A DNA stretch of 64,000 bases from Kitasatospora azatica KCTC 9699 (GTDB taxonomy: Bacteria; Actinomycetota; Actinomycetes; Streptomycetales; Streptomycetaceae). Each line of letters begins with the position of its first letter. The first letter of the stretch is position 1. Below, piece after piece: positions 1-64,000 of the stretch. Location of the stretch: assembly GCF_000744785.1 (NCBI RefSeq), contig NZ_JQMO01000002.1, positions 992,001 through 1,056,000 of the forward strand, read 5' to 3'. The notes beneath the pieces were generated by a model, which saw only the letters and a program-made list of their open reading frames with translations, was not told where the DNA came from and searched no databases. Made by a program: the position numbers and the translations under genes.

Positions 1-724
1 AGGCTCCGAGCTGTTCCGGGGCCGTCGCGATGTGCTCGCGGTAATGCCGCAGCACCGCCTCGACATGCTCCAACTCGTAGAAGAACAGCCCGACATAGAC
101 GTTCTCGAGCGGGCTGAGCCGGTACTCGAAGGAGGTGACCGCGCCGAAGTTCCCGGAGCCGCCGCGCAGCGCCCAGAAGAGGTCGGGGTGCTCGCGTTCG
201 CTCACCACCAGCAGTCGGCCGTCGGCCGTCACCACATCGGCCGAGAGCAGGTTGTCGCAGGTCAGGCCGAGGCTCCGGGCCAGGTGGCCGAAGCCGCCGC
301 CCAGGGTCAGGCCGCCCACCCCGGTGGTGGAGACGATGCCGCCGGTCACCGCCAGCCCGAAGGCATGGGTCGCCGCGTCCAGGTCGGACAGCGTCGCCCC
401 GCCCTCGACCCGGGCCGTCCGGCTGGTCGGGTCGACCCGGACTCCGCGCATGCCGGACAGGTCGGCGACCACGCCGCCCTCGCAGGTGCCGTAGCCGGGG
501 ACGCTGTGCCCGCCGCCGCGCACCGCCAGGTCGAGCCCGTTCTCCCGGGCGAAGCCGACTGCCGCGAGGACGTCGCCCGCGTTCACACAGCGCACCACGG
601 CCGCCGGTCGGCGGTCGACCATGCCGTTGTAGACCCGGCGGGCCTCGTCATAGCCTTCGTCACTCGGGGTGATCACCCCTCCGTGGACGCGGTTCGTCAG
701 ATCTTCGATCGTCGGTTTGCCCAT
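1..724 (-). CDS. FAD-binding oxidoreductase (berberine-bridge type), C-terminus outside window
   Basis: Reading the minus strand from an ATG at 724 gives an open frame of about 241 residues that runs off the left edge. GGGAG lies six bases before this start. The residues around 70-80 read RGGGHSVPGYGTCEGG, the FAD-linking motif of PCMH-type oxidases, and TLGGGFGHLARSLGL and WALRGGSGNFG follow in the usual order. The family oxidises alcohols or sugars using a covalently bound FAD; the His of RGGGHS is the usual attachment residue. The C-terminal berberine-bridge domain and substrate-side residues lie outside the window, so the substrate cannot be guessed. It is transcribed away from the methyltransferase gene at 770-1387 with a 45-bp gap, so the two could be cotranscribed. 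Confidence 0.9.
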   Translation of the reverse strand, partial: MGKPTIEDLTNRVHGGVITPSDEGYDEARRVYNGMVDRRPAAVVRCVNAGDVLAAVGFARENGLDLAVRGGGHSVPGYGTCEGGVVADLSGMRGVRVDPTSRTARVEGGATLSDLDAATHAFGLAVTGGIVSTTGVGGLTLGGGFGHLARSLGLTCDNLLSADVVTADGRLLVVSEREHPDLFWALRGGSGNFGAVTSFEYRLSPLENVYVGLFFYELEHVEAVLRHYREHIATAPEQLGA

Positions 725-769
725 CACGCGCTCCCGCCGTGCCGTGCGGCCTGTTCCCACGCTACTCCC

Positions 770-1387
770 CTACGGGGACACCGCAGTTCCGAGCGAGTCG
801 GCGCCCAGGGTCTTGGGGGCGCCCTTCTCGTAGAAGACGTCGAGTTCGGTGATGGTGAAGCCGGCATCGGTCAGCAGGTCGACGATCGGTCGAGTCAGGT
901 GGCATCCGTCGAACAGCCGTTGCTGCAGCGGGTCGAGCCGGCGTTGCCAGCGACGGACGTTCTCGTCCGGGGCCAGCCCGTGCTCGATGAAGTGCAGCGT
1001 CCCCCCGGGCTTGAGGACCCGCCGCACCTCGCGCAGCGCGCCGGCTGCGTCCGGGATGGTGCACAGGGTCCAGGTGGACAGGGCGGCGTCGTGGCTGTGG
1101 TCCGCGAAGGGCAGGGTCTGGCCGTCCAGACCCGCGCGCTGCACGGGGACGGTGGCCGCCGCCAGCCGCTTGGCGGCCAGCTTCCAACCGACGTCGGAGG
1201 GGTCGACCGCGTCCACCCTGGTCACCGCGGCGGGGTAGAACGGGACGTTCAGCCCCGATCCGAATCCGATCTCGACGACCTCGCCCGCCAGACCCGCGCA
1301 GACGCGGCGCCGAAGCTGTTGGGCCTCCTTCATCCCGCAGGCCGTGTTGATCATCCGCGGGACGACCTGCTCGGCGTAGAACCCCAT
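770..1387 (-). CDS. Class I SAM-dependent methyltransferase
   Basis: The 205-residue protein has the Rossmann SAM-binding signature VVEIGFGSGLNVPFYP near the N-terminus, an acidic end of strand 2 (VDAVDPSD) and a motif-IV-like stretch (DAALSTWTLCTIPD). PGGTLHFIEHGLAP follows, as in UbiE/phospholipid-type methyltransferases. The ATG at 1387 is preferred because GGGAGG lies about six bases before it; a frame extension to 1402 has no ribosome binding site. The LHFIEHG segment resembles small-molecule methyltransferases of the Ubie/COQ5 group, but the substrate is unknown. It precedes the FAD oxidoreductase on the same strand. Confidence 0.88.
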   Translation of the reverse strand: MGFYAEQVVPRMINTACGMKEAQQLRRRVCAGLAGEVVEIGFGSGLNVPFYPAAVTRVDAVDPSDVGWKLAAKRLAAATVPVQRAGLDGQTLPFADHSHDAALSTWTLCTIPDAAGALREVRRVLKPGGTLHFIEHGLAPDENVRRWQRRLDPLQQRLFDGCHLTRPIVDLLTDAGFTITELDVFYEKGAPKTLGADSLGTAVSP

Positions 1388-1541
1388 GGCAGCCTCCCTC
1401 ACTCGTCACCAGTCTGGCATTCCGCCGGGCTCACCGCCGCTACCTGCCACCGGGCGGGCCGCCTACCCGACGCACGAGCTCTCGTGTCGATCGTGCCGGC
1501 CGTATCGATCGTGTCGATTCCGGCCCGGGCCGTTCGTGTAG

Positions 1542-1742
1542 GCCCTCGACGGCTACCACCTCTACCACGCCGTCCGCGCCGACCTGCCGCACCGCCTGGG
1601 CCGAGACGCCAACGCGGCGGCGGCCTACGAAGCCGCGCTCACCCGCACCCACAACGCAGCCGAGCGCGACTTCCTGGAGACCCGCCTGCGGGAGCTGCGC
1701 GGGGCGAGGTCCAGCCTCGGGGAATCGCTCGGGGAATCATGA
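1542..1742 (+). pseudogene. C-terminal remnant of an ECF sigma factor (DUF6596 type)
   Basis: From 1542 the plus strand reads ALDGYHLYHAVRADLPHRLG, then a helical repeat with AAAYEAAL and ERDFLETRLRELRG, ending with TGA at 1740-1742. This matches, from memory, the C-terminal tail of SigJ-like ECF sigma factors that carry a DUF6596/TPR-like extension. A TAG sits immediately before the first recognisable codon (1539-1541), and no sigma2 or sigma4 region is visible upstream. Only this 66-residue tail is left. It converges tail to tail with the DCC gene, overlapping it by six bases. Confidence 0.65.
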
Positions 1743-2132
1743 GTGGGCCACGGAACAGATGGCCGGACCGATGCGAAGACGGTGCCTGTTCCGCGCCACC
1801 AACGAGTACACCCGGCGGGCACAGAATCGCACGCCCGGGAAGCTGACTGCGGCGGCGACCAGCCGGTACCGGCGGGCCGGCGATGATCCGGTGTACCGGG
1901 CCAGCGCCTCTGCTCCACCCGCGCGAACCATGCCGTCCTGGAAGATCAGCACTTCCCGGTCGAGCCGCGCGAGGTGCGGGGTGGTGAGCTGCTCCGGGAG
2001 TGCCTGCCAGGGCAGGGCGCTCATCCGGGGACCGGCCAGTCGGCCGATCCGGTCGATCGCGGCCTGGCAGAAGCCGCAGTCCCCGTCGTACGCCAGGACT
2101 GGCTCCGCGCCGCTCATCGTTCCCGTGTCCAT
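1737..2132 (-). CDS. DCC-family thiol-disulfide oxidoreductase-like protein (DUF393)
   Basis: This is a 131-residue protein starting MDTGTMSGAEPVLAYDGDCG. The YDGDCGFC motif, with its CxxC pair, defines the DCC/DUF393 family. GGAGGAG lies about eight bases before the ATG at 2132, which decides this start over the internal ATG at 2117. DCC proteins are small and thioredoxin-like, and in actinobacteria they often sit beside or are fused to HTTM membrane proteins. Here the gene begins 34 bp after the HTTM gene stop, in one operon with DUF5819 and HTTM genes. A role in thiol redox steps of a membrane process is inferred from context. Confidence 0.85.
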   Translation of the reverse strand: MDTGTMSGAEPVLAYDGDCGFCQAAIDRIGRLAGPRMSALPWQALPEQLTTPHLARLDREVLIFQDGMVRAGGAEALARYTGSSPARRYRLVAAAVSFPGVRFCARRVYSLVARNRHRLRIGPAICSVAHS

Positions 2133-2166
2133 TCCACCTGCTCCTCCTCGGCTTTGACCCGCTGCC

Positions 2167-3276
2167 TCAACCGACCGCCCCGGACTGCGGCGGTACCAGT
2201 GAGGCATCTGCACCCGCCAGGGCCCCCGCACCGGCGCCGGCCTTGCCGCGGAACGCGCGGCGCCGGGCCTGTCCAAGGGAGGTGAAGAACCGGTCGGGCA
2301 GGAACACGGCATCTGCGATGACCATCGCGCCGGAGAAGAGCGGGAGCCCGAGGACCACCGCGATACCCACGTGCATCCCGAGCAGCACGGCCAGAACGGG
2401 GTACTTGTACCGGCCGAACAGGACGAACGGAAAAGCCACTTGGAGCAGCACGGTCAGGTAGCTGGCGGCGGCGACCACCATCTGGTGACCGTCCAGCAGG
2501 TGCGACAGCGCGGGCCACGGCCGGAACAGCTCGAGGTTCAGGACGTAGTGGAGGGCGGTCCCGTCTCGCCACAGGCCCCCCTGCACCTTGTACAACCCGG
2601 CTGAGCCGTAGAGGAAGCAGACCTGAGCCGCGATGACGAACATGCCGCAGTTGTGGAACGCCGTAACCAGCATTCGTCGGCAGGACCCGAGCTGATGCCA
2701 GAGGCCGGCCGCTCCCGCTGGTGGTGACGAGGTCGCGGCGCTGTCGGCGGAAGCCCGGAGACGGGCTCTGCGTGCGTCCAGGGACCAGCGTCGGCCACAC
2801 GCGGTGAAGCAGAGGTAGACGGCCATGAGGAGGATGACGTTGTCTCCTCCGTCCGTCATGAAGATGGCCCTCGCGTGGAACGAGGCCACCACGACCACGA
2901 AGAGCAGGGACACAGCCCTGGTCCGCCAGCCGATCATGAACAGTGCGGCCGTGACGAGAGCCAGGGCGTAGCAGACCTCGAAGTACGTCCGACTGTCGGA
3001 CAGGGTGAGGAAGCTGGCCCAGCCGGTCTGGTCGAACAGCTGGATCGCCAGCGCGGGCGTCCACGGGGAACCGGGACCCCAGATCTCCTCGCGGTGCGGG
3101 AACTCCCTCAGCAGGAAGACGAGGTAGAGCAGTCCGTAGCCGATGCGCAGCGTCGCGGCGGCGTAGCGGGACACCGGCCGCTCGGTCACGGCGGCGAAGA
3201 GCGCACCTCGGCGAGCGGGCCCCATGACGGTGCGCTGCACCGGCGGAGCCGCCAGTGATGCCTGGTCAGTTGCCAT
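2167..3276 (-). CDS. HTTM-domain integral membrane protein (SdpB/vitamin-K gamma-carboxylase-like)
   Basis: The 369-residue protein has several hydrophobic segments (for example IGYGLLYLVFLL, VCYALALVTAALFMIGW, LLFVVVVASFHA, NVILLMAVYLCFTA) and the HTTM-type segments LYKVQGGLWRDGTALHYVL and LFRPWP. HTTM proteins include SdpB, needed in Bacillus for maturation of the toxin SdpC, and the vitamin-K-dependent gamma-carboxylase. The ATG start overlaps the end of the DUF5819 gene by 11 bp (ATGGCAACTGA), which indicates translational coupling. The long Ala/Gly-rich C-terminus looks disordered. Substrate is unknown. Confidence 0.88.
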   Translation of the reverse strand: MATDQASLAAPPVQRTVMGPARRGALFAAVTERPVSRYAAATLRIGYGLLYLVFLLREFPHREEIWGPGSPWTPALAIQLFDQTGWASFLTLSDSRTYFEVCYALALVTAALFMIGWRTRAVSLLFVVVVASFHARAIFMTDGGDNVILLMAVYLCFTACGRRWSLDARRARLRASADSAATSSPPAGAAGLWHQLGSCRRMLVTAFHNCGMFVIAAQVCFLYGSAGLYKVQGGLWRDGTALHYVLNLELFRPWPALSHLLDGHQMVVAAASYLTVLLQVAFPFVLFGRYKYPVLAVLLGMHVGIAVVLGLPLFSGAMVIADAVFLPDRFFTSLGQARRRAFRGKAGAGAGALAGADASLVPPQSGAVG

Positions 3277-4033
3277 TCGGTGCCACCTTCCACCACGGCA
3301 GGTACCTGGTGTCGACAGAGGTCTTGGCGATCGGGCGAGGGTGGCTCGGCTGCGCGGGGGGCTCGATCGGCCGAGTGACCACCCTCAACTGAATGGCTTG
3401 GAAGGTGCCGCGCTGATGAGCGGTGAGCCGCTCCACCGCGATGTTTCGCAGGTACTCCTGGAACATCAGAGCACGCGCCGAGTGCGCTTGATCGTCGTTT
3501 CCATGCGATTCCAGATAACTGGTCCACGCTCGGCGCAGCATGTTCTGAGCGGTATGACTGGGGAAGGCGTTGTGCTGCACATCGGCGTCATCGACAGCCG
3601 TCAGGTCGAACCAGTCGCTCGTCTGGCGCGTGCCGTCCGCAGCGATGCTCTCGGTCCTTACCGAGACCTGCCGGGAGACCGACTCCGGATCTGGAGCGAA
3701 GAGCCGCCAGTTCTGCTCGAACAACGGATAGATCCACGCATTGATCTGCTGGCTGTAGCGCTGCGAGATCTGGTTCGACGGAGCCACGTACAGGAATACC
3801 ATAACGACGTGGACGAGGGAGACGGCCAGGAAGAGGGCTACTGCGCCACGCGTTACTGCTCGCAGTACTCGCGACCGTCCTGGGGGTCCTGCCGGTGGTC
3901 CGGAATCGCTGGTCGAGGGTTGCCCGGCCGACGCGACTGCGGTGCTGATCGTGCCCTCGACCGTCGGGCTCGATTCAGCCACGTCCGTCGACTCACTGCC
4001 GCCGCCCACGCGGCTGCTTCCGGTCCGTCCCAT
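3266..4033 (-). CDS. DUF5819 family membrane protein (SdpA-like)
   Basis: The 255-residue protein has a disordered Ser/Gly-rich N-terminus, one strong transmembrane segment (GAVALFLAVSLVHVVMVFLY), and then an extracytoplasmic domain containing NAWIYPLFEQNWRLFAPDP. The W-x-L/F-F-x-x-x-P motif recalls SdpA of Bacillus, which acts together with the HTTM protein SdpB. The ATG at 4033 is chosen because GAGGGGAG lies eight bases upstream; a GTG at 4102 in frame has poor spacing. It is the first gene of the DUF5819-HTTM-DCC operon. The SdpA analogy rests on remembered motif similarity and synteny, not on a search. Confidence 0.8.
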   Translation of the reverse strand: MGRTGSSRVGGGSESTDVAESSPTVEGTISTAVASAGQPSTSDSGPPAGPPGRSRVLRAVTRGAVALFLAVSLVHVVMVFLYVAPSNQISQRYSQQINAWIYPLFEQNWRLFAPDPESVSRQVSVRTESIAADGTRQTSDWFDLTAVDDADVQHNAFPSHTAQNMLRRAWTSYLESHGNDDQAHSARALMFQEYLRNIAVERLTAHQRGTFQAIQLRVVTRPIEPPAQPSHPRPIAKTSVDTRYLPWWKVAPNGN

Positions 4034-4204
4034 CCTGGGTGCTCCCCTCGAATCTGCTTCCCCTGAGCTTCTTGCGCGCATCCGACTCCCGTCGGGCGAC
4101 ACTCCCGAGTGCCGTCATTTCCCCCCGATTTGGCGGCGCGGCGGCACGTGGCCGATCCTGACGATCCGTCACGTGTCGCCGCACTCGGCAGACCCCCGAA
4201 TCAG

Positions 4205-5479
4205 CTACGAGCTGGCAGGCTCACAGCACTTGTTGGAGTCGCAGTGGTCACCGCAGTGATCACCGTGGTCGCCGTGGTCACCGTGGTCACCGCACTCACC
4301 CCACTGGTCGCAGGGGCCGCAGTCGTGACCGCCACCGGTTTCGCCACCGGTCGAGCCGCCGTTGTAACCACCGGTCTCGCCGCCCGTGTTGCCGCCGTTG
4401 TAACCACCGGTCTGGCCGCCCGTGTTGCCGCCAGTCGTGCCGGCCGTGTAGCCGCCGGTGGTTCCCGCCGTGGTCGCGCCGGTGGCGCCGCCCGTCGTGG
4501 CGCCGCCCGTGGTCGCGCCGGCCACCACTCCACCGAGGAGCCCGCCGGTGTTACCCGCGACGAGACCGCCCAGGACTCCGCCAGTGCCACCGCCGACGAG
4601 ACCGACCGTGGTACCGCCGGTCGTGGCGCCCGCGACCAGGCCGCCCGTGACGCCGGCCGTAGTGGTGCCGGTGGTGCCGCCCGTGGCACCGGCCGTGGTG
4701 GTGCCGGTGGTGCCGCCCGTCGTCCCGCCCGTGGTTCCACCGGTGGTGCCGGTGGCGCAGGTCTCACGAGTGATCACGTTGCTGTCCAGCGTCACGGAAC
4801 CGTTCCGCGCCAGCGCCCGGCCGTCGATGCTCGAACCGGTGGTCACGGTGATCGACGTCAGCGCGAGGATGTTGCCCACGAAGGTGGTGTTGGTGCCGAG
4901 CGTCGCGGAGCTTCCGACCTGCCAGAAGACGTTGCACGGCGCGGCACCGTTGATGAGGAGCACGCGGCTGGCGGTGGCCGTCTTCAGGGTCGAGGCGGCC
5001 TGGAAGACCCAGACGGCGTTGGGATCGCCCCCGGCGTCCAGCGTGAGGGTGCCCGTCAGCTCCAGCGTTGGGCCGCTGTAGACGCCCGGAACCAGTCGCT
5101 GACCACCGAGGTCCGCGGAAATGGTGGCATCCGGGCTCTGGGCGGCGTCGTTGTACGCCGTGGTCAGGTCGTTCTGCGCCTGCAGGGCGACGGCGTCCAT
5201 CTGGTGGATGGTCCCGTTCACCAGGCCGGGCGGAAACCCGCTGATGGCCGAGCCCGGACTCACACCAATGTCTCCCGTGATCACGGAAGGTCCGGTGTTG
5301 GTGATCGACTGGCCGCCCAGCACCGCGAAGCTGTCCGCCGTCCCGAGCGGGACGGCGGTGGCGATGGCCTGGGCCCGGATCGGCGTCAGCACCACCGCGA
5401 AGGCGGCGATCAGCACCACCCCCACGATCCAGGTGGAAAGGGTGCGCCAGGGTGGTGCAGTGGAGAAGTTCGATGTCAT
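4205..5479 (-). CDS. Secreted ice-binding-like protein (DUF3494) with Gly/Thr-rich stalk and His/Cys-rich tail
   Basis: The protein (424 residues from the ATG at 5479) begins with a signal peptide (STWIVGVVLIAAFAVVL). A DUF3494 domain follows at about residues 45-250: ADSFAVLGGQSITNTGPS, TGDIGVSPGSA, VWVFQAASTL and NVFWQVGSSATLGTNT are hallmarks of the ice-binding beta-solenoid. A Gly/Thr-rich segment of about 150 residues made of TGG-type repeats follows. The end is different again: CGPCDQWGECGDHGDHG, then more DH pairs and CC, so it is rich in His, Asp and Cys. No LPxTG motif was seen. Binding to ice, or simply adhesion, is inferred from the fold. The ribosome binding site is weak. Confidence 0.82.
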   Translation of the reverse strand: MTSNFSTAPPWRTLSTWIVGVVLIAAFAVVLTPIRAQAIATAVPLGTADSFAVLGGQSITNTGPSVITGDIGVSPGSAISGFPPGLVNGTIHQMDAVALQAQNDLTTAYNDAAQSPDATISADLGGQRLVPGVYSGPTLELTGTLTLDAGGDPNAVWVFQAASTLKTATASRVLLINGAAPCNVFWQVGSSATLGTNTTFVGNILALTSITVTTGSSIDGRALARNGSVTLDSNVITRETCATGTTGGTTGGTTGGTTGTTTAGATGGTTGTTTAGVTGGLVAGATTGGTTVGLVGGGTGGVLGGLVAGNTGGLLGGVVAGATTGGATTGGATGATTAGTTGGYTAGTTGGNTGGQTGGYNGGNTGGETGGYNGGSTGGETGGGHDCGPCDQWGECGDHGDHGDHGDHCGDHCDSNKCCEPASS

Positions 5480-5923
5480 ATGGAAGCCTATTTCTGTTGG
5501 GAAATACGGCGTTTCGCACGCCTTCGAGGCGAACCGGCTCAGGATTACTCGGGGATCTTGGTTTGCATGCGATCTATATGGATGAACCACGCGCTTCTAG
5601 GTGTCCACGAAATAGTGTCAGATAGTTGTGGATCGACACGGAGAAGCTGCCCGGCCCCACTGAGCCTGGACTGGTGGGTTTTTCACCCACCATGGAGAAA
5701 AAACTGGAGTTGGCGCGCGACGTGCGGACCTGGCCGCGAAAGCGCCCTGCGAATGCCGATAGTTGACGAAGGGTTGGACTGCTGTGACCACCGAGCGGCG
5801 ATCGCCCTGCGATCAAAAAACAGTATCCATGGCGGTGAACCGTTTCCTGTCAGGCGTCGCCGTTGGTCACCGAGACGGCGTAGCCCGCCGTGCCGATCGC
5901 GCCTCGGGCTTCAGGTGCGAGCC
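5480..5923. other. Intergenic region with one inverted repeat, no gene seen
   Basis: This stretch separates the ice-binding gene from the tail of the SDR gene, both on the minus strand. Its base composition is less GC-rich than its neighbours, as expected for the promoter of the ice-binding gene. Apart from the hairpin at 5672-5692 no coding pattern could be recognised. Confidence 0.5.
5672..5692. repeat. Inverted repeat upstream of the ice-binding gene
   Basis: TGGTGGGT, loop TTTTC, ACCCACCA: an eight-base perfect stem about 190 bp upstream of the ice-binding gene start. It could be an operator or an RNA hairpin; nothing else supports either reading. Confidence 0.4.
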
Positions 5924-7417
5924 TCAGGAGGCTGCCCGGGCCTGCTCGGTGATGTTGCGGGCCATCCCGCCGAAGACGACCGCGTGGAAGGGTGCGACCG
6001 ACCACCAGTAGGCGTGGCCGGCCAGTCCGTGCGGGTGGAACAGCGCTCGCTGCCGGTAGTGCGTGCCGCCCTCGCCGTCCGGGGTGACCGACAGCTCCAA
6101 CCAGGCCAGGCCGGGCAGCCGCATCTCGGCGCGCAGCCGCAGCAGCCGTCCCGGCTCGATCTCCTCGACCCGCCAGAAGTCCAGCGAGTCGCCGACCCGC
6201 AGCCGCGCCGGGTCACGCCGTCCGCGGCGCAGGCCGACACCGCCGACCAGCCGGTCCAGCCAGCCGCGCAGCGCCCAGGCGAGCGGGAAGGAGTACCAGC
6301 CGTGCTCGCCCCCGATGCCCTCGACGATCTGCCAGACGGCGGACGGGGCTGCCTTGACGGCGCGTTCCCGGACGTCCTGGTAGAGGCTGCCGCCCGCCCA
6401 GTCGGGGTCGGTGGGCAGCGGGTCGCTGGGCGCGCCGGGCAGGGAGGCCGAGGACCAGCGGGTGGCCACCTCGGCTTGACGGATCCGGCGCAGCGCGAGC
6501 TCCACCGCCCGGTCGAAGCCGGTCAGTCCGCCCGTCGGGTCGGGCACCCAGCGGGCGATGTCGTGCTCGCCGCACACCACCTCGTGGCGCAGCGACTCGA
6601 CCAGCGGCCGGGCGATGACGTTCGGCACCGGGGTGACCAGGCCCACCCAGTGGCTGGACAGCCGCGGGGTGAGCACCGGCACCGGGACGATGACGCGTCG
6701 GTGCAGCCCGGCGACCCGGGCGTAGCGCTGCATCATGCCCCGGTAGGTGAGGACCTCGGGCCCACCGAGGTCAAAGGTCCGGTTGAGCTCGGCCGGCAGC
6801 TGGGCCGCGCCGACCAGGTAGCGCAGCACGTCCCGTACGGCGATCGGCTGGATCCGGCTCGCCACCCAGCTCGGGGTGACCATCACCGGCAGCCGCTCGG
6901 CGAGGTAGCGCAGCATCTCGAACGAGGCGCTGCCGGACCCGATGATCACCGCGGCGCGCAGTTCGGCGGTGGGCACACCGCTGCGCCGCAGCGTGCGGCC
7001 GACCTCGGCGCGCGAGCGCAGGTGGGGGGAGAGCTGCTGTTCGGGTACCCCGCCGGGGATCAGCCCGCCCAGGTAGACGATGCGGCCCACGCCGGCCGCG
7101 GCGGCGGCCGCACCGAACGCGCGGGCGGCTGCACGGTCGGTCTCCTCGAAGCCGGGCCCGGTGCCGAGCGAGTGGACCAGGTAGTACGCCACGTCCACCC
7201 CCTCGAAGGCGCCGGGGAGCGTGTCGGGCCGGGTGACGTCACCGGTGGCGGTCTCGACCTTCGCCCGCCACGGCTGGTCGCGCAGCCGGCCGGCGTCGCG
7301 GACCAGGCAGCGCACCGGGTAGCCCGCCGCGAGCAGTTCGGGGACCAGGCGGCCGCCGATGTAGCCGGTGGCGCCGGTCACCAGGCAGCGAAGCGGGGTG
7401 GAAGGCTGGTGGTGCAT
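5924..7417 (-). CDS. SDR-family NAD(P)-binding oxidoreductase fused to DUF2867
   Basis: The 497-residue protein opens with CLVTGATGYIGGRLVPELL, the nucleotide-binding TGxxGxxG motif of atypical short-chain dehydrogenases. Sugar-nucleotide-epimerase-like features follow to about residue 330. The C-terminal part (from about residue 340, including FWRVEEIEPGRLLRLRAEM and HYRQRALFHPHG) matches the DUF2867 or SRPBCC-like domain usually fused to this group. GGAGGAG lies five bases before the ATG at 7417, which fixes the start. The reaction is not known. The gene ends at a non-coding stretch and the DoxX-like gene diverges from it. Confidence 0.88.
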   Translation of the reverse strand: MHHQPSTPLRCLVTGATGYIGGRLVPELLAAGYPVRCLVRDAGRLRDQPWRAKVETATGDVTRPDTLPGAFEGVDVAYYLVHSLGTGPGFEETDRAAARAFGAAAAAAGVGRIVYLGGLIPGGVPEQQLSPHLRSRAEVGRTLRRSGVPTAELRAAVIIGSGSASFEMLRYLAERLPVMVTPSWVASRIQPIAVRDVLRYLVGAAQLPAELNRTFDLGGPEVLTYRGMMQRYARVAGLHRRVIVPVPVLTPRLSSHWVGLVTPVPNVIARPLVESLRHEVVCGEHDIARWVPDPTGGLTGFDRAVELALRRIRQAEVATRWSSASLPGAPSDPLPTDPDWAGGSLYQDVRERAVKAAPSAVWQIVEGIGGEHGWYSFPLAWALRGWLDRLVGGVGLRRGRRDPARLRVGDSLDFWRVEEIEPGRLLRLRAEMRLPGLAWLELSVTPDGEGGTHYRQRALFHPHGLAGHAYWWSVAPFHAVVFGGMARNITEQARAAS

Positions 7418-7667
7418 ACCGGCTCCTCCGCCCGGTGGCGGCAAGCCGCCGGGCACTGTTCGGTTTCCGGGTGCTCGGTGGACCCAGGATCTCGCACGGT
7501 GCTCGGGGCCGACAACCGGGCGGATGCCTTCCGTGCTGCGGCCCGAGTGGCTACCCTCCAGTAACCACGGTCCCCCGCCGATCGGTTCGGGACCCGCTGC
7601 CGATCCCCTGCCTGCGGCCCGCGGTAGGAGCCAGCGACCGCGACCGCCTTGTATGCCGAGGAGCACC

Positions 7668-8033
7668 ATGCCCAGCCCGACCCGATCCGCCCGCCTGCTG
7701 AGCGGCCTGCTGCTCGTCGCGGGCGTGGCGCACTTCGCCGTGCCGCGCCCGTTCGACGACATCGTGCCGCGCAGCCTGCCCGGCGAGCCCCGCACCTGGA
7801 CCAGGCTCAGCGGAGTGGCGGAACTCGCCGTCGGCGCCGCGATCGCCTACCCGCGGACCCGCCGGGCCGGCGCGCTGGCGGCGGCCGGGCTGTTCGCGGC
7901 CGTCTTCCCCGCGAACGTCAAGATGGCGTACGACTGGCGGCACCGGCCGGCGCCGCTGCGCGCCGCTGCCGTGGCCCGACTGCCGCTGCAGATTCCGCTG
8001 GTCGCCTGGGCCCTGCGGGTCGCCCGCAGCTGA
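7668..8033 (+). CDS. DoxX-like small membrane protein
   Basis: The 121-residue protein has four hydrophobic segments (LLSGLLLVAGVAHFAVP, GVAELAVGAAIAYP, GALAAAGLFAAVFPAN and PLQIPLVAWAL), the usual layout of DoxX-family proteins. The VAGVAHF and PANVKMAYDW pieces agree with actinobacterial DoxX-like proteins. GAGGAG lies before the ATG at 7668. It diverges from the SDR/DUF2867 gene and converges with the photolyase. Function is unknown; the family name derives from a thiosulfate:quinone oxidoreductase subunit. Confidence 0.8.
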   Translation: MPSPTRSARLLSGLLLVAGVAHFAVPRPFDDIVPRSLPGEPRTWTRLSGVAELAVGAAIAYPRTRRAGALAAAGLFAAVFPANVKMAYDWRHRPAPLRAAAVARLPLQIPLVAWALRVARS

Positions 8034-8105
8034 GCAAGGGGCAGGAGGCAACGGACAGGAGGCAGGGCGTAGGAGGCAGGAGGCGGGGGGCTCTCGGCCC
8101 GGGGC

Positions 8106-9431
8106 TCAGTCCAGGCCCCGGGCCCGCCGCAGCCGATCGGTGAGCGCCCCCGGGGCGATGATCGGGGCCGGGTAGTCGTAGCGGTCGGCGAGCAGCCAGG
8201 GCCGGTGCACGGCCCGGCCCGGCACCTGGGCGAGCTCCGGCACCCAGCGGCGCACGTACGCGCCGTCCGGGTCGTAACGGTCGGCCTGGATCAGCGGGTT
8301 GAGGACCCGGTTCGGGCGGGTGTCGGTGCCGGTGCCGGCCACCCACTGCCAGTTGAGCTGGTTGTTCGCCAGGTCTCCGTCCACCAGCAGGGCCAGGAAG
8401 TGGCGGGCCCCGATCCGCCAGTCCAGGTGGAGCGACTTGGCGAGGAAACAGGCCGTCAGTAGCCTGGCCCGGTTGTGCATCCAACCCTCGTGGGCGAGTT
8501 GGCGCATTCCGGCGTCGATGATCGGGTAGCCGGTGCGGCCCTGCCGCCAGGCCTCAGCCTCGCGCTCGTCGTGGTGCCAGCGGTCGTGCCGGGTGCGGTA
8601 GTCCCGGTGCGCGGCGTCGGGCCGGGCCGCCAGCACCTGGTGGTGGAAGTCCCGCCAGGCGAGCTGACGGACGAAGGCCTCCGCGCCCTCGCCGCCGCGT
8701 TTCGCCGCGCGCGCCGCCAGCTCGCCGGCGGACAGGCAGCCGAAGTGCAGGTACGGGGAGAGTCGGGAGGTGCCGTCGGCGGCGAGAGCGTCGTGCAGGT
8801 CCGCGTAGGCCGCGAGGTCCCACCGCCGCCACCGCGCGCGCCCGGCCGTCTCGCCCCCGAGCGGCAGCGCGGGCGAGACCCCCTGTGCGGTGGGCAGCTC
8901 CTCGCCGTGCGCGGTCTGCGGGGTGTGCAGCGCGCGGGGCGCGGGCAACACGGCCCGGCGGGGGACGCGCTGCCAGGCCCGGTGGTACGGGGTGAAGACC
9001 GCGTAGTGGTCCTTCCCGACCGGGGTGACCTGGCCGGCCGGTACGACGGTCAGCACGGCGTCGTGGACGTGCAGTCGGTCGCCGAGCAGCTCGCGCAGGC
9101 GGGCCTCGCGGCGCTGGGCGAACGCGCTGACGCCGGCGGCGAGGTGCACGCTCGTCGCGCCGGTCTCCTGCGCGATCCGGGCGGTCTGCTCGACGGCATC
9201 GCCGTGGCGCACCACCAGCCGGGAGCCGATCCGGCGCAGCGATGCGTCCAGGTCGGCGAGGCAGTCGGCGAGGAAGGCGCGCCGGTTGGCGGCGGCGAAG
9301 CCGGCGGCCTCGACCGCAGGATCCACCACGAACAGCGGGACAACCTGGTCGGCGGTGGCACGGGCGGCGTGCAGGACGGGGTTGTCGTGCAGGCGGAGGT
9401 CCTGGGTGAACAGGGCGACGGAGATGGTCAT
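8106..9431 (-). CDS. phr: Deoxyribodipyrimidine photolyase (class I CPD photolyase/cryptochrome family)
   Basis: The 441-residue protein repairs UV-induced cyclobutane pyrimidine dimers using light. The N-terminal photolyase domain starts SVALFTQDLRLHDNPVL. The C-terminal FAD-binding domain shows FVRQLAWRDFHHQVL, GYPIIDAGMRQL, WMHNRARLL and the very conserved NNQLNWQWVAGTGTD followed by RVLNPLIQADRYDPDG. Length fits family members (430-480 residues). It converges with the DoxX-like gene. The only oddity is a purine-rich AGGAGGCA-repeated spacer just past its 3' end at 8041-8100. Confidence 0.95.
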   Translation of the reverse strand: MTISVALFTQDLRLHDNPVLHAARATADQVVPLFVVDPAVEAAGFAAANRRAFLADCLADLDASLRRIGSRLVVRHGDAVEQTARIAQETGATSVHLAAGVSAFAQRREARLRELLGDRLHVHDAVLTVVPAGQVTPVGKDHYAVFTPYHRAWQRVPRRAVLPAPRALHTPQTAHGEELPTAQGVSPALPLGGETAGRARWRRWDLAAYADLHDALAADGTSRLSPYLHFGCLSAGELAARAAKRGGEGAEAFVRQLAWRDFHHQVLAARPDAAHRDYRTRHDRWHHDEREAEAWRQGRTGYPIIDAGMRQLAHEGWMHNRARLLTACFLAKSLHLDWRIGARHFLALLVDGDLANNQLNWQWVAGTGTDTRPNRVLNPLIQADRYDPDGAYVRRWVPELAQVPGRAVHRPWLLADRYDYPAPIIAPGALTDRLRRARGLD

Positions 9432-9824
9432 CGGCGAGCCTCGGGGCTGGTCGGTACCGCTGGTCGGTCGGGCGGTCGGGCGATCGGGCGACGCGGCCGG
9501 TTACCACCCACAGGGGATGGCCCGGCAACACAAGAACATGGCGAATCCTTGTTCGCCGCGCGGAGTGCGGCGGATGGGTCCGGGCCGGTCCGAGAAGCGA
9601 GTTCACCCGGATGGCTGACGCCGGCAATCCGCCGTCGCCCGACGCCGGCCGCCTGCTCCAGCAGCAGGGCCACCAGCCGCGGCGGGGCGATCGGCCGGAC
9701 AGGGCCCGCGCGGCGCGCCCGGCCGTGTCTGACCGGGTTCGCGCGGCGGCGTTGCGTACGGTCGACGGTGTCGCCGAACCCCGTTCCGCGGACCAGGCGA
9801 ACCTCGTCGAAGGAGACCGAAGCC
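9432..9824. other. Divergent promoter region between photolyase and MFS transporter
   Basis: About 390 bp separate the two divergent starts. No convincing gene lies here: the open frames in it have no ribosome binding site or recognisable product. It must hold the promoters of both genes, but no clear operator was seen. Confidence 0.4.
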
Positions 9825-11339
9825 GTGCAACGCAAGTGGTGGACGCTGACCGCCGTTTCGGTCGCGACGTTCATGCTGCTGCTCGACATCACGGTGGTCA
9901 ACGTCGCCCTGCCGTCCATCCGCAAGGACCTGGGCGCGACCTTCACCGACCTGCAGTGGGTGTTCGACGCCTACACCCTCTCACTGGCCGCTCTGGTGCT
10001 GACGGCCGGTTCGCTCGCCGACCGGCTCGGGCGGCGCCGGGCCTTCGCCGCCGGGCTGGTGATCTTCTCCGCCGCCTCGCTGCTCTGCGGGCTGGCGCCG
10101 AACCCGGTCTTCCTCAACATCTCCCGCGCGGTGCAGGGAGTCGGCGGCGCGCTGATGTTCGCGGTCTCGCTGGCCCTGGTCGCGCAGGAGTTCCCGCCCG
10201 GCCGCGAGCGCGGCACCGCGATGGGCATCTACGGGGCGACGATCGGGATGGCCGTCGCGGTCGGGCCACTGATCGGCGGGGCGATCACGGACTCGCTCGG
10301 CTGGCAGTGGATCTTCTACCTCAATGTGCCGATCGGCGCGGCGGCCCTGGTCGTCACCTACCTCAAGCTGGCCGAGAGCCGCGACCCGAACGCCACCCGG
10401 ATCGACTGGGCCGGGGTCGCGGCCTTCAGCAGCGGACTGTTCCTGCTCGTCCTGGCGCTGGTGCGGGGCAACGCCGAGGGCTGGGGCAGTGCGCTGATCG
10501 TGTCGCTGTTCGCCGGCGCGGCCGTGCTACTCACCGTCTTCGTCCTCGTCGAACGCCGCGTCCCGGAGCCGATGCTGCCGCTGGGTCTGTTCCGCCGGCA
10601 CGCGTTCACCGGAGTGCAGCTGGCCGCGTTCGCGGTCTCCAGCTCGCTGTTCGCCCTGTTCCTCTATCTGACGCTGTATCTGCAGAACTACCTCGGCCTC
10701 TCGCCGTTCGCAGCGGGCGTGCGCTACCTGCCGATCACCGTGCTCAGCTTCGTCGTGGCGCCGCTGGCCGGTGTGCTGCTCTCCCGGGTGCAGGCCCGGC
10801 TGATGCTCTGCGTCGGCCTGGTCGCGGTCGGCGCGGGCATGCTGCTGATGGGCGGCATCCAGCCCGAGGACACCTGGACCGGCCTGCTGGCCGGTTTCCT
10901 GGTCGGCGGTGCGGGCGTCGGTCTGATCAACCCGGTGATCGCCGATGTCGCGGTGAGCGTGGTGCCGAAGGAGAACAGCGGCATGGCGGCCGGCATCAAC
11001 GACACTTTCCGGCAGGTCGGCATCGCGGTCGGCATCGCCGTCTGGGGGGCGATCTTCGTCGGCCGGGGCTCCCAGACCTTCCGCGACCTGACGGCGGGCA
11101 CACCGCTCGCGGAGGGAGCCCGTCCGCGCGAACTGATCGAAGCCTCCTCCTCCGGCAGCCTGCCGCAGGCGCTCGCCGCCCTGCCCGAGCCGGCCCGCGC
11201 GGCCGCCTCGACCGCCGCCCGAGCCGGCTTCCTCGACGGCCTCAACCTCGTGCTGCTGCTCGGCGGTCTGGTCAGTCTGGTCGGCGCCGGCCTCGCGCTC
11301 TGGCTGGTCCGGGAGGACGAGATCGACCGCCAGGCGTAA
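9825..11339 (+). CDS. DHA2-type MFS drug/proton antiporter, 14 transmembrane segments
   Basis: The 504-residue protein begins at GTG 9825 with AAGGAG placed 10 bases upstream. It shows LLLDITVVNVALPSIRKDLG, the motif D1-type signature of the 14-TMS DHA2 drug exporters, then GSLADRLGRRR (motif A) and the motif C-like GATIGMAVAVGPLIGG. The protein would exchange protons for a hydrophobic toxic compound or antibiotic at the cytoplasmic membrane. No TetR-type regulator is next to it. A PIG-L gene follows on the same strand 100 bp downstream. Confidence 0.92.
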   Translation: MQRKWWTLTAVSVATFMLLLDITVVNVALPSIRKDLGATFTDLQWVFDAYTLSLAALVLTAGSLADRLGRRRAFAAGLVIFSAASLLCGLAPNPVFLNISRAVQGVGGALMFAVSLALVAQEFPPGRERGTAMGIYGATIGMAVAVGPLIGGAITDSLGWQWIFYLNVPIGAAALVVTYLKLAESRDPNATRIDWAGVAAFSSGLFLLVLALVRGNAEGWGSALIVSLFAGAAVLLTVFVLVERRVPEPMLPLGLFRRHAFTGVQLAAFAVSSSLFALFLYLTLYLQNYLGLSPFAAGVRYLPITVLSFVVAPLAGVLLSRVQARLMLCVGLVAVGAGMLLMGGIQPEDTWTGLLAGFLVGGAGVGLINPVIADVAVSVVPKENSGMAAGINDTFRQVGIAVGIAVWGAIFVGRGSQTFRDLTAGTPLAEGARPRELIEASSSGSLPQALAALPEPARAAASTAARAGFLDGLNLVLLLGGLVSLVGAGLALWLVREDEIDRQA

Positions 11340-11439
11340 GCCCATCGACCGTCAGGCCCAGGCCTTCTGACGGAGGCGACCACCAGTGCGCATACCGCAG
11401 ACTGGGGGCCGAACACTCGACAGACGGAGGATGGTTTCC

Positions 11440-12273
11440 ATGGCTGACCGGCCCTTGACGTTCATGGCGGTGCACGCCCACCCCGACGACGAGGCCACCG
11501 GAACGGGGGGTGTACTGGCGCGGTACGCGGCGGAGGGCATCCGCACGGTCCTCGTCACCTGTACCGACGGCGCTTGCGGTGACGGTCCGGGAGGCGTCAA
11601 GCCGGGCGAGCCCGGGCACGATCCGGCGGCCGTCGCCGCGATGCGTCGTCGGGAACTCGAGGCGAGCTGTGAGGTCCTGAAGGTCGGTCACCTCGAGCTG
11701 CTCGAGTACGGCGACTCCGGGATGATGGGCTGGCCGGCCAACGACGCGCCCGGGTCGTTCTGGCGCACGCCGGTGGACCAGGCGGCCGCCCGCCTCGCCG
11801 AGCTGCTGGTGCGCTACCAGCCCGATGTGGTCGTGACCTACGACGAGAACGGGTTCTACGGCCACCCCGATCACATCCAGGCGAACCGGATCACGACGGC
11901 GGCGCTGGCGATGACCGGGATGACTCCGAAGGTGTACTGGACGACGGCGCCGCGTTCGATGATGCAGCGCTTCGGCGAGGTCATGCGCGAGTTCGGGGCG
12001 GACTGGGAGGAGCCGGATCCGGCGGAGGCCGACGCCATGCCCGAGATCGGGCTGCCCGACGAGGAGATCACCACCTGGGTGGACACCAGCGAGTTCGGCG
12101 GCCAGAAGTTCAACGCGCTGGGCACGCACGCCAGCCAGAGCGAGAACATCTTCTTCCTGAAGATGGGTGAGGAGAGGTTCACGCAGCTGATGGGCGTGGA
12201 GACCTTCGTCCGGGTGCAGGACACCACGGGGGCGGCCCTGCCCGAGGACGACCTCTTCGCCGGACTGCGCTGA
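11440..12273 (+). CDS. PIG-L/LmbE-family deacetylase (MshB/Mca-like)
   Basis: The 277-residue enzyme has the zinc motif AHPDDE near the N-terminus and the distal HPDH motif in GFYGHPDHIQANRIT, which together bind catalytic zinc. Mycothiol-pathway members (MshB, Mca) have the same motifs and size, and here the start MAVHAHPDDEATGTGGVLAR is close to theirs. It could remove an acetyl group from a GlcNAc-containing substrate or cleave mycothiol conjugates; sequence reading cannot tell which. The ATG at 11440 has GGAGG nine bases before it, so it is preferred to the ATG at 11431, which directly abuts that site. Confidence 0.9.
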   Translation: MADRPLTFMAVHAHPDDEATGTGGVLARYAAEGIRTVLVTCTDGACGDGPGGVKPGEPGHDPAAVAAMRRRELEASCEVLKVGHLELLEYGDSGMMGWPANDAPGSFWRTPVDQAAARLAELLVRYQPDVVVTYDENGFYGHPDHIQANRITTAALAMTGMTPKVYWTTAPRSMMQRFGEVMREFGADWEEPDPAEADAMPEIGLPDEEITTWVDTSEFGGQKFNALGTHASQSENIFFLKMGEERFTQLMGVETFVRVQDTTGAALPEDDLFAGLR

Positions 12274-12422
12274 TTCGGCTGCGCCGAGTCCGAGGAGCTG
12301 CGCAGCGCTGCGGTTGCCGTTGGCCCTGCCCCGGGCCACCGTAGGGAAGTGGAGTCCAGCAGCGGCCACCTGGCGATTCGGTGGCCGCGTCCTCCCGGCC
12401 CGAGCGCAAGGAAGCAGCACCT

Positions 12423-13637
12423 ATGACCGAGGCCCGCCCCGGAATGGACCGGTACCCCGCCGACGGACCGGCGGGGTTACCCCCACGGCCGCAGAACGAC
12501 CGCCACGAAGCCGTCACCGACCTGCGGCGCATCGGAATCGACCCGGACTTCTGGTACCCGGTGGCCGTGGCCCGAAAGGTACCCAGGGGACGCACCTTCG
12601 CCGCCGTCTTCGCCGGTGAGCGGATCGTGCTGTACCGCGGCCGCAGCGGCAAGGTCTACGCCCTGGAGGACCGGTGTGCGCACCGTCAGGTGCCGCTGAG
12701 CCTGGGCGTCGTGGAGGGGGAGGCGCTGCGCTGCTGCTACCACGCCTGGGCCTACCGCGGAAACGGCCACATCTCGCAGATCCCGTACCTGCCCAAGGGG
12801 TGCGAGCGGCCACCGCGCGGCGTGCGGTCGTACCCCGTCCGCGAGGCCTACGGCCTGGTGTTCGTCTTCCCCGGCGACCCGGCGAAGGCCGAAGCGGCGC
12901 CGTTTCCGGTGCTGCCCGAGTTCCACGCGGCCACGCACCGGACCATGACGTTCTCCCGCACCGTGCGGTGCCACTACTCGTTCATGCACGAGAACCTGCT
13001 GGACATGAACCACCAGTTCCTGCACCGGGGTGTCCTGGGCAGGATCCAGCCGGAGCTGCTGGGGTACGAGAGCGGTCCGCGGTTCGTCGAGGCCCGCTAC
13101 CTGTTCGTCCCCGCCGGGGGCAGGAAGGACCGCGGTGCCGGTCTGCTGTCCGCCGAGGGGCTCGGCGGCCGGGACACGCCCGATGTCGTCACCATCCGCA
13201 CCGAGTACCCGTACCAGACCCTTCAGGACGTTCCCGACGGTGCCGAACTTCCGGCCTTCTCGCTCTGGGCGGCCTACGTGCCGGAGGATGCCGAGCAGCG
13301 CACCAACCACGCCTACGGCCTGCTGATGATCGCGAAGCCGCCGGTCCCCGGGATGCTCCAGCTGGCGTGGCCGCTGATCCGGCGCTTCACCGAGCGGGTG
13401 TTCGCCCAGGACCGGATGGCGGTCGAGGCCGAGCAGCGGGCGTGGGACGAACAGGGCGAGGACCGGAACCACGAGGTGTTCCCGTTGATCCTGGACGTCC
13501 GCGACGTCCTGCGGGCCAACGGCGTGCCGCTGCGTCCGGAGGAAGCCGGCAGGGGCGGAGCACAGTGCGCGCCGCCGAGCGTCAACGGCTCGCCGGAACG
13601 TCCCAGCCCGGCGGCCGACGGGACCCCCGGTCACTGA
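12423..13637 (+). CDS. Rieske-type aromatic ring-hydroxylating oxygenase, alpha subunit-like
   Basis: The 404-residue protein binds a Rieske [2Fe-2S] cluster through CAHRQVPLS (CxH) and CCYHAWAY (CxxH) between residues 80 and 110. The mononuclear iron site is probably formed by HENLLDMNHQFLHRG (D/ExxxDxxH-like). Such enzymes hydroxylate aromatic or fatty compounds using electrons from a reductase, but no reductase or ferredoxin gene is nearby. AAGGAAG lies before the ATG at 12423. The last 40 residues are disordered and Gly/Pro rich. Transcription is on the same strand as the PIG-L gene, 149 bp downstream. Confidence 0.9.
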   Translation: MTEARPGMDRYPADGPAGLPPRPQNDRHEAVTDLRRIGIDPDFWYPVAVARKVPRGRTFAAVFAGERIVLYRGRSGKVYALEDRCAHRQVPLSLGVVEGEALRCCYHAWAYRGNGHISQIPYLPKGCERPPRGVRSYPVREAYGLVFVFPGDPAKAEAAPFPVLPEFHAATHRTMTFSRTVRCHYSFMHENLLDMNHQFLHRGVLGRIQPELLGYESGPRFVEARYLFVPAGGRKDRGAGLLSAEGLGGRDTPDVVTIRTEYPYQTLQDVPDGAELPAFSLWAAYVPEDAEQRTNHAYGLLMIAKPPVPGMLQLAWPLIRRFTERVFAQDRMAVEAEQRAWDEQGEDRNHEVFPLILDVRDVLRANGVPLRPEEAGRGGAQCAPPSVNGSPERPSPAADGTPGH

Positions 13638-13795
13638 CCCTGCGCCAGACATCAAGCCAGGCTTAAGGGAAGGTAAAGCCGCGAGCCCGGACACAAACTC
13701 GCAGGTCAAACCCGTGTAAGCAGCGTTGGTTGACATTGCCATGACGGCTGCCCCTCCGTAGTATCCAGGCCCAAGGGCGACGCCGCGTCAGATCT

Positions 13796-13807
13796 GAGAG
13801 CGCTCTC
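13796..13807. promoter_or_regulatory. LacI-type operator palindrome GAGAGCGCTCTC
   Basis: A perfect 12-bp palindrome with the central CG typical of LacI-family operators lies just before the GH16/CBM13 mini-gene and the GH64 gene. CebR-type sites in streptomycetes (TGGGAGCGCTCCCA) have the same centre, so a glucan-responsive LacI repressor is likely. Confidence 0.6.
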
Positions 13808-13869
13808 TGAAGCGCCCCACAGTGGCGCGCCCGGCTCGGAGACCCGTCCCTTCTCCCAGACAAGGGTGC

Positions 13870-14208
13870 ATGCCCATGGCAGCTGCTCATCGCGGAAGCC
13901 GTTGGTCCTTCGGAGGCCTCGTCCTCATCCTCACAACCGCCCTGGTGGCAGCCGTGATCATGTCGACGACCGGCTCCGGTGCCGAACGAGCGGGCGCCGC
14001 CGTCACCGCCCAGACCTGGTCCGACGACTTCGACGGACCCGCCGGCGCCGCCCCCGACCCCGCCAAGTGGACGTACACCGCCGCCCACGATCTCACCAAC
14101 ACCGGTGCGGACAAGTGCCTGGATGCCAAGGGCAACTCCTCGTCCGACGGCACCAGGCTCCAGATCTGGACCTGCGGCGGCGCCAACCAGAAGTGGACGG
14201 TGGGCTGA
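13870..14208 (+). pseudogene. Internally deleted GH16 glucanase: signal peptide plus GH16 start fused in frame to a CBM13 tail
   Basis: The 112-residue product has a signal-anchor-like segment (GGLVLILTTALVAAVIMS). It is followed by AQTWSDDFDGPAGAAPDPAK WTY, split here for length, which is the start of a GH16 domain. It then continues directly as LTNTGADKCLDAKGNSSSDG and IWTCGGANQKWTVG, the C-terminal repeat of a ricin-type CBM13. The complete GH16 catalytic core (about 230 residues) is missing. The fusion stays in frame and might be expressed as a secreted carbohydrate-binding peptide. ATG at 13870 or 13876 are both possible starts. It lies behind a LacI-type operator and just before GH64. 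Confidence 0.7.
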
Positions 14209-14281
14209 TCCGGCGGCCGCACCGGCAGCTCTCCCTCCCCTCCTCCCCCACCAGACCTCGCGGAGAACGGACCCCCACACC

Positions 14282-15982
14282 ATGACGCCGCGTCACCAAC
14301 GACCGATATCCCGCCGGAAGCTCCTCTTCGCGACGGCGGGCGCCGCCCTGGCCGTGCCCGCCGTGGCGACCTGGCTCGAGGCGAGCGCCCGCGCCTCGAC
14401 GACCGCCACGCTCCCGCTGGACCTGGTCAACACCACTGGAAGCGCCACCGTTTACGCCTACGTCCTCGGCCGTGACCCCGCCGCGGGCGGCACCTGGGCC
14501 TTCGTCCAGGCCGACGGATCCACCCTCTACCACCCCCCGTCCCCGGCCAACGACCAGACCCCGCTGGGAGCCGACTGCGCCATCGCACTCAACGCGTCCG
14601 GCGCCGGCCCGCGCAGGGTGACACTGCCGCACCTCGACAGCGGGCGCATCTACTTCTCCGTCGGCGAGAAGCTCACCTTCCTGCTGAACCGTGGCGGCGG
14701 CCTGGCTCTTCCGTCGGTGAGCAACCCGACCGATCCCAACGCGAACGTCCGGCACGACTTTTGCGAGTTCACGTACAACAACGACCAGTTGTACGCCAAC
14801 ATCACCTTCGTCGACATGGTGTGCCTTCCGATCGCCTTCCAGTTGGAGACCGGGCAGGGCGTCCAGACGGTGCGCGGGCTGCCCTCGGACGGGCTGTCCC
14901 GGGTCGCCGGCGCGCTGCGGGCCCAGACCGCCGCCGACGGCGGTGACTGGAGCCGGCTGATCGTCACCGAGGGCGGCGGCGACCTGCGCGTGCTCAGCCC
15001 CAACCTGGCGATCCGCGGCGACAGTTCGCTGTTCAGCGGCTACTTCGACAGCTACGTCGACCAGGTGTGGACCAAGTACCGCACCACCGACCTGCGCATC
15101 GACACCCAGTTCAGCTGGGGCACCGTCACCGGCCGGGTGAACGGCGACACACTGACCTTCCCCGGGATCGGCGGCTTCGCCAGGCCCTCGACCCTCGCCG
15201 TCTTCTCCTGCAGTGACGCGCCCTTCACCACGGGCAACGACGTCATGGGGAACCTGAGCGCGCGGCTGGCCGCCGCCTTCAACCGGACCACCCTGCTGGA
15301 CAACCCCGACCAGCCGGACGCGGAGAACCCTTCCGCCTTCTACACCCGCGCCCGGACCAACCACTACGCCCGTATCCTGCACAGCACCACCCCGGACCGG
15401 CTCGGGTACGCCTTCCCCTACGACGACGTGCACCCGGCCGGGGTGGACTTCGAGGGAAAGGTGCAGTCGGGGAGCCCGGTCCGGTTCACCATCACCGTCG
15501 GCGGCCTGGCGGGCGACCCCGGGCCCGGTGGCAGCGGCAGTCCCACTCCGACCGCCACCGCCACCGGCGGCGGGGTCAGCGCCTTCAGCACCATCCAGGC
15601 CGAGACGTTCAACGCCCAGTCCGGAGCGCAGGTCGAGGCCTGTTCGGACTCCGGCGGCGGCTCCGACGTGGGATGGCTGTCCAACGGCGACTGGCTCAAG
15701 TACACGGCCGTCGACTTCGGCACCACCGGGGCCACCCGCTTCAGCGCCCGCGTCGCGTCCGGCGCGGCCGCCGGGGTGAGCGGCCTGGTGCAGGTCCGGC
15801 TCGGCAGCCCCACCGCCGCGCCGGTCGGCAGCATCGCCATCGCCGCCACCGGCGGCTGGCAGAGCTGGCGCACCGTTCCGGCCGACATCACCCGGACCAC
15901 CGGCACCCACGACGTCTACCTCACCTTCGACAGCGGCCAGCCCGCCGACTTCACCAACCTCAACTGGTTCACCTTCGGGTAG
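14282..15982 (+). CDS. GH64 beta-1,3-glucanase with C-terminal CBM6, Tat-secreted
   Basis: The 566-residue protein starts with an RR-containing Tat signal (ISRRKLLFATAGAALAVP). It continues with a GH64 domain (TLPLDLVNTTGSATVYAYVL, GRIYFSVGEKLTFLLNRGG, DFCEFTYN, VDMVCLPIAFQLETG). GH64 enzymes are laminaripentaose-producing endo-beta-1,3-glucanases of streptomycetes. A Pro/Thr-rich linker (GSGSPTPTATATGGG) leads to a CBM6 module (QAETFNAQSGAQVE, VGWLSNGDWLKYTAVDFG, THDVYLTFDSGQ). It would digest fungal or plant beta-1,3-glucan outside the cell. The LacI-type site at 13796 may control it together with the preceding remnant. Confidence 0.92.
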   Translation: MTPRHQRPISRRKLLFATAGAALAVPAVATWLEASARASTTATLPLDLVNTTGSATVYAYVLGRDPAAGGTWAFVQADGSTLYHPPSPANDQTPLGADCAIALNASGAGPRRVTLPHLDSGRIYFSVGEKLTFLLNRGGGLALPSVSNPTDPNANVRHDFCEFTYNNDQLYANITFVDMVCLPIAFQLETGQGVQTVRGLPSDGLSRVAGALRAQTAADGGDWSRLIVTEGGGDLRVLSPNLAIRGDSSLFSGYFDSYVDQVWTKYRTTDLRIDTQFSWGTVTGRVNGDTLTFPGIGGFARPSTLAVFSCSDAPFTTGNDVMGNLSARLAAAFNRTTLLDNPDQPDAENPSAFYTRARTNHYARILHSTTPDRLGYAFPYDDVHPAGVDFEGKVQSGSPVRFTITVGGLAGDPGPGGSGSPTPTATATGGGVSAFSTIQAETFNAQSGAQVEACSDSGGGSDVGWLSNGDWLKYTAVDFGTTGATRFSARVASGAAAGVSGLVQVRLGSPTAAPVGSIAIAATGGWQSWRTVPADITRTTGTHDVYLTFDSGQPADFTNLNWFTFG

Positions 15983-16101
15983 CACCTCGCGCCCGAACCG
16001 GTCGCGGCGCCGGGCCGCCCCGCGCGGCCCGGCCACGATCCACAGACTCCCGCCGGACCCACGGACTCCCCCCTAGACTCGGCCTCGGCGAGGGGAGAGC
16101 A

Positions 16102-16542
16102 ATGGCGGACGAGCAGTACCAGGTGCGGCCGATCGGCTGGGTGGAGTCACCACTGCTGGAGCGGGCGGAGGCACCCAAGCAGGGCGACGAGGGCGGACCG
16201 GACGTCTGGCTGGTCTTCGATCCCTCGGTGGCCCGCGGCCTGCGGGACCTGGCGGTGGGACAGGACGTGCTGCTGCTCACCTGGCTCGACCGCGCCGACC
16301 GCGAGGTGCTCGCCGTCCACCCCCGTGGGGACCTCTCCCGCCCGGACACCGGTGTTTTCGCCACCCGCTCGCCGGACCGCCCCAACCCCATCGGCCTGCA
16401 CCGGGTCACCATCCTGGCCGTCGAAGGCCTACGGATCCGGGTCAGCACCCTCGAGGCCCTGAACGGCACCCCCGTACTGGACGTCAAGCCGGTACTGGGT
16501 CGTCGATGCCCTGCCGGGCACCGCTCAGCACGGTGGCGGTGA
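16102..16542 (+). CDS. TrmO-like (TsaA/YaeB) tRNA methyltransferase domain protein, 3' end rearranged
   Basis: The 146-residue protein matches the single-domain TsaA/TrmO family (N6-methylation of t6A at tRNA position 37). Key pieces are YQVRPIGWVESP, VLLLTWLDRADREV, HPRGD, and the strongly conserved TGVFATRSPDRPNPIGLH. Homologues usually end within a few residues after LDVKPVL. Here the sequence passes VLG and continues with an unrelated arginine-rich tail, and at about base 16499 the DNA becomes the reverse-strand remnant of another gene. AGGGGAG precedes the ATG at 16102. The catalytic core looks complete, so activity may survive. Confidence 0.8.
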   Translation: MADEQYQVRPIGWVESPLLERAEAPKQGDEGGPDVWLVFDPSVARGLRDLAVGQDVLLLTWLDRADREVLAVHPRGDLSRPDTGVFATRSPDRPNPIGLHRVTILAVEGLRIRVSTLEALNGTPVLDVKPVLGRRCPAGHRSARWR

Positions 16543-16810
16543 CGGCCGCCGCGGTCAACAGCGCGGCCACGCAGAGCGCGGTGAGCCCGCGCACCAGGCG
16601 CGGAGTGGTCCACCAGCCCCGGGCCAGCGGCGCCGACCAGCGTGCGGGGCCCGGCCGCCATGCCGGGCCCCGCACGCCTCCCCTTCGAACCGAGGTACCT
16701 CGGGCGCGCCGCACGGATATCGACAGTGGCTCGGTCGAACCGGAGCCCGTCTCCCCCGACGGGTTCGTCTTCCCTGGTTCGACCGTGCCGGCCGTTCCCC
16801 GCTCTGTCAT
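16484..16810 (-). pseudogene. N-terminal fragment of a membrane protein, cut at a rearrangement junction
   Basis: From ATG 16810 (with GGGGAG nine bases before it) the minus strand encodes a disordered head, then a membrane segment TPRLVRGLTALCVAALLTAA continuing as AVTATVLSG, and then ARQGIDD. After that the frame reads PVPA and a stop. From memory, a streptomycete family of membrane proteins continues after this point with IGHRTAPQ and an extracellular helical domain; here that part is gone. The break coincides with the 3' end of the TrmO gene, so one rearrangement probably cut both. Confidence 0.55.
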
Positions 16811-17067
16811 TGCCGCGCTCCCCGTACCTGGCTGCCAGTGGTCGCTCGCAGATGTCGCCACCGGTCAACGGCACCGATCGGACTCCCCCACGGAGCGTTC
16901 TCGGGCCGTTCGAGAAGTGACGCTAGGCGAGCGGAAACCGGCCCTCAGCGTTCCTGACGCGTTCTTCGCGCGACGGGGGGCGATCTTGACGCATCACTAG
17001 CAGCCGGGTTGGGGAACGCCTGTCCAACGGCCGAAGCCCCGGCCCTGCGCAGGATCGGCGGGACTGC

Positions 17068-17331
17068 TCAGTCATCGAGCAGGGTCCACTTCTGAGGCAG
17101 CTCAACGGTCAGCATCGCCTCGACTCCCGCAGGCGGGAAGTCCGGCCAGCTTCGTGTGACGTCGTGTCGGCGGTTCAGCCGTTGATCGAGGAAACGCTGC
17201 CAGCGGATCAACCCGTCGGCCGCGTCGGTCGGGCTCAGCCGGCCCACCGCCATGGATCTTGACGGCGCCCTGACGCCGACCGCCGAGCCGCCACCTGCTA
17301 CCCGGTGCCGCTCCTCCCGATGCCATGTCAA
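17068..17331 (-). pseudogene. Probable C-terminal gene fragment, family unknown
   Basis: The last 45 residues of this short frame (RWQRFLDQRLNRRHDV, SWPDFPPAGVEAMLTVEL) look like a natural protein end, while the part before it is low-complexity Arg/Gly/Val. No start with a ribosome binding site is visible. It lies between other gene fragments, so it is read as a remnant of an unknown gene, with no function assigned. Confidence 0.3.
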
Positions 17332-17419
17332 TTACCCGTAGATATCGGATCATTGCCCACCGTTGGCCGGCCTGCAGTGGCACCATGGAGGGTCGGTGCG
17401 CTGACGAACGGAGAGTCCG

Positions 17420-17941
17420 GTGAGCAGTCTCAACAAGGGTCTGGAACGCGTCGAGGTGAGCCTGATGTGGGATCCGAGTCCCGCAGGTTCGGCGCCCCAC
17501 GACCTGGACCTCATTGCAGCGACGTACACCGAGGACGCCCCGTCCGGCGCCCCCGCCTACCTGGTGCATTTCGACAGCCGCTCTCCCGACGGCACCATCA
17601 CGCTCAGCAGGGACAGCCGCGACGGCAAGGGCCTCGGTGTCGACGAGCGCCTGATCCTGGAGCTCGACCGCCTGGCGCACCGCTACGTCAGGGTGCTCGT
17701 GGGCGTCGCCATCCAGCAGCAGAACGGCCGGCTGACCTTCGCAGGCATAGCCCACCCCGAGGTACGGGTGAGCAACGGGCACAGCGAACTCGCGGCGGTG
17801 GACTTCACCGACCTCGGCGGGGCAACGGCTGCGAGGGTCGCGGAATTCGTCCGGGACGGCTCAGGGGCCTGGGGATTCCGCGCCGGCGTCCACGGCTTCG
17901 ATGCCGATCCGGCGACCTTCGCGACGGCCATGGGCGGCTAG
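17420..17941 (+). CDS. TerD-family protein
   Basis: The 173-residue protein starts at GTG 17420 with GGAGAG just upstream. The layout is that of the TerD/TerZ fold: an early SLNKGLERVEVSLMWDP, an acidic HDLDLIAA, then ERLILELDRLA and LGGATAARVAEFVRDG. TerD-domain proteins are calcium-binding and are common in streptomycetes, where they are linked to tellurite resistance gene sets and to stress or developmental responses. This one stands alone with gene fragments on either side. The expected acidic D-x-D calcium-site residues are present (DLDLIA; DSRSPDG). Confidence 0.88.
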   Translation: MSSLNKGLERVEVSLMWDPSPAGSAPHDLDLIAATYTEDAPSGAPAYLVHFDSRSPDGTITLSRDSRDGKGLGVDERLILELDRLAHRYVRVLVGVAIQQQNGRLTFAGIAHPEVRVSNGHSELAAVDFTDLGGATAARVAEFVRDGSGAWGFRAGVHGFDADPATFATAMGG

Positions 17942-18100
17942 GGCCCGTCCGGCCCTAGTGCTGCTCCGCAGAAGTTCGCTGAGGGGTGTTGATCCGTACC
18001 TGCGTTGAGCCCAGAAGTCCGCCCCCCCGCAGCCGGTGCAAAGCCGCGCGTAGGCCGAAATCAGTTGGCGAAGCAGCCTGTTGTTTGGTCGGGTGCTGCC

Positions 18101-18436
18101 ATGTCACTTCGCCCTCGCTATGACGAGTTCGCCGACTGGTACGACGCCTACGTTGAGAGCGGAGTGGGTCGTCCGTTCGCTGAAGCCGCTGACCAGTTGA
18201 TCGCTCAGGTACTCGGCGTCGGGGACGGGCAGACGTGTCTCGACCTTGGCTGCGGAGGGGGAGCCCATATCCCCGCTCTGACTGCCCTGGGATGGCAGGT
18301 CCTGGGAGTGGACATCTCCCCTCGCCAGGTCGAGATCGCCCGCCGTTCCGGGGCTGATGCCATCGTGGCCAGCGCCGACAGTCTGCCGCTCGACGACCAA
18401 TCACTCCTGGGCATTGCCGCCTGCCGGCCCCAGTAG
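18101..18436 (+). pseudogene. Truncated class I SAM methyltransferase
   Basis: From ATG 18101 the protein reads MSLRPRYDEFADWYDAYVES and contains motif I (CLDLGCGGGAHIPAL) and motif II (LGVDISPRQVEIARR). It passes motif III (ADSLPLDDQS) but there switches into LLGIAACRPQ and a stop, about 111 residues in all. A full methyltransferase of this class needs about 100 more residues after this point. The break is 14 bp before the end of a minus-strand gene remnant, so this belongs to the same degraded zone. No clear ribosome binding site precedes the ATG. Confidence 0.7.
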
Positions 18437-18449
18437 CGCGGCCTGGGCG

Positions 18450-18776
18450 CTACGACTTCTTCGGCGGCACCAACCTCGTGTCAGAGAACGGTCCGGCGAG
18501 GTAGAGGTCCCCTGCGCAGTCGAGGGCCTCTTCAGGGGGGCCGGCCGGCAGTCCGCTGGGCCGGATGTTGTCCTTGTAGCCGTCGTTGCTGGCGAGGTAG
18601 AGGGCGAAGCCCCAGGTGTGCAGCACGCCGGTGAAGCGCAGGCGGCACAGCGGCAGGCTCCGCCCGCCGGGCAACTCGGCTGCCACGTAGGCGAATCCGG
18701 CGCGGAAGCAGACCGTGATGGCGTCCACGTACGGCCAACGTTCGCGGGCGCGGCGGTTCAGGCGCTGCCGCTTGCC
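18450..18776 (-). pseudogene. C-terminal fragment of a conserved streptomycete hypothetical protein
   Basis: The minus strand codes for RLNRRARERWPYVDAITVCF, ELPGGRSLPLCRLRFTGVLH, TWGFALYLASNDGYKDNI and SGLPAGPPEEALDCAGDLYL, ending at a stop at 18450. This pattern is familiar from a small hypothetical family found in many Streptomyces genomes; its function is unknown. At about 18776 the frame runs into the IS630 transposase remnant on the other strand, and no start codon is available. The N-terminus was therefore probably lost to that insertion or rearrangement. Confidence 0.6.
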
Positions 18777-19221
18777 GCCTTGGGCCTGGGCGGCCTGCGG
18801 GATGCCGAACGCTCGGGCCGGCCGAGGGCCTACGGGCCCGAGGTTCGCGTGGCGATCGTGGCTACCGCGACCAGCATGCCGCCGTATCCGGAGTCGACCT
18901 GGTCCCACCGGGCGATCGCCCAGCGGGTGGCCGGGACGTGCTTCACATCGGTCTCCGCTTCCCAGGTCGGCCGGATCCTGGCCGGCCTGGATCTGAAGCC
19001 GCACAAGGTCCGTGGCTGGCTGACCCGCCGGGACACCCCCGACTTCTGGCAGCGAGTCGCCGAGGTGTGCGCGCTCTACCTGGATCCGCCCGAGGGGGCG
19101 GTCGTGCTCTCGATCGATGAGAAGACCGCGATCGCCGCCCGCTCGCGCCGCCATCCCGGGCATCCCGTACGCCCTGGTGAACCCGCGCGGCAGGATTTCG
19201 AGTATCGGCGCCACGGCACTT
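18777..19221 (+). mobile_element. IS630-family transposase remnant, both ends missing
   Basis: In one frame the plus strand reads LGLGGLRDAERSGRPRAYGP, then SHRAIAQRVAG, SASQVGRILAGLDLKPHKVR and GWLTRRDTPDFWQ. After that comes VVLSIDEKTAIAARSRRHPG and QDFEYRRHGT, the first DDE-domain aspartate region of IS630-type transposases. The N-terminal helix-turn-helix start and everything after RRHGT, including the later catalytic Asp and Glu, are absent. No terminal inverted repeats or TA target duplication could be seen. It is a dead relic that cuts a hypothetical gene on its left. Confidence 0.75.
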
Positions 19222-19223
19222 TC

Positions 19224-19258
19224 GGCGGAGCGCGCCGCGTGCTGCGGCGCGCTCCGCC
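19224..19258. terminator. Strong GC-rich hairpin terminator
   Basis: GGCGGAGCGCGCCGC, a five-base loop GTGCT, and its perfect 15-base complement. It lies eight bases past the stop of the minus-strand glyoxalase gene, so it most likely ends that transcript. Confidence 0.75.
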
Positions 19259-19266
19259 GGGGTCGG

Positions 19267-19818
19267 CTACTGCGCGGATGGCGGCTGCGCGAATCTCAGG
19301 ATGTTGCCGTACGGGTCGATGACTTGAAGCGTCGGGCCTCCGGGCGCGTCCGGAGAGATTCCGGGACGTACCGGCGCGTTCGGTCGGGCGAGCAGTTCCT
19401 TGTGCAGCGCGGCCACGTCGCGCACCGGGAGCCAGACCGCGCCGTTGGGGCTGCCATCGCCGTGGTGCTCGGAGAGGTGCAGCACTGCTGACGAGCGCGA
19501 TACCTGCACGTACAGTGGCAGCCCAGGCTCGAACCGGTGCTCCCAGTCCAGGGCGAAGCCCAGGTAGTCAAGGTAGAACGGCAGTGCCTCTGCGACGGAC
19601 ATGACGCGCAGGACCGGCACGCCCGGGCTGATGTCCGGCGCGCCAGGACTCCCAGCCCGGCGGGCCAGAGCGGCGAGCACGTTCCAGTCCCTGGTGCCGA
19701 GTTGGTGGGCGATCAGTTCGAGCGCGAGGCTGTGCGGGATCTCGATCCCTGCTGTGGCAAGGTCCTCGCGTAGCAGTTTGGCCAGCTTCTTGGCCTGGTC
19801 TGTGGTGGGGGACGTCAT
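19267..19818 (-). CDS. Glyoxalase-superfamily (VOC) protein with N-terminal helical domain
   Basis: The 183-residue protein begins MTSPTTDQAKKLAKLLREDL with a helical 60-residue head (ALELIAHQLGTRDWNVLAAL). A single VOC domain follows: VPVLRVMSVAEALPFYLDYL, GFALDWEHRF, VLHLSEHHGDGSPNGAVWL and QVIDPYGNILRFAQP. The layout matches bleomycin-resistance-like glyoxalase proteins, which may sequester a drug or act on a small metabolite. The ATG at 19818 has only a weak ribosome binding site. A strong terminator follows the stop. Confidence 0.85.
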   Translation of the reverse strand: MTSPTTDQAKKLAKLLREDLATAGIEIPHSLALELIAHQLGTRDWNVLAALARRAGSPGAPDISPGVPVLRVMSVAEALPFYLDYLGFALDWEHRFEPGLPLYVQVSRSSAVLHLSEHHGDGSPNGAVWLPVRDVAALHKELLARPNAPVRPGISPDAPGGPTLQVIDPYGNILRFAQPPSAQ

Positions 19819-20066
19819 CGCGCCCGGCTTTCCACGCGGCCCGTCCTGCCGATGCTCGCGTTGTCGGCCGGTGCCGCGTTCAGTGAGCCGAGGCGAGGCG
19901 ACCCACGGTGCATTCACCCAACCTTGAAAGGCGCGAGCGGCCGGCTGCACCAGGCCGTTTCCGATGCTATCGGTTGACCTGAACGGCGCGCCACTATGGC
20001 GCCGCGCTCATCTCGTGCAATCCACGAGCCCGCCCGAGGGCTTCCAGTCCGACCCTCCCGGGCAGA

Positions 20067-20183
20067 TCAGCACGCGAGACCGTGGTCGGCGCGCAGGCCG
20101 TGCCTGGGCAGCTCCACGACCTGGACGCCCGCCGCGCGGAGGAACTCCGCGACGGCGTGGGCGGTGCCAGCGTTCAGGGAGAA
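20067..20183 (-). pseudogene. Possible C-terminal remnant of an amidinotransferase/dimethylargininase
   Basis: The minus strand here reads [20 protein letters not shown], then [18 protein letters not shown] and a stop. The end resembles the tail of dimethylarginine/arginine deiminase-type enzymes, where an active-site cysteine follows D/H-G-G/L near the end. Nothing upstream continues the family. The family call is tentative; the protein-like composition is the main reason to list it. The rest of the 19819-20347 stretch shows no gene. Confidence 0.3.
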
Positions 20184-20347
20184 CACCTGGGCACTCGTTC
20201 GGCCCGCTTCCGCCCCTGGATGCCCACGGCAACCGGTGCACCAATTCCGACGGCACCGTTGACGCGATTGACGTAGGCATGGCAGCTTCGAGCGGCCCGG
20301 GTGCGCACACCAGGTCGTGTGCCCGGCCATCCCCCACAAGGAGAGCC

Positions 20348-21892
20348 ATGTTAAAGGGACTTGCCGCCGTGCTCGGCGCCGCGGCAATAGTCGCGGGCAC
20401 GTTGACGGTCACGGCCGCCCCCGCCCACGCGGCCGCCGCCGGTGACCTGACCTCGACGATCGCGCTGGACGACTGCTCGGCCTCACTGGTGCGTTTCCCC
20501 ACGTCGCAGAACACCGACCGGGCGATGATGCTCACCAACGGTCACTGTCTGCCCACCATGCCCAACTACGGCGACGTGATCCAGAACGCCCCCGCCAGCC
20601 GCAGCGGCACCCTGCTGAGCTCCAGCGGCGCCTCGCTCGGCACGGTCAACGCCGACAAGGTGCTGTATGCGACCATGACCGGCACCGACGTGACGCTCTA
20701 CGAGCTGACCGACACCTTCGCCTCGATCACCAGCAAGTACGGGGCGACCGCGCTGACCCTCAGCAGCAGCCACCCGGTGGACGGCTCGGCGATGTTCGTC
20801 CCGTCCGGCTACTGGCAGCAGGTGTGGAACTGCTCGGTCAACGGCTTCGTGCCCACCCTGCGCGAGGACCAGTGGAGCTGGCACGACTCGATCCGCTACA
20901 ACCTCGGCTGCAACACCACGCACGGCACGTCCGGCTCCCCCATCGTCGACGCCACCAGCCGCCAGGTGGTCGGCATCAACAACACCGGCAACGACGACGG
21001 CCAGATGTGCACCCTGAACAACCCGTGCGAGGTGGCCGCCGACGGCTCGACCACGGAGACCAAGGGCCAGAGCTACGGCGAGGAGACCTACTGGTTCACC
21101 ACCTGCCTGACCGCCAACCGCACCATCGACCTCGGCGTCAGCGGCTGCCTGCTCACCAAGCCGGGTGGCACCAGCGCCGTCACGGTCACGAACCCCGGCG
21201 CGCAGAGCACCGTGGTCGGCAGCGCCACCCGCCTGCAGCTCACCGCGACCGGCGGCACCGCCCCGCTCACCTGGTCCGCGACCGGCCTGCCCGCCGGACT
21301 CACCGTCAGCTCCGCCGGCCTGATCACCGGCGCCCCGACCGCGGCCGGCACCTCCACGGTCGCGGTGACCGCCACCGACGCCACCGGCGCCAGCAACTCC
21401 GCCACCTTCAACTGGACCGTCACCGCGGTCGGCACCGGCTGCACCCCGGCCCAACTGCTCGGCAACCCGGGCTTCGAGACCGGCACCGCCTCCCCGTGGA
21501 CGGCGAGCAGCGGCGTGATCGACAACTCCAGCAGCGAGTCGGCCCGCGCCGGGTCCTGGAAGGCATGGATGGACGGCTACGGCAGCAGCCACACCGACAG
21601 CCTCGCGCAGACCGTCACCATCCCGACCGGCTGCAAGGCCACGCTGAGCTACTGGCTGCACATCGACACCGCGGAGACCGGCAGCACGGCCTACGACAAG
21701 CTCACCGTCACGGCCAACGGCACCACGGTGGCGAGCTACTCCAACGTCAACGCGGCCACCGGCTACGCCCAGCACACCGTCGACCTGTCCGGGTACGCCG
21801 GGCAGAGCGTGACGGTGAAGTTCACCGGCACCGAGGACTCCTCGCTGCAGACCAGCTTCGTGCTGGACGACACGGCGCTGCAGACCAGCTGA
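20348..21892 (+). CDS. Secreted trypsin-like serine protease with putative Ig-like and C-terminal beta-rich domains
   Basis: The 514-residue protein has a signal peptide ([18 protein letters not shown], cleaved near AHAAA). The serine protease domain has its histidine in MLTNGHC and its serine in [10 protein letters not shown]; the aspartate is probably in GTDVTLYEL. Next comes a He_PIG-type Ig domain ([20 protein letters not shown]) from about residue 280, then a C-terminal jelly-roll-like domain ([20 protein letters not shown]). AAGGAGAG precedes the ATG. The second codon is TTA, the rare leucine codon read by the bldA tRNA in streptomycetes, which implies developmental control. A bidirectional terminator follows. 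Confidence 0.9.
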
Positions 21893-21947
21893 CACCAGCT
21901 GAGACCTGCTGAGATCTGCTGCGACCTGCTGCGACCTGCAAACCCCT

Positions 21948-21991
21948 GGCCGTACCCGGGGCGCCGGAAATCCGGCGGCCCGGGTACGGCC
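21948..21991. terminator. Bidirectional hairpin terminator
   Basis: GGCCGTACCCGGG pairs with CCCGGGTACGGCC, and an inner CGCCGGA/TCCGGCG stem closes on an AA loop. It lies between the convergent protease and ABC exporter genes. Short GACCTGCTG-like direct repeats precede it at 21890-21940. Confidence 0.8.
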
Positions 21992-21997
21992 GGCTGC

Positions 21998-23830
21998 TCA
22001 TGATCCGGCGTAGGCCGTCGCCTGGATGCCGTAGAGCTCGGCGTAGCGCCCCTGTCGAGCCAGGAGTTCCTGGTGCGAACCGATCTCCTCGAGCCGCCCC
22101 CGGTCGAGCACCAGGATCAGGTCGGCGCCGGTGACGGTCGAGAACCGATGCGAGACGATGACCGTGATCGCCCCGGTGCGGGCCGCGAGTTCGCGGGCAC
22201 GGGCCATCTGGCGCTGGAAGATCTCCTGTTCGCTGGGGGCGTCCAGGGAGGCCGTGGGCTCGTCCAGGACGAACAGCAGCGGCTCGCGGCGCATGGTCGC
22301 CCGGGCCAGGGCGGTCTTCTGCCACTGCCCCTCGGACAGTTCCACGCCGCCCAGGGCCCGGCCGAGCCAGGTGTTCACCCCCTGGGGCAGCCGGTCGACG
22401 AAGCCGGCGGCCTCGGCCTCGCGCAGTGCCTCGTAGATGCGCTCCTGGTCGTCGAGGTGCGGCAGGTCGCCCAGGCCGACGGTCTCGGAGAACACGGTGT
22501 GGTAGCGGCCGAAGTCCTGGAACGCGGCGCTGGTGCGCGCGTGCCAGCCGGCGCTGTCGAAACGGGCGAGGTCCACCCCGTCGACGGTGATGCGCCCCGA
22601 GTCCGGCTGGTAGAACCGGTTGAGCAGCTTGACCAGGGTGGTCTTGCCGGAGCCGTACTCGCCGACCACGGCGAGGACCGTCCCGGCCGGGACGGTGAAA
22701 CTCACGTCGTCCAGCGCGAACCGGTCGGTCCCGGGGTACCGGTAGCTGACCCGGTCGAAGGCGATGCCCTCGGTGAGCCGGGGCGGCGTCGCGAGCTCGC
22801 CGGAGCCGTGGGTGCGCCGTTGCGCCACGAACCGCCGCAGCCACAGGTAGGGCTCGACGAACCGCTGGGCGGCGACGGAGTCGGTCGTGCGGCCGACGGC
22901 GGCCTCCACCGAGCCGCGCATGGTCGACGCGACGGTGATGGCGAGGACGACGTCGCCCGGTGAGCCGTGTCCCCGCGCGGTGCGCTGGATGACCACGGCC
23001 AGCGCGGCCACGAAGCCGGCCGTGAAGAGCGCCCATCCGCTCACCCGCCAAGCGGCAGCGCGGAGTTGGGCCCGGAACCGGCGGTCGGCGGCCTCCTCCC
23101 ACACGGCGGCCTGGCGGCGGGCCAGTTCGCCGCCGGCGCCGGCGACCCGGATCTCCTTGGCGGCCGCCGCCTCCGCCGCGATGTCGAACAGGTGCTTCTG
23201 GAGGCGGACCGCCTCCGCCGTCTCGGTCTCGACCCGGCTGACGCGGCGCTGGCCCTGCCGGTCGAACCAGAGCGGGGCAGCGGCGAACAGGACCAGCAGC
23301 AGCAGCCAAGGGCTCACCGTGCCCAGCAGCAGGAGGGAGGCGCCCAGTTGGAGCACGCCGAAGGCGGCGGTAACCGCCGACCAGAAGCCGTTGACGATGG
23401 CCCAGGGGGCGGTGAGGACGATGTTCACCCGGTCCAGGTAGTCGCTGCGCTCCACGTGCTCCAGACCGTCCAGCAGCACGATGTCCCGGTTGATCGCAGC
23501 CGGTAGGTCCAACACCGCGACCTTGTCCACGAGTTGGCCCTTGAGGTTGAAGCCGAGATCGGTGAGGACGGTGGTGACTGCGTGGACGAGGGCGGCTCCG
23601 ACCGCCCCGGCGACGGCGGCACCGGCATCGCCGCTGATCGCGCCGTTGATGGCGGCGCGCAGGGTCAGCGCGGTGGCGGGGACCGTCACCAGGGACAGCG
23701 CCTGGGTGAACAGGACGGCGAGCGTCAGCGCCCGTGAGCGGTGGTAGGAGACGGCCAGCAGTTCGCGGGCCAGCCCCAGGTAGTCCCGTGCGGTCGCTCG
23801 GTACTCGGTCTGCTGCTGGGGCGGGGTCAC
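21998..23830 (-). CDS. ABC exporter half-transporter (membrane + ATPase), second of a pair
   Basis: The 610-residue protein has an N-terminal membrane domain of about six helices and a C-terminal ATPase. Walker A is VGEYGSGKTTLVKLL, the signature is VELSEGQWQKTALAR, Walker B is LLFVLDEPTASLD and the switch region is VIVSHRFSTV. It starts at GTG 23830, which overlaps the stop of the upstream ABC gene by four bases (GTGA). The two proteins therefore probably form a heterodimeric exporter. Such pairs export peptides, lipids or drugs. No dedicated modification enzyme is adjacent. Confidence 0.9.
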   Translation of the reverse strand: MTPPQQQTEYRATARDYLGLARELLAVSYHRSRALTLAVLFTQALSLVTVPATALTLRAAINGAISGDAGAAVAGAVGAALVHAVTTVLTDLGFNLKGQLVDKVAVLDLPAAINRDIVLLDGLEHVERSDYLDRVNIVLTAPWAIVNGFWSAVTAAFGVLQLGASLLLLGTVSPWLLLLVLFAAAPLWFDRQGQRRVSRVETETAEAVRLQKHLFDIAAEAAAAKEIRVAGAGGELARRQAAVWEEAADRRFRAQLRAAAWRVSGWALFTAGFVAALAVVIQRTARGHGSPGDVVLAITVASTMRGSVEAAVGRTTDSVAAQRFVEPYLWLRRFVAQRRTHGSGELATPPRLTEGIAFDRVSYRYPGTDRFALDDVSFTVPAGTVLAVVGEYGSGKTTLVKLLNRFYQPDSGRITVDGVDLARFDSAGWHARTSAAFQDFGRYHTVFSETVGLGDLPHLDDQERIYEALREAEAAGFVDRLPQGVNTWLGRALGGVELSEGQWQKTALARATMRREPLLFVLDEPTASLDAPSEQEIFQRQMARARELAARTGAITVIVSHRFSTVTGADLILVLDRGRLEEIGSHQELLARQGRYAELYGIQATAYAGS

Positions 23831-25701
23831 AGGAGTTCGCTTTCGTCCGTACGATCGTCGTAGCCGAGCCGGAAGCGCTCGGCCTGGATGGCGAAGAGGT
23901 CGGCGTACCGGCCGCCGAGGGCGATGAGTTCGTCGTGGGTGCCGGACTCGGTGATCCGCCCGCCGTCGAGGAGCACGATGCGGTCGGCCTGCCGGACGGT
24001 GGAGAGCCGGTGCGAGATCAGCACCACGCTGGCCCGGCCGCGGTGCTCCGCGAGCCGGTTGAAGACGTCGAACTCGGTGCGCACGTCCAGGTGGGCGGTG
24101 GGTTCGTCGAGGACCAGCAGGTCGGCGCCGGTGTGCACCGCGTACAGGGCACGGGCCAGCACCGCCTGCTGCCACTGGCCTCCGGAGAGGTCGACCCCGC
24201 CGGTCCGGGTGCGAGCGAGCGGGGTGTCCCAGCCGTCCGGCAGCCGCTCCAACACCGCGTCGAAGCCCGACTCCTTCGCAGCGGCGTCCAGGGCGGCCCG
24301 GTCGACGGGGACGGTGGCGTGTCCGAGCGCGACGTTGTCGGCCGCCGACAGCTGGTACTTGACGAAGTCCTGGAAGACGACCGAGACGTGCTCGCGCCAG
24401 CCGGCGGCGCCCAGTTGGGCGATGTCGGTCCCGTCGGCCGTGATCCGGCCCCGAGTGGGCCGGTAGAGGCCCGACAGCAGTTTGATCACGGTGGACTTGC
24501 CCGCGCCGTTGAGCCCCACCACCGCCAGTAGTTCGCCGGGCCTGATCTCCAGGTCCAGGCCGTCCAGCACGGTGCGCTCGGTGCCCGGGTAGGTGAAGGA
24601 CACGTCCTCGAAAGCGACCAGCGGCGGCTCGGCCCGCCGCTGCCCACGGGGCGCCGGGAGGGCGCCGCCGGCCTCCGGGCCGAGGACCTCCGCCAGCTCA
24701 CGGTAGGCCAGCATGCCTTCGGTAGCGGCGCGGATGTTGCGGACGTCCTCGCTGTAGCCCAGCGACTGCACGAGCGACCAGGAAGCGGTCAGCACCGCGG
24801 TGAGGGCCGACACACCGACCGCCCCGTGGGCCGCCTCCCGGGTCACCGCGAGGTACACCACCACCAGCGGAGCGCCGACCAGCAGGAACTGGCTCCACTC
24901 GTTGCGCAGCAGTCTGCGGGACATCTCCCAGGTGGGCTCGAACATCGCCCGCAGGTGCCGCTGGATGCGCTCGACCATCCACTCGCCGAAGCCGAAGACC
25001 CGCACCTCCATGCTGGGGCCGACGGCGGTGAGCGCCTCCTCCCAGGCCGCGGCGCGCAGTCCGTGCTCGACGCCCTTGCGCCACACCGCCGTGAAGACGT
25101 TCGCCTGCCGGTTGCGCAGGTACTGGTTGACCGCTCCGGGCACCAGCAGGACCGGCACAGCCCACCACACGTACTGCGCCAGCACCGCACAGGCGCCGGC
25201 CAGGCCGAGGAGCGAGGCGAGGCGGCGCAGGCGTCCCAGGGCGCCGTCGGCCGGGGTGCGCTCGGTCCAGTTGGCCGGTTGGGCGCGGGCGCGGCGGATC
25301 AGCTGCTGCACCTGCGGCGTCTCGAGCGCTTCGATCGTGGGGCTCGCCGTGGTGAACCCCAGGACCCTCGCCCGGTGCGCCCCGTCGATGCGGAGGGCGG
25401 CGAGCTGACCCAGCGGGGCCGTCAGCGCCTCGATCACGTGCCCGAGCAACAGGACGGAACCGAAGGCGACGAGGGGCGCGAAGGCGGCGTCGGACAGGTC
25501 CGCACCTGGATGGCTCTGCACCCTGGCCACCAGGGCCGCGGTGGCCAGCGCGGTGGCAGCCGGCAGCGCCGCCTGAACGAGAAGGAGCCCGACCAGGGCG
25601 GCCAGGAGCGGTGGCCGCGCGTCCAGCAGCGGGCGCAGTAGCAGGGTCAGGTGATCCGCCCTCGAGCGAACGGCATTGTCGAAGCGCTTCGACTCGAACA
25701 T
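23827..25701 (-). CDS. ABC exporter half-transporter (membrane + ATPase), first of a pair
   Basis: The 624-residue protein has membrane helices to about residue 330. The ATPase has Walker A VVGLNGAGKSTVIKLL, signature VDLSGGQWQQAVLARALY, Walker B LLVLDEPTAHLDV and switch VVLISHRLSTV. All catalytic residues are present in both halves of the pair, so both sites could hydrolyse ATP. The ATG at 25701 is preceded by GGGAG. The partner gene overlaps its end. Upstream lies a lower-GC, TCGAA-rich region with a small ORF that may be a peptide substrate or leader (separate entry). Confidence 0.9.
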   Translation of the reverse strand: MFESKRFDNAVRSRADHLTLLLRPLLDARPPLLAALVGLLLVQAALPAATALATAALVARVQSHPGADLSDAAFAPLVAFGSVLLLGHVIEALTAPLGQLAALRIDGAHRARVLGFTTASPTIEALETPQVQQLIRRARAQPANWTERTPADGALGRLRRLASLLGLAGACAVLAQYVWWAVPVLLVPGAVNQYLRNRQANVFTAVWRKGVEHGLRAAAWEEALTAVGPSMEVRVFGFGEWMVERIQRHLRAMFEPTWEMSRRLLRNEWSQFLLVGAPLVVVYLAVTREAAHGAVGVSALTAVLTASWSLVQSLGYSEDVRNIRAATEGMLAYRELAEVLGPEAGGALPAPRGQRRAEPPLVAFEDVSFTYPGTERTVLDGLDLEIRPGELLAVVGLNGAGKSTVIKLLSGLYRPTRGRITADGTDIAQLGAAGWREHVSVVFQDFVKYQLSAADNVALGHATVPVDRAALDAAAKESGFDAVLERLPDGWDTPLARTRTGGVDLSGGQWQQAVLARALYAVHTGADLLVLDEPTAHLDVRTEFDVFNRLAEHRGRASVVLISHRLSTVRQADRIVLLDGGRITESGTHDELIALGGRYADLFAIQAERFRLGYDDRTDESELL

Positions 25702-25738
25702 TGGTCAAATCTCCCAGCCATGCTGATCTCGTGTCAAC

Positions 25739-25852
25739 TCATAATCCCCGCATGTGAGTTCCGTCGAAATTCATCGAATCGGCATCGAATGTCCGACGAC
25801 TCGAAGCTGGGCGAGCAGAGCTCCCCGTCATTTCGAATCTTTCGAGTAGCAT
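25739..25852 (-). CDS. Short ORF (37 aa) upstream of the ABC exporter pair, possible leader or substrate peptide
   Basis: Reading MLLERFEMTGSSARPASSRR and then TFDADSMNFDGTHMRGL, this ORF sits 37 bp upstream of the exporter start on the same strand. Its codon use is unlike the neighbourhood: it has AGA, several A- or T-ending codons and a TTA leucine codon just before the stop. The ribosome binding site is weak. No LanA, lasso or thiopeptide-like leader motif can be recognised. It may be a translated leader, an exported peptide or non-coding. Confidence 0.25.
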   Translation of the reverse strand: MLLERFEMTGSSARPASSRRTFDADSMNFDGTHMRGL

Positions 25853-26012
25853 TCCGACTACAACAGATCGAAGGGCAACCCTCGCCACCCGTCGGGAGCC
25901 CGGGCGGGATCTGCTCCGGCCCGTCGGCGGTCTAGCATCCAGTCCGTACGGTGCGGTCGCATCCCTGCCGTACTGCCATCCACGCCCAGCAGGGGCATTC
26001 CAGGAGGACCTC

Positions 26013-27017
26013 GTGACCAGAGCGGCGACACTCGCCGAGATCGCGCAGGAGGCAGGGGTTTCCGCGCCGACTGTTTCGAAAGTCCCGAACGGGCGCGCCG
26101 ATGTCGCTCCCGCCACCCGCGAGCGGGTGGAGGAGCTTCTCCAGCGCCACGGCTACCGGCGGCGCGGGGGCCGCCAGGTGAGCCCGCTGCTGGAGCTGGT
26201 CTTCCACCAGCTGGAGAGCGCGTGGGCGATGGAGGTGATCCGCGGCGTCGAGAACGCGGTGCGCGAGGAGGGGTTGAGCATCGTGCTCTCCGAATCCGCC
26301 GGACGCCTCAGCCCCGGTCAGTCCTGGATGGACGGCGTGCTCGCCCGCCGCCCGACCGGCGTGGTGCTGGTGCTGTCCGATCTGGACCGCGCACTGGGCG
26401 AGCAGCTGACCAGCCGGAACATCCCGTTCGTGGTGCTGGACCCGGCCGGCGACCCGGGCCAGGGGATACCGGCTGTCGGCACCACCAACTGGGACGGCGG
26501 TCTGGCCGCCACCCGGCACCTGCTCGACCTCGGCCACCGGCGAATCGGCCTGATCGGCGGCCCCGCCCGGATGATGTGCAGCCGCGCCAGGGCCGACGGC
26601 TACCGCGCGGCGCTCGACATGGCGGGCATCCCGTACGCGAGCGAACTGGTCAAGGAGGGCGACTTCCAGCACGAGTCCGGACGGCGGATCGGTCTGGAGC
26701 TGCTGGGCTTGGCCGACCGGCCGACCGCCGTGTTCGCCGGGAACGACCTGCAGGCGTTCGGGCTGTACGAGGCCGCCCGCGAGCTGGGGCTGCGCATTCC
26801 GGAGGACCTCAGCGTGGTGGGCTTCGACGACCTCCCGCCGGCCCGCTGGGTGGGCCCACCCCTGACCACCGTCCGTCAGCCACTGACCGAGATGGCCGAG
26901 GTGGCGACCCGCCTGGTGATCGACCTGGCCCGCGGGGTGCAGCCCGGGACCGTACGAGTGGACCTCGCCACCACCCTGGTCGAGCGCGGCAGCACCGCCC
27001 CGCCGCGAAGGGACTGA
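26013..27017 (+). CDS. LacI-family transcriptional regulator
   Basis: The 334-residue protein starts at GTG 26013 with AGGAGG placed seven bases upstream. The DNA-binding head reads ATLAEIAQEAGVSAPTVSKV, then PNGRADVAPATRERV. The sugar-binding core has typical landmarks such as RRPTGVVLVLSDLD, HRRIGLIGGPA, TAVFAGNDLQAFGLYEAA and LSVVGFDDLPPA. It converges with the GH3 gene of the xylooligosaccharide operon and is the likely regulator of that island (BxlR-like). One oddity: the usually hydrophobic residue before NG (VLNG) is proline here, at the end of the recognition helix. Confidence 0.9.
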   Translation: MTRAATLAEIAQEAGVSAPTVSKVPNGRADVAPATRERVEELLQRHGYRRRGGRQVSPLLELVFHQLESAWAMEVIRGVENAVREEGLSIVLSESAGRLSPGQSWMDGVLARRPTGVVLVLSDLDRALGEQLTSRNIPFVVLDPAGDPGQGIPAVGTTNWDGGLAATRHLLDLGHRRIGLIGGPARMMCSRARADGYRAALDMAGIPYASELVKEGDFQHESGRRIGLELLGLADRPTAVFAGNDLQAFGLYEAARELGLRIPEDLSVVGFDDLPPARWVGPPLTTVRQPLTEMAEVATRLVIDLARGVQPGTVRVDLATTLVERGSTAPPRRD

Positions 27018-27027
27018 CGGAGCCCCG

Positions 27028-27070
27028 GGCTCCCCGGCCGAGTGCGGAGCGGTGCGGTCGCCGGGGAGCC
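27028..27070. terminator. Hairpin terminator after the LacI gene
   Basis: GGCTCCCCGGC at 27028-27038 pairs with GCCGGGGAGCC at 27060-27070, with a 21-base loop. It lies 11 bases past the LacI stop, between two convergent genes. Confidence 0.6.
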
Positions 27071-27171
27071 GCCCCCGGCGTGGTGTGGCGCCGGCCGCCC
27101 ACCCCGTGGCGGTGCGAAAGGATGCAATCCCGGCTCCAGGGCGCCGAGCCGGTGGCCTACGGGGACGGCCG

Positions 27172-29532
27172 TCAGGCGGAGTGGAAGTCCGCGTGCAGGC
27201 GCCGGGTGTGGTCCAGAACGCGGACCGGCCCGTCCAGCCGGACGGTGGCGGTGAGCCGGAGGTCGGTGCTGGAGGCGGCGAGGCGCAGCTCCAGCTCCCC
27301 CGGCTCCACGATGCGTCGGCCGTCGCGCCCGGTGAAGGACGCGAGGTCGGCCGGGACGCTGACCCGGACGCGGGTCTCCTCGCCCGCGTCGAGGGTGATC
27401 CGCCGGTAGCCGATCAGCCGCTGCACCGGCTGGACCACGCTGGCGACGGGGTCGTGCAGGTAGAGCTGGACGGTCTCGCTGCCGCTGCGGTCACCGGTGT
27501 TGCGCAGGGTGAACGCGAGGTCGACCGCCCCGGCGGTCGTGGCGTCGGCCCGCTCCATCGCCAGGTCGGTCCAGGCGAAGGTCGTGTAACCGATGCCGTG
27601 CCCGAATCCGAACGCCGGGGTGGGGTCGGTGCTGGACACCTCGCTGGGGCCGGCCAGGCGGGCGGCGAGGTAGGTGGAGGGCTGCACGCCCGGCCGGGCC
27701 GGGATGCTGACGGGCAGTCGGCCCGAGGGGTTGGTCCGGCCGCTGAGCACGGCGACGACGGCCTCCGTCCCGGCCTCGCCGGGGAAGAAGGTCTGCACGA
27801 GGGCCGCCGCCTCGGTCACCGCGCGCCCCAGGGCGTAGGGCCGGCCGGCCAGTAGTACCGGGACGACAGGCTTGCCGGTGTCCAGCAGGGCGTCGAGCAA
27901 CTGTCTCTGCACGCCGGGCAGTTCGAGGGACTCGACATCGCAGCCCTCGCCGCTGGTACCGCGCCCGAACAGGCCGGCCCGGTCGCCGAGGGCGACGATC
28001 ACGACGTCGGCCTGCCGAGCCTCCTCGACGGCCTCGGGGAAGCCGGACGCGTCGAGCCCGTCGACGCTCGCCCCGGTGGCGGTCCGGATCTCGCTGTGGG
28101 GGAACTCGGCCGCCAGCGCCTGGCGCAGGGTGGGCAGTTCGATGCCGACCGGTACCTCGGGGTGCTGGCTGCCGACGTGCACGGGGAAGGCATAGCAGCC
28201 CAGCACCGAGGTCGGGGTGTCGGCGTTGGGGCCGATCAGCGCGATCCGGCGGGGGCCGCGCAGCGGCAGGGTGCCGTCGTTGCGCAGCAGCACCACGGCC
28301 TGATCGGCGATCTCCCGGGCCAGGGCGCGGTTCTCCGGGGGGTCCAGGTCGACCGATCCGCGCAGCTCGCGCGGGTCGTCGAGGCGGCGGCCGGCGAGTG
28401 CCGCCGGGACGGCGTCCCAGTCCGGGTCCAGCAGGCCGAGCTGGGCCTTCTGCGCCAAGACCCGGCGCAGCGCCCGGTCCACCAGCGCCTCGGGCACGGT
28501 CCCGTCCTCGACGGCGCGCAGCAGCGGCTCCCCGAAGGTCTTGACCGTCGGCAGCTCCACGTCCACGCCGCTGGCCAGGGCGAGGGCGGCGGCCTCGGCC
28601 CAGTCGCCTGCGACACCGTGCAGCACCTTGAGGAAGGCGATGCCGAAGTAGTCGGCCACCACCGTCCCCTCGAAGCCCCAGGTGTCGCGCAGCAGCCCGG
28701 TCAGCAGGGCCTCGTCGGCGGCCGAGGGGATGCCGTCGGTGTCGGTGTAGGCGTGCATGACCGAACGGGGCCGGCCTTCGCGGACCGCCATTTCGAAGGG
28801 CGGCAGGATCACGTCGGCTCGCTCGCGCCCGCCCATGCCGACGGGGGCCAGGTTGCGTCCGGCGCGCGAGGCGGAGTAGCCGGCGAAGTGCTTGAGCGTG
28901 GCGACGATGCCCGCGGACTCCAGGCCCTGCACGTAGGCGGTGGCCACCGTGCCGACCAGGTAGGGGTCTTCGCCGATGGTCTCCTCCACCCGCCCCCAGC
29001 GGGCGTCGCGGACGACGTCGAGGACCGGTGCGAGGCCCTGGTGGACGCCGACCGCGCGCATGTCGCGGCCGATGGCCTCGGCCATCCGCCGGATCAGGCC
29101 CGGGTCGAAGGTGGCACCCCAGGAGAGCGGCACCGGGTAGACGGTGGCGCCCCAGGCGGCGAAGCCGGCCAGGCACTCCTCGTGCGCGAGGGCGGGAATG
29201 CCGAACCGGTTGGCGGCGGCGATGCGTTGCTGGCCGCGGGCCAGCGAGAGCGCGCCCAGCGCCGGGTCGACCGGCACCGTGCCGAAGGACCGGGTGAGCT
29301 GGCCCAGCCCGGACGGGAGCAGCTCGTCGAGATCGGGCGGCTCCTCCATGTCGTGCTGGTGCGGGGCCACGTCGCCGCCTTCGTCGGAGGCGCCGACCCA
29401 GACGCCGACGAGCTGGGCCAGCTTCTCCGGCAGCGTCATCTCGGCGATCAGCGAGTCCGCGCGCTCCTCGGGGCTGAGCGCGCGGTCGCGCCAACGGGCA
29501 GTCGGGTCAGCGGACGGGGCGACCTGGTTCAT
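27172..29532 (-). CDS. bxlA: GH3 beta-xylosidase/beta-glucosidase (BxlA-like), cytoplasmic
   Basis: The 786-residue enzyme contains the GH3 catalytic nucleophile region GTVVADYFGIAFL and the active-site strings VLDVVRDARWGRVEETIGED and LKHFAGYSASRAGRN. A C-terminal fibronectin-like domain (SGSETVQLYLHDPVASVVQP) is typical of GH3. No signal peptide is present, so it acts on imported xylo- or cello-oligosaccharides. It is the last gene of the operon binding-protein, permease, permease, GH3. An alternative GTG start at 29544 would give a four-base GTGA overlap with the permease stop. Substrate specificity is inferred from the xylan-island context. Confidence 0.88.
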   Translation of the reverse strand: MNQVAPSADPTARWRDRALSPEERADSLIAEMTLPEKLAQLVGVWVGASDEGGDVAPHQHDMEEPPDLDELLPSGLGQLTRSFGTVPVDPALGALSLARGQQRIAAANRFGIPALAHEECLAGFAAWGATVYPVPLSWGATFDPGLIRRMAEAIGRDMRAVGVHQGLAPVLDVVRDARWGRVEETIGEDPYLVGTVATAYVQGLESAGIVATLKHFAGYSASRAGRNLAPVGMGGRERADVILPPFEMAVREGRPRSVMHAYTDTDGIPSAADEALLTGLLRDTWGFEGTVVADYFGIAFLKVLHGVAGDWAEAAALALASGVDVELPTVKTFGEPLLRAVEDGTVPEALVDRALRRVLAQKAQLGLLDPDWDAVPAALAGRRLDDPRELRGSVDLDPPENRALAREIADQAVVLLRNDGTLPLRGPRRIALIGPNADTPTSVLGCYAFPVHVGSQHPEVPVGIELPTLRQALAAEFPHSEIRTATGASVDGLDASGFPEAVEEARQADVVIVALGDRAGLFGRGTSGEGCDVESLELPGVQRQLLDALLDTGKPVVPVLLAGRPYALGRAVTEAAALVQTFFPGEAGTEAVVAVLSGRTNPSGRLPVSIPARPGVQPSTYLAARLAGPSEVSSTDPTPAFGFGHGIGYTTFAWTDLAMERADATTAGAVDLAFTLRNTGDRSGSETVQLYLHDPVASVVQPVQRLIGYRRITLDAGEETRVRVSVPADLASFTGRDGRRIVEPGELELRLAASSTDLRLTATVRLDGPVRVLDHTRRLHADFHSA

Positions 29533-29540
29533 GTTGCCGG

Positions 29541-30359
29541 TCACTTTCCCCCGACGCCCATGAGGCCCTGGACCAGGGCACGTCGGGCGAACAGGTAGAC
29601 GATGAAGATGGGGAGCATCGACAGCACGACGGCGCTGAGCAGGCCGGGCACGTCGACGCCGTGCTCGGTCTGGAAGTTGTACAGGCCGAGGGTGATGACC
29701 TTGGTGCTCTCCGACTGGGTGAGGATCAGGGGGAACAGGAAGCCGTTCCACGCCTGCAGTGCGGCGAAGACCACGACGGACGAGAGGCCGCCCTTGGACA
29801 GCGGCAGCACCAGCTGCCAGAACACTCGCCACGGGGTGGCGCCGTCCACGGCCATGGCCTCGTAGAGCTCGCTGGTGATGTCGCGCATGGCGCCGGTGAG
29901 GACCAGCGTGCACACCGGCAGGCAGAACGCCGCGGTGGGCAGGATGACGCCGAGCAGGTTGTCGTAGAGGCCGGCCTTGCTGATGACGTAGAACATCGGC
30001 ACGATCACGGCCTGCGCCGGAATCGCCAGCCCCAGCAGGAAGATCCGGAACACCGTGCCGATGGTCCTGCCCCGGGCGCGCACGATCGCGTAGGCGAGCG
30101 GTGGCACGACGAGCAGCACGATCGCGACCACGCTCACGGTGACGAGCAGCGTGTTCAGGAAGTCCTGGCCGAAGCCGTTGGAGAAGTCGTCCAGGTAGTT
30201 CTGCAGGGTCAGCTGCGAGGGGAAGGTGAGCGGCCCCTGCGAGGAGTAGTTGGCCCGGGTCCGGAACGTCGAGATCAGCAGGACGTACAGCGGGAAGCCG
30301 ACCAGGGCCAGCCAGACCAGCGAGCCGAGCCCGGCGAGGTGGTTGGGACGCCGTCGCAT
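29541..30359 (-). CDS. bxlG: Carbohydrate ABC permease, MalG-type
   Basis: The 272-residue protein has six predicted helices and the EAA-loop motif YEAMAVDGATPWRVFWQLVL of sugar ABC importers. Its start codon shares one base (TGATG) with the stop of the upstream permease, so the two are co-translated. It pairs with the MalF-like subunit at 30359-31294. The ATPase gene for the importer is not in this operon; in streptomycetes such systems usually share the MsiK ATPase encoded elsewhere. Confidence 0.92.
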   Translation of the reverse strand: MRRRPNHLAGLGSLVWLALVGFPLYVLLISTFRTRANYSSQGPLTFPSQLTLQNYLDDFSNGFGQDFLNTLLVTVSVVAIVLLVVPPLAYAIVRARGRTIGTVFRIFLLGLAIPAQAVIVPMFYVISKAGLYDNLLGVILPTAAFCLPVCTLVLTGAMRDITSELYEAMAVDGATPWRVFWQLVLPLSKGGLSSVVVFAALQAWNGFLFPLILTQSESTKVITLGLYNFQTEHGVDVPGLLSAVVLSMLPIFIVYLFARRALVQGLMGVGGK

Positions 30360-31294
30360 CAGAGTCCCTCCGTGGTGCTGCGCATCTTGTCGTAGCCGGA
30401 CAGGCGCACGACGGCGAGCGAGATCAGGGTGGCGACCACCACGAGGACCAGGGCGATGGCCGAGCCCGCTCCGAAGTCGAAGCGCTTGAACGCTTGTTGG
30501 TACATGTAGAAGGCGCTGTTGGTGGTGTCGGTGCCGGGGCCGCCCTGGGTGAGGATGAGGACGGTGTCGAAGGTGGTGAGGCCGCCGACCAGCATCAGGA
30601 TGACCGAGGTGATCATGGTGTTGCGCAGCTGCGGCAGGGTGATGTGGAAGAACTGCCGTACCCTGCCCGCGCCGTCGATCGACGCCGCCTGGTAGAGCAC
30701 CTGCGGGATGGCCCGGGCACCGCCCTGGTAGAGCAGCGCGTGCATGGGCGTCCACTGCCACAGGCCGACGAAGGTCAGCACCGCGACGGCGCTGCTCTGG
30801 CTGCCCATCAGGTTGCCGTCGCCGAACAGCCACTCCAGCTGGGAGGGCACACCGAAGTTGGGGTCGAGGATGGCGCGCCAGACCACCGAGATCGCGGTCG
30901 CGGACAGCAGCAACGGGATGAAGAAGATCGCGGACAGCACGGCGCGGTTGCGCTGGTGACCGGCCGCCCACACGCCCAGCAGGATGCTCACCGGGGTCTG
31001 CACGACCACGCCGGCCACCGTCAGCACCAGGGTCAGCCAGACGCTCTGCGTCATCACCGGGTCGTGCAGCAGTTTGGTCCAATTCGCGAGGCCGTTGAAC
31101 CGGGGCGCGTCGACACCGTTCCAGCTGGTGAAGGAGAGCACCCCCACCAGCACCAGCGGCACGATCGCGAACATCAGGAAGAACACCGTCGCGGGCACCG
31201 CCCAGGCAAGGCCCGGGCGGGTCACCCCGACGCCGGTCCGGCCTCCCGCCCGCAGGCGGTGGCCGTACTCGGACGCGAAGGAGGAAGTCCTCAT
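30359..31294 (-). CDS. bxlF: Carbohydrate ABC permease, MalF-type
   Basis: The 311-residue protein has a cytoplasmic head and six membrane segments (AVPATVFFLMFAIVPLVLVG, TLVLTVAGVVVQTPV, FFIPLLLSATAISVVW and others). The EAA loop is YQAASIDGAGRVRQFFHITL. It forms the transmembrane channel together with the MalG-like protein. Its start lies 12 bp after the binding-protein gene stop. No regulatory site is seen inside the operon, so expression should follow that of the binding protein gene. Confidence 0.92.
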   Translation of the reverse strand: MRTSSFASEYGHRLRAGGRTGVGVTRPGLAWAVPATVFFLMFAIVPLVLVGVLSFTSWNGVDAPRFNGLANWTKLLHDPVMTQSVWLTLVLTVAGVVVQTPVSILLGVWAAGHQRNRAVLSAIFFIPLLLSATAISVVWRAILDPNFGVPSQLEWLFGDGNLMGSQSSAVAVLTFVGLWQWTPMHALLYQGGARAIPQVLYQAASIDGAGRVRQFFHITLPQLRNTMITSVILMLVGGLTTFDTVLILTQGGPGTDTTNSAFYMYQQAFKRFDFGAGSAIALVLVVVATLISLAVVRLSGYDKMRSTTEGL

Positions 31295-31305
31295 GGCGAT
31301 TCGTC

Positions 31306-32601
31306 TCAGGAGGCGGGCAGGGCCTGCATGGCCCTGATGAAGCCGTCCACGTCGAGCTTGCCGTTGAAGAACTGCTGGACGGCGGTGTGGATCGGCGTGT
31401 TGGCGGCCGGCGGGAACGCCTGGTCCCAGGACAGCTGGAACGACGGGGCGGCCTTGACCAGGTTGTACTGGTACTTCGAGTAGTCGGGGTTGGCCGCGGT
31501 GTCGAGGAACTGCTCGGTGTTGGTGGTGGTCGGCAGGTTGCCGATCGCCAGTTGCGCCTTCACGAACTCGTCGGAGTACATGAGCTTCAAGAAGGCGGCC
31601 GCCGCATCGGGGTGCTTGGTCTTCTTCAGCACCGAGTAGAAGTTGTTGGTGTTGCCGACCACGTCGGCCGGGTCGCCCTTGCCGCCGGCGATACCGGGGA
31701 AGTTGCTGTACCCGAGGTCGTTCTTGGCGAAGTCGGGGCTGGCGTCCTGCTGGGTGGCGTACTCCCAGGAGCCCATCAGCTCGAAGGCCGCCTTGCCCTT
31801 GGCCAGCAGGGCCGGGGAGCCGCCGTCGGTGAACTTGACGGAGTCGAAGTTCGAGCCGAACGCGCCGGCGTCAACCAGTTGCTTGAGCATGCCCAGGGCC
31901 TTCTTGGCGTCCGCGCTCTCCCAGGCGCTCTTGTCGCCGGCCAGCGCCTTCTGGAACAGCTCGGGGCCCGCCACGCGGTCGAAGACGTACTCGTACCACA
32001 TCAGGGTCGGCCACTGGTCGCCGCCGCCGAGGGCGAACGGGGTGATGCCCTTGGCCTTGAGCGCCTGGACGGCGCCCAGCAGGTCGTCCCAGGTCTTCGG
32101 GACGCTCAGGCCGGCGGCGGCGAGCACCTTCTTGTTGTCGAACAGCAGCACGGGCTGGGTGCCGCGCATCGGGATGCCGTAGGACTTGCCGTCGATCACC
32201 GCGGTGTTGAACACCGAGGGCAGGAAGTCGCTCTTCAGTTTCGGGTCTGCGGCGATCATGTCGTCCAGCGGGAGCAGCAGGTCGGACTTCACGTAGGGCT
32301 GGATGCTGCCGCCACCCCAGTTGAAGAAGACGTCCGGCGCCTGGGGGGTGCTGATGACGGTGTTGAGCTTGGCCTGGTAGTCCGCGCCGGGAATCGTGTC
32401 CAGGACGGCCTTGACCTTCGAGGTCTTGTTGAAGGTCTCGACCAGTTGCTTCTCGACCTTGTTGCTGGCGTCTCCGTAGACCAGCACGTGGATCGTGCCG
32501 GAGTCCCCACCGGCGGAAGAGGAGCCGCCGCTGCCGCAGGCGGTCATCCCCACGATGGCCACGGTCAAGCCGAGCGCAACGGCGAAAGAGCGTCTCTCCA
32601 T
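31306..32601 (-). CDS. bxlE: Sugar-binding lipoprotein of an ABC importer (xylobiose/xylooligosaccharide type)
   Basis: The 431-residue lipoprotein starts MERRSFAVALGLTVAIVG and has a lipobox MTAC|G, with the cysteine near residue 22. The mature part is a typical sugar-binding protein (SQAPDVFFNWGGG-like strand as APDVFFNWGGGSIQPYV; GITPFALGGGDQWPTLMWYE). It would capture xylooligosaccharides outside the cell and hand them to the two permeases encoded next. GGGGAG precedes the ATG at 32601. A GAAAGTTTC inverted repeat 13 bases upstream of the start and a second at 32757 suggest repression by the nearby LacI protein. Confidence 0.9.
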   Translation of the reverse strand: MERRSFAVALGLTVAIVGMTACGSGGSSSAGGDSGTIHVLVYGDASNKVEKQLVETFNKTSKVKAVLDTIPGADYQAKLNTVISTPQAPDVFFNWGGGSIQPYVKSDLLLPLDDMIAADPKLKSDFLPSVFNTAVIDGKSYGIPMRGTQPVLLFDNKKVLAAAGLSVPKTWDDLLGAVQALKAKGITPFALGGGDQWPTLMWYEYVFDRVAGPELFQKALAGDKSAWESADAKKALGMLKQLVDAGAFGSNFDSVKFTDGGSPALLAKGKAAFELMGSWEYATQQDASPDFAKNDLGYSNFPGIAGGKGDPADVVGNTNNFYSVLKKTKHPDAAAAFLKLMYSDEFVKAQLAIGNLPTTTNTEQFLDTAANPDYSKYQYNLVKAAPSFQLSWDQAFPPAANTPIHTAVQQFFNGKLDVDGFIRAMQALPAS

Positions 32602-32613
32602 CAGAACTCCCCT

Positions 32614-32622
32614 GAAAGTTTC
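32614..32622. promoter_or_regulatory. Inverted repeat GAAAGTTTC before bxlE
   Basis: GAAAGTTTC lies 13 bases upstream of the binding-protein start, in a position to block transcription or initiation. The same core occurs at 32757 and 38945. Xylanase genes of Streptomyces have been reported to carry GAAA-TTTC-type repeats. Confidence 0.55.
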
Positions 32623-32756
32623 GGTCTGATTGTCGAAATCCCTGTTCGCCGGACGCTAGGTTGCGAGCATGTTGCGGGTCAACCCCTGGCACCGAGGGTT
32701 ACGGAAGCGTGATCCGCCACCAGTGTGCACGGCTGCATCTCACCCCCCGCTGCTCC

Positions 32757-32767
32757 CGAAACTTTCG
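32757..32767. promoter_or_regulatory. Perfect inverted repeat CGAAACTTTCG
   Basis: Five-base arms CGAAA and TTTCG around a central C, about 155 bp upstream of bxlE. A degenerate copy (CAAAACTTTCG) lies at 33000-33010. It is a probable binding site for the xylan LacI repressor. Confidence 0.6.
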
Positions 32768-33374
32768 ACCAGCCGACCCACCCCTTGTCGCACCCACCCC
32801 GGAACACTAATTTGTTGCTCGGCATGATGAATAGGTCCTCCCCCCAAACCCTGGGCGTGAACCGATGACGACCACCGGCCCGTTGACCAACCGGGCGGGC
32901 AGCCTCACCTTCGGCGCGCGCGCCGTCCGGCCGGGAGGTTCGGCAACCGCTTCACGAAGCGCCGGCCGGCACCGAGAGCCGAGTAGGCCGCTGCGGCGGC
33001 AAAACTTTCGACGGGTTACTGGCTGTAAGTTTCAGCCTTTTGACGAGGTGTCGGCCAGGACCTTGGGTTTGCATCGGGCGTCAGCCACCTGACCAGCGCC
33101 TTCCTGAGCAGGGGCGAGCTCCACGACCTGCGAATCTATCGGCAACCCGGTCGAAAGTGTTGACAGCCTGTCGAGCGCAGGCCAACACTGGCGCCGTCGA
33201 CAAGTCCGAGTGGCCTTGGATCCGGGTCGCATTCGCCAACCTGCTGTGGACGCAGCGAGGTTGATGACACGTCGATTCGTGCACCGCCGCGCGACACCGT
33301 CCGGCCGACCCCCACGGTCACCGGTGGCGTGGGGCTGCGCACACCCCCACCCATCGGCAGGACGGATCACCCCA
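32768..33374. other. Non-coding spacer between the xylooligosaccharide operon and the CBM2 remnant
   Basis: No gene was recognised. It contains one degenerate CAAAACTTTCG site at 33000 and partial copies (GTAAGTTTCAG around 33025 and CGAAAGTG around 33152). Short frames present lack start signals and look like chance. Confidence 0.4.
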
Positions 33375-33720
33375 GTGAACTCCCTCCACCCCAAGAGCCG
33401 CAGGGCCGGCCGCCTCCGGCGGATCGCCGGCAGGACGCGCGTACTCGCGCAGGCCCTCGCACCGGCCCTCGCGGCGGCTCCAACATCACCCTGGGCTCCC
33501 CCACCGGCGGGGGCGGCGGCCACACGGGCGGCGGCTACACCGCGACGCTCTCCGCCGGCGCCTCGTGGAGCGACCGCTGCAACCTGAAGGTCTCGGTCGC
33601 CGGGTCGAACTCCTGGAAGGTGACCGTGCAGGTCCCCTCCCCGGAGAGGATCGGCTCGACCTGGAACGTCAACACGTCCTACCCCCACGCCCGGACCCTC
33701 GTCGCCACCCCCAACGGTGT
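33375..33720 (+). pseudogene. Frameshifted remnant of a secreted CBM2 protein
   Basis: A signal-peptide-like start at GTG 33375 encodes MNSLHPKSRRAGRLRRIAGR in one frame. In another frame a CBM2-like module follows: YTATLSAGASWSDRCNLKVS, VAGSNSWKVTVQVPSPERI and TWNVNTSYPHARTLVATPNG. The missing pieces are the middle of the leader, any catalytic domain and the CBM2 C-terminal strand. The module stops at the operator palindrome of the xylanase gene. It is probably the leftover of an older cellulose-binding enzyme gene at this spot. Confidence 0.6.
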
Positions 33721-33730
33721 TAGCGCTAAC
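33719..33730. promoter_or_regulatory. LacI-type operator GTTAGCGCTAAC
   Basis: A perfect 12-bp palindrome with central CG, 118 bp before the GH10 xylanase start. A near copy (GGCAGCGCTAAC, 10 of 12) precedes the GH62 gene, so both genes may be coregulated. Confidence 0.65.
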
Positions 33731-33788
33731 GGTCAGTTCGCGGACAGCCAGGCCGGTCCCCGATCGGTCGAACCGTCCGGTGGCGTGA

Positions 33789-35321
<1,533 letters not shown>

Positions 35322-35372
35322 CCTGAGCCGCCGGCCACCATCGCGACGCGGCGCTCACGGCCACCAAGAAAT

Positions 35373-35384
35373 GGCAGCGCTAAC
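35373..35384. promoter_or_regulatory. LacI-type operator, degenerate copy GGCAGCGCTAAC
   Basis: Ten of 12 bases equal the xylanase operator GTTAGCGCTAAC. It lies 45 bp before the GH62 start, with the intact half ending CGCTAACA. Confidence 0.5.
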
Positions 35385-35416
35385 ACCGTCGCGTCAACAG
35401 CACCATCCATACCTAG

Positions 35417-36850
<1,434 letters not shown>

Positions 36851-36874
36851 CCCGTCAGGTCCACCGCGATCGCA

Positions 36875-36907
36875 TGGAACCCCAGCCGTCCGTCGGCTGG
36901 GGTTCCA
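36875..36907 (+). terminator. Hairpin terminator after GH62
   Basis: TGGAACCCCAGCC, loop GTCCGTC, GGCTGGGGTTCCA: a 13-bp perfect stem 24 bases past the GH62 stop. A weaker hairpin (CCGCTCCC/GGGAGCGG, 36944-36962) follows. Confidence 0.8.
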
Positions 36908-37168
36908 CGTGCGTGTGGACCGGCTGACCGAGCACCGGAAAGGCCGCTCCCGCCGGGAGCGGAAGCGGCCTACGGCCGGGGTCCCGGTTCGCCGCTGAGC
37001 AAGCCGGGACGAGGCGAGGGCCCGGCCAGCTCGCGCAGGGCCGCCGAAGTGAAGGCGCGGCCCGAGGCGGTCCCGACCGGCCCACGGGGCTGGAAGCGTT
37101 GACGCGTGGCCGCACGGGGCGGCACGGGGCGGCGCCGCTCTCCCGGCAGCTCTCGGGCAGGAAGACCT

Positions 37169-37224
37169 GCGGGGCACCCAAAGGACGGCAGGGCGATCGC
37201 CCTGCCGTCCTTTGGGTGCCCCGC
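37169..37224. repeat. 56-bp perfect palindrome without spacer
   Basis: Every base from 37169 to 37224 pairs with its mirror partner around GGGCGATCGCCC. That gives 28-bp arms and no loop bases. It lies between the convergent GH62 and CE1 genes, and could act as a bidirectional terminator or as a recombination-prone cruciform. Confidence 0.8.
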
Positions 37225-37264
37225 GAAGGAAGGCTCGACGCCGACTGCGCCTGACCACCACAAC

Positions 37265-37308
37265 GTCGTGCTGCCCGCCGCACCATCAGGTGCGGCGGGC
37301 AGCACGAC
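37265..37308. terminator. 20-bp stem hairpin with ATCA loop
   Basis: The left arm (37265-37284) and the right arm (37289-37308) are perfect complements, closing on ATCA. It is one of several consecutive hairpins between the GH62 and CE1 genes. Confidence 0.75.
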
Positions 37309-37365
37309 CGGCCGACCGGCTCCGCACCACGGCGGCCCGGGCTCCGGGAGGAAGTGACCCCCGGT

Positions 37366-37399
37366 CGGCCCGCAGAGAGGCGCACCTCTCTGCGGGCCG
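37366..37399 (-). terminator. 15-bp stem hairpin past the CE1 gene
   Basis: CGGCCCGCAGAGAGG, loop CGCA, CCTCTCTGCGGGCCG. It lies seven bases past the CE1 stop on the minus strand, so it is the likely terminator of that gene. Confidence 0.75.
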
Positions 37400-37405
37400 G
37401 TGGTG

Positions 37406-38758
37406 TCACCTCAACGTCCACTGCTGGTTCGTGCCGCCGCTGCAGGTCCACAGCTGGACCGGGGTGCCGTCGGCGGTGGCAAGACCGCTCACATCCAGGC
37501 AGAGCCCCGACTGCACCCCGGTGACGGTGCCGTTCGGGTTCAGCTGCCACTGCTGGTTGGACTGGCCGTTGCAGGACCAGACGATCGCCTTGGTGCCGGG
37601 AGTGGTGCCGTGCGCGTTGGCGTCCAGGCACAGCGTGCTGCCGCCCACGGTCACGGTCAGCTGGTTCGACGAGGTGTGGGTCCAGGTCTGGTTCGCACCG
37701 CCGTTGCACCCGTAGATCTGCTGCTGCGTGCCCAGCGTGGTGGTCGAGTTCGGGTCGTCCAGGCACTTGCCCGCACCCACCGCGTGCAGCGCGCCGGTGT
37801 TGCCGCCGCCGGAGGGGGTGCCGTCCAGGCCCATGAAGTGGATGGCCGTGGCGGCCATCGCGGTGCCCTTGACGGGCAGTTCGTGGCCGGCACCGGAGAT
37901 GCTGTACGCCTCGACCTGGGTGGTGCCGGCGCCGTTGTTGTACCGGGTGCGGGTCCAGTTGGCCGCCGGGGTGTCGGTGGACGACGGGTTCTGGCTCACC
38001 CCGAGGACGTTCGTCCACTGCTTGATCTCTTCGGCGAGGTTGTTGTAGTTCACGGTGGTGTCGTTGGTCCCGTGCCACAGCTGCATGCGCGGCCGCGGGC
38101 CGGTGTAGCCGGGGTACGCGGTGCCCCGCACCAGGTCGCCCCACTGCTGCGGGGTCTTGTTGACCTGCCCGCTGCCGCAGGGCCCGTTCCAGCCGCGCAC
38201 CGTGCCGGTGGCGAAGCAGTGGTAGGGCACTCCCATGAACGCGGCGCCCGCCTTGAACACGTCGGGGTAGTCGGCGAGCATCACGTTGGTCATCATGCCG
38301 CCGGACGACTGCCCGGTCACGAACACGGCGTTGGGGTTGCCGCCGTAGTGCTGCTCGGTGTAGGTGATCATCGACATCAGCCCGACCGGGTCACTGCCGC
38401 CGTTGCGGGTCAGCGCCTGGTCGGAGGAGACGTCCCAGCAGGCTGCGCCGGGGGTCGAGGGGTAGATGACGAGGAACCCGTACTGGTCGGCCAGCGACGC
38501 GAAGTCCTGGCTCTGGTACAGGTAGGGCCCGGAGCCCTGGCAGCCGTGCAGGGCGAGCAGGATCGGCGGGTTGGGCTTGACGTTGTTCGGCACGTACAGG
38601 TTCATCTGCAGGCCGGTCGGGTTGGTGCCGAAGTTGCTGATTTGGGTCAGCGAGGCGGCGGCGGCCTGGGGGGCGGCCTGCAGGCTCAGGCCGGCCGCGA
38701 GGCCGAGCGCGGCGACCAGACCCAGGAGGCGGGCTATGAGGGAGCGGGATCGAAACAC
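37406..38758 (-). CDS. Secreted CE1 carbohydrate esterase (acetylxylan/feruloyl esterase, PHB-depolymerase-like) with CBM13
   Basis: The 450-residue protein starts at GTG 38758 with GGAGAG six bases upstream, followed by a signal peptide (LIARLLGLVAALGLAAGLSL). The esterase domain shows the oxyanion segment PPILLALHGCQGSGPYLY, the nucleophile in VTGQSSGGMMTNVM, and the late histidine in SGAGHELPVKG. A C-terminal CBM13 has QxW-like repeats ([28 protein letters not shown]). It would deacetylate or deferuloylate xylan and cooperates with the GH10 and GH62 enzymes. The TGAAAGTTTCA repeat 187 bp upstream links it to the xylan regulator. Confidence 0.9.
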   Translation of the reverse strand: MFRSRSLIARLLGLVAALGLAAGLSLQAAPQAAAASLTQISNFGTNPTGLQMNLYVPNNVKPNPPILLALHGCQGSGPYLYQSQDFASLADQYGFLVIYPSTPGAACWDVSSDQALTRNGGSDPVGLMSMITYTEQHYGGNPNAVFVTGQSSGGMMTNVMLADYPDVFKAGAAFMGVPYHCFATGTVRGWNGPCGSGQVNKTPQQWGDLVRGTAYPGYTGPRPRMQLWHGTNDTTVNYNNLAEEIKQWTNVLGVSQNPSSTDTPAANWTRTRYNNGAGTTQVEAYSISGAGHELPVKGTAMAATAIHFMGLDGTPSGGGNTGALHAVGAGKCLDDPNSTTTLGTQQQIYGCNGGANQTWTHTSSNQLTVTVGGSTLCLDANAHGTTPGTKAIVWSCNGQSNQQWQLNPNGTVTGVQSGLCLDVSGLATADGTPVQLWTCSGGTNQQWTLR

Positions 38759-38944
38759 GGGATCTCTCCGTCCGGGATTGCAGCGTGCCGAAATGTTCCG
38801 GTGATTACACCGAAACATACTGATCCTCGTGTCGATCAACCGCAGCCGTCAACAACATCGCCGCAGCGCGTCCGACGGGTTCCGCACCGCTACACCCACC
38901 TGCGGCTTCGTCTACGGCCAGGCCGCCGGTCCCGCCGTACCCGG

Positions 38945-38955
38945 TGAAAGTTTCA
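38945..38955. promoter_or_regulatory. Inverted repeat TGAAAGTTTCA
   Basis: A perfect 5+1+5 palindrome with the same GAAAGTTTC core as the sites upstream of bxlE. It lies between the esterase and the flavodoxin-like gene, both on the minus strand, so it can serve the esterase. Confidence 0.55.
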
Positions 38956-38988
38956 TCCCGGACCACCTCCGCTCAAGCTGCCCTGCGT

Positions 38989-39711
38989 TCAACGGTGTTC
39001 GGGGTTCTCGAAGTCGAAGCGGCAGCCGGCGTCCCACTCGGAGCGCTGGTTGCCATACGCCGGAATGCCGCCGGCGTCCTTGAGCATCCGGGCCAGGTGG
39101 AGCAGGTTCCAGGTCATGAAGGTGGTGTTGCGGTTGGTGAAGTCGTTCTCGGGGCCGCCGGAACCGGCGTCGAGGTAGGACGGCCCAGGCCCCGCCTCGC
39201 CCACCCAACCGGCGTCGGCCTGCGGCGGGATCACGTACCCCAGGTGCTGCAGGCTGTACAGCACGTTCATCGCGCAGTGCTTCGCGCCGTCCTCGTTGCC
39301 GGTGATCAGACACCCGCCCACCCGGCCGTAGTAGGCGTACTGGCCCTCGGAGTTGAGAAGCGAGGAGCAGGCGTACAACCTCTCGATCACCTTCTTCATC
39401 ACTGACGAGTTGTCCCCCAGCCAGACCGGCCCCGCCAGGACCAGGATGTCGGCGGCCATCACCTGGCTGTAGACCACCGGCCAGTCGTCGGTCTCCCAGC
39501 CGTGCTCGGTCATGTCGGGCCAGACGCCGGTGGCGAGGTCGAGGTCGACGGCGCGCAGGACGTCCACGGCTACGCCCTGACGCTGCATGATGCCGGTGCT
39601 GAGGTCGATCAGGCCCTGGGTGTGGCTGCGTTCGGGTGAGCGCTTGAGCGTGCAGTTGATGACCAGGGCGCGCAGGTCGTGGTAGTCGGCGGGGGTGGGG
39701 GTGGCGGGCAT
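38989..39711 (-). CDS. Flavodoxin-family NAD(P)H-dependent oxidoreductase
   Basis: The 240-residue protein has the FMN phosphate-binding loop style start LVINCTLKRSPERSHTQGL. The strand-loop LVLAGPVWLGDNSSVMKKVI (a P-x-W-x-G-x-x-S motif) is typical of NADPH-dependent FMN reductases and WrbA-like flavoproteins. A flavin-linked reduction of quinones or other electrophiles is a fair guess. GAGGAG lies before the ATG at 39711. It is a single gene between the xylan island and the roadblock operon; a role in the xylan pathway is not indicated. Confidence 0.88.
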   Translation of the reverse strand: MPATPTPADYHDLRALVINCTLKRSPERSHTQGLIDLSTGIMQRQGVAVDVLRAVDLDLATGVWPDMTEHGWETDDWPVVYSQVMAADILVLAGPVWLGDNSSVMKKVIERLYACSSLLNSEGQYAYYGRVGGCLITGNEDGAKHCAMNVLYSLQHLGYVIPPQADAGWVGEAGPGPSYLDAGSGGPENDFTNRNTTFMTWNLLHLARMLKDAGGIPAYGNQRSEWDAGCRFDFENPEHR

Positions 39712-39832
39712 GCTGGCGCTCCTCGGGGTCGGCTCGAGTCCAGCTCAGCAGGGCGGCGGGCCGGGCGCCTGCGGGACTGCGCCAGGTGCCTGACCCGTAC
39801 GGGGCGCCGGTCGGGTGAACGGCACCCCGCAC

Positions 39833-39888
39833 GGTGGGTCAGACGCGGTGGGTCGAACGCGGTGCGTCGGACGCGGTGGGTCAGACCT
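39833..39888. repeat. Four tandem copies of a 14-bp unit (GGTGGGTCAGACGC-like)
   Basis: Copies at 39833, 39847, 39861 and 39875 differ by one to three bases. The last copy covers the stop codon of the roadblock gene at 39881-40255. Slipped-strand duplication is the simplest origin. Confidence 0.65.
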
Positions 39889-40255
39889 CGAGCTCGGCCT
39901 CGATCTTGGACAGCTGGTGGCGGGCCATCGCGAGGTTGGCCCGGCGCTTGTCCAGGGCGAGGTAGAGGAACAGGCCCTTGCTGGTGCGGCTGGTCAGCGG
40001 ACGGATCAGGTGGTACTGGCTGCTGAGGGTGATCAGGATGTCCTCGATGCCGTCGTTGAGACCGAGCATCTCCATGGTGCGCATCTTCGCGCGGACCACG
40101 TCGGTGTTCCCGGCAGCGGCCACGGTCAGGTCAAGGCCGCCACCGCCGTCCACGGTGCCGAGCGCCATGCCGCTGGTGTAGTCGACCAGGGCGGCGCCGA
40201 TCGCGCCGTCCACGACGGTCATGGTCTGGCGAAGGGTGTTCTCAACGTCTGCCAT
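39881..40255 (-). CDS. Roadblock/LC7-domain protein (last gene of the operon)
   Basis: The 124-residue protein carries one roadblock/LC7 fold: VDGAIGAALVDYTSGMALG, then MLGLNDGIEDILITLSSQYH and LIRPLTSRTSKGLFLYLALD. In bacteria such proteins (MglB, CvnB) are regulators of small Ras-like GTPases. It sits 52 bp after the preceding roadblock gene, in an operon where no GTPase is encoded. The residues before the stop overlap a 14-bp tandem repeat. The LIRPL and FLYLALDKRRANLAMAR parts are shared in character with the roadblock protein at 41745-42128 (LLHLWLDRTEANLAAAR), suggesting common ancestry. Confidence 0.85.
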   Translation of the reverse strand: MADVENTLRQTMTVVDGAIGAALVDYTSGMALGTVDGGGGLDLTVAAAGNTDVVRAKMRTMEMLGLNDGIEDILITLSSQYHLIRPLTSRTSKGLFLYLALDKRRANLAMARHQLSKIEAELEV

Positions 40256-40307
40256 TGGATCTCCATCGAGTGATGTGGAAAGGGTGTGACGGGAAGGAAA
40301 CGAGGAG

Positions 40308-40742
40308 TCAGGTCACGCTGGGCGGACCGAGGCCGACCCGTACCAGGTCGCCCACCCGCTCGGCGGCGCGGCGGGCCTCCAGGTGGAGACGGCCGACGCT
40401 CACGTCGGGGTGCGCGAGCAGGGTGAGCACGCAGATGGTGCCGGCCGCGTAGGTGGCGACGTAGCCGTGCTCGCCGCGGACCAGCGACTCGCGGAAGTCG
40501 CCCTGGCCGGTCGCCTCGGCGAGTTGCCGGGCCACGCCGAGGGTGGCGGCGGTGAGTGCGGCCAGGCTGTCGGGTTCGGCGTCGTGGGTGTCGTGGGCGA
40601 GCAGCAGCCCGTCCGCGCTGGCCACCAGGCCGCCGGCCAGGTGCGGGACGCGGCGTTTCAAGGTGCGCAGCTCGGCCAGCAGGGCGCCGTGCAGTGCGTC
40701 CAGCTGGCGCCGGTCGGCGCGCGGCCGAAGCACCCGCCTCAT
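40308..40742 (-). CDS. Roadblock/LC7-domain protein
   Basis: The 144-residue protein has an Arg-rich head, then RRVPHLAGGLVASADGLLLA and SLAALTAATLGVARQLAEAT, then RGEHGYVATYAAGTICVLTL, the fold order of roadblock/LC7 proteins of the conservon CvnB type. It lies between the DUF4388-like gene (35 bp gap) and the last roadblock gene on the same strand. It may bind a GTPase encoded elsewhere in the genome, or form heteromers with the two other roadblock proteins of this operon. The ATG at 40742 is the only well-placed start. Confidence 0.82.
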   Translation of the reverse strand: MRRVLRPRADRRQLDALHGALLAELRTLKRRVPHLAGGLVASADGLLLAHDTHDAEPDSLAALTAATLGVARQLAEATGQGDFRESLVRGEHGYVATYAAGTICVLTLLAHPDVSVGRLHLEARRAAERVGDLVRVGLGPPSVT

Positions 40743-40776
40743 GACGGTGGGTGCTGGGCTGCGGGCGGCCAGGGAT

Positions 40777-41748
40777 TCACAGTCGAGCCTCCAGTGCGGA
40801 TCGGACGCGGATGAGCAGCGCGGTCTCGGGGTCGTGGACGGACGGCAGGGGTGTCGTTGTCGGCAGCGGGGCGGCGGCCGCCGCCCGCCCGCGGCGCAGG
40901 GTCGCTCCGGGGACTCGGCGGATCGGCGCGGGCCGGTGGTGCTCGGGATCGGGTCCGCCGACGGCGGCCGGCGACAGCGACAGCGGCGGCGACGACAGCG
41001 ACGGCGTGACGATCAGCCCCGCCGCGGCCAGCCGGCGGATCTCGACCACCGTGGCGAAGGTGGAGCGGCCGAGCAGCCACGCCAGCTCGGCCGGGGTCCG
41101 GCGCCCGTCCACCAGCTCCAGGAGCTCGCGCCGCCGCCGGCTGCTCGAGCGGGCGGCGGCACCCGGGCCGCCGGCGCCGAGCGGGCCCCCGGCACCGAAC
41201 GCACTGCCCGCACCGAACGCACCGCCTACGCCCACACCCACACCCACACCCACACCCACCGCGCCGACCACCGGAGCCGTGTCCACCTGCGGCCACGGCC
41301 AGATCCGGTCGAGCAGCGCGCGCCGCCGGGCCGTCTCGCGGCGGACCGCGGGCGGGCTGACCGCCCGTACCGGGCCGAGCCAGTGGCGCACGCCCGGTTC
41401 GAAGCAGGTGGCGTGCCGGGCCGCGCCGAGCGCGAAGTAGGCCGCGTCGTAGAGCGTGGCGAGGTGGCACAGCTCCAGCTCGCCACGGGTCAGGCTGCCC
41501 TGTTCGACCAGCATCCGGCCGACCTGGTGCCGGGCGCCGAACTGGTCCACGGTGTGCCGCCAGACAGCGGGGGCGATCCGCCCGCAGCGGGTCAACAGCT
41601 CGCCGAGATCGGGGGTTTGCGGGCTCACCGCGTGGACCACGGCGCCGCTCTCCAGGTAGACGGTGCCGGTCGCGGTGTGAAGCGCACCGGTGGCGCGGGC
41701 GGCCGCCAGCTCCTCGGTGATCACCACCGGAGCGGCATGGGCGCTCAT
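40777..41748 (-). CDS. DUF4388-like plus winged-helix regulator in the roadblock operon
   Basis: The 323-residue protein has an N-terminal DUF4388/PATAN-like domain (TGALHTATGTVYLESGAVVH and VSPQTPDLGELLTRCGRI). A second helical part follows (GRMLVEQGSLTRGELELCHL), then a low-complexity V-G linker (residues about 173-205). Next is a winged-helix-like segment (LLELVDGRRTPAELAWLLGR, STFATVVEIRRLAAAGLI) and a disordered Ser/Pro tail. The start ATG overlaps the stop of the first roadblock gene by four bases (ATGA). Such proteins appear next to roadblock genes in actinobacteria and deltaproteobacteria. A DNA- or partner-binding role is inferred only. Confidence 0.65.
   Translation of the reverse strand: MSAHAAPVVITEELAAARATGALHTATGTVYLESGAVVHAVSPQTPDLGELLTRCGRIAPAVWRHTVDQFGARHQVGRMLVEQGSLTRGELELCHLATLYDAAYFALGAARHATCFEPGVRHWLGPVRAVSPPAVRRETARRRALLDRIWPWPQVDTAPVVGAVGVGVGVGVGVGGAFGAGSAFGAGGPLGAGGPGAAARSSSRRRRELLELVDGRRTPAELAWLLGRSTFATVVEIRRLAAAGLIVTPSLSSPPLSLSPAAVGGPDPEHHRPAPIRRVPGATLRRGRAAAAAPLPTTTPLPSVHDPETALLIRVRSALEARL
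41231..41260. repeat. Hexanucleotide simple repeat CCCACA, five units, inside a coding region
   Basis: Five copies of CCCACA (the last with one mismatch) encode the alternating Val-Gly linker of the DUF4388-like protein. Changes in copy number would lengthen the linker without shifting the frame. Confidence 0.8.
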
Positions 41749-42128
41749 CCGAGCACCAACTCCTCCGCCAGCGCCTGCAATCGGTACCGGGCGGCGGCCA
41801 GGTTGGCCTCGGTGCGGTCCAGCCACAGGTGCAATAGCAGGCGACTGTCGAAGACGGTGCCAACCAGGCAGAACAGGTGGTAACTCGCTTCCGAGGTGAG
41901 GATGATGTCGTGAACCGGGACCCGGTGCTCGCCCGGCTCGGCGAAGCTGCTGCTCTCGGCGGCCAGCCGGACCAGGTCGGTCGCCTCGGCGGCGGTGGCC
42001 TCGTGGTCGTCGACCGGACTCGCCCCGACCGTGCCCAACTCCAGCCCGCTCCCCCAGTCGAGGAGGCTCACGCCTCGTGCACCGGCGATCCGCATCGCCT
42101 CGGACAGGCAGTCGTCGATCCCCGGCAC
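41745..42128 (-). CDS. Roadblock/LC7-like protein, first gene of the operon
   Basis: The 127-residue protein starts at GTG 42128 with AAGGAG seven bases upstream; an ATG frame extension to 42191 is a Pro-rich stretch without ribosome binding site. It reads PGIDDCLSEAMRIAGARGVS and LLDWGSGLELG, then VPVHDIILTSEASYHLFCLV and LLLHLWLDRTEANLAAARYR, fitting a diverged roadblock/LC7 fold. It is coupled to the DUF4388-like gene by an ATGA overlap. Its role is presumably regulatory via a protein partner. Confidence 0.7.
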   Translation of the reverse strand: MPGIDDCLSEAMRIAGARGVSLLDWGSGLELGTVGASPVDDHEATAAEATDLVRLAAESSSFAEPGEHRVPVHDIILTSEASYHLFCLVGTVFDSRLLLHLWLDRTEANLAAARYRLQALAEELVLG

Positions 42129-42490
42129 TCGGGCTCCTTCACGACAGGGACAGGGCGTGGGCATGGGCGCGGGCATGGGCAGCCCAGGCACGAGGACGCG
42201 CCGGTAGCCACTCCCGTAGTCGGGGCGCTACTGCGCGTCGTGCTTCTGGGCCGGAAGGCTACTGAGCCAGGCATGCCTTATGACAATGCCATTGGCATAC
42301 CAGTGCTCAGAGCGATCGATTCACGCCATCCTGTCGGCAGCCCTGTCAGCAGCCGGAACCCCGTGCTGCCAGCGGCCCAAGCCCACCAAAACTGGCCACC
42401 GAAGGCGGGCAGTTGGCCGAGACTGACGCCCCGTCACGACATCGTCGGGACAAGATCTGATATGCCGTCATGGTCAGTGGGTCGGCTCGA
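42129..42490. other. Upstream region of the roadblock operon, with inverted repeat and a gene-loss scar
   Basis: No gene is recognised in these 360 bp. The stretch contains an inverted repeat ATGCCA-T-TGGCAT at 42286-42298, the presumed promoter of the roadblock operon, and at about 42482 the end of the ATGATCGAG start of a lost gene after the metallophosphoesterase. Confidence 0.45.
42286..42298. repeat. Inverted repeat ATGCCATTGGCAT upstream of the roadblock operon
   Basis: Six-base arms around one T, about 160 bp upstream of the first roadblock start. It is in a relatively AT-rich pocket and is a candidate operator. Confidence 0.4.
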
Positions 42491-43333
42491 TCATCCGGCC
42501 CCCGTGACCGCCTCGGGGAAGACCCGGCGCAGTCCGCGCGGTCCGCCGCGCCGGCCCCACTCGCGCGGGTAGCCGACCGAGACCTCCTCGAAGCGCACGC
42601 CGTCCTGCCAGAGGGTGCGCGGGATGTGCAGGTGGCCGTAGACGACGACGGCGGCGTTGTAGCGCAGGTGCCAGTCGGCGGTGGCCTCGGTCCCGCACCA
42701 GAGGGCGAACTCGGGGTAGTGCAGGATCCGGGTGGGCTCGCGGGTCATCGGGAAGTGGTTGACCAGGACCGTGGGCAACTGCGGGTCGCGCTCGGCGAGT
42801 CGGCGCTCGGTCTCGACCAGCCGGGCCGCGCACCAGCTCTCCCGGTTCGGGTACGGGTCGGGGTGCAGCAGGACCTCGTCGGTGCCGACCACGCCGGCCT
42901 CGTAGGCGACCTCCAGTGCCTCGGCCTTGTCGCGGGTGCCGGGTGGGCGGAAGGTGTAGTCGTAGAGCAGGAAGAGCGGGGCGATGGTGACCGGACCGCC
43001 CGGGCCGCGCCAGACGGCGTACGGGTCCTCGGGCGTCAGTACGCCCATGCTGCGGCAGAGTTCGACCAGCGCGCGGTAGCGCTGGTCGCCGCGCAGCTGC
43101 ACCGGGTCGTTCTTCGGGGTCCACAACTCGTGGTTGCCCGGCGCCCAGATCACCTTCTCGAAACGGGAGCTCAGGGTGCGCAGGGTCCATTCGACGTCGG
43201 CGAACCGCTCGGCGATGTCACCGGCGACGATCAGCCAGTCCTGCGGGGAGGAGGGGGTGAGCCGCTCGACGATCTCGCGGTTCTCGCGGTAGCCGATGTG
43301 CAGGTCGCTGATGGCGTACAGGATGCCGGTCAT
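42491..43333 (-). CDS. Metallophosphoesterase (calcineurin-like)
   Basis: The 280-residue protein shows all the blocks of the two-metal calcineurin-like fold: ISDLHIG, VAGDIAERF, APGNHELW, VNHFPMT and VYGHLHIP. In many streptomycetes this gene directly precedes, with overlapping start, an Sfp-type phosphopantetheinyl transferase gene whose start reads ATGATCGAG. Here the stop codon overlaps an identical ATGATCGAG, but the frame then reads only PTH and a stop. The enzyme itself appears complete; its natural substrate is unknown. Confidence 0.92.
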   Translation of the reverse strand: MTGILYAISDLHIGYRENREIVERLTPSSPQDWLIVAGDIAERFADVEWTLRTLSSRFEKVIWAPGNHELWTPKNDPVQLRGDQRYRALVELCRSMGVLTPEDPYAVWRGPGGPVTIAPLFLLYDYTFRPPGTRDKAEALEVAYEAGVVGTDEVLLHPDPYPNRESWCAARLVETERRLAERDPQLPTVLVNHFPMTREPTRILHYPEFALWCGTEATADWHLRYNAAVVVYGHLHIPRTLWQDGVRFEEVSVGYPREWGRRGGPRGLRRVFPEAVTGAG

Positions 43334-43428
43334 CCGGAGACTGTCCTTAACAGGTGCGCGGGGTGGGCGAGGACAACGATCACCTCGCCAGTCTCCACGA
43401 TCCGCCCGCCGCTCATCCGGCCACCCGG

Positions 43429-43905
43429 TCAGTCCAGATATGACGCTCCGTCAGCTTCGGTGAGCTGCGCCGCGACCGCCTCGCGCAGCAGCTGCGCGGT
43501 GTGCCGGGCCGCCTCCTCGTCCGGGTAGCGGCTGCGCGGCCAGAAGAAACCGCGCAGCCCGTCCTTGGGGTTGCGCGGTACGACGTGCACGTGCAGGTGC
43601 GGGACGGACTGACTGACCCGGTTGTTCATCGCCACGAAGGAGCCCTTGGCCGCCGTCGCCCGCTGCACCGCGCCGGTCAGCAGTTGGACGCGCCGGAAGA
43701 ACGGGCCGGTCAGCGCGGGCGCCAGGTCGGTCAAGGTAGCCGTGTGCCGGACCGGCAGCACCAGCAGGTGGCCGGGGAAGAGCGGGCGGTGGTCGAGGAA
43801 GGCGAACGCCACCCCGTCGCGGAACACCTCGTGCACCTCGGCGGCGGGGGCGGCCAGCAGTGCGCAGAACGGGCAGTCCGCGGCCGGGTCAGTCGAGGTC
43901 GGCAT
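43429..43905 (-). CDS. HIT-family protein (histidine triad nucleotide hydrolase/transferase)
   Basis: The 158-residue protein has the HIT motif HLHVHVVPR, with His-x-His-x-His. An N-terminal CPFCALLA pair of cysteines may bind zinc. The FLDHRPLFPGHLLVLPVRH region matches the usual HIT fold. The family hydrolyses or transfers nucleoside monophosphates. The start codon overlaps the end of the ferritin-like gene by 17 bp, so the two are coupled. The 95-bp gap to the metallophosphoesterase may also lie inside one transcript. Confidence 0.92.
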   Translation of the reverse strand: MPTSTDPAADCPFCALLAAPAAEVHEVFRDGVAFAFLDHRPLFPGHLLVLPVRHTATLTDLAPALTGPFFRRVQLLTGAVQRATAAKGSFVAMNNRVSQSVPHLHVHVVPRNPKDGLRGFFWPRSRYPDEEAARHTAQLLREAVAAQLTEADGASYLD

Positions 43906-44668
43906 GCGTGGCCGGGCCGCCCAACGCGTTGCGCCGCTCCGGCATGGTCAGCGTGGTCATCCGCCGCCAGCCGCCCAGTTGCTCGTACCGGTACACCCCG
44001 TGGATGCCGGCCGCCAGCAGCAGCGACTTGGCTCGCGGCCAGCGCAGGATCTCGCCCATCCGCGCCATCACGGCGAGGCTGACATCGCGGTAGGTGCGGA
44101 TCTCGGCGTGCGCCGTCTCCTGCAGGGTGTCCCAGATCCGGCGGCCGTGCCCGGCGGCCGCCAGCCGCAGCAACTCCTCGTGGCAGTAGGCGAGGTGGTT
44201 GTCCTCGTCGTCGGAGATCATCCGCACCGCCCGGCCCAGCTCCGGGTGGCTGCCGAACACCCTGCGCAGCAGCTGCATCTGCTCGGAGGCCCGCTGCTCG
44301 GTGACCCGGCTGTGCGCCAGGTAGGTGATCACGTCGGCCTCGCTCAGCGGCTCGTCGCGACGCAGCCGGGCGTGCGCCAGCCCGATGCCCTGGCGCTCCA
44401 GCAGCATGGTGTAGTCGGTGTCGTCCGGGACCGGGACGGGGGTCAGTCCGCGCTTGCGCAGCAGGGCGTTGAAGATCCGGCCGTGCTTCTCCTCGTCGGC
44501 GCCGTGCCGGGCGATCTTCGGGGCCAGTTCCTGGTCCTCGACCAGCGCGGCGATCCGGCCGTTCTCCCAGCCGCCCTGGTCCTCCCCCTTGGCGGCGATC
44601 GAGCAGAACAGGCCGAAGGCCCGGTCGTCCTGGTGGATCTGCTGGAACAGGCTGCGAGCCGAGAGCAC
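43889..44668 (-). CDS. Ferritin-like domain protein
   Basis: The 259-residue protein starts at GTG 44668, nine bases after AAGGGGG, giving the start VLSARSLFQQIHQDDRAFGL that homologues also have. A four-helix bundle has carboxylate/His residues that could bind two metal ions (QGGWENGRIA, HGADEEKHGRIFNALL, EQRASEQMQLL, DDEDNHLAYCHEEL). A diiron-type function is likely but not shown. Its last 17 bp overlap the HIT gene. Its partner operon upstream is a branched-chain-amino-acid-type binding protein, 107 bp away. Confidence 0.8.
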   Translation of the reverse strand: MLSARSLFQQIHQDDRAFGLFCSIAAKGEDQGGWENGRIAALVEDQELAPKIARHGADEEKHGRIFNALLRKRGLTPVPVPDDTDYTMLLERQGIGLAHARLRRDEPLSEADVITYLAHSRVTEQRASEQMQLLRRVFGSHPELGRAVRMISDDEDNHLAYCHEELLRLAAAGHGRRIWDTLQETAHAEIRTYRDVSLAVMARMGEILRWPRAKSLLLAAGIHGVYRYEQLGGWRRMTTLTMPERRNALGGPATHADLD

Positions 44669-44775
44669 GGACACCATCCCCCTTGTGCGGGAAGCGGAAC
44701 ACCTCCCGCCAGTCAAAGCAGCCCGCCGGGCGACGGCAACAGCGGTTGCGCCGTCCGGTGCACGGACTGCGCCGA

Positions 44776-46164
44776 TCAGGGCTGGTAGGGCAGCTGCGGC
44801 ACGTCGAAGCAGTTGGTGTCCATGTCCGGGGTCTGGGTGACCCAGCCCGGGCCGCCGGACGGGGTGGTCTCCTGCCAGCGGGCGACGTTCAGGCAGGCCC
44901 GGGTCAGCCCGCTGGGCCGCGGCTTCGGGGTGAAGGAGGTGGGGATCAGCAGACCGTGCGCGTCGTACGGCTCGGCGCGGTTCATGAAGCGCTCCACGCA
45001 GGCCCGGGTCAGCGCGCTGCCGCAGGAGTCCATCGCGTCGGTGAGCCACTGGGCGCCGGCCCAGCCCTCCAGCTCCCAGGCCGACAGCAGCGGCTGGCGG
45101 TCGGGGTAGGAGCGGGCCATCGCGTCGCGGAACTCCTTGACCGCCGGGTACTGGGTGTCGGCGTAGTTGCGGCTGGACGAGGTCGCCCAGAGCGCGTCGC
45201 GGCAGCCGGGGGCCGACTGGTAGTCCCGGCCGACGGTCTGGCTCCAGTTCTGCACATTGGTCACCTTGGCGGTGAGCCGCACGCCCGCCGCGTCGAGCGC
45301 CTGGCACAGGCCGGTGTTGCCCCGGGTGTCCATCGCGTCGAAGAGCAGCTCGGTGTGGTCGGCCGCGAGCGCGGTGGCCACCGTCTGGAAGGCCGGCAGC
45401 GCGAGGTCCACCGTCCGGGTCAGCACGTGGTAGCCCTCGGCGGCCAGGCCCTCTTCGATCTGGTGCGCGTAGTTCAGCGACTCGGCCTGGTTGTAGGCGA
45501 CCACGGCGGCCCGGCTGGTGCCCAGGTGCTCCTTGAAGTACCGGTAGACCTCGGTGCTGAGGAAGAGGGTGCCGTCCCAGCCGACACTGCGGCCGTCGCG
45601 CGGGGAGCTGCTGCCGTAGATGCCGTACAGGTGCGGCCAGCGGTCGTAGGCGGTGCCGATCGGCTGGCCGCCGACGTCCGGAACCGCCCGGCTGCTGACG
45701 TAGCCGGCGCCGGCGTAGTCCAGCACGCTGCCGGAGACGAAGGCGAAGACCTGGTCCTGGTCGATCAGCCGGTGCACGCAGTCCTGGTTGCCGAAGCCGC
45801 TGCCGGCGTCGTCGCAGGTCACCACCTGCACGGTCCGTCCGTGCAGGCCGCCGCGGGCGTTCAGCGCCTGGAAGAAGGCCAGCGCGCCGTAGCGGGGGCC
45901 GGCGAACACCTCGGTTCCCAGCGGGCTGGTCAGCGAGGTCACCAGGCCGATCTTGATCTGACCGGCCGTCACCCCGGTGTCGCTCGCCGGATTGCCGACG
46001 GCGGTCGGGACCGGGCCGGTGAAGTCACGCTCCGGCAGCCGGGTGCCACAGCCGGCGAGCAGCAGCAGGGCGGCCGCCGACCCGGCAGCCGCCCTGCTGA
46101 GCCCAGGATGGACCGAGCGGCGATTGGGGCGCGGCGTCGCGACGCCGGTCGGTCTCAGGCGCAT
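44776..46164 (-). CDS. Branched-chain-amino-acid-type ABC substrate-binding lipoprotein
   Basis: The 462-residue protein is a periplasmic-binding-protein-like lipoprotein. The lipobox LLLLAGC|G comes at about residue 40. The mature part shows type I binding-protein traits (IKIGLVTSLTSPLGTEVFAG, LNARGGLHGRTVQVVTCDDA and QDQVFAFVSGSVLDYAGAGY). Six cysteines in the mature part suggest disulfides. The start ATG at 46164 overlaps the end of the upstream lipoprotein gene by 10 bp. Together with the LivHM/LivG/LivF genes on the other side, it would form an importer; the ligand is not evident. Confidence 0.88.
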   Translation of the reverse strand: MRLRPTGVATPRPNRRSVHPGLSRAAAGSAAALLLLAGCGTRLPERDFTGPVPTAVGNPASDTGVTAGQIKIGLVTSLTSPLGTEVFAGPRYGALAFFQALNARGGLHGRTVQVVTCDDAGSGFGNQDCVHRLIDQDQVFAFVSGSVLDYAGAGYVSSRAVPDVGGQPIGTAYDRWPHLYGIYGSSSPRDGRSVGWDGTLFLSTEVYRYFKEHLGTSRAAVVAYNQAESLNYAHQIEEGLAAEGYHVLTRTVDLALPAFQTVATALAADHTELLFDAMDTRGNTGLCQALDAAGVRLTAKVTNVQNWSQTVGRDYQSAPGCRDALWATSSSRNYADTQYPAVKEFRDAMARSYPDRQPLLSAWELEGWAGAQWLTDAMDSCGSALTRACVERFMNRAEPYDAHGLLIPTSFTPKPRPSGLTRACLNVARWQETTPSGGPGWVTQTPDMDTNCFDVPQLPYQP

Positions 46165-46736
46165 CCCGGGGCTGCGCTCGCACCGCTCTGCGCCACCAGG
46201 GCGCACAGCGTGGCGCGCGACACCTTCCAGGTGCCGTTCTCCAGAACCGCCTGGCCGGAGGCGCCGGGCTGGACCGTCTGGCCCTGCAGCGAGAGGTCGT
46301 AGGTGACGGTCGCGGTGGTCGCCGAGGTGAACTCGACCTTGGTCACCTTGGCGCTGACCTGGCCCACCCGGGGGTCGGAGGCGAAGCCCTGGAGCAGCGG
46401 CTGAAGCTGCTCACCGTTCTGCAGCAGGGCCGCCTTCGCGCTGATCGAGGTGCTCGGCGAGAAGAAGCTCTCCCAGTTCTGGGTCACCTGGGTGGTCGCC
46501 GCCGCCACATCGGCCGGCGCGGAGGCCGAAGCGGACGCCGATGCCGAAGCGGAGGCGGAGGGGGACGCGTAGGCGGAGGAGGCCGCCGAGCTCGCGGCCG
46601 AGGGCGAGGGGGTGGAGCTCGTACTGCTCTTGCTGCTGGAGCAGGACGCCACCAGCAGCGCGACGCCCAGCACCGTCGCGGCTGTTCGGACCGCGCGGGC
46701 CCACCCGTGCGGACGGTCCGTTCTCGTACTACGCAT
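46155..46736 (-). CDS. Small Ser/Ala-rich lipoprotein of unknown function
   Basis: The 193-residue protein has a lipobox (LLVASC|S), then a linker with SSTSSTPSPSAASSAASSA and an Ala-Ser dipeptide run. A globular part follows (QVTQNWESFFSPSTSISAKA and KVEFTSATTATVTYDLSLQG, then ENGTWKVSRATLCALV). This resembles the low-molecular-mass lipoproteins of mycobacteria and streptomycetes with an NTF2-like fold. It is coupled to the substrate-binding protein gene. The ATG at 46763 is an alternative start; the ATG at 46736 has the better spacing from AAGG. Confidence 0.65.
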   Translation of the reverse strand: MRSTRTDRPHGWARAVRTAATVLGVALLVASCSSSKSSTSSTPSPSAASSAASSAYASPSASASASASASASAPADVAAATTQVTQNWESFFSPSTSISAKAALLQNGEQLQPLLQGFASDPRVGQVSAKVTKVEFTSATTATVTYDLSLQGQTVQPGASGQAVLENGTWKVSRATLCALVAQSGASAAPGCA

Positions 46737-46886
46737 CGGCCAAGCCTTCGGCTCGGTGTTCATGCCCTTCACCGCCTGGTGCCGCGGCGGCCCACCGCCC
46801 CCTCGTGGTGACGGCCGCTCAGTTGGGTGGAATTGGGTGGAAATGGCCGCGATCGCGGTGCGGCCCGAAGTGACGCAGGTAACACT

Positions 46887-47507
46887 ATGAAGGCCGATCC
46901 CCGGGCCACTCGCAACCGCGCGCCGCCCGGCGTCGGCAGACCACACGGCTGGGCGGAAGGCGGCGGCATGGCGGGCTCCGCACGGGGCGACATGGCGGGC
47001 TCCGCGAACGCGGGCGTGGCGGGCTCCGGACGGCCGGGCGTGGCGCGGCTGCTCGCACCGCTGGCCGCCCCGGCCTTCGGCTGGCTGCTGGCGCTGCTCG
47101 GCGTCGCGCTCTGCGTGCTCGGCTGGTACGCCGTCTCCGGCGAGCGCTTCACCGCACGTCAGCTCCCCTACCTGGCCTCGGCCACCGTGCCGGGCGCCGC
47201 GCTGCTGGTGGCCGGCCTGGTCTGGGTGGCCGTCCGGCTGCCGCTGCCGGGCCCGCCGCCGACCGCGACCGAGGAGCAGCCGGTCCCCGAGTGGACGCCG
47301 CCGCAGGCTGCGGGGGACAGCGAGGCGCAGGACGGCGGCGGGCTGGTCGCCGTTCCCGGCGGCACGCTCTGCCACCGCCCGGACTGTCCACTGGTCGCGG
47401 GCAAGCCGCGGGCCGTCCGCCTCGACGGCACCGCGATCCGGGCCCGCGGACTCGCGCCCTGCCCGGTCTGCGAACCGGACGTCCTGCCCGAGCCCGGTAC
47501 CGGCTGA
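46887..47507 (+). CDS. Membrane protein with C-terminal Ada-like zinc motif
   Basis: The 206-residue protein begins with a Gly/Ala-rich head containing MAGSA-type repeats. Two transmembrane helices follow (FGWLLALLGVALCVLGWYAV and ATVPGAALLVAGLVWVAVRL), then a linker. The C-terminal CHRPDCPLVAGKPRAV and GLAPCPVCEP have the HxxxC...CxxC spacing of Ada-type zinc-binding modules. Its stop codon shares one base with the start of the LivHM gene (TGATG), so it belongs to the transporter operon. It could sense a ligand or metal; that is only inferred from the coupling. Confidence 0.65.
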   Translation: MKADPRATRNRAPPGVGRPHGWAEGGGMAGSARGDMAGSANAGVAGSGRPGVARLLAPLAAPAFGWLLALLGVALCVLGWYAVSGERFTARQLPYLASATVPGAALLVAGLVWVAVRLPLPGPPPTATEEQPVPEWTPPQAAGDSEAQDGGGLVAVPGGTLCHRPDCPLVAGKPRAVRLDGTAIRARGLAPCPVCEPDVLPEPGTG

Positions 47508-49411
47508 TGTCCACCGCCGGGCTGGCGCTCGACTTCGCGTTGGCCGGGGTGGCCGTGGGCAGCGCGGCCGCGCTCAGCGGGATCGGCCTGGTGGTCGGCT
47601 ACCGGCTGACCGGGGTGCTCAACCTGGCGCAGGGCGGGATCGCCGTCTTCATCGCCTACCTGCTGCGCGAACTCGTGGTGGTGCGCGGCTGGCCGACGGC
47701 GCCGAGCGCGCTGCTCTGCCTGCTGGTGGTGGCCCCGGGGCTCGGCGTCCTGCTCCAACTGGCCGTCTTCGGCCCGCTGCGCCGGCGCGGGGCCGGGGTC
47801 GGCGAGGTGGTGGTCGCCTGCGTCGGCGTGCTGGTGCTGCTGATCGGCACGGTGGCGGCGCTCTGGGGCACCGCGCCGCTGGCCGACGTGCCCACGCTGG
47901 TCCCGGTGCGCAGCTTCGCGCTGCCCGGCGGGCATCCGCTGCGACTCGACGCGGTGGTGCAGCTCGGCGTGGTGCTGCTGGTGGCGGGCGCGGTCGGGGC
48001 GATCGGGCGGTGGACCGGCTTCGGCAGCCGGGCCCGGGCGGTGGCCGCCGACCCGGAACTGGCCGAACTCGCCGGAGTGGACGCGCAGCTGGTGGCCGCC
48101 GCCGGCTGGGCGTTCGGCTCGTTCACGGCCGGGCTGGTCGGGGTGCTACTGGCGCCGCTGGTGCTGCTGGACCCGTACGGGCTGCCGCTGCTGGTGGTGG
48201 AGACGCTGGCCGTGGCCGTCGCCGCCCGGCTGCGCAGCCTGCCGATCGCGGTGGCCGCCGGGCTGGCCCTGGGCATCGGTCAGGCCGAACTGACCTGGCT
48301 GCGCCCGGGCGGCACCCTCGCCCCGGTGGCGGACGCCGCGCAGGCCAACCTCTTCGTGGTGGCCCTGCTGGTGGCCGCCCTGGCCCCATGGGGCGAGGCC
48401 GAACAGGGACTGGTCGGCGGTGGCGCGCTGCCGACGGCGCCGAGCCGGCGCCGAGCCGCAGCTCCCGGCAGCGGCACCCGGTCCGCCCAGCCGTCCCGTT
48501 CCGCCCGTTCCGCCCTCTACTCCGCGCTGCACGGCGGCAGTTGGACCGGGTACGCCTGCGCGCTGGTGCTGGTCACCCCGCTGGCGCTGCGCGGCGGCGG
48601 GGTGCGTGCGGTGCTCACCGTCCCCGGGCTGGCGCTGGTGCTGCTCTCGGTGGTGCTGGTCACCGGGGTCGGCGGCGTGGTCTCGCTCGCCCAGGGCGCC
48701 TTCGCCGGCCTGGGCGCGCTGGTCACCGCGCAGTTGGCCTCGGGGCGGGTGCCGACCGGTGCCGCGCTGGTGGTGGCCGCCCTCGGCCTGACCGCCGTCG
48801 GCCTGCTGGCGGGCTGGCCGGTGGTGCACCGGCGCGGGCTGGTGCTGGCCCTGGTGAGCTTCGCCCTGACCGTGGGCCTGAGCCGCTTCGTCTTCCAGCA
48901 GCCGTATGCGACGGCCGGCCTGATGGTGACCCGCCCGAGCTTCCTGCGCGGCGACCACGCTTGCTACGCGGCCGAGTTGGCGGTGCTCGGCGCCGGCGCA
49001 CTGCTGGTGGCGGCGGTCCGGCGCGGGCGGCTCGGCCGGGCGCTGGCCGCGGTGCGCGGTCACGAGTCCGGCGCCTGGGCCGCCGGGGTGGCGGTGCCCG
49101 GGGTGAAGCTGCTGGTCTACGGACTCGGCGCGGGCCTGGCCGGGGCCGGCGGGGTGCTGCTCGCGCTCGGCGGCAGCGCCTTCGACGCGGCTCTCTTCGA
49201 TCCGGTGCAGGGCCTGGTCTGGTTCGCGGCCGTGGTGGTCGCCGGGGTGGACAGCGCGATCGGCGCGGTGCTGGCGGCCTTCGTGCTGGTCGGGCTGGAT
49301 GCGGCGACCGTGCCGGGGATGTCGGCGGTGGTGGTCGGCGTGCTGGCCGCCGGGGTCGGCCGGCTGCCGGGCGGGCTGGCGGGGCGGCTGAGGCAGGAGT
49401 TCCAGCCATGA
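47507..49411 (+). CDS. Fused LivH-LivM branched-chain-amino-acid-type ABC permease
   Basis: The 634-residue protein contains two permease units. The first (residues 1-300) has LAGVAVGSAAALSGIGLVVG and TGVLNLAQGGIAVFIAYLL (LivH type). A basic linker (RRRAAAPGSGTRSAQPS) precedes the second (from about 345, LivM type, with VTGVGGVVSLAQGAFAGLGA and VRGHESGAWAAGVAVPGVKL). Classical systems have separate LivH and LivM proteins. The start overlaps the preceding stop (TGATG) and the end overlaps livG by ATGA, so the operon is tightly coupled. The import substrate is unknown. Confidence 0.92.
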   Translation: MSTAGLALDFALAGVAVGSAAALSGIGLVVGYRLTGVLNLAQGGIAVFIAYLLRELVVVRGWPTAPSALLCLLVVAPGLGVLLQLAVFGPLRRRGAGVGEVVVACVGVLVLLIGTVAALWGTAPLADVPTLVPVRSFALPGGHPLRLDAVVQLGVVLLVAGAVGAIGRWTGFGSRARAVAADPELAELAGVDAQLVAAAGWAFGSFTAGLVGVLLAPLVLLDPYGLPLLVVETLAVAVAARLRSLPIAVAAGLALGIGQAELTWLRPGGTLAPVADAAQANLFVVALLVAALAPWGEAEQGLVGGGALPTAPSRRRAAAPGSGTRSAQPSRSARSALYSALHGGSWTGYACALVLVTPLALRGGGVRAVLTVPGLALVLLSVVLVTGVGGVVSLAQGAFAGLGALVTAQLASGRVPTGAALVVAALGLTAVGLLAGWPVVHRRGLVLALVSFALTVGLSRFVFQQPYATAGLMVTRPSFLRGDHACYAAELAVLGAGALLVAAVRRGRLGRALAAVRGHESGAWAAGVAVPGVKLLVYGLGAGLAGAGGVLLALGGSAFDAALFDPVQGLVWFAAVVVAGVDSAIGAVLAAFVLVGLDAATVPGMSAVVVGVLAAGVGRLPGGLAGRLRQEFQP

Positions 49412-50112
49412 TCGCCGCGTTGACCGCCCGTCAGGTGGTCCGCCGGCTCGGCGGCCCCGCCGTGGTGGACCGGGTGGACCTGTCCGTCCGTCCCGGCCAG
49501 GTCACCGCGCTGATCGGCCCGAACGGTGCGGGCAAGAGCGTGCTGCTGGACTGCCTGAGCGGGATCGCCCGGCCCGACGGCGGTCAGGTGCTGCTCGGCG
49601 ACCGTGACATCACCCGGGCGCCCTGCCACCGGCGGTCCCGGCTCGGCCTGGCCCGGACCTTCCAGCAGGTCGCCGTCTTCCCCGACCTCACGGTGGCGCA
49701 GAACGTCCTGGTCGGCGCCGAGCAGCACGGCGCCACCGGACCGGCCGCGCAGCGGCAGGTGGCCGGACTGCTGCGGCTGCTCGGCCTGGCCGGGCTCGCC
49801 GAGTACCCGGCCGGCGGTCTGCCGCTCGGGGTGCTGCGGCTGGTCGAACTGGCCCGGGCCCTGGTCGGCGGCCCGCGTGTGCTGCTGGTCGACGAGGTGT
49901 CGGTCGGCCTGGACGCCGGGCAGGTGGCCTGGGTGGCGCAGGTGCTGGCCGCCGTGGCGCGGGAGGGTGCGGGCGTCCTGCTGGTGGAGCACGATCTCGC
50001 CCTGGTCGGCCGGCTCGCCGCGTACGCCTATGTGCTCGACACCGGCCGGGTCCTGGTGCACGGCCCGATCGACCAGGTGCTCGCCGATCCGCGCGTCCGG
50101 AGCCTGTGGTGA
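49408..50112 (+). CDS. livG: LivG-type ABC ATPase
   Basis: The 234-residue ATPase has Walker A LIGPNGAGKSVLLDCL, a Q-loop (TFQQVAVFPDLTVAQNVLVG), a relaxed signature (GGLPLGVLRLVELARAL), Walker B RVLLVDEVSVGLDAG and the H-loop LLVEHDLAL. The aspartate-x-valine in DEVSVGLD (instead of DEPxxGLD) is somewhat unusual. It overlaps livHM by ATGA and livF by GTGA. It is one of two ATPases powering the fused permease. Confidence 0.92.
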   Translation: MIAALTARQVVRRLGGPAVVDRVDLSVRPGQVTALIGPNGAGKSVLLDCLSGIARPDGGQVLLGDRDITRAPCHRRSRLGLARTFQQVAVFPDLTVAQNVLVGAEQHGATGPAAQRQVAGLLRLLGLAGLAEYPAGGLPLGVLRLVELARALVGGPRVLLVDEVSVGLDAGQVAWVAQVLAAVAREGAGVLLVEHDLALVGRLAAYAYVLDTGRVLVHGPIDQVLADPRVRSLW

Positions 50113-50768
50113 GCCTCGCCGCCGAGCTGCGCGCCGTCCGGGTCCGGGTCGGGCTGGTGGACCTGCTGCACGGGGTGGACGTGCGCTGCCCGGCCGGCCG
50201 GTTGACCCTCCTGGTCGGCCGCAACGGCGCCGGCCGTTCCACCGCACTGGCCGCGCTGGCCGGCCTGGTCCGTCCGGCCGCCGGCTCGGTCCGGTTCGCC
50301 GGACGGGACGTCACCGGGCTGCCCGCGCACCGCCGGGCCGCGCTCGGCCTGGTCCTGGTCCCGGCCCGGCCCGCCGTCTTCCCGACCCTGACGGTGGCCG
50401 AGACGCTGGCGCTGTCCGGCCGACCGGACCGTGCCCTGGACTGGTTCCCGGAGCTCGGGCCGCTGCTGCGGCGCCGCTCCACCGCGCTCTCCGGGGGCCA
50501 GCAGCAGCTGGTGGCGCTGGCCCGGGCGCTGCTCGCCGAGCCGGCCGTGCTGCTGCTCGACGAACCGGAGCGGGGCCTGGCCCCGGCGGTGGCGGCCCGA
50601 CTGCACGAGCTGATCATCTGTCAGGTCCTGGACGGCCGGGCCGTGGTGACCACCGCCCGCACGCTGCCGCGGTGGGCGGGTGACGGGGCGCTGGTGCATG
50701 TGCTGGAGCGCGGCCGGCTGGCCTGGCTGGGCGAGTCGGGCGAACTGCGATCGGCCGCCCACGACTGA
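50109..50768 (+). CDS. livF: LivF-type ABC ATPase with altered Walker A
   Basis: The 219-residue protein starts at GTG 50109 with a GTGA overlap to livG. Signature TALSGGQQQLVALARALL and Walker B AVLLLDEPERGLAP are normal. Walker A reads VGRNGAGRSTALAALAG, with arginine where the invariant lysine is expected. The switch region VVTTARTLPRW lacks a clear histidine. LivF subunits usually have LLGRNGAGKTT. The protein may bind or turn over ATP weakly, leaving LivG as the main motor; this is inference. A 35-bp tandem repeat begins in its last codons. Confidence 0.85.
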   Translation: MSLAAELRAVRVRVGLVDLLHGVDVRCPAGRLTLLVGRNGAGRSTALAALAGLVRPAAGSVRFAGRDVTGLPAHRRAALGLVLVPARPAVFPTLTVAETLALSGRPDRALDWFPELGPLLRRRSTALSGGQQQLVALARALLAEPAVLLLDEPERGLAPAVAARLHELIICQVLDGRAVVTTARTLPRWAGDGALVHVLERGRLAWLGESGELRSAAHD

Positions 50769-50846
50769 CCGCGCGCCTGACCGCACGTCTGCCCCACGAC
50801 TGATCGCGCGCCTGACCGCACGTCTGCCCCACGCCTGACCGCACGG
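50761..50846. repeat. 35-bp tandem repeat, about 2.5 copies, overlapping the livF stop
   Basis: Copies at 50761-50795 and 50796-50830 differ by one base, and a third, partial copy with changes follows. The first copy contains the last codons and TGA stop of livF. Confidence 0.75.
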
Positions 50847-51023
50847 CCGACTCAGCGGTCAGGTTGTTCAGACATCTTCACCCCGACGGTCTGCCTGATC
50901 GTCATACTTTGGCTGCTTCCGGGCTGTTGTCCATACAACTTTTCTCCCCATCATGTCACCGGCCCAGCTCGCACCACCCTCGTCCGGCCCCTCCCCCAAC
51001 CCGATGTGTCGAGAGGCTCCACC

Positions 51024-52941
51024 ATGCCCCTGCACAGCTCCCCCGGGCGCGCCCGCGCCGCCGCCCTGACAGCGGTCCTCAGCTGTCTGATCGCCCTGCT
51101 CAGCGCCTTCGCCGTGGCCCCGGCCGCGCAGGCCACCGGCGTCACCGGTCCGATCACCGGCCTGGCCGGCAAGTGCCTGGACGACTCCGGCTCCGGTACC
51201 GCCGACGGCAACCAGATCATCCTGTGGACCTGCTCCGGCGGCGCCAACCAGAGCTGGAACCTGCCGGGCGACGGCACCGTCCGCACCCTCGGCAAGTGCC
51301 TGGACGCCACCGCCGGCGGCACCACCGCGGGCACCTACGCCGACCTGTACACCTGCAACGGCCAGGCCCGCCAGCAGTGGGCGGTGCGCGGCACCACCCT
51401 GGTCAACCCGGTCTCCGGCCTGTGCCTGGACGTCTACGGCGGCAGCTCCACCGACGGCACCCGGATCGACCTGTGGACCTGCGGCAGCAACCAGGCCAAC
51501 CAGCAGTGGACCGTCCCGTCCGCCGGCTCCACCACCAGCGGCAACCTGCTGGTCGACCCGGACGCCGAGTCCGTCGCGATCTGCTCCCCCAACGGCCTGG
51601 ACGGCATGACGGTCCCCGGCTGGACGATCACCAGCGGCATGCCGAACATGGTCTGCTACGGCGCCGCCGGCGGCTACCCCAGCTCCAGCACCCCAGGCCC
51701 GACCAACCGCGGCACCGCGTTCTTCGCCGGCGGCGGCACCGGCAACTCCGGTCTCTCGCAGAGCGTTGACGTCTCCTCGGCGGCGAGCTCGATCGACACC
51801 GGCGCGGTCGGCTACAACCTCTCCGGCTGGCTGGGCGGCTACGCCGCGCAGAACGACCGGGTGGGCCTGAACACCCTTCCTGAGCGCCACCGGCGCCACC
51901 CTGTCCAGCGTCCAGATCGCCCCGGTGACCAGCACCGACCGCGGCCTGACCACCGAACTGCTGCAGCGCACCGCGACCGGCAAGCTGCCGGCCGGCACCC
52001 GCTCGATCAAGGTGGACCTGGCCTTCACCTGGACCGCCGGCAACACCACCGACGGCTACGCCGACAACCTCTCGCTCACCCTCACCACCGCGCTGCCGAC
52101 CCCGGTGCTGACCGCGCCGGCCAACCTGGTCCCCGGCTACGACCACGTCTTCCTGGTCTACATGGAGAACGAGGACTACTCGGGCATCATCGGCAACACC
52201 TCGCAGGCCCCGTACATCAACAGCCTGCTCCCCCGAGCCTCCTCGCTGACCAAGTCGTACGCCACCACCCACCCGAGCGACCCGAACTACGTGGCGCTGG
52301 CCGGCGGCGGCCTGTACGGCCTGACCGACAACAGCGTCTCGACCACCACCATCAACGCCCCGCACCTGGGCAACTCGGTGGAGCAGGCGGGCAAGACCTG
52401 GAAGGAGTACCTGGACGGCGCCAACGGCAACTGCGACACCGCCGGCCACGGCTACTACGCCCCGGACGACGCGCCGTTCTACTACTTCCAGAACATGAAG
52501 AGCAACGCCGCCTACTGCCAGGCCCACATGCAGCCGCTCACCCAGATGGCGACCGACCTGCAGTCCACCGCGACCACCCCGAACTTCGCCTGGTTCGCCG
52601 CGGACGACTGCAACGACATGGAGGCCTGCGGGGTCACCGCCGGTGACAACTGGCTCAAGCAGACCCTGCCGACCATCCTCAACTCCCCGGCCTGGACCAC
52701 CCAGCGCTCGCTGCTGATCCTCACCTGGGACGAGGGGGCCACCAAGGCCTACGGCCCGAGCTACCCCAACCAGGTGCCGACCCTGCTGCTCGGCTCGCAG
52801 AACAGCGTCAAGCCCGGCTACCAGTCGAACCAGCGCACCGACCAGTACGGCCTGCTGCGCACCGTCGACGGCGCACTCGGCCTGAACCCGCTGACCAACA
52901 ACGACCGCTACGCGGCCACGGTCAACGACGCCTGGCAGTAA
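51024..52941 (+). pseudogene. Secreted CBM13-phosphoesterase, broken by one frameshift at about 51873
   Basis: From ATG 51024 (GAGAGG seven bases before) the frame has a signal peptide (LTAVLSCLIALLSAFAVAPA). A three-repeat CBM13 (GGANQSWNL, ARQQWAVRG, ANQQWTVPS) and a beta-domain to about residue 283 follow. The sequence there reads VGLNT, after which an AACACCC run carries one C too many. In the +1 frame the protein resumes as FLSATGATLSSVQIAPV and continues through a PF04185-type phosphoesterase (HVFLVYMENEDYSGIIG, LLILTWDEGATKAYG) to the stop at 52941. The later part is not degraded, so the shift is recent or a base-calling error. Without it a 639-residue secreted acid-phosphatase-like protein would be made. 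Confidence 0.8.
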
Positions 52942-52951
52942 CCGCTCCCGG

Positions 52952-54088
52952 CTAGCCCACGGGGCCCACGGGGCGTCCGGCTTCGGCCGGGCGTCCCGTT
53001 CGCGGTTCCCGCAGCTCGCAGACCACCGCCCAGACCACCGAGACCAGCGGCACCGCCACCACCGCCCCGATCACCCCGGCCAGGATGCCGCCCGCGATCA
53101 CCGACAGCGCCACCACCACCGGGTGGATCCGCACCGCCCAGCTCATCACCAAGGGGTGCAGCACGTGCCCCTCGATCTGCCCGATCACCACGATCAGGCC
53201 GAGCACGATCACCGCCGTCACCGGACCGCGCGCCGCCAGCGCCACCACCGCCGCGATCACCATCGCGATCGGCGAGCCGATCAGCGGGATCAGGGTGGCG
53301 AAGAACTCCAGCGCCACCAACGGCAGCACCAGCGGGACCCGCAGCACCAGCAGCGCGATCCCCACCAGCACGGCGTTGCTGGCGGCCACGATGCCGATCC
53401 CCCGGGTGTAGCCGGCGAAGGTCCGCCAGGCGGCCTGCCCGGCCCGACCGACCGTGCCGCGCGAGCCGGCTGGCAGCTGGCGCTGCACCCAGGACCACAT
53501 CCGGTCACCCGAGTGGATGAAGAAGATCGAGCAGAACAGCGACAGGAAAGCACCGGTGGCGATCTCCACCACCTTGCCGGCCTGGTTCACCGCCGTGTTG
53601 ATCAGGCTGGCCCGGTGGCTGGACAGGTAGGAACTGAGCTTGTTCTGCAGCTGGGCCGCCGAAGCCGGACGGACGTGGAACGGCGCGCCCTCCAGCCAGC
53701 GCTCGATCCGCCCGACACCGCCGCGGAACTCGTTCACCAGGCTGTCCCACTCGCTGGCCACCGATTCGCCGATCAGCGCCAGCACCCCCGCCACCAGCAG
53801 CACCGCGCCGAGCACGGTCACCGCGACCGCCGGCACCCGGGGCAGCCGGCGGGCCAGCAGATCCGCCACCGGCCGCAGTACCGAGGTGACCACCAGCGCG
53901 ACGAAGACCGCCACCACCGGCAGCACCAGCCGCCCGAGCATCACCAGCACCACGTAGAGCGCCAGGGCCAGCACCAGCAGCCGCCACGCGTACCCCGCGG
54001 TCCGCTGCAACCCCGCCGCCACCGGCCGCAGCTGCGGCCGCTGGACCGGTCGCCGCACCGAGGGCCGGGCGGCTCGTCTGCGGTTCAC
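52952..54088 (-). CDS. AI-2E family transporter (PF01594)
   Basis: The 378-residue protein has a basic N-terminus and about eight membrane helices (LLVLALALYVVLVMLGRLVL, VFVALVVTSVLRPVADLLA, FATLIPLIGSPIAMVIAAVV). Family-typical features include the long loop with LVNEFRGGVGRIERWLEG and the GIVAASNAVLVGIALLVLRV region. Members of the family are general exporters or Na+/H+ antiporters; autoinducer-2 export was shown for only some. It starts at GTG 54088. It ends 10 bp before the stop of the convergent phosphoesterase pseudogene. Confidence 0.9.
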   Translation of the reverse strand: MNRRRAARPSVRRPVQRPQLRPVAAGLQRTAGYAWRLLVLALALYVVLVMLGRLVLPVVAVFVALVVTSVLRPVADLLARRLPRVPAVAVTVLGAVLLVAGVLALIGESVASEWDSLVNEFRGGVGRIERWLEGAPFHVRPASAAQLQNKLSSYLSSHRASLINTAVNQAGKVVEIATGAFLSLFCSIFFIHSGDRMWSWVQRQLPAGSRGTVGRAGQAAWRTFAGYTRGIGIVAASNAVLVGIALLVLRVPLVLPLVALEFFATLIPLIGSPIAMVIAAVVALAARGPVTAVIVLGLIVVIGQIEGHVLHPLVMSWAVRIHPVVVALSVIAGGILAGVIGAVVAVPLVSVVWAVVCELREPRTGRPAEAGRPVGPVG

Positions 54089-54188
54089 GCGGCCATCGGG
54101 GTGCTGAGGGTGTCCATCCCCTCAGTCTGCCGCCGCCCGGCCCGCCCGGCACTCTGCCGCGCTGGCCGGGCGGACCGGCCGGGTGACG

Positions 54189-54371
54189 CTACGGCAGCGG
54201 GGTGGGCGCCGCCAGGTAGGACTGAGTGCGGGTCACCCAGTAGCCGAAGTCGCCCGGACCGGTCTGGTTGGTCCCGACCATCTCGGGGACACCGTAGGTC
54301 GCGCTGCCGGTTCCCGCGCCGAACAGGATCGCGACGACGTCCGCCGCGGCCGACGCTTGGCAGTTGATACG
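54189..54371 (-). pseudogene. C-terminal remnant of a secreted protein, family not recognised
   Basis: The minus strand reads NCQASAAADVVAILFGAGTG, SATYGVPEMVGTNQTGPGDF and GYWVTRTQSYLAAPTPLP before a TAG stop. The even composition with Tyr, Trp and Asn is protein-like and typical of secreted enzymes. No start is present upstream, and within 10 bp the sequence enters a DasR-like promoter element. The body of the gene must have been deleted. A chitin-related role would fit the element, but the fragment itself does not show it. Confidence 0.45.
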
Positions 54372-54379
54372 ATGGCAGC

Positions 54380-54395
54380 AATGGACTAGACCTGT
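54380..54395. promoter_or_regulatory. DasR-responsive-element-like sequence
   Basis: On the minus strand ACAGGTCTAGTCCATT matches 13 of 16 bases of the DasR consensus AGTGGTCTAGACCACT (allowing C at position 2). Such sites precede chitinase and N-acetylglucosamine genes. Here only a gene remnant follows. Confidence 0.5.
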
Positions 54396-54482
54396 CGAAC
54401 AGTCAAGTACCCTGACTGGCGCCGGCTTTCCTCAGTCGGCCGTCGCGTGGACAAAGCCCGCCAGTGGCGGAGCGCGCGCAGG

Positions 54483-54935
54483 CTACCGGCTTCGACGGGC
54501 CAGTGCGGCTTCGGCGGCGTCGAGGATGCTGTCGAAGGAGCGGATGATCATCGGCCGCACCAGGAGCCGGGTGAGGAAGGCTCCGACCAACGGCATCCGC
54601 ATCTCGGCGCGGGTGATCCAGCACACCCGGGTGCCGCCGTCGACCTCGGTGAACGCCATCCGGCCGAGTTCGTGCCTGGACGGCGGCAGACTGCGTTCGA
54701 CCACGTACTCGGTGACGTACGGCGGGTCGTAGCGGGTGATCCGCTCCTTGAGCCAGCCGATCAGCCAGAGGTGCCGGCGCACCGCACCGACGCCGTAGGG
54801 TGCGCCCTCGCCGCGCCGGGCCAGGCGGCAGCGCAGCACCAGGGGCGAGCGCGTGTAGTTGGTGGTCGTGGTGAGCCAGGCGAACACCTCCTCGATCGGG
54901 GCGTCGATGGTGCGCTCGACGGTCATGGTTTCCAT
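54483..54935 (-). CDS. SRPBCC-family (START/Bet v1-like) protein
   Basis: The 150-residue protein begins METMTVERTIDAPIEEVFAW, the classic opening of bacterial polyketide cyclase/SRPBCC lipid-binding folds. It continues with HLWLIGWLKERITRYDPPYV and FTEVDGGTRVCWITRAEMRM. It probably holds a hydrophobic ligand in its helix-grip cavity. The ATG at 54935 is supported by GAGGAG eight bases upstream. It is monocistronic, and the genes around it suggest no pathway. Confidence 0.85.
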   Translation of the reverse strand: METMTVERTIDAPIEEVFAWLTTTTNYTRSPLVLRCRLARRGEGAPYGVGAVRRHLWLIGWLKERITRYDPPYVTEYVVERSLPPSRHELGRMAFTEVDGGTRVCWITRAEMRMPLVGAFLTRLLVRPMIIRSFDSILDAAEAALARRSR

Positions 54936-55142
54936 GGCTGGTCTCCTCTGTCCAGTGGGTGAGCCGCGACCGCACGGTCCGGCTCCCTTTGCTGCCCATC
55001 GAGACACTCGGCAGCGGCGGACTGTGACAACCCGTCGATGTGATTCGGCCCACCCTCGCCGGATCCCTTGACGAACCAGGGCGCGGCGGGCGGCGGCGCC
55101 ACCCCCGACTACTGACGCCCGGTCAGCACCAGCGCCGGGCGC

Positions 55143-55664
55143 TCAGCCCTCGGCATCCGGCTCGGCCGCGCCGAACAGATCCAGGGTCGCGGTCAACTGC
55201 TCCAGCGAGGTCCGCAGTTCGCGGCCCTTCGCCGCGGTCAGCCCGGACGCCGCCGCGATCTGGCGGGGCACCTGCTCGGCTGCCGCCCGCAGGGCCACGC
55301 CCTCGGGGGTGAGCCGGACGATCACCGAGCGCTCGTCCTGGGCGCTGCGCTCGCGCAGCACCAGGCCGGCCGCGTCCAGCCGCTTCAGCAGCGGGGAGAG
55401 CGTCCCGGAGTCGAGCCTCAGCAGTTCGCCCAGCCGCTTGACCGGCTGCTCGCCGTGCTCCCAGAGGGTGAGCATCACCAGGTACTGCGGGTAGGTCAGG
55501 CCGAGGTCCTGCAGCAGGCGGCGGTAGACCCGGTCGAAGGAGCGGGCGGCGGCGTGCACGGCGAAGCAGACCTGGAGGTCGAGCTGGAGCAGGTCCAGGT
55601 CGGCGGTGCCGCGGTCCGCACCGGTCGCGGTCGGCTGCGGGCGGCTCGGGTTCACAGGTGCCAT
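55143..55664 (-). CDS. ohrR: MarR-family organic peroxide sensor OhrR
   Basis: The 173-residue regulator has LDLQVCFAVHAAARSFDRVY, with the single reactive cysteine that OhrR proteins use to sense organic hydroperoxides. The winged helix follows as LGLTYPQYLVMLTLWEHGEQ, RLGELLRLDSGTLSPLLKRL and ERSVIVRLTPEGVALR. Oxidation of the cysteine releases DNA and turns on ohr, which lies divergently 150 bp away. A 22-bp inverted repeat sits between the two genes, closer to ohrR. Confidence 0.92.
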   Translation of the reverse strand: MAPVNPSRPQPTATGADRGTADLDLLQLDLQVCFAVHAAARSFDRVYRRLLQDLGLTYPQYLVMLTLWEHGEQPVKRLGELLRLDSGTLSPLLKRLDAAGLVLRERSAQDERSVIVRLTPEGVALRAAAEQVPRQIAAASGLTAAKGRELRTSLEQLTATLDLFGAAEPDAEG

Positions 55665-55708
55665 GCACCAAGGATACAACTCGATCACCCACCACTGGAT
55701 AGTCAGCC

Positions 55709-55730
55709 ATTCAATTGCGCACAACTGAAT
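55709..55730. promoter_or_regulatory. OhrR operator (inverted repeat ATTCAATTG/CAACTGAAT)
   Basis: Nine-base arms with one mismatch and a four-base spacer (CGCA) lie 45 bp upstream of ohrR and 83 bp upstream of ohr. They are in the AT-rich pocket where both promoters should be. Confidence 0.7.
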
Positions 55731-55813
55731 CACGTGTCATGATGAGTGAGCGGTCGAACCCAGCCGGCCGACCGGGCAACCGCCTGGTGATCGACGGACG
55801 AAGGACATTTCCG

Positions 55814-56227
<414 letters not shown>

Positions 56228-56250
56228 GTAGCCCGGGCAAGCCGGGCAGG

Positions 56251-56302
56251 CCGCGCCGCCGCCAACCGTGAGGGAGTCACCTCACGAGTGGCGGCGGCGC
56301 GG
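56251..56302. terminator. Nested bidirectional terminator between ohr and the MMPL gene
   Basis: CCGCGCCGCCGCCA at 56251-56264 pairs with TGGCGGCGGCGCGG at 56289-56302. Within the loop CGTGAGG/CCTCACG forms a second stem. Both convergent genes end within 25 bp of it. Confidence 0.8.
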
Positions 56303-56310
56303 CGTCGTCG

Positions 56311-58530
56311 TCACACCGAGCCGACGGCCACCCGCGCGTAGTGCTCCGGGTGCCCCTCCACGTGCAGCTGCGGGAGCCGGCGGTCCAGCCAGGCCGGCAG
56401 CCACCAGTTGCGGGCGCCCAGCAGCTGCATCACGGCCGGCACCAGCAGCAGCCGCACCAGGGTCGCGTCGATCAGGATGGCCGAGCCCATGCCGACCCCG
56501 ATGATCTTGATGGCGATCTCCGGCGCCGGCACGAAGGCCGCGAAGACCGCGACCATGATGGCCGCCGCCGCGGTGATCACCCGGGCGGTGCTGGCCAGGC
56601 CGGAGACGATCGCCCCGCCGTGGTCCCGCGACGCCAACCAGGCCTCGCGCATCCGGCTGACCAGGAAGACCTCGTAGTCCATCGAGAGGCCGAACAGCAC
56701 CGCGAAGGTCAGCACCGGCACGAAGGCCGGCAGCGGGGTCGGGTTGTCGATCCCGATCAGCTTGCCGAACGCCCCACCGCGCAGCGCGAGCGCGACCACG
56801 CCGTAGGAGGCCGCGACCGAGAGCAGGTTCATCACGGCCGCCTTGAGCGCGACGGCCAGGCTGCGGAAGGCGACCAGGAGCAGCAGCATCGAGACCGCGA
56901 CCACGCCGCCGACCAGCAGCGGCAGCCGGCGCACGATGTTGGCCGTGCTGTCGATGGAGGAGGCGGTGACCCCGCCCACGTGCACCCGCAGCCCGGAGGC
57001 GGGGATCACCTGCTCGCGCAGGTCGCGGACCAGCTGCTCGGTGGCGGCGGCCTGCGGCCCGCTGGCCGGGACCACCGAGAGCACCACCGAAGTCCCGGAC
57101 GGGCTGCGCCGCTCGGGCGCCACCGTCGCGACGCCGGGCGTGGCCCGCACCTTCGCGGCCAGTGCGGACAGCGCCGCGTCCGACGGTCCGTCAGGCAGCT
57201 CGGCGACCAGCAGCAGCGGCCCGTTGGCGCCGGGACCGAAGCCGGTGGCGACGGTGTCGTAGGCCATCCGGTTCGACCGGCCCGCCGGGTCGTTGCCCGC
57301 GTCCGGCAGCCCGAACCGCACGCCCAGGAAGGGCGCGGCCAGCGCGAGCAGCACCAGCGCCCCGGCCAGCGTGGCGAGCACCCGGTAACGCTCGACCAGC
57401 CGGCTCCAGCGCAGCCAGCCGGGGCTGACCTCGTTGGCGGCCCGCGCGGTACCCCGGCGGGGCAGCGGCAGCCGCAGCCGGTCGATGTGTCGTCCCAGGT
57501 AGCCGAGCAGGGCCGGGAAGAGGGTGCCGGCGGCGATCAGCACCACCAGCACCGAGGAGATCGCCGCGAAGGCCGCGCCGCGCATGAAGGAGAGCCCCAT
57601 GGCGAACAGTCCGAGCATGCTGATCACCACGGTGAGGCCGGCGACCAGCACGGATCGCCCGGCGGTGTCCAGGGTGGCGACGGTGGCCGCCTCGAGGTCC
57701 AGCCCCTCGGCCCGCCACTCGCGGAACCGGGTGACCAGCAGCAGCACGTAGTCGATCCCGACGCCGATGCCCATCATCGCGGCCAGCGAGGTGGACCAGT
57801 CCGGCACCGGCATGACCGTGGCGAGGACCGGCAGCAGCAGGCCGCTCACCGCCAGACCGGCGAGCGCGGTCAGCAGCGGCAGGCCGGCGGCCACCACGGA
57901 GCCGAAGGTGAGCAGCAGGATCACGGCGGCAGCGGCCATCCCGATGCCCTCGGAGCCGATCGCGCCTTGCTCGGCCTGCTGCACCGCCATGCCGCCGAGG
58001 TGGACGGTGAGTCCGTCGTGGGCCTGGCCGGCCAGGTCGAGCAGCCGGTGGGTGTCGGCCTTGGGCATCTCGGAGGCGTTGGCGACGTCGAGGTGCAGCC
58101 GGCCGACGGCGGTCCGCTGGTCGGCCGAGACCAGGCCGGTCTGCGCCGGGCCCTCCACCGCGCTGACGTGCGCCACCTGGGCCATCCGCTGCAGCAGCGC
58201 CTCGGCCTGGGACTGCGCGGCCGCTCCGGTCACGCCGCTGTCGGAGTGCAGCACCACGGTGACCATCTCGCCGGACTGGCCGGGGAAGTCACGGGCCAAC
58301 AGGTCCTGGGCGATCCGGGAGTCCGAGCCGGGCGCGGTGTAGTCGGCGCTGTACTTCCCGCCGAAGGCGGCGCCGAGCGCGGCCGCGAGGCCGAGCGCCA
58401 GCAGCCAGACCAGCACGGTGCGGCCGCGGTGGCGGAAGCTCCAGCCGGCTATTCGGCCCAGCGGCCCCGGCCGGTGGTCGGCCGGCGGATCCGTGGGCGT
58501 GCCGCGCTCGCCGAGCAGCACCTGGGACAT
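56311..58530 (-). CDS. MMPL (RND-type) lipid/drug exporter
   Basis: The 739-residue protein has two RND-like halves: GRTVLVWLLALGLAAALGAA at the N-terminus, the external domain, then TM clusters around 190-340 and 540-710. The family motifs MMGIGVGIDYVLLLVTRFRE and FGLSMDYEVFLVSRMREAW carry the conserved Asp-Tyr pairs of the proton relay. Family members in mycobacteria export lipids; in streptomycetes many export antibiotics. A 16-bp perfect palindrome 52 bp upstream of the ATG suggests repression by a MarR/TetR protein encoded elsewhere. Confidence 0.92.
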   Translation of the reverse strand: MSQVLLGERGTPTDPPADHRPGPLGRIAGWSFRHRGRTVLVWLLALGLAAALGAAFGGKYSADYTAPGSDSRIAQDLLARDFPGQSGEMVTVVLHSDSGVTGAAAQSQAEALLQRMAQVAHVSAVEGPAQTGLVSADQRTAVGRLHLDVANASEMPKADTHRLLDLAGQAHDGLTVHLGGMAVQQAEQGAIGSEGIGMAAAAVILLLTFGSVVAAGLPLLTALAGLAVSGLLLPVLATVMPVPDWSTSLAAMMGIGVGIDYVLLLVTRFREWRAEGLDLEAATVATLDTAGRSVLVAGLTVVISMLGLFAMGLSFMRGAAFAAISSVLVVLIAAGTLFPALLGYLGRHIDRLRLPLPRRGTARAANEVSPGWLRWSRLVERYRVLATLAGALVLLALAAPFLGVRFGLPDAGNDPAGRSNRMAYDTVATGFGPGANGPLLLVAELPDGPSDAALSALAAKVRATPGVATVAPERRSPSGTSVVLSVVPASGPQAAATEQLVRDLREQVIPASGLRVHVGGVTASSIDSTANIVRRLPLLVGGVVAVSMLLLLVAFRSLAVALKAAVMNLLSVAASYGVVALALRGGAFGKLIGIDNPTPLPAFVPVLTFAVLFGLSMDYEVFLVSRMREAWLASRDHGGAIVSGLASTARVITAAAAIMVAVFAAFVPAPEIAIKIIGVGMGSAILIDATLVRLLLVPAVMQLLGARNWWLPAWLDRRLPQLHVEGHPEHYARVAVGSV

Positions 58531-58581
58531 CGGAAGCCTCCGAAACGGCGGTAGTGAGAAGTCATGGCGCGCAACATCTAT

Positions 58582-58597
58582 GAGGTGACGTCACCTC
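58582..58597. promoter_or_regulatory. Operator palindrome GAGGTGACGTCACCTC before the MMPL gene
   Basis: A perfect 16-bp palindrome lies 52 bp upstream of the MMPL start. Its size and symmetry are those of TetR/MarR operators. No such regulator gene is adjacent. Confidence 0.65.
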
Positions 58598-58682
58598 TGT
58601 CAACGCACTGTGCCGAGTCTCACAGCACCCGGGTGCGGGAACCTGCCGCTGCTCTTCGGCTACGCCCTGCCGGGTGGTCGGG

Positions 58683-59384
58683 TCAGCTGCCCGTCGTCCC
58701 CCGCGCCCGGTAGCACAGTTCCGGCCGCCCCACCTGCCCGTAGCGCGGCTCGCGGACCGCCAGTCCGGCGTCCACCAGGTGCTCGAGGTAGCGCCGCGCG
58801 GTGATCCGGGAGACTCCGGCGGCGGCGCCCGCTGCTGCCGCCGAGAGGCTGCCGTCGGCGGCGCGCAGTACGCGGGCGATGGCGTCCAGGGTGGGGACGC
58901 TCAGGCCCTTGGGCAGCACGGAGCGTTCGGCGGTGCGCAGCACGGCGAAGGCCTGGTCGACCTCGGCCTGGCCGGTGGCCTCGCCGGAGCGGTCCAGGGT
59001 CTCGCGGTAGCGGGCGTAGCGTTCCAGGCGTTCGTAGAGGGTGGCCGCGCTGAACGGCTTGAGCAGGTACTGCACCACACCCGCCGAGACCGCCTGACGG
59101 ACCGTCGCCAGTTCGCGGGCGGAGGTGACCGCCATGATGTCGGTGCCGTGGCCGGCGGACCGCAGCCGACCGCAGAGCTGCAGGCCGTGGCCGTCGGGCA
59201 GGTGCAGGTCGAGCAGCACCAGGTCGACGGGCGTGCCGTCGGCTCGCGCGCGGTCCAGGAAGCGCAGCGCCGCACCGGCCGAGTGGACGGTGCCGGCCGC
59301 GCGGAAGCCGGGAGCGCGGTTGACGTAGAGGGTGTGCGCGTCGGCCGCCACCGGGTCGTCCTCCACCACCAGGACCTCGATCAT
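58683..59384 (-). CDS. CitB/DctR-type response regulator
   Basis: The 233-residue regulator has an N-terminal receiver domain: VLVVEDDPVAADAH, then the phospho-acceptor aspartate in DLVLLDLHLPDGHGLQL and the lysine in VQYLLKPFSAATLYERL. The C-terminal helix-turn-helix GVSRITARRYLEHLVDAGLA is like those of the CitB/DcuR group. It overlaps the end of the sensor kinase gene by ATGA. Its likely target is the divergent dicarboxylate symporter gene at 61160. Confidence 0.92.
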   Translation of the reverse strand: MIEVLVVEDDPVAADAHTLYVNRAPGFRAAGTVHSAGAALRFLDRARADGTPVDLVLLDLHLPDGHGLQLCGRLRSAGHGTDIMAVTSARELATVRQAVSAGVVQYLLKPFSAATLYERLERYARYRETLDRSGEATGQAEVDQAFAVLRTAERSVLPKGLSVPTLDAIARVLRAADGSLSAAAAGAAAGVSRITARRYLEHLVDAGLAVREPRYGQVGRPELCYRARGTTGS

Positions 59385-61018
59385 CGCCGCACCTCCAGGA
59401 CGGGCCGCCGCAGCGGCAACCGCACGGTGAGCACCGCGCCGCGCTCCCGGCCCACCTCGACCGTGCCGCCGCCGCGCCGGGCGGCCTGCGCGACCAGGGC
59501 CAGCCCGAGGCCGTGGCCGGCCCGTTCCTTGGTGGACCAGCCGCGCCGGAACACCTCGCCGACCGCGTCGGGGGCGATCCCGGCGCCGGTGTCGGCGACC
59601 CGCAGCAGCAGTTCTTCGCCGTCGATCCGCGCGGTGACCACCACCTCGGGCGGGCCGGCGCTGTGCGCGGCGTTGGCGAGTGCCGCGTCCAACGCGTTGT
59701 CGATCAGGTTGCCGAGGATGGTCACCAGGTCGCGGGCCGACAGCGCGGCCGGCAGGACCCCGTCGTCGATCCGGCTGTCCTCGGTGAGGGTGAACTCCAC
59801 CCCGCTCTCGGCGGCTTCTGCGGCCTTGCCCAGCAGCAGTGCGGCCAGCACCGGCTCGCCGACCGCCGCGACCACCCGGTCGGTGAGCCGCTGGGCCAGC
59901 GCGAGTTCGGTGGTGGCGAACTCCACGGCCTCGCGGTGGCGCCCGAGTTCCACCAGCGAGACGACGGCGTGCAGCCGGTTCGCGGCCTCGTGCGCCTGCG
60001 CGGCGAGCGCCTCGCCGAAGCCCCGCGCACTGTCCAACTCGCCGCTGAGCGCTTGCAGTTCGGTGTGGTCGCGGAGCGTCACCACGGAGCCGAGACCGGC
60101 TCCGATGGCGGAGGTGTTGACCACCAGCACCCGGTCGTCGGTGAGGTGGATCTCGTCGTGCACCGGCTCGGTGGAGAGCACCGCCCGGGTCAGCGACTCC
60201 GGCAGGCCGAGCTCGGCGAACGGGCGTCCGGCCCGGTCCTCGCGGACGCTCAGCAGCTCGCGCGCCGCGTCGTTGCAGAGCACCAGCCGCCCGGCCGGGT
60301 CGAGCAGGATCAGCCCCTCGCGGACCGAGTGCAGGGTGGCCTGGTGGTAGTCGTACAGGTGGCTCAGTTCGGCGGCGCCCATCCCGTGGGTGTGCCGGCG
60401 CAGCCGCGCGTTGGCCAGGTAGGTGCCGACCGCGCCCAGGGCCAGCGCGGCGAGCGCCACCGCGACCAGCGCCAGCAGCGGCCCTTGCAGGCCCTGGCTG
60501 ATCGACTGGACCGTGATGCCCGAGCTGACCAGCGCGATCACCGTGCCCTGGTCGTCCAGGACCGGGGTGACCGCCCGGACCGAGGGGCCGAGGGTGCCGG
60601 TGTAGGTCTCGGTGAAGGTGTGCCCGTGCAGCGCGGGCTCGATGGTGCCCAGGAACGGCTGGCCGATCCGCGAGGCGTCCGGGTGCGCCCAGCGGATACC
60701 GTGGGTGTCCATCACGGTGATGAAGTCGACGCCGGCGTCCGCCCGGATCCGCTCCGCGTACGGTTGCAGCACCGCCGAGGGGTTGGGGCCGAGCGCGGCC
60801 TGACGGACCGTCGGGGAGTCCGCCACCATCCTGGCCACGGCGACCACCTGGCGCCGGGCGGTGTCGTCGGCCCGCTGGGCGGTGGCCAGGTAGGCCAGCA
60901 CCGCCCCGCCGGCCACCACGGCGGCGACGATCACCACCTGCACCACGAAGAGCTGCCCGGCCAGACTGCGCAGCAGGCGGCGCGGCAGTGGCAGTGGCGG
61001 CAGTGGGCGCATCGGCAT
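59381..61018 (-). CDS. CitA/DcuS-type sensor histidine kinase
   Basis: The 545-residue kinase has two membrane helices (QLFVVQVVIVAAVVAGGAVL and LLALVAVALAALALGAVG) flanking an extracellular PAS-like (PDC) domain with the DTHGIRWAHPDASRIGQPFL pattern of citrate or dicarboxylate sensors. A cytoplasmic PAS domain (REGLILLDPAGRLVLCNDAA) follows. The phospho-accepting region has AAQAHEAANRLHAVVSLVEL (H-x-x-x-N-R-L), then the N box NLIDNALDAA and G boxes DTGAGIAPD and GHGLGLALV. It would sense a C4-dicarboxylate or citrate and control the symporter. Confidence 0.92.
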   Translation of the reverse strand: MPMRPLPPLPLPRRLLRSLAGQLFVVQVVIVAAVVAGGAVLAYLATAQRADDTARRQVVAVARMVADSPTVRQAALGPNPSAVLQPYAERIRADAGVDFITVMDTHGIRWAHPDASRIGQPFLGTIEPALHGHTFTETYTGTLGPSVRAVTPVLDDQGTVIALVSSGITVQSISQGLQGPLLALVAVALAALALGAVGTYLANARLRRHTHGMGAAELSHLYDYHQATLHSVREGLILLDPAGRLVLCNDAARELLSVREDRAGRPFAELGLPESLTRAVLSTEPVHDEIHLTDDRVLVVNTSAIGAGLGSVVTLRDHTELQALSGELDSARGFGEALAAQAHEAANRLHAVVSLVELGRHREAVEFATTELALAQRLTDRVVAAVGEPVLAALLLGKAAEAAESGVEFTLTEDSRIDDGVLPAALSARDLVTILGNLIDNALDAALANAAHSAGPPEVVVTARIDGEELLLRVADTGAGIAPDAVGEVFRRGWSTKERAGHGLGLALVAQAARRGGGTVEVGRERGAVLTVRLPLRRPVLEVRR

Positions 61019-61159
61019 GTCGGACAGTGTGCCTCAGCCTCGGGCGATGAACTCTATGAACGTAAACGTGACGGCCATCACCCGGTCGGCCGATAGTCAG
61101 AGCTCCCCACCCAGGCCGCCCCACCCAGGCGGCTGTCCCGCCCGGCAAAGGAGCCGACC

Positions 61160-62530
61160 ATGCCACCCATGCCCGCCACCGCGCCCAGGAGAGCAGCCGA
61201 CCGCACCCAGTACCTCTACCTCGCGGTACTGGCGGCCGTCGTGGCCGGCATCGTGCTGGGCTTCGCCGCTCCGGGCTTCGCGGTCCAGCTGAAGCCGGTC
61301 GGGACCGGGTTCGTCAACCTGATCAAGATGATGATCAGCCCGGTGATCTTCTGCACCATCGTGCTGGGCGTCGGCTCGGTCAGCAAGGCCGCCAAGGTCG
61401 GCAAGGTCGGCGGCCTGGCCCTGGGCTACTTCCTGCTGATGTCCACCGTCGCGCTGGGCCTGGGCCTGGTGGTCGGCAACCTGCTGGAGCCCGGCTCCGG
61501 CCTGCACCTGACCCAGGCGCTGGCCAAGGCCGGCCACGCCCAGGCGGCGGCCGGCGGCGCCACCCACACCACCGACTTCCTGCTCGGGATCATCCCGACC
61601 ACCCTGGTCTCCGCGCTGACCCAGGGTCAGGTGCTGCAGACCCTGCTGGTCGCGCTGCTCACCGGCTTCGCCCTGCAGGCCATGGGCCCGGCCGGCGCCC
61701 CGGTGCTGCGCGGCGTCGAGCACCTGCAGAAGCTGGTCTTCCGGATCATGTCGATGATCATGTGGGTGGCCCCGATCGGCGCCTTCGGCGCGATGGCGGC
61801 CCTGGTCGGCGCCACCGGCGTGGCCGCGCTGAAGAGCCTCGCGGTGATCATGCTCGGCTTCTACCTCACCTGCGCGGTCTTCGTGCTGCTGGTGCTCGGC
61901 CTGCTGCTGCGCCTGGTGACCGGGATCAACGTGTTCGCCCTGCTGCGCTACCTGGGCCGCGAGTTCCTGCTGATCCTCTCCACCTCCTCCTCGGAGAGCG
62001 CGCTGCCGCGCCTGATCGCCAAGATGGAGCACCTCGGCGTCAGCCGCCCCGTGGTCGGCATCACCGTGCCCACCGGCTACAGCTTCAACCTGGACGGCAC
62101 CGCGATCTACCTGACCATGGCCTCGATCTTCATCTCGCAGGCGATGGACAAGCCGCTCTCGCTCGGGCAGCAGCTCTCGCTGCTGGTGTTCATGGTGATC
62201 GCCAGCAAGGGCGCGGCCGGCGTCACCGGTGCCGGGCTCGCCACCCTGGCCGGCGGCCTGCAGTCGCACCGCCCCGAGCTGGTGGACGGGGTCGGCCTGA
62301 TCGTCGGGATCGACCGCTTCATGTCCGAGGCCCGCGCGCTCACCAACTTCGCCGGCAACGCGGTGGCCACCGTGCTGATCGGCCACTGGACCAAGGAGCT
62401 GGACCACGACCGCAGCCGCCTGGTGCTGGCCGGGCAGCTGCCCTTCGACGAGTCCCTGCTCGCGGACGCCGCCCCGACCCCGAGCATCCCGGCCCAGGCC
62501 ACCGGCCCGGCTGTCGGCAGCCCGTCCTAG
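61160..62530 (+). CDS. dctA: Dicarboxylate:cation symporter (DctA/GltP family)
   Basis: The 456-residue protein has the DAACS signatures: FVNLIKMMISPVIFCTIVLG, SVSKAAKVGKVGG, the serine-rich loop LILSTSSSESALPRLIAKME, and TVPTGYSFNLDGTAIYLTMA. These pieces form the substrate and sodium/proton sites. It would take up succinate, fumarate or malate. It diverges from the CitA/CitB-type two-component genes across a 141-bp region, which should hold its regulated promoter. A 25-bp duplication follows its end. Confidence 0.95.
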   Translation: MPPMPATAPRRAADRTQYLYLAVLAAVVAGIVLGFAAPGFAVQLKPVGTGFVNLIKMMISPVIFCTIVLGVGSVSKAAKVGKVGGLALGYFLLMSTVALGLGLVVGNLLEPGSGLHLTQALAKAGHAQAAAGGATHTTDFLLGIIPTTLVSALTQGQVLQTLLVALLTGFALQAMGPAGAPVLRGVEHLQKLVFRIMSMIMWVAPIGAFGAMAALVGATGVAALKSLAVIMLGFYLTCAVFVLLVLGLLLRLVTGINVFALLRYLGREFLLILSTSSSESALPRLIAKMEHLGVSRPVVGITVPTGYSFNLDGTAIYLTMASIFISQAMDKPLSLGQQLSLLVFMVIASKGAAGVTGAGLATLAGGLQSHRPELVDGVGLIVGIDRFMSEARALTNFAGNAVATVLIGHWTKELDHDRSRLVLAGQLPFDESLLADAAPTPSIPAQATGPAVGSPS

Positions 62531-62560
62531 CCCGACTGTCAGCAGCCCGTCCTAGCCTGG
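62511..62560. repeat. 25-bp direct repeat spanning the dctA stop
   Basis: Two adjacent copies (62511-62535 and 62536-62560) differ by three bases. The first contains the dctA stop codon. This is a small tandem duplication. Confidence 0.6.
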
Positions 62561-62565
62561 GAGGC

Positions 62566-63006
62566 ATGGCCGAACTCCCGCCCGCCCGCCATCTGATGCG
62601 TGCCAAAGACCTCGCCGACGCCCGCTACGCCGAACCCCTCGGCGTAGCGGACCTCGCGGCAGCGGCCGGCCTCTCACCGGCGCACTTCAGCCGGGCCTTC
62701 CGCCGCGCCTTCGGCGAGTCCCCGCACGTCTACCTGCTCACCCGGCGGCTGGAGCGGGCGGCCACCCTGCTGCGCACCACCGACCGGCCGATCACCGAGA
62801 TCTGCCTGTCGGTCGGCCTGAACAGCCTCGGCTCCTTCACCACCAGCTTCACCCGGATGTTCGGCCGCTCCCCCGCCGCCTACCGGGCCGCCTACCCGCC
62901 CGCCGCCTCCTACGCGCTGGTCCCGGCCTGCGTGCTGCGCGCCTACGGGCGTCCGCAACACCGCACGTTTCGAGAAGACGGGACGGAGAGCGACGCCATA
63001 GGTTGA
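62566..63006 (+). CDS. Small AraC-family helix-turn-helix regulator
   Basis: The 146-residue protein holds the two HTH motifs of AraC regulators: YAEPLGVADLAAAAGLSPAH, FSRAFRRAFGESPHVYLLTR and ITEICLSVGLNSLGSFTTSF, then TRMFGRSPAAYR. It lacks a ligand-binding domain. The start ATG at 62566 has GGGAGG immediately upstream. It is followed 67 bp later by a VOC protein, and this regulator/glyoxalase pairing is common in actinobacteria. The pair may respond to an electrophile or drug handled by the VOC protein. Confidence 0.9.
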   Translation: MAELPPARHLMRAKDLADARYAEPLGVADLAAAAGLSPAHFSRAFRRAFGESPHVYLLTRRLERAATLLRTTDRPITEICLSVGLNSLGSFTTSFTRMFGRSPAAYRAAYPPAASYALVPACVLRAYGRPQHRTFREDGTESDAIG

Positions 63007-63073
63007 CGGTACGGCTTCCGGCCGGGGGGAACGGACCTCCGGAGGCGCCCAAGGGACAAGCAGGAGAAGGACG

Positions 63074-63505
63074 ATGACGATCAAGATTGCCAACGCTCAG
63101 CTGTGGGTGCACGACCAGGAGGTGGCGCTGGACTTCTACGTCAACAAGGTCGGCTTCGAGGTGCGTGCGGACGTGACGCTGCCCGAGATGGGTGACTTCC
63201 GCTGGCTCACCGTCGGCCCGGTCGGCCAGCCCGACGTCTCGATCACGCTGATGGCGGTCCCCGGCGCCCCGGTCATGGACGACCAGACCCGCGAGCAGGT
63301 GCTGGACCTGACCGGCAAGGGCTTCGCCGGCACCGTCTTCCTCACCACCGACGACTGCGACGCCGCCTACACCGAGCTGTCGGCGCGCGGTGTCGAGTTC
63401 ATCGAGAAGCCGGAGGACCGCCCCTACGGCCGGGACGCCGGCTTCCGCGACCCGTCCGGCAACCACCTGCGGCTGACCGAGCTGCGCGAGGACCTCGGCC
63501 TCTGA
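63074..63505 (+). CDS. VOC-family (glyoxalase/bleomycin-resistance-like) protein
   Basis: The 143-residue protein is a single VOC fold beginning KIANAQLWVHDQEVALDFYV and ending AGFRDPSGNHLRLTEL. Histidine early and glutamate late (HDQE, TELRED) might bind a metal. It could be a dioxygenase-like enzyme or a resistance protein; it is similar to PhnB/YdfO-type proteins. AGGAGAAGGACG precedes the ATG at 63074. It is likely transcribed with the AraC gene. Confidence 0.9.
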   Translation: MTIKIANAQLWVHDQEVALDFYVNKVGFEVRADVTLPEMGDFRWLTVGPVGQPDVSITLMAVPGAPVMDDQTREQVLDLTGKGFAGTVFLTTDDCDAAYTELSARGVEFIEKPEDRPYGRDAGFRDPSGNHLRLTELREDLGL

Positions 63506-63528
63506 GCCGTCGCAGCCGGCACAGCACT

Positions 63529-63569
63529 GCGGGCGGCCGCCCCGGGCTCAGCCCCCGGCGGCCGCCCGC
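63529..63569. terminator. Hairpin terminator between the VOC and NAD(P)H-binding genes
   Basis: GCGGGCGGCCGCC and GGCGGCCGCCCGC form a perfect 13-bp stem. The right arm overlaps the last codons of the minus-strand gene, so it can stop both convergent transcripts. Confidence 0.65.
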
Positions 63570-64000
63570 ACGGCCTCCAGCACCGGCTCCGCACCGCCGA
63601 TCAGCTCCAGGGTGTGCCCTGCCGTACCGGGCTCGGCCAGCAGCGCGGCCAGCACCGCCGCCACGTCGTCCCGGCTCACCGCCCCACGACCGGTCCGCTC
63701 GGCCAGCCGCACCAGCCCGGTCCCCTGGTCGTCGGTCAGCATCCCGGGCCGCAGGACCGTCCAGTCCAGCCCGCTGCGGGCCCGGACGTCCTCGTCCGCC
63801 GCGCCCTTGGCCCGCAGGTACGCCCCGAACTGCGGGTTCGCCCCGTCCGGCGCCTGCGCGTCCGCGCCCATCGACGAGATCACCAGGAACCGCCGCACCC
63901 CCGCCGCCTCGGCCGCGTCCGCGAACAGCGCACAGGCCCCACGGTCCACGGTCTCCTTGCGCGCCACCCCGCTGCCGGGCCCGGCCCCGGCCGCGAAGAC
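63548..64000 (-). CDS. NAD(P)H-binding (atypical SDR) protein, N-terminus outside window
   Basis: The open frame continues past the right edge, so only about the last 150 residues are visible. VFAAGAG before the ATG at 63967 reads as the continuation of an earlier strand, so that ATG is internal. FADAAEAAGVRRFLVISSMG and AYLRAKGAADEDVRARSGLD followed by WTVLRPGMLTDDQG are the YxxxK-like and RPG pieces of NmrA/atypical short-chain dehydrogenases. It may act as a redox-sensing or isomerase-like protein. The gene ends at a hairpin terminator. Confidence 0.85.
   Translation of the reverse strand, partial: VFAAGAGPGSGVARKETVDRGACALFADAAEAAGVRRFLVISSMGADAQAPDGANPQFGAYLRAKGAADEDVRARSGLDWTVLRPGMLTDDQGTGLVRLAERTGRGAVSRDDVAAVLAALLAEPGTAGHTLELIGGAEPVLEAVRAAAGG

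Follow-up and report, generated by a model that had tools for sequence, protein, structure and literature searches.

In the genome of Kitasatospora azatica KCTC 9699, a four-gene operon encodes three proteins that we assign to the Roadblock/LC7 superfamily (RbA, RbB and RbC) together with a PATAN (DUF4388)-winged-helix protein, and carries no gene for a GTPase. The reading that we favor, to which we give about an even chance, is that the operon is a GTPase-less derivative of a PATAN-GTPase-RbB-RbC module, and that its products would form a roadblock complex acting in trans on CvnD, the Ras-like GTPase of conservons. Streptomycetes possess many conservon G-protein systems, some of which regulate development and specialized metabolism, and the flow of signals through them is poorly understood. 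A classical conservon consists of a kinase, a roadblock protein, a DUF742 protein and a Ras-like GTPase (CvnA-CvnB-CvnC-CvnD). A widespread, strongly conserved triple-roadblock operon with no GTPase of its own is a candidate for a shared regulator through which conservon systems could be coupled; our literature search found no papers on such an operon.

The window, i.e. the whole stretch of 64,000 nucleotides that was analyzed, corresponds to C2:992001-1056000, and the genome searched comprises 8.27 Mb in three contigs. On the minus strand, from position 42128 to position 39881, the ORF list gives RbA, the PATAN/DUF4388-winged-helix gene, RbB and RbC, in that order. RbA (41745..42128, 127 aa) is the first gene, with a GTG start and GGAG upstream. 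The ATG of the PATAN protein gene (40777..41748, 323 aa) overlaps the RbA stop as ATGA, and the coupling proposed for this gene in the first-pass annotation is therefore present. RbB (40308..40742, 144 aa) is an MglB/CvnB-type roadblock/LC7 protein, and RbC (39881..40255, 124 aa) is a highly conserved protein with a predicted roadblock fold; all four genes lie on the minus strand. A codon-usage gene caller, blind to the finding, recovered the same four genes, the sole difference being a downstream start for RbB.

The synteny survey suggested in the first-pass annotation was run on a named genome collection holding 69 operon loci, this window included. The exact RbA-PATAN-RbB-RbC order on one strand was found in 63 of these, indicating that the four genes do not stand together by chance and, with the two gene calls, bearing out the proposed operon. 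Its hosts are mainly Streptomyces and Kitasatospora, with further cases in Dactylosporangium, Asanoa, Actinacidiphila and Microtetraspora; a homologue of the PATAN protein is present in 67 of 70 Kitasatospora genomes, and the ATGA-type (-4) overlap between RbA and the PATAN gene is seen in 42 of 65 pairs. Over 43 sequences, mean column identity is highest for RbC (85%), followed by RbA (60%), RbB (54%) and the PATAN protein (37%). An attempt to derive a function from conserved neighbors failed, the commonest flanking family occurring in only 20 of the 69 loci; the four genes thus behave as an autonomous unit. In three loci (G057, from Kitasatospora, L099 and L117) the PATAN gene is cleanly absent and RbA-RbB-RbC are retained, and hence the roadblock trio is the core and the PATAN protein is dispensable. 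The first-pass suggestion of a separate signaling device with DUF4388 and roadblock domains at its center accordingly holds for the roadblock trio, but not for DUF4388.

The three roadblock proteins, which had been listed as LC7 proteins from the start, are recognized by different routes. RbB matches Pfam Robl_LC7 with 58.7 bits (cut-off 23), and its profile matches solved roadblock structures (best E 2.9e-18); by sequence it is a member of the Roadblock/LC7 superfamily. RbA and RbC have no match in Pfam or NCBIfam and are annotated as hypothetical, and the latter is identified only through its AlphaFold2 model (pLDDT 86, pTM 0.82), whose helix-2 strands-helix-3 strands-helix topology is that of a roadblock. 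Comparison of this model with 3kye, the crystal structure of a Streptomyces avermitilis roadblock protein, gave a Z of 17.4 (rmsd 2.1, 115 aligned), and Z was 17.0 for MglB and about 16 for LAMTOR2; MglB, MglC and LAMTOR2 share the predicted fold. Thus, judged from its model, RbC is a roadblock-fold protein of the same superfamily, although its profile matches neither that of RbB nor, credibly, any PDB sequence. RbA is recognized only by homology to RbC, of which it is a paralogue by full-length profile alignment (hhalign probability 99.8, E 9.7e-30, 33% identity). Among the nearest named relatives of RbC is Kitasatospora mediocidica, with an 87% identical RbC, and the relatives as a whole span four phyla. 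The recognition of RbC as a roadblock subfamily makes its function testable; no Pfam or NCBIfam model covers this subfamily, which is represented in four phyla and shows repeated linkage to MglA-type GTPases. Several small roadblock-fold proteins in one scaffold also recall Ragulator (LAMTOR), as does the Z value with LAMTOR2; this is an analogy of fold only and does not imply shared function or descent.

The PATAN protein consists of an N-terminal PATAN/DUF4388-like domain, a disordered linker, a winged helix and a conserved C-terminal helix. Its description in the first-pass annotation as a DUF4388-like winged-helix protein is upheld for the winged helix, which is predicted, as is the disorder of the linker, in a model with a pLDDT of 79; the match to DUF4388 (PF14332) is 22.6 bits, slightly below the 25-bit cut-off, and reaches 58.8 bits in the L219 relative. 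The winged helix matches that of CvnC/DUF742 (hhalign probability 85.5, E 5.7e-6), and two controls, the N-terminal domain and RbC, showed no match to the CvnC winged helix. Searched against the PDB, the whole model gave no confident match; RefSeq annotates the protein as a transcriptional regulator. Weak domain matches to MshE/PilF (Z <=4.5) prompted us to consider c-di-GMP binding by the PATAN helical insertion, and this idea was dropped; the residues that we take to form the MshE/PilF-type motif are not preserved in the alignment of the PATAN protein. At 41228-41262 of the window, a tandem CACACC-type DNA repeat encodes a Gly-Val run within the disordered linker.

No GTPase, CvnA or CvnC gene was found by profile scans of positions 25000-57000 of the window, and the same profiles found none beside the operon in the 69 named loci, in agreement with the first-pass claim that the operon lacks a GTPase; as positive controls, conservons were recovered in L158, L163 and L164. 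The operon resembles a conservon in having one MglB-type roadblock and one protein with a related winged helix. It differs in that the scans give neither a CvnA kinase nor a CvnD GTPase in cis, and in having two additional roadblocks from a different subfamily, a PATAN domain and an RbB that falls outside the CvnB clade. The likeness of RbB to CvnB and the CvnC-like winged helix could suggest an ordinary conservon that has eroded, losing kinase and GTPase, but RbA, RbC and PATAN are not conservon components, and neither the order kept in 63 of the 69 loci nor the 85% identity of RbC speaks for decay. Moreover, a midpoint-rooted tree built from 59 LC7 proteins unites the CvnB rows of conservons in a single group (100/99), from which RbB is excluded. 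We rejected erosion, and regard it as highly improbable, on the grounds of the RbB tree, the conserved gene order and the degree of sequence conservation. The first-pass annotation had held that a GTPase and a kinase gene in the operon of close relatives would reveal an eroded copy; no such genes were found in close relatives, and the presence of a GTPase gene in the operon of more distant relatives from the same phylum points to a single ancient loss, after which the operon was long conserved, and not to decay of this copy.

These distant relatives, L217 and L219, are deep-branching Actinomycetota in which a PATAN gene, an MglA-type GTPase gene, an unknown gene, RbB and RbC are clustered. Besides DUF4388 (see above), Pfam matches in L219 are ATP_bind_1 (45.3 bits), Ras (25.6 bits) and LC7 (67.5 bits). 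The full PATAN-GTPase-RbB-RbC set occurs in these two genomes only, and partial sets are found elsewhere. In L259, RbC, a GTPase and an RbB-like gene stand together, and in a divergent RbC group from one actinobacterial family a GTPase and a roadblock gene adjoin RbC in eight of eight cases, with an intact P-loop (GPLGVGKT) in the two GTPases checked. A Comamonas plasmid carries, in this order, genes for a winged-helix protein, a GTPase, LC7 and RbC, and a plasmid of Agarilytica (L333:3995-6066) has RbC, a BLUF light sensor, an MglA-type GTPase and LC7, possibly a light-controlled G-protein module. For the RbC relatives of Deinococcus and Hymenobacter, no GTPase was found in the stretches inspected. 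In the LC7 tree, the RbBs of the operon group with the GTPase-linked RbBs of L217 and L219 (99/80), and the GTPase-less RbBs are joined at a moderately supported node (98/74). The co-occurrence of the GTPase in deep Actinomycetota and on proteobacterial plasmids suggests that the streptomycete form most likely arose by a single loss (or move) of the GTPase gene and the gain of RbA, a second RbC-type gene, in an ancestor; we infer the direction, given the midpoint rooting of the tree and the moderate support for that node.

Related arrangements have been described. The relevant passages of Wuichet and Sogaard-Andersen (2014; PMC4316618) report a small clade of actinobacterial MglB homologues, all of them orphans without conservon genes at their sides, and mention PATAN genes in the vicinity of some genes for MglA; according to these authors, orphan MglB proteins had yet to be characterized. 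RbB fits this description, the gene set itself is not described in those passages, and the operon probably corresponds to that clade, judged by the description. In the PATAN-roadblock-MglA GTPase clusters (Makarova 2006; PMC4316618) a PATAN gene likewise adjoins a roadblock gene, but our operon lacks the GTPase and has RbC and RbA in addition. Such roadblock-PATAN-MglA-type GTPase clusters also occur in the deep-branching Actinomycetota L215, L218, L221 and L222, where they adjoin genes resembling those for type IV pilus assembly.

As distant relatives keep the set together with a GTPase, the operon probably controls GTPases that are encoded elsewhere. The genome of K. azatica has nine strong matches to the GTPase profile, each beside a conservon LC7 (CvnB) gene from an independent search; a dedicated orphan MglA-type GTPase was sought in the rest of the genome and rejected, all nine MglA/CvnD GTPases lying in conservons. 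Action in trans on CvnD is for this reason the mechanism favored by the genomic data, and of the two alternatives put forward in the first-pass annotation, action on the GTPases of other conservons is the better supported. Each of the 12 genomes searched that have either the GTPase-less operon or RbC and RbB as a pair contains five or more strong CvnD-type GTPase matches elsewhere. Two LC7 genes of K. azatica, L009 (G000:C2:841204) and L012 (G000:C2:964935), sit in loci that resemble conservons and that yielded no nearby match in the GTPase search; they are candidate truncated conservons.

The three roadblock proteins would most likely form homo- or heteromeric complexes. RbB, being MglB/CvnB-like, would be the member that contacts the GTPase, and RbA and RbC could serve as co-regulators or as a scaffold, comparable to the Myxococcus protein MglC in its binding of MglB. 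The targets of the complex would be the conservon CvnD proteins, the sole MglA-type GTPases of the genome, and the PATAN-winged-helix protein could be an adaptor or an input/output module that some species dispense with. A precedent for a co-regulatory roadblock paralogue that binds an MglB-type GAP is the binding of the Myxococcus paralogue MglC to the GAP MglB with 2:4 stoichiometry (PMC7949163). The MglA-MglB-MglC module of Myxococcus xanthus resembles the operon in pairing an MglB-type roadblock with a diverged paralogue, and the RbC model has the MglB/MglC fold; it differs in having MglA, where the streptomycete operon has no GTPase in cis, and MglC is not matched in sequence by the RbC profile. 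Action in trans agrees with the repeated co-occurrence of RbB and RbC relatives with MglA-type GTPases. Other points count against it. Every conservon already has a CvnB, which leaves no obvious need for a further roadblock operon, and RbC can exist without an MglA-type GTPase, as in genomes G351 and G124, which have a solo RbC and where no match to such a GTPase was convincing.

Copies of RbC outside the operon have varied surroundings. Most solo RbC copies in Streptomyces have no adjoining GTPase, which counts against action in trans on CvnD; in L163, L164, L267 and L268 a conservon is found no more than about 2 kb from a solo RbC, which counts in its favor. In L267:8690-13501 and L268:8077-13042, the solo RbC is followed by an ArsR-type regulator gene, and the nearby complete conservon has P450-like genes; a solo RbC that abuts an ArsR gene is also present in K. 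azatica (L153:8347-9119).

The region upstream of RbA contains a 13-bp palindrome, ATGCCAATGGCAT (42286..42298, minus strand), which may be an operator. It is conserved in the Kitasatospora group, with at most two mismatches in 14 of the 79 upstream regions scanned (some of the 14 being duplicate loci), compared with about 1% in shuffles, and TATGCCANTGGCAT has a single occurrence in this genome. A candidate promoter (TTGTCA, 19 nt, TAGCCT; 42256..42286, minus strand) lies in a conserved alignment block; it is a weak candidate, since a scan for consensus promoters did not report these hexamers.

A palindrome that occurs once in the genome, the predicted winged helix, the RefSeq annotation as a transcriptional regulator and the lack of a GTPase in cis, with none in the 69 named loci, would all suit a different reading, in which RbC/RbA-type roadblocks work without a Ras-like GTPase and a three-roadblock scaffold controls the PATAN-winged-helix protein as a DNA-binding or adaptor regulator. 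The occurrence of RbC in G351 and G124 would suit it as well. The three loci that keep the roadblocks without PATAN count against such a device, however, as do the occurrence of the related CvnC winged helix in GTPase systems and the repeated encoding of RbB and RbC relatives with GTPases, and we consider it a tentative and somewhat unlikely alternative; if true, the operon would be a roadblock signaling device that has lost its switch. The same two genomes are compatible with a complex that targets another NTPase, outside the MglA/CvnD family, and a general connection of roadblock proteins with the regulation of NTPases has been noted (Koonin and Aravind 2000, cited in PMC4316618); but no other NTPase is a conserved neighbor, even the commonest flanking family being limited to 20 of the 69 loci, which leaves this target quite unlikely.

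Two further arrangements were observed. A variant in Virgisporangium (L150:8001-9914) comprises RbC, an RbD-like gene, an RbA-like gene and RbB, without PATAN, and its RbA-like protein has a C-terminal tail that resembles that of CvnC. In Streptomyces, a second GTPase-less PATAN-roadblock operon (L211:7609-9491, L213:7314-10359 and L214:7521-9696) encodes a PATAN protein, RbB2 and another small protein, for which Pfam gave no match, and adjoins genes resembling oxyR-ahpC-ahpD.
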